This document shows positions 1 through 7,052 of a stretch of DNA of 7,052 nt, piece after piece. Where the stretch lies: contig JAHFCY010000178.1 in the NCBI GenBank assembly GCA_023249255.1, positions 1 to 7,052 of the forward strand, given 5' to 3'. Made by a program: the position numbers and the translations under genes. Positions within the stretch are counted from its first letter, which is position 1. Every line of letters begins with the position of its first letter. Below the pieces are notes generated by a model. The model was not told the origin of the DNA. It was given only the letters and a program-made list of their open reading frames with translations, and made no database searches. The stretch is from Candidatus Lindowiibacteriota bacterium. Lineage in GTDB: Bacteria; Lindowbacteria; 2-12-FULL-62-27.

Positions 1-1260
1 ATCGTACACCGGAGCTTGCTGTTTCACATGCGTCGTCTGCGGAATCCGCTCGTTCGGATAAAACGCGAGCGTACATCCGCTCGCACATCCCGGCGTCGAC
101 GACGGAATGTACATCCAGAATCCAGCCCACGGCTTCAACTGGACGGTCGTGTCGTAGGTGGTGAAACTGCCGGACACGGCTGTCGACGGCCCGAAAATGT
201 ATCCGCCGCCCGCGGACTCTTTGCGCCAGTATAATTTCGTGTGATAGTTCGACGTGTCGAGCGACCCCATCGGCACGGCATGGAGAGATGTGTCGGCCGC
301 GTTCGTGTCGAGCCGCACGTCGAGGTTCCAGTCGATGTAATGCTCGCAGGGATTGCCGATCATGTTCCAGCCCTTGTAGACCCGTATCTGGTGCGGCGAA
401 TCCGAGGGCGAATAGCCGGCGGACAACCCGATTGCCGCGTTCGACCCTTTCATCAGGGCCCAATACGCCCGGCCCGCTTCGAAATTGCCGAATGAACCGG
501 CGGCGGAGTTGTTCGGCGATGCCTGGCCCGAGGGCGATTTATATTGAGAGAATGACGCGACGGCCGGCGCGTTGGGATCCCACCAGTAAACGATCATGCT
601 TCCAAGCCCCGCAGAACCGTTCACGGCGAGACCGTTCACACCCGAAGCCGGTTTCTCAAGCGGCGAGAACATCGTCCACTTGTCGGCGGGGACCGCCCGC
701 CTGTCCGTGTAGATGACGATGTGTTCATCGGTGCCGCGTCCGCTGGAGAGTGACGCCGTGATGACATACACGCCCTCTCCGCTTGACAGCGTCAGAGTCT
801 CGGTCACGCGTCCGTTGGCGTCGGAGGTTTCCGAGCCGGATCCGATCGATGAGCCTTCATATTCGATGTGAAAATTGACATCGGCGCCGGATGCCATGTC
901 GCCGGCGCGGGAGTCTTTCACATCGAGCAGGATGAGGACGGAATCTCCGTTGGAGATGACATCGTGCCGGCTGCTGATTAGAATGATTGAATCGCCGGAT
1001 TTGGATGCGGCGGCGGAAGAAGCATTGCGCTGTCGGAGAAATCCCATCTTGAGCGTGTACGACGCGCTGGAAGAAGTGTCCGTTCCCTGCTGGCCGACGG
1101 ATGAGTGGAGGATATAACCGGTCGATGATGATGTATCTCCGCCGGTGGAGATGACGTCAGCCGGCAATTTGTAATTGACTGAAGTGATAAGAGCATATGC
1201 CAGGATGGACATCAACACGATACCTACGAACGCGGCCACCACAACTCGGTTTCGGTTCAT
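1..1260 (-). CDS. Secreted modular protein with Ig-like domain, 3' end outside window (partial)
   Basis: The frame is open from an ATG at 1260 to the window edge, giving 420 codons without a stop. The start is supported by AAGGGA six bases upstream. Residues 1-28 form a signal peptide or anchor: basic NRNR, a long hydrophobic stretch, and a possible AYA cleavage site at 21-23. Residues 35-75 hold a D-x4-GG...SSS...Y-x-L...S-x-GQ...S-x-SY-x-L-x-x-GF pattern that I know from many predicted exported proteins. Residues 92-185 look like a bacterial Ig-like fold of the invasin type (DANG turn near 147-150, then alternating strands). The rest is rich in W, G, S and N, with GWNMIGNP and WAGFWMY motifs, and has Cys in PGCASGC near the visible end. 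The role is unknown; a cell-surface or extracellular structural protein is inferred. It lies 276 bases downstream of the respiratory operon and is probably separate from it. Confidence 0.8.
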   Translation of the reverse strand, partial: MNRNRVVVAAFVGIVLMSILAYALITSVNYKLPADVISTGGDTSSSTGYILHSSVGQQGTDTSSSASYTLKMGFLRQRNASSAAASKSGDSIILISSRHDVISNGDSVLILLDVKDSRAGDMASGADVNFHIEYEGSSIGSGSETSDANGRVTETLTLSSGEGVYVITASLSSGRGTDEHIVIYTDRRAVPADKWTMFSPLEKPASGVNGLAVNGSAGLGSMIVYWWDPNAPAVASFSQYKSPSGQASPNNSAAGSFGNFEAGRAYWALMKGSNAAIGLSAGYSPSDSPHQIRVYKGWNMIGNPCEHYIDWNLDVRLDTNAADTSLHAVPMGSLDTSNYHTKLYWRKESAGGGYIFGPSTAVSGSFTTYDTTVQLKPWAGFWMYIPSSTPGCASGCTLAFYPNERIPQTTHVKQQAPVYD

Positions 1261-1266
1261 TGGCGA

Positions 1267-1272
1267 TCCCTT
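1267..1272 (-). promoter_or_regulatory. Ribosome binding site of the secreted protein gene
   Basis: On the minus strand AAGGGA lies six bases before the ATG at 1260, a good Shine-Dalgarno match at good spacing. It fixes the start of the secreted protein, placing a basic n-region directly before the hydrophobic core. I found no convincing -10/-35 pair for this gene in 1261-1536. A TTGACA at 1515-1520 (minus) has no acceptable -10 at 16-18 bases. Confidence 0.6.
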
Positions 1273-1416
1273 CGAAATACAGAAGTCATAACGTCAGACA
1301 AGAACCCAAAACAAGCCCGGCCCGTGTAAATCGTATGCGAGTCTACGTTACCGAACGATCAGTGTTCACCTGCGAAGGACATAAATCAATCCAATGAAAA
1401 CATGTATTTTTAGTGA

Positions 1417-1442
1417 AAAATTCGCCTTCTATCACGAATTTT
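1417..1442. terminator. AT-rich perfect inverted repeat, possible weak terminator or operator
   Basis: AAAATTCG (1417-1424) and CGAATTTT (1435-1442) are perfect reverse complements separated by a 10-base loop. On the minus strand the stem ends in a T run (CGAATTTTT), as a rho-independent terminator would, and it lies about 95 bases after the stop of the CydA-cytochrome c gene. The stem has only two G:C pairs, so as a terminator it would be weak. It could instead be a protein-binding palindrome upstream of the secreted protein gene. It is the only clear secondary-structure signal in this gap. Confidence 0.35.
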
Positions 1443-1536
1443 ACGTGCCGGCGGATCGGAGATGCCCACGGGGATGTAAGGAATTTTGATTTTGCATGGC
1501 CGTCTTGCATTGATTGTCAAACCGTAATTCTGCGAA

Positions 1537-2859
1537 TCAATGTGACGCCGGCGCGGCCGCGACCTCCATGCCGAGATAATGCGCGAGCGACGCCAGTTCC
1601 GTGTCGGAGCCGACAACGGGGGGCATGATGTGGCGGTAGGGATTTTTGTCGCCGGGGCGCATGATGCGCAGGAGGTTCAGGATTGATTTCTCGTCCCGGC
1701 CTTTCAGAAATTCCCGGAGGGGGCGATAGCCGTCCAGCGTGTGGCAACTTCGGCATTCCGTGCGAAACATCGCTTCGCCGTCGCTTTCGCCGGCGCGGCG
1801 CCAGTGAATCTTCGGCACGATCGGTCTTTCCGCGTCTTCCATCGTCTGCGCGTCAGCGGCCAGTACGCCGTTGGAGTACATCACCTGCCCGATGACATAC
1901 GGCTTGCGCAGGACTTCGCGCGTCCACTCGCCGGCTCCGGTCACAAAAAGCGCCGACAGCATCAAAAATACGATCTTGCCCGTCGTGAATTCATCCGGGT
2001 TTGCGTAGGCGCCGAAGTAAATCATCAATCCCATCGTGCAGGTGAAGAAAACCGTGAGCATCGATATCCGGGTGAGGATCGCGAGGTTTCCGCGCGCAAA
2101 TCCCGACACGCCGCTGTAGAGCATCGCCTGCTGGGCTTCCGGGAGTTTGAAATAATACCAGGCCATCCCGAAAATCATGAGGACAAACGTCGGAATAAAC
2201 CACCGTGCGGAATATTGCAGCATGTGCGTCCGCATGCCGTGCGTCTTGGGCATCCGCGACGCGGTGATCAGGCCGTAGAGGCCGGCCAATGCGAGGCACA
2301 CGAGAAATCGCATCATGAGCGACGGCCAGTAGGTCGGGTTGAACATCCCCGACCAGAAACTGTGGTCCTGGACCCAGTTTCCCGGCGACAGCATGAACGT
2401 CAAAATGCCGTTGATCGTCACCAGCGTCATGAGAGACGTGAACATGTAGGCCCAGCCGACCATCATGTGGGTACGGGGCGAGAGCGTCTTCCAGCCGTAA
2501 TAGTAGACGACGAGCGAAAGAACTTCGAGGAAAAACCAGACCCATTCGATGGTCCAGGCAAGAACGAAATTTCGAATGAGAAACGCCGTGGCGTCCGGAT
2601 TCACCAGACCAATCGCAAACCAGATGCCGATGCCGAACATCGCGCCGACGACGGACGTGAGGATCACAAAAAATCTGGAATGCGCGTGGCAGTACTCGAG
2701 CATCTCGGCATCTCCCCGCTTTCGGGCGAGATACTCCGTCACCGGCAAAAAGACTCCGCCGCCGACCGCAAATTGCGAAATGAACACGTGGCTGACAGCA
2801 ATGAGACCAATCACCCCGGGCCCGCCGACTCCCTCGATCACCCACTGCGGATAATTCAT
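1537..2859 (-). CDS. CydA-like (cytochrome bd superfamily) subunit with fused C-terminal cytochrome c
   Basis: This 440-residue protein has about eight transmembrane helices (14-40, 63-86, 95-121, 132-157, 179-200, 218-237, 259-283, 294-312) and a soluble tail. Helix 1 carries H24, matching the haem-ligand His19 of E. coli CydA. Helix 3 has E105 and E112 in an IE...FFLE block like the Glu99/Glu107 region. GEWTREVLRKPY (310-321) resembles the conserved helix-8 Glu/Arg region around Glu445 and Arg448. The loop between helices 6 and 7 is only about 20 residues, so the quinol-binding Q-loop is absent. Helix 9 is also absent. The tail has one c-type haem site, CRSCH (369-373), with M412 in an MPP motif as probable sixth ligand. 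The ATG at 2859 overlaps the cytochrome b stop as ATGA; the frame stays open upstream only inside the cytochrome b gene. Role inferred: terminal haem subunit taking electrons via its own cytochrome c, probably to O2. Confidence 0.85.
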   Translation of the reverse strand: MNYPQWVIEGVGGPGVIGLIAVSHVFISQFAVGGGVFLPVTEYLARKRGDAEMLEYCHAHSRFFVILTSVVGAMFGIGIWFAIGLVNPDATAFLIRNFVLAWTIEWVWFFLEVLSLVVYYYGWKTLSPRTHMMVGWAYMFTSLMTLVTINGILTFMLSPGNWVQDHSFWSGMFNPTYWPSLMMRFLVCLALAGLYGLITASRMPKTHGMRTHMLQYSARWFIPTFVLMIFGMAWYYFKLPEAQQAMLYSGVSGFARGNLAILTRISMLTVFFTCTMGLMIYFGAYANPDEFTTGKIVFLMLSALFVTGAGEWTREVLRKPYVIGQVMYSNGVLAADAQTMEDAERPIVPKIHWRRAGESDGEAMFRTECRSCHTLDGYRPLREFLKGRDEKSILNLLRIMRPGDKNPYRHIMPPVVGSDTELASLAHYLGMEVAAAPASH

Positions 2860-3932
2860 ACCGGTTTTGCCACGTAGCCCCAGATGGTGAAACTGATCAG
2901 CCAGACAATCCCCGCAAATCCGATATAAGCCGCAATTTTGCCGCGGCGGCCCGTCGCTGTTGCCGGATTCCAGATCGGGACGGTGGCCCAGATGGCTCCC
3001 GCAATGCCAAACAGCATATTGCCGAACAACTCGCCATTGATGGGACCAACCTCCGCGGGCATGAGTTTCAGGAGTTGAAACATCGCCATGAAATACCACT
3101 CGGGCTTGATCCCTTTGGGCGCCGGCGCAAGGGGATCGGCCTCACCGCCAAGCGGCCACGGAAATAACGCGGCCAGAACGGCAAGCAAATTCAGCGCGAT
3201 GAGCCAGACGTAGAGATCGCTGAGGATAAAATTCGGGAAAAAAGGCACGCGGCCATACTTGCCGGATTTTTCGATTCCCTCCGGAATTTTGTTGCCGTGA
3301 ATCTGTAGGAAAAAAAGATGAGCGCCCAGAAGCGCCATGAAAATCCACGGGATGATCACGACATGCAAAGCAAACATGCGCTGAATCGTCAGCCCGCCCA
3401 TCCCCGGACCGCCGCGCAGAATGTTCGCCACGTACGATCCGCCGGGGACGGTTTCCATGATCTGAATACCAATTTTTGTCGCGAAAAAGGCCATGTCGTC
3501 CCAGACCAGACAGTAGCCGGTAAATCCCAACCCCATGCAAAGTCCCAGGAGCCCCAGCCCCGTGAACCACGTCAGCTCGCGGGGTTTTTGATAGGCCTTC
3601 ATAAAGTAGACGGAGAACATGTGAATGATGACGGCCACCAGCATGAGGTTCGCCGCCCAGGAATGGATCGAACGGATCAGCCAGCCAAAATCGACTTTCG
3701 TGACGATCCGCAGAACCGATGCGTGACTGCTCTCAAGGCCCGGCTGGTATTGGAACAGAAGCACCATGCCGGTAAAAACAAGGAGGATGAAAAAGAACAG
3801 CGAAATTCCGCCGAAGTAGTACCAGAAATCCTGCTTGTGCTCGGGCACCGTCTTGTGCGCGGAGAGATCCTTGAACGCCTTGACCGGCAATCGCTCCTCG
3901 ACAAACCGGGTGATCCAGTCCTTGATGTTCAT
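2856..3932 (-). CDS. Cytochrome b, b6/subunit-IV fusion type, of a Rieske/cytochrome b complex
   Basis: This 358-residue membrane protein is the quinol-oxidising, proton-translocating subunit of a bc/b6f-like complex. The N-terminal four helices carry the bis-His haem ligands H90/H104 and H190/H205. The second pair is separated by 14 residues, as in b6-type proteins. The C-terminal part adds three helices (about 242-262, 300-318, 332-352) like subunit IV, preceded by the Qo-site motif PEWY at 277-280. It is thus a b6 plus subunit IV fusion. The Cys that binds the extra haem ci in b6 and Firmicutes QcrB is replaced: the YCLGG region reads YYFGG with Y39, so that haem is probably absent. The ATG follows the Rieske stop by three bases with no clear Shine-Dalgarno, suggesting coupled translation. 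The gene ends in an ATGA overlap with the CydA-like gene. Confidence 0.95.
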   Translation of the reverse strand: MNIKDWITRFVEERLPVKAFKDLSAHKTVPEHKQDFWYYFGGISLFFFILLVFTGMVLLFQYQPGLESSHASVLRIVTKVDFGWLIRSIHSWAANLMLVAVIIHMFSVYFMKAYQKPRELTWFTGLGLLGLCMGLGFTGYCLVWDDMAFFATKIGIQIMETVPGGSYVANILRGGPGMGGLTIQRMFALHVVIIPWIFMALLGAHLFFLQIHGNKIPEGIEKSGKYGRVPFFPNFILSDLYVWLIALNLLAVLAALFPWPLGGEADPLAPAPKGIKPEWYFMAMFQLLKLMPAEVGPINGELFGNMLFGIAGAIWATVPIWNPATATGRRGKIAAYIGFAGIVWLISFTIWGYVAKPV

Positions 3933-3935
3933 CGG

Positions 3936-4370
3936 TCAGTTTTTGCTGACATAGAATCCGTCGGCCTTTTCTTCAAGTTTCAACTGCGTCAACGGCGCCG
4001 GCGGCGGGCCGGAGATGTTCGCCCCGGTGCTGGCATCGTAGCGTCCGCCGTGGCATGCGCAGGCGATGCGGTCTTCCTCTTTGCTGTAGTCGACCGTGCA
4101 TCCGAGGTGCATGCACGTCGCCGTGAGCGCGTGAACCGTGCCGTCCATCCGGCGGATGAGGATGCCGGGTTTGGATCCGAATTTGAATATTTTCGATGTC
4201 CCTGGTTCCGGAACCACATTTTTCTCCAACTTGATCTGCGATACTTTCTCCTCCGTCTCTCCCTCGCCGCTCTGCAGGAATTTCACGAGAGGCACAGCGA
4301 GGACCAGTCCGTACAGGCCCGTCACTCCCTTTAACACCCAGTCCAGCCAGTGACGCCGATTCATGTTCAC
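3936..4370 (-). CDS. Rieske [2Fe-2S] iron-sulfur protein
   Basis: This short (144-residue) Rieske protein takes electrons from quinol at the Qo site of the cytochrome b encoded next to it. Residues 4-32 form an N-terminal anchor with a twin-arginine-like start (NRRHWLDW then a hydrophobic helix). That fits Tat export with the cluster domain outside the membrane. The cluster box 1 is CMHLGC (86-91) and box 2 CACHGG (104-109): C86, H88, C104 and H107 should bind the cluster, and C91-C106 should form the stabilising disulfide. GPPPAPL (121-127) is the family's Pro loop. I chose GTG at 4370 because AAGGAGGGG lies upstream at a workable distance (10 bases from AGGAGG) and the GTGA overlaps the previous stop. 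The ATG at 4364 would be 16 bases away and gives a protein two residues shorter. Confidence 0.93.
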   Translation of the reverse strand: MNMNRRHWLDWVLKGVTGLYGLVLAVPLVKFLQSGEGETEEKVSQIKLEKNVVPEPGTSKIFKFGSKPGILIRRMDGTVHALTATCMHLGCTVDYSKEEDRIACACHGGRYDASTGANISGPPPAPLTQLKLEEKADGFYVSKN

Positions 4371-5362
4371 AGCGCAATCCCCTCCTTGCGAACGACACGC
4401 CACAGCCACAGGCCCAGCACGACGAACAACAACAGCGCGCCGTATACGGCCGCGATGACTGAATGCTGGATCCGGATCGGAATGGCCATGAAATTGTGGT
4501 AGTCGCTGATGAGCGCCTCGCGGATGAAGTGCCGCGTCAAAACTTTCGACAGCGCGTCAATCGACAGGGCCGCCATCACGGTCACCGAACACCGGATCTT
4601 GCCGGTCGAATCGACGCCGAATAAACCGACCAGCGTCAAAAGCCCGAACGACAACCATTGGAACATTTTTTGGCTGGTGGAGAGGGGATAACCGATGTGC
4701 GTCATCAGAAGCCCAAACGCGGCGCCGCTGACGAGGATGCCCGCAAAAAAGAATTGACGAAACCGTTCCGTCCAGAGCCAGCCCATCCAGCACAGCGCCG
4801 GCCCGAGGACCCACGCCCAGCGAAGAATGGCCTCCGAACTGCGCGGATAGAGATGCAGGCCGCCGACCGTCTGATAATTTTCGGCCCATCCGCCCGGGTG
4901 GATCATCCACGACATCACGTTCGAATAAATGAAACCGATGGTGAGAATACCGAGCGCCGCGAGTAAACTCGCCCAGCGAGACCAGTCGAGCCGGCTGGTG
5001 TACCGCGCGAAATAGACGAGCCCGTAGGAAGCCATCAGCATGAAAACGACCGACAGCCAGGTCCCGGCCATCATGAGCGACCCCGAATAGAAAAACGAGC
5101 CGTAGAGAGATTGGACAACCAGAAGGGGCGGGATTCCGAAGTTAATCAGAAACGCGACGAGGATCGGCGCGCGCGACAAAACAACCTGCGCGTGGTTGCG
5201 GGAAAGCCCGCCGACCAGCACGCTCGCCAGCGTCGATTGGACCAGGACGAAATGGACGGCAAGCGTAATGAGACCAATGACGAGGAGAAATTGCGGCCAG
5301 ATCGGAAGCGGGATCGGCGGAGCTGCGGGAATGAAAACGCCGCCCGTCACCGCACAACCCAC
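4367..5362 (-). CDS. Nine-helix membrane protein, possible CydA'-like partner subunit
   Basis: This 331-residue first gene of the operon has about nine predicted transmembrane helices (near 23-52, 66-88, 97-120, 131-153, 180-198, 204-222, 233-250, 257-275, 300-324) and a basic C-terminal tail. I do not recognise a named family. By eye it resembles the CydA-like subunit of the same operon. Helix 1 has H37-x4-Q42 (H24-x4-Q29 there), followed by an SR-initiated helix 2. TRHFIR (276-281) after helix 8 matches TREVLR. It lacks equivalents of the helix-3 glutamates and the helix-8 Glu, so it is unlikely to hold the full catalytic site. An accessory paralogue replacing CydB is inferred. The start is uncertain: GTG at 5362 has an in-frame stop seven codons upstream and no good Shine-Dalgarno; GTG at 5350 is an alternative. 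The stop overlaps the Rieske GTG. Confidence 0.75.
   Translation of the reverse strand: MGCAVTGGVFIPAAPPIPLPIWPQFLLVIGLITLAVHFVLVQSTLASVLVGGLSRNHAQVVLSRAPILVAFLINFGIPPLLVVQSLYGSFFYSGSLMMAGTWLSVVFMLMASYGLVYFARYTSRLDWSRWASLLAALGILTIGFIYSNVMSWMIHPGGWAENYQTVGGLHLYPRSSEAILRWAWVLGPALCWMGWLWTERFRQFFFAGILVSGAAFGLLMTHIGYPLSTSQKMFQWLSFGLLTLVGLFGVDSTGKIRCSVTVMAALSIDALSKVLTRHFIREALISDYHNFMAIPIRIQHSVIAAVYGALLLFVVLGLWLWRVVRKEGIAL
4379..4387 (-). promoter_or_regulatory. Strong ribosome binding site of the Rieske gene
   Basis: Minus-strand AAGGAGGGG is the strongest Shine-Dalgarno match in the operon. It lies inside the last codons of the upstream gene. Its AGGAGG core is 10 bases from the GTG at 4370 and 16 from the ATG at 4364, so it favours the GTG start. 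It may make Rieske translation partly independent of the upstream gene. Confidence 0.6.
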
Positions 5363-5407
5363 CCGCAGAGGTTGACACGTTCAGTCTGTACCCGTCGCAT
5401 GCGCCGA

Positions 5408-5436
5408 AACATACCTACAACTCTTCACTATGGCAA
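5408..5436 (-). promoter_or_regulatory. Sigma-70-like promoter of the respiratory operon
   Basis: On the minus strand, TTGCCA (5431-5436, five of six to TTGACA) is followed after exactly 17 bases by TATGTT (5408-5413, four of six to TATAAT). Transcription would begin near 5401 and give a leader of about 38 bases before the GTG at 5362. The leader includes a GCATGC palindrome around its start (5398-5403) but no strong ribosome binding site. Confidence 0.5.
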
Positions 5437-5437
5437 G

Positions 5438-5466
5438 TTGTTTTTTGGAAAATTCGAAAGTATAGT
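5438..5466 (+). promoter_or_regulatory. ndh: Sigma-70-like promoter of the NDH-2 fusion gene, near-leaderless
   Basis: TTGTTT (5438-5443, three of six matches) and TATAGT (5461-5466, five of six) are spaced by 17 bases. A start about seven bases past the -10 would fall near 5473, only some six bases before the ATG at 5479. That would leave almost no leader and fits the lack of a good Shine-Dalgarno there. A second possible -35, TTGACA at 5372-5377, has only a three-of-six TCGCAT -10 at 17 bases and is weaker. Confidence 0.45.
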
Positions 5467-5478
5467 GAGTGCATCGGC

Positions 5479-7052
5479 ATGAGCACAAATGGACGGAAAC
5501 AGGTTGTCATCCTCGGCGGGGGTTTCGGCGGAGTCTATACTGCGATCCAGCTTGAAAAATTCCTCGGGTCAAATCCGGATTTCGACATCCACCTGGTCAA
5601 TCACGAAAATTATTTCGTCTTCCAGCCGATGCTGGCTGAAGTGATCTCGGGAAGCATCGGGATCATGGATGCCGTGACGCCCATCGCACAGCTTCTGAAA
5701 AAAACAAAAATTCATGTCCGGGACGTCGAGCAGATCGATTTGAAAGAAAAACTGGTCTACACCAGCCCCGGATTCGTGCCCAAACCCCACATTTTGCCGT
5801 ACGACCATCTGGTGATCGCGATGGGGAAGGTCACGCATTTCCGGGGAATGCCGGGGATGCCCGAGCACGCGATTCCGTTCAAAAATCTGGGTGACGCGCT
5901 GTATATCCGCAATCACACCATCCACGCCGTCGAGGAGGCCGACATCGAGGAGGATCCGAAACTGCGGCGGGAACTGTTGACGTTCGTCATCGCCGGCGGC
6001 GGTTTTTCCGGCGTGGAAGCCGCGGCTGACCTGAACAGTTTCCTTCGGCACACGGCGCAACACCACTACGAGCGGGTGGCGCCTGAAGACATCCGGGTGA
6101 TTCTCCTGCACGCGCAGGACAGGATTTTGCCGGAATTGTCACAGGAACTCGGGCGGTTTGCCCAGAGGGTCATCCAAAAACAGGGAGTTGAAATCAGGTT
6201 CAATACAAGGTTGGCGGCGGCAACGAAAACGGAAGCCATTCTTTCCAATGGCGAGCGAATCCCGACCCGGACGCTGATCTCGACCGTGCCGGCGTCGTCC
6301 AATCCCATCATCGAAAAATTGGATATTCCCAAAGACAGAGGACACATCAAGGCCTCGCTGGAAATGCAGGTCGAGGGAAGCGACCACGTCTGGGCCCTGG
6401 GCGACTGCGCCGTCATCCCGCATCCGAGCGGCAAGGGATTTTGTCCGCCGACTGCGCAGTTCGGGATGCGCCAGGGTCCCATCGCGGCGCACAACATCGT
6501 TGCGTCGATCCGCGGCGGATCCCGAAAAAAATTCGGGTTCAAGGGCCTCGGGTCCATGTGTTCCCTTGGGCATCAGAGTGGCGTTGCGGAGATCATGGGA
6601 CTTCATTTTTCCGGAATATTGGCGTGGCTGATGTGGCGGGTGATCTATCTTTCCAAACTGCCCGGTCTCGACCGCAAAGTCAAAGTCGCCATCGCGTGGA
6701 TTCTCGACTTCTTCTTTCCGCCCGCCCTCGTCCAGCTCAAATTGTTCGGACACAAGGCCGTCAAACAGGAGCATTACGAACCCGGCGAGGAGGGCTTCCA
6801 CCAGGGGGATCTTGGCGACCGGATCTACATCATGATCTCCGGCAAGTCCCGCGTGCTGGTGACCGATCATGATGGGAACGAAAAAACTCTGGCGGAACTC
6901 GGCCCCGGCGAGTATTTCGGCGAGATGGCCCTCCTCAACAAGACCACACGCGGCGCGAGTGTCCGGTGCATCGAGCCGATGGACGTGTTGTGTCTCAGGA
7001 AACAGGAATTCGGCGCCCTCGCAACCCATCTGCCCGATCTGCGCGCCAGCTT
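5479..7052 (+). CDS. ndh: Type II NAD(P)H:quinone dehydrogenase fused to a cyclic-nucleotide-binding domain (3' partial)
   Basis: 524 codons are visible before the window ends. The single-subunit flavoenzyme passes electrons from NAD(P)H to membrane quinone without pumping protons. FAD-binding GGGFGG is at 13-18, the NENYF-like HENYFVFQP block near 42-50, the second dinucleotide fold GGGFSGVE at 173-180, the FAD-contacting ALGDC at 306-310 and the quinone-side TAQFGMRQG from 325. Residues 374-422 form the amphipathic and hydrophobic C-terminal membrane anchor usual for NDH-2. From about 428 a cyclic-nucleotide-binding fold is added, with its phosphate cassette FGEMALL (480-486) and the phosphate-binding R491 both intact. 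Whether cAMP, cGMP or nothing binds is unknown. The end of the second-fold strand carries H211 where a Glu is common in NADH-specific members, so cofactor preference is open. The gene is divergent from the respiratory operon and could supply its quinol. Confidence 0.92.
   Translation, partial: MSTNGRKQVVILGGGFGGVYTAIQLEKFLGSNPDFDIHLVNHENYFVFQPMLAEVISGSIGIMDAVTPIAQLLKKTKIHVRDVEQIDLKEKLVYTSPGFVPKPHILPYDHLVIAMGKVTHFRGMPGMPEHAIPFKNLGDALYIRNHTIHAVEEADIEEDPKLRRELLTFVIAGGGFSGVEAAADLNSFLRHTAQHHYERVAPEDIRVILLHAQDRILPELSQELGRFAQRVIQKQGVEIRFNTRLAAATKTEAILSNGERIPTRTLISTVPASSNPIIEKLDIPKDRGHIKASLEMQVEGSDHVWALGDCAVIPHPSGKGFCPPTAQFGMRQGPIAAHNIVASIRGGSRKKFGFKGLGSMCSLGHQSGVAEIMGLHFSGILAWLMWRVIYLSKLPGLDRKVKVAIAWILDFFFPPALVQLKLFGHKAVKQEHYEPGEEGFHQGDLGDRIYIMISGKSRVLVTDHDGNEKTLAELGPGEYFGEMALLNKTTRGASVRCIEPMDVLCLRKQEFGALATHLPDLRAS

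Follow-up and report, generated by a model that had tools for sequence, protein, structure and literature searches.

Cytochrome bd oxidases are considered to have a low energy yield, since in them electrons pass directly from quinol to the oxygen site. The locus described here raises the question of whether a bd-like site might instead be fed by a bc-type module encoded together with it. The window (i.e., the whole stretch of 7,052 nucleotides analysed, from contig JAHFCY010000178.1 of the Candidatus Lindowiibacteriota assembly GCA_023249255.1) harbors four consecutive genes encoding a CydA paralogue (hereafter CydA'), a Rieske protein, a cytochrome b, and a CydA-like protein carrying a C-terminal cytochrome c domain (CydA-c).

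Organization of the four genes and features of their products

The four genes are arranged in a very compact fashion (Table 1). Those coding for CydA' and the Rieske protein overlap by four nucleotides (4367-4370), just three nucleotides separate the Rieske gene from the cytochrome b gene, and the latter shares an ATGA overlap (2856-2859) with the gene for CydA-c, whose start at 2859 is embedded in a longer listed ORF beginning at 3099. Two start codons can be proposed for the Rieske gene (Table 1), and the CydA' gene may alternatively start at GTG 5350.

Table 1. Coordinates of the four genes and of the motifs and residues discussed in the text.
Feature	Positions	Strand	Evidence
Four-gene set, bc plus bd-like	1537-5362	minus	four ORFs, overlapping or abutting
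CydA' (CydA paralogue, 331 aa)	4367..5362	minus	hhalign, AF2 model, conserved residues
Rieske [2Fe-2S] protein, 144 aa (GTG 4370) or 142 aa (ATG 4364)	3936..4370	minus	PF00355
Rieske box 1 CMHLGC, residues 86-91	4098..4115	minus	CxH...C invariant in 74
Rieske box 2 CACHG, residues 104-108	4047..4061	minus	CxCH invariant in 74
Cytochrome b, unsplit, b6-like, 358 aa	2856..3932	minus	PF13631, PF00033, PF00032
PEWY, Qo-site motif of cytochrome b, residues 277-280	3093..3104	minus	invariant in 74
CydA-c, CydA-like with C-terminal cytochrome c domain, 440 aa	1537..2859	minus	PF01654, AF2 model
CydA-c H24 = E. coli CydA H19, active-site haem ligand	2788..2790	minus	profile alignment; invariant in 74
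CydA-c E105 to E112 = E. coli E99 and E107	2524..2547	minus	profile alignment; both invariant in 74
CydA-c E315xxR318 = E. coli E445xxR448 (GRQPW region; haem b595 ligand)	1906..1917	minus	invariant in 74
CydA-c CRSCH, residues 369-373, covalent haem c site	1741..1755	minus	invariant in 74
CydA-c M412, probable sixth haem c ligand	1624..1626	minus	invariant in 74

In the bc half of the locus, the cytochrome b matches both the N- and the C-terminal Cytochrome_B domains of Pfam, its nearest solved structures are those of cytochrome b6 (E 2.9e-46), and the histidine pairs H90/H104 and H190/H205, ligands of the two haems b (bL/bH), are invariant in 74 sequences. The Rieske protein matches its Pfam family with an E value of 7.3e-13.

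CydA-c matches Cyt_bd_oxida_I (E 9e-13) and, weakly, Cytochrome_CBB3 around its CxxCH motif. Its AF2 model (pLDDT 79) can be superposed on CydA (VIA) with Z 27.8-29.6 and an rmsd of 2.7-3.0 over 302-324 residues, so that the CydA fold is present. The protein has eight TM helices with both termini outside; its inner loops contain 1.8-3.7 K+R per loop and the outer ones 0-0.8, which, according to the positive-inside rule, places the C-terminal haem c domain in the periplasm. The C-terminal half was aligned to the CydA profile in shorter windows rather than globally, and the register of E315 and R318 is given by a short, weaker profile match together with a structural range (332 to 462, offset 130), not by full residue pairs. 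The features with which canonical CydA oxidizes quinol are missing: across the 74 sequences, the position equivalent to the b558 ligand H186 (183, profile alignment) is L, I, M, or V, and that equivalent to M393 (266, placed by motif only) is A, L, V, or S; nothing in the profile alignment corresponds to the Q-loop of E. coli, and the TM6-TM7 loop of the model comprises only about 20 residues. Of the 38 host genomes, 21 gave no match to CydB (PF02322), among them those of all three Lindowbacteria, i.e., the genome of the window and two relatives. The absence of b558 ligands, Q-loop, and CydB suggests that electrons should enter through haem c.

CydA' has no Pfam or NCBIfam match, and its relationships escaped both pairwise BLAST and a PDB sequence search. 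Nevertheless, it is a genuine, distant CydA paralogue: hhalign against the CydA-c profile gave a probability of 98.3% (E 1.2e-14), and its AF2 model (pLDDT 81) matches CydA/CydB (VIA) with Z 21-23, the next family reaching 13-15; an unrelated membrane protein is thus ruled out. H37 and R181/R277 are kept in 73 of 74 sequences, and the active-site glutamates of CydA are absent. It is proposed that CydA' fills the structural place of CydB.

Conservation and co-inheritance of the four genes

Related clusters were disclosed by an alignment-based scan of contigs, a single-sequence scan having returned none. The four genes are arranged identically, with respect to both order and strand, at 73 of the 80 closest loci, i.e., in all 73 complete clusters, which span about twelve phylum-level names and include those of two cultured bacteria, Bryocella elongata and Geothrix rubra. 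In the host phyla, parts of the operon carry generic names or none. The flanks of the 73 clusters were searched for a fifth conserved gene and none was found, which rules out a missing fifth subunit. An Rrf2-type regulator gene (family assigned by eye) lies upstream of seven of the 73 clusters; the Rrf2 family includes NO and redox sensors.

The earlier note had described four tightly coupled genes devoid of a separate cytochrome c1/f, CydB, and Q-loop, and had proposed their co-occurrence in relatives as a check. Its description holds for the window in each of these respects, and nearly all close relatives carry the genes side by side, with neither c1/f nor CydB regularly encoded nearby.

The four proteins have also been inherited together. 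Their trees show patristic correlations of 0.87-0.95, compared with a maximum of 0.47 in the Mantel null; the cytochromes b of the clusters group in a single clade (SH-aLRT 97) that excludes the 26 other cytochromes b from these genomes, and the CydA-c sequences of bc-linked loci form one supported clade. None of the ligands of bL/bH, of the [2Fe-2S] cluster, of haem c, or of the two haems of the bd active site varies in the 74 sequences, whereas the b558 positions do. The idea that the four genes are neighbors by chance, or are merely co-regulated without sharing a complex, is hardly credible in the light of the uniform order and strand, the dedicated cytochrome b clade, and the congruent trees (chance neighborhood being ruled out by these), even though the CydA-c gene occurs without bc genes at three loci, L060 and the Caenarcanales loci L040 and L054. 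At L060, CydA' and CydA-c are kept and the Rieske and cytochrome b genes appear to have been cleanly lost, indicating that the bond between the bc and bd-like genes is not absolute. More generally, CydA-c/CydA' pairs are also found standing alone, without bc genes, which shows that the two proteins constitute an independent module.

Comparison with known respiratory complexes

The putative complex encoded by the four genes corresponds neither to the canonical bd oxidases nor to the canonical bc complexes. It shares with the CydAB quinol oxidases (qOR families) the CydA fold and the equivalents of H19, E99, E107, E445, and R448, but it is ruled out as one of them by the lack of b558 ligands, Q-loop, and CydB; moreover, a c-type haem is fused to it and bc genes are embedded in its operon. 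With b6f and bc1 complexes it shares a b6-like cytochrome b with four histidines and PEWY, as well as a Rieske protein with both cluster boxes, but not cytochrome f or c1; furthermore, the residue aligned (by eye) to Cys35 of b6, which binds haem ci, is not a cysteine. Alternative complex III can also be discarded, as the operon contains no Act-type genes and ActC/ActF/PsrC scored Z 13-19, well below the bd subunits.

Parallels can also be found within the bd superfamily. The OR-C and OR-N families and CydAA' were reportedly introduced by Murali, Gennis and Hemp in 2021. According to PMC10839748, PMC12342949, and PMC13189123, OR-C and OR-N are bd-superfamily proteins without a quinol site, whose donor is thought to be cytochrome c, and CydAA' pairs are known, some of them adjoining alternative complex III. 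The bd core of the operon likewise has no quinol site and a presumed cytochrome c donor (the fused CxxCH domain), and all 73 full clusters encode two CydA paralogues together; unlike CydAA' as described there, the Rieske protein and cytochrome b belong here to one four-gene unit.

In the CIII_1 region of Nitrospira moscoviensis, Rieske and cytochrome b genes are clustered with bd-like_1 and bd-like_2, and a III-IV supercomplex has been proposed (PMC6606698); judging from the published description, that region is larger and includes several cytochromes c and an NXR subunit, unlike the compact A'-Rieske-b-A-c operon. A CydA homologue of a cable bacterium, proposed to be an O2 reductase, also carries a periplasmic cytochrome c domain, but no joining to the Rieske/cytochrome b genes of that organism is reported in PMC13047784. 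The actinobacterial bcc-aa3 supercomplex provides a functional parallel, as quinol oxidation and O2 reduction are linked in it by a tethered c haem without a mobile cytochrome c; there, however, the terminal site is haem-copper rather than bd-like, whereas in the operon the c haem is fused on the oxidase side. Lastly, a melainabacterial "complex III/IV combination" has been described (PMC6349859); since the cbb3-type gene of Obscuribacter adjoins two further cytochrome b genes and lies about 1.8 Mb away from the four-gene cluster, that description may concern another locus. An earlier description of the exact four-gene operon may exist.

Proposed electron path and alternative explanations

On the whole, the operon probably encodes a self-contained quinol:O2 oxidoreductase in which a bc module delivers electrons through haem c to a bd-like di-haem site. 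The bc and bd-like proteins likely form one physical complex, as their genetic linkage suggests. Quinol oxidation would take place in cytochrome b, at its Qo site; of the two electrons, one would move to the Rieske cluster and the other would be recycled through haems bL/bH in a Q-cycle. From the Rieske cluster, electrons would reach the periplasmic haem c domain of CydA-c, which would replace c1/f of the bc module and, at the same time, b558 and the Q-loop of the bd module; they would then pass to the two-haem site (H24, E105, E112, E315, R318), where O2 would be reduced using cytoplasmic protons. CydA' would replace CydB as the second membrane half. The complex would presumably contain the haems named along this path, O2 being its putative acceptor, and each electron might move about two charges, through the Q-cycle and the bd site together, versus about one in an ordinary bd oxidase. 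The electron path itself had been put forward in the earlier note, and both the conserved residues and the topology fit it.

The best surviving alternative, although an unlikely one, is that the locus encodes a complex III, with CydA-c and CydA' acting solely as membrane-anchored substitutes for c1 and haem c passing electrons to a soluble cytochrome c and hence to a separate haem-copper oxidase. Haem-copper oxidases are encoded in 34 of the 38 hosts, so that the cluster is rarely the sole candidate oxidase, and its cytochrome b is the only one found in some of them (e.g., G149, G158, G167, and G175). A mere anchor, however, would not need the invariant di-haem ligands and glutamates of the bd proton path. 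In addition, the genome of the window encodes an aa3-type oxidase adjoining bc genes of its own, so that the four-gene cluster is not needed to feed it; the cluster is present in a Hydrogenedentes genome (G178) without any haem-copper oxidase or CydB match; and CydA-c/CydA' pairs also exist where bc genes are lacking.

It is rather improbable that the complex works as proposed with a main acceptor other than respiratory O2, i.e., NO, peroxide, or another small oxidant, or that it serves in protective O2 scavenging. Besides O2, canonical bd oxidases act on NO and peroxide (discussed in PMC10839748). Most hosts already possess other oxidases, and the Rrf2-type genes mentioned above would fit such a role; yet the active-site residues are those of O2-reducing CydA, and no NO- or peroxide-specific genes are conserved near the clusters. 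Reverse operation, in which a high-potential donor would reduce quinone through haem c, has been suggested for some bd-like proteins of the nitrite oxidizers Nitrospira and Nitrospina (PMC3578206, PMC6606698), but is very improbable here, given that the hosts include heterotrophic Acidobacteria and Melainabacteria and that neither nitrite oxidoreductase nor any other donor gene is conserved near the clusters.

The four genes, whose order is maintained across at least a dozen bacterial phyla, appear to build one respiratory machine, with a bc half predicted to feed a bd-like O2 site. They may well represent a distinct and widespread class, a four-subunit bc-bd quinol oxidase in which a Q-cycle and a bd-type O2 site are connected through one fused haem c. 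If this working is correct, a Q-cycle would be placed ahead of a bd site, the energy gain being increased with no need for copper or a mobile cytochrome c, and bd-type O2 respiration would be possible at about twice the ordinary bd charge yield without any haem-copper oxidase. It would also disclose a hidden respiratory branch in Acidobacteria, Melainabacteria (the sisters of photosynthetic cyanobacteria), Verrucomicrobia, Armatimonadota, and several candidate phyla. The operon bears, moreover, on how bd-family proteins that do not use quinol obtain their electrons, a question that the two cultured strains harboring it make directly testable.

Gene organization and distribution

The four genes for CydA′ (a CydA paralogue proposed to stand in for CydB), Rieske, cytochrome b and CydA-c (a CydA-like subunit with a C-terminal cytochrome c domain) overlap or abut on the minus strand of the window, their successive junctions being a 4-nt overlap, a 3-nt gap and a 4-nt overlap. 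The gene for an NDH-2-like protein is divergent from this operon, and such a neighbour also lies beside the cluster in both Lindowbacteria relatives (L005 and L006). The genes are present in all three Lindowbacteria genomes of the collection; one of the two others carries the same four-gene block, and in the other (L005) Rieske and cytochrome b are separated by two additional genes.

An alignment-based scan of GTDB species genomes disclosed at least 526 relatives. Among the best 80, which were analysed, the complete set occurs in 73 loci, a fraction valid for this clade of nearest relatives and not for the whole family; several of the others are interrupted by contig ends. In all 73 sets the order is CydA′, Rieske, cytochrome b, CydA-c on a single strand. 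The operon proposed in the earlier note is real, and the case for it is much stronger than first made. The host titles comprise Lindowbacteria, Zixibacteria, Latescibacteria, Acidobacteria (including Bryocella elongata DSM 22489 and Geothrix rubra Red803), Melainabacteria, Verrucomicrobia, Lentisphaerae, Armatimonadetes, Planctomycetes, Hydrogenedentes, Sumerlaeia and Chlorobi. Of the other genes in the 73 flanks, none is shared by more than 11. A gene for an Rrf2-type regulator (assigned by eye) lies upstream of seven of the 73 clusters; the Rrf2 family includes NO and redox sensors.

Features of the window and of the loci compared
Feature	Location	Strand	Remarks
CydA′	first of four in 5362-1537	-	331 aa; no Pfam family matched
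Rieske	second of four in 5362-1537	-	144 aa; Pfam Rieske match
Cytochrome b	third of four in 5362-1537	-	358 aa; Pfam matches to both halves
CydA-c	fourth of four in 5362-1537	-	440 aa; Pfam bd subunit I family and weak c-type haem domain
NDH-2-like FAD oxidoreductase, C-terminal cNMP-binding domain	5479-7050	+	PF07992, PF22366, PF00027; start at 5479
Secreted or surface protein	1-1260	-	Ig-like (Big_1/invasin D3) similarity; N-terminus weakly matches CPR pilus protein PamT; open at contig end
Insertion, L005	5864-8658		two hypothetical genes (569 and 387 aa); operon contiguous but for them
Rrf2-type regulator, L049	3371-3916		upstream of cluster
CydA-like protein, L029	7160-9730		856 aa; eight CxxCH, fusion to multihaem region; paired with CydA′
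Plasmid pairs	L170 5998-8564; L171 5941-8504		stand-alone; Thermus thermophilus and Agrobacterium
Rieske and cytochrome b region	L060 3275-3313 vs L065 5453-6985		clean absence between CydA′ and CydA-c; Caenarcaniphilales-type genomes
cbb3-type gene, Obscuribacter phosphatis (L130)	G170:C1:832000-850000		adjoins two cytochrome b genes

Structure, conserved residues and proposed electron path

CydA′ is a paralogue of CydA: BLASTP gave nothing convincing, and profile-profile comparison matched it to the CydA-c profile (probability 98.3%, E 1.2e-14). Its AlphaFold model (pLDDT 81) scores Z 21-23 against CydA and CydB chains, far above the next-best family, PsrC/ActF (Z 13-15). The CydA-c model (pLDDT 79) superposes on CydA with Z up to 29.6 and rmsd 2.8-3.0 over 316-324 residues.

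Over the 74 sequences scored, cytochrome b H90, H104, H190, H205 and PEWY 277-280 are unchanged, as are Rieske C86, H88, C104 and H107, and, in CydA-c, H24, E105, E112, R184, R264, E311, R314, E315, R318, K319, P320, the CxxCH at 369-373 and M412. H24, E105 and E112 align to E. coli H19, E99 and E107; for E315 and R318 the counterparts are E445 and R448, paired by a profile match over a short stretch (E 3e-4 to 3e-3) and by the register of the structural alignment, in which model residue 332 falls on E. coli 462. At the position of H186, a b558 ligand, the residue is L, I, M or V; the M393 position (placed by motif) is variable, and the Q-loop is absent from CydA-c, as the earlier note had stated.

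The positive charges of CydA-c place loops 1-2, 3-4, 5-6 and 7-8 in the cytoplasm, so that the haem c domain is periplasmic, on the same side as the bd haems. It thus occupies the place where b558 and the Q-loop formerly fed electrons, which is also where c1/f would take electrons from Rieske. This placement suggests a route from quinol through Rieske and haem c to the di-haem site.

Co-inheritance and other oxidases of the hosts

The cytochromes b of the cluster form a single clade (SH-aLRT 97), separate from 26 others of the same genomes, and the bc-linked CydA-c share one supported clade, inside which three exceptions are nested. Between the four protein trees, patristic distances show correlations of 0.87-0.95, against a permutation maximum of 0.47, partly reflecting the host phylogeny common to the four genes; therefore, more weight falls on the dedicated clade and on the gene order. 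It is likely that the four proteins form one complex.

A haem-copper oxidase above the family cut-off is present in 34 of 38 hosts, and CydB is encoded in 17. The cluster might merely supply electrons to a separate oxidase, and may do so where a genome has a single cytochrome b. This reading is weakened, however, by the window's genome, which has no CydB and three haem-copper oxidases, one adjoining separate genes for a multihaem c, a Rieske protein and a cytochrome b (named by eye, except Pfam matches). Moreover, in a 7 Mb genome of Hydrogenedentes (G178; completeness not stated) neither oxidase type was found, so that no candidate oxidase other than the cluster is visible there. A quinol:O2 function of the cluster is moderately likely, and so is the full scheme, from quinol through cytochrome b/Rieske and haem c to a bd-like di-haem site and O2 in one complex. 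In Obscuribacter phosphatis, a cbb3-type gene adjoins two unusual divergent cytochrome b genes, apart from the four-gene cluster.

Origin and classification of the unit

Farther out, at about 30-40% identity, most relatives are stand-alone two-gene CydA-c and CydA′ units without bc genes, whose CydA-c carry one to three CxxCH motifs (eight in one fusion). Plasmids of Thermus thermophilus and Agrobacterium also carry such pairs, under the annotations 'cytochrome c' and 'hypothetical protein' or 'cytochrome C'. Two genomes (G054 and G008) showing the order (Rieske-)cytochrome b-CydA-c-CydA′ branch basally to the bc-linked clade in the CydA-c tree. It is plausible that a pre-existing pair later gained the bc genes. 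L060 and L065 are 93-96% identical in DNA in the region and L060 lacks exactly Rieske and cytochrome b, by either natural loss or an assembly fault.

Members of the bd family that lack a quinol site are named OR-C and OR-N, and CydAA′ pairs have a cytochrome c as presumed donor (PMC10839748, PMC12342949, PMC13189123). One region of the Nitrospira moscoviensis genome holds bc core genes together with bd-like genes, for which a III-IV supercomplex has been proposed (PMC6606698). No description of the four-gene unit was found in the literature searched, which lay outside the main bd-superfamily classification paper, where the unit may already have been noticed.

The unit lacks features that define a canonical bd oxidase and others that define a bc complex, so that it should be classed as neither. 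The four-gene enzyme would rather act like a bd oxidase and a bc complex joined, a Q-cycle contributing about one charge per electron on top of the one from the bd site.
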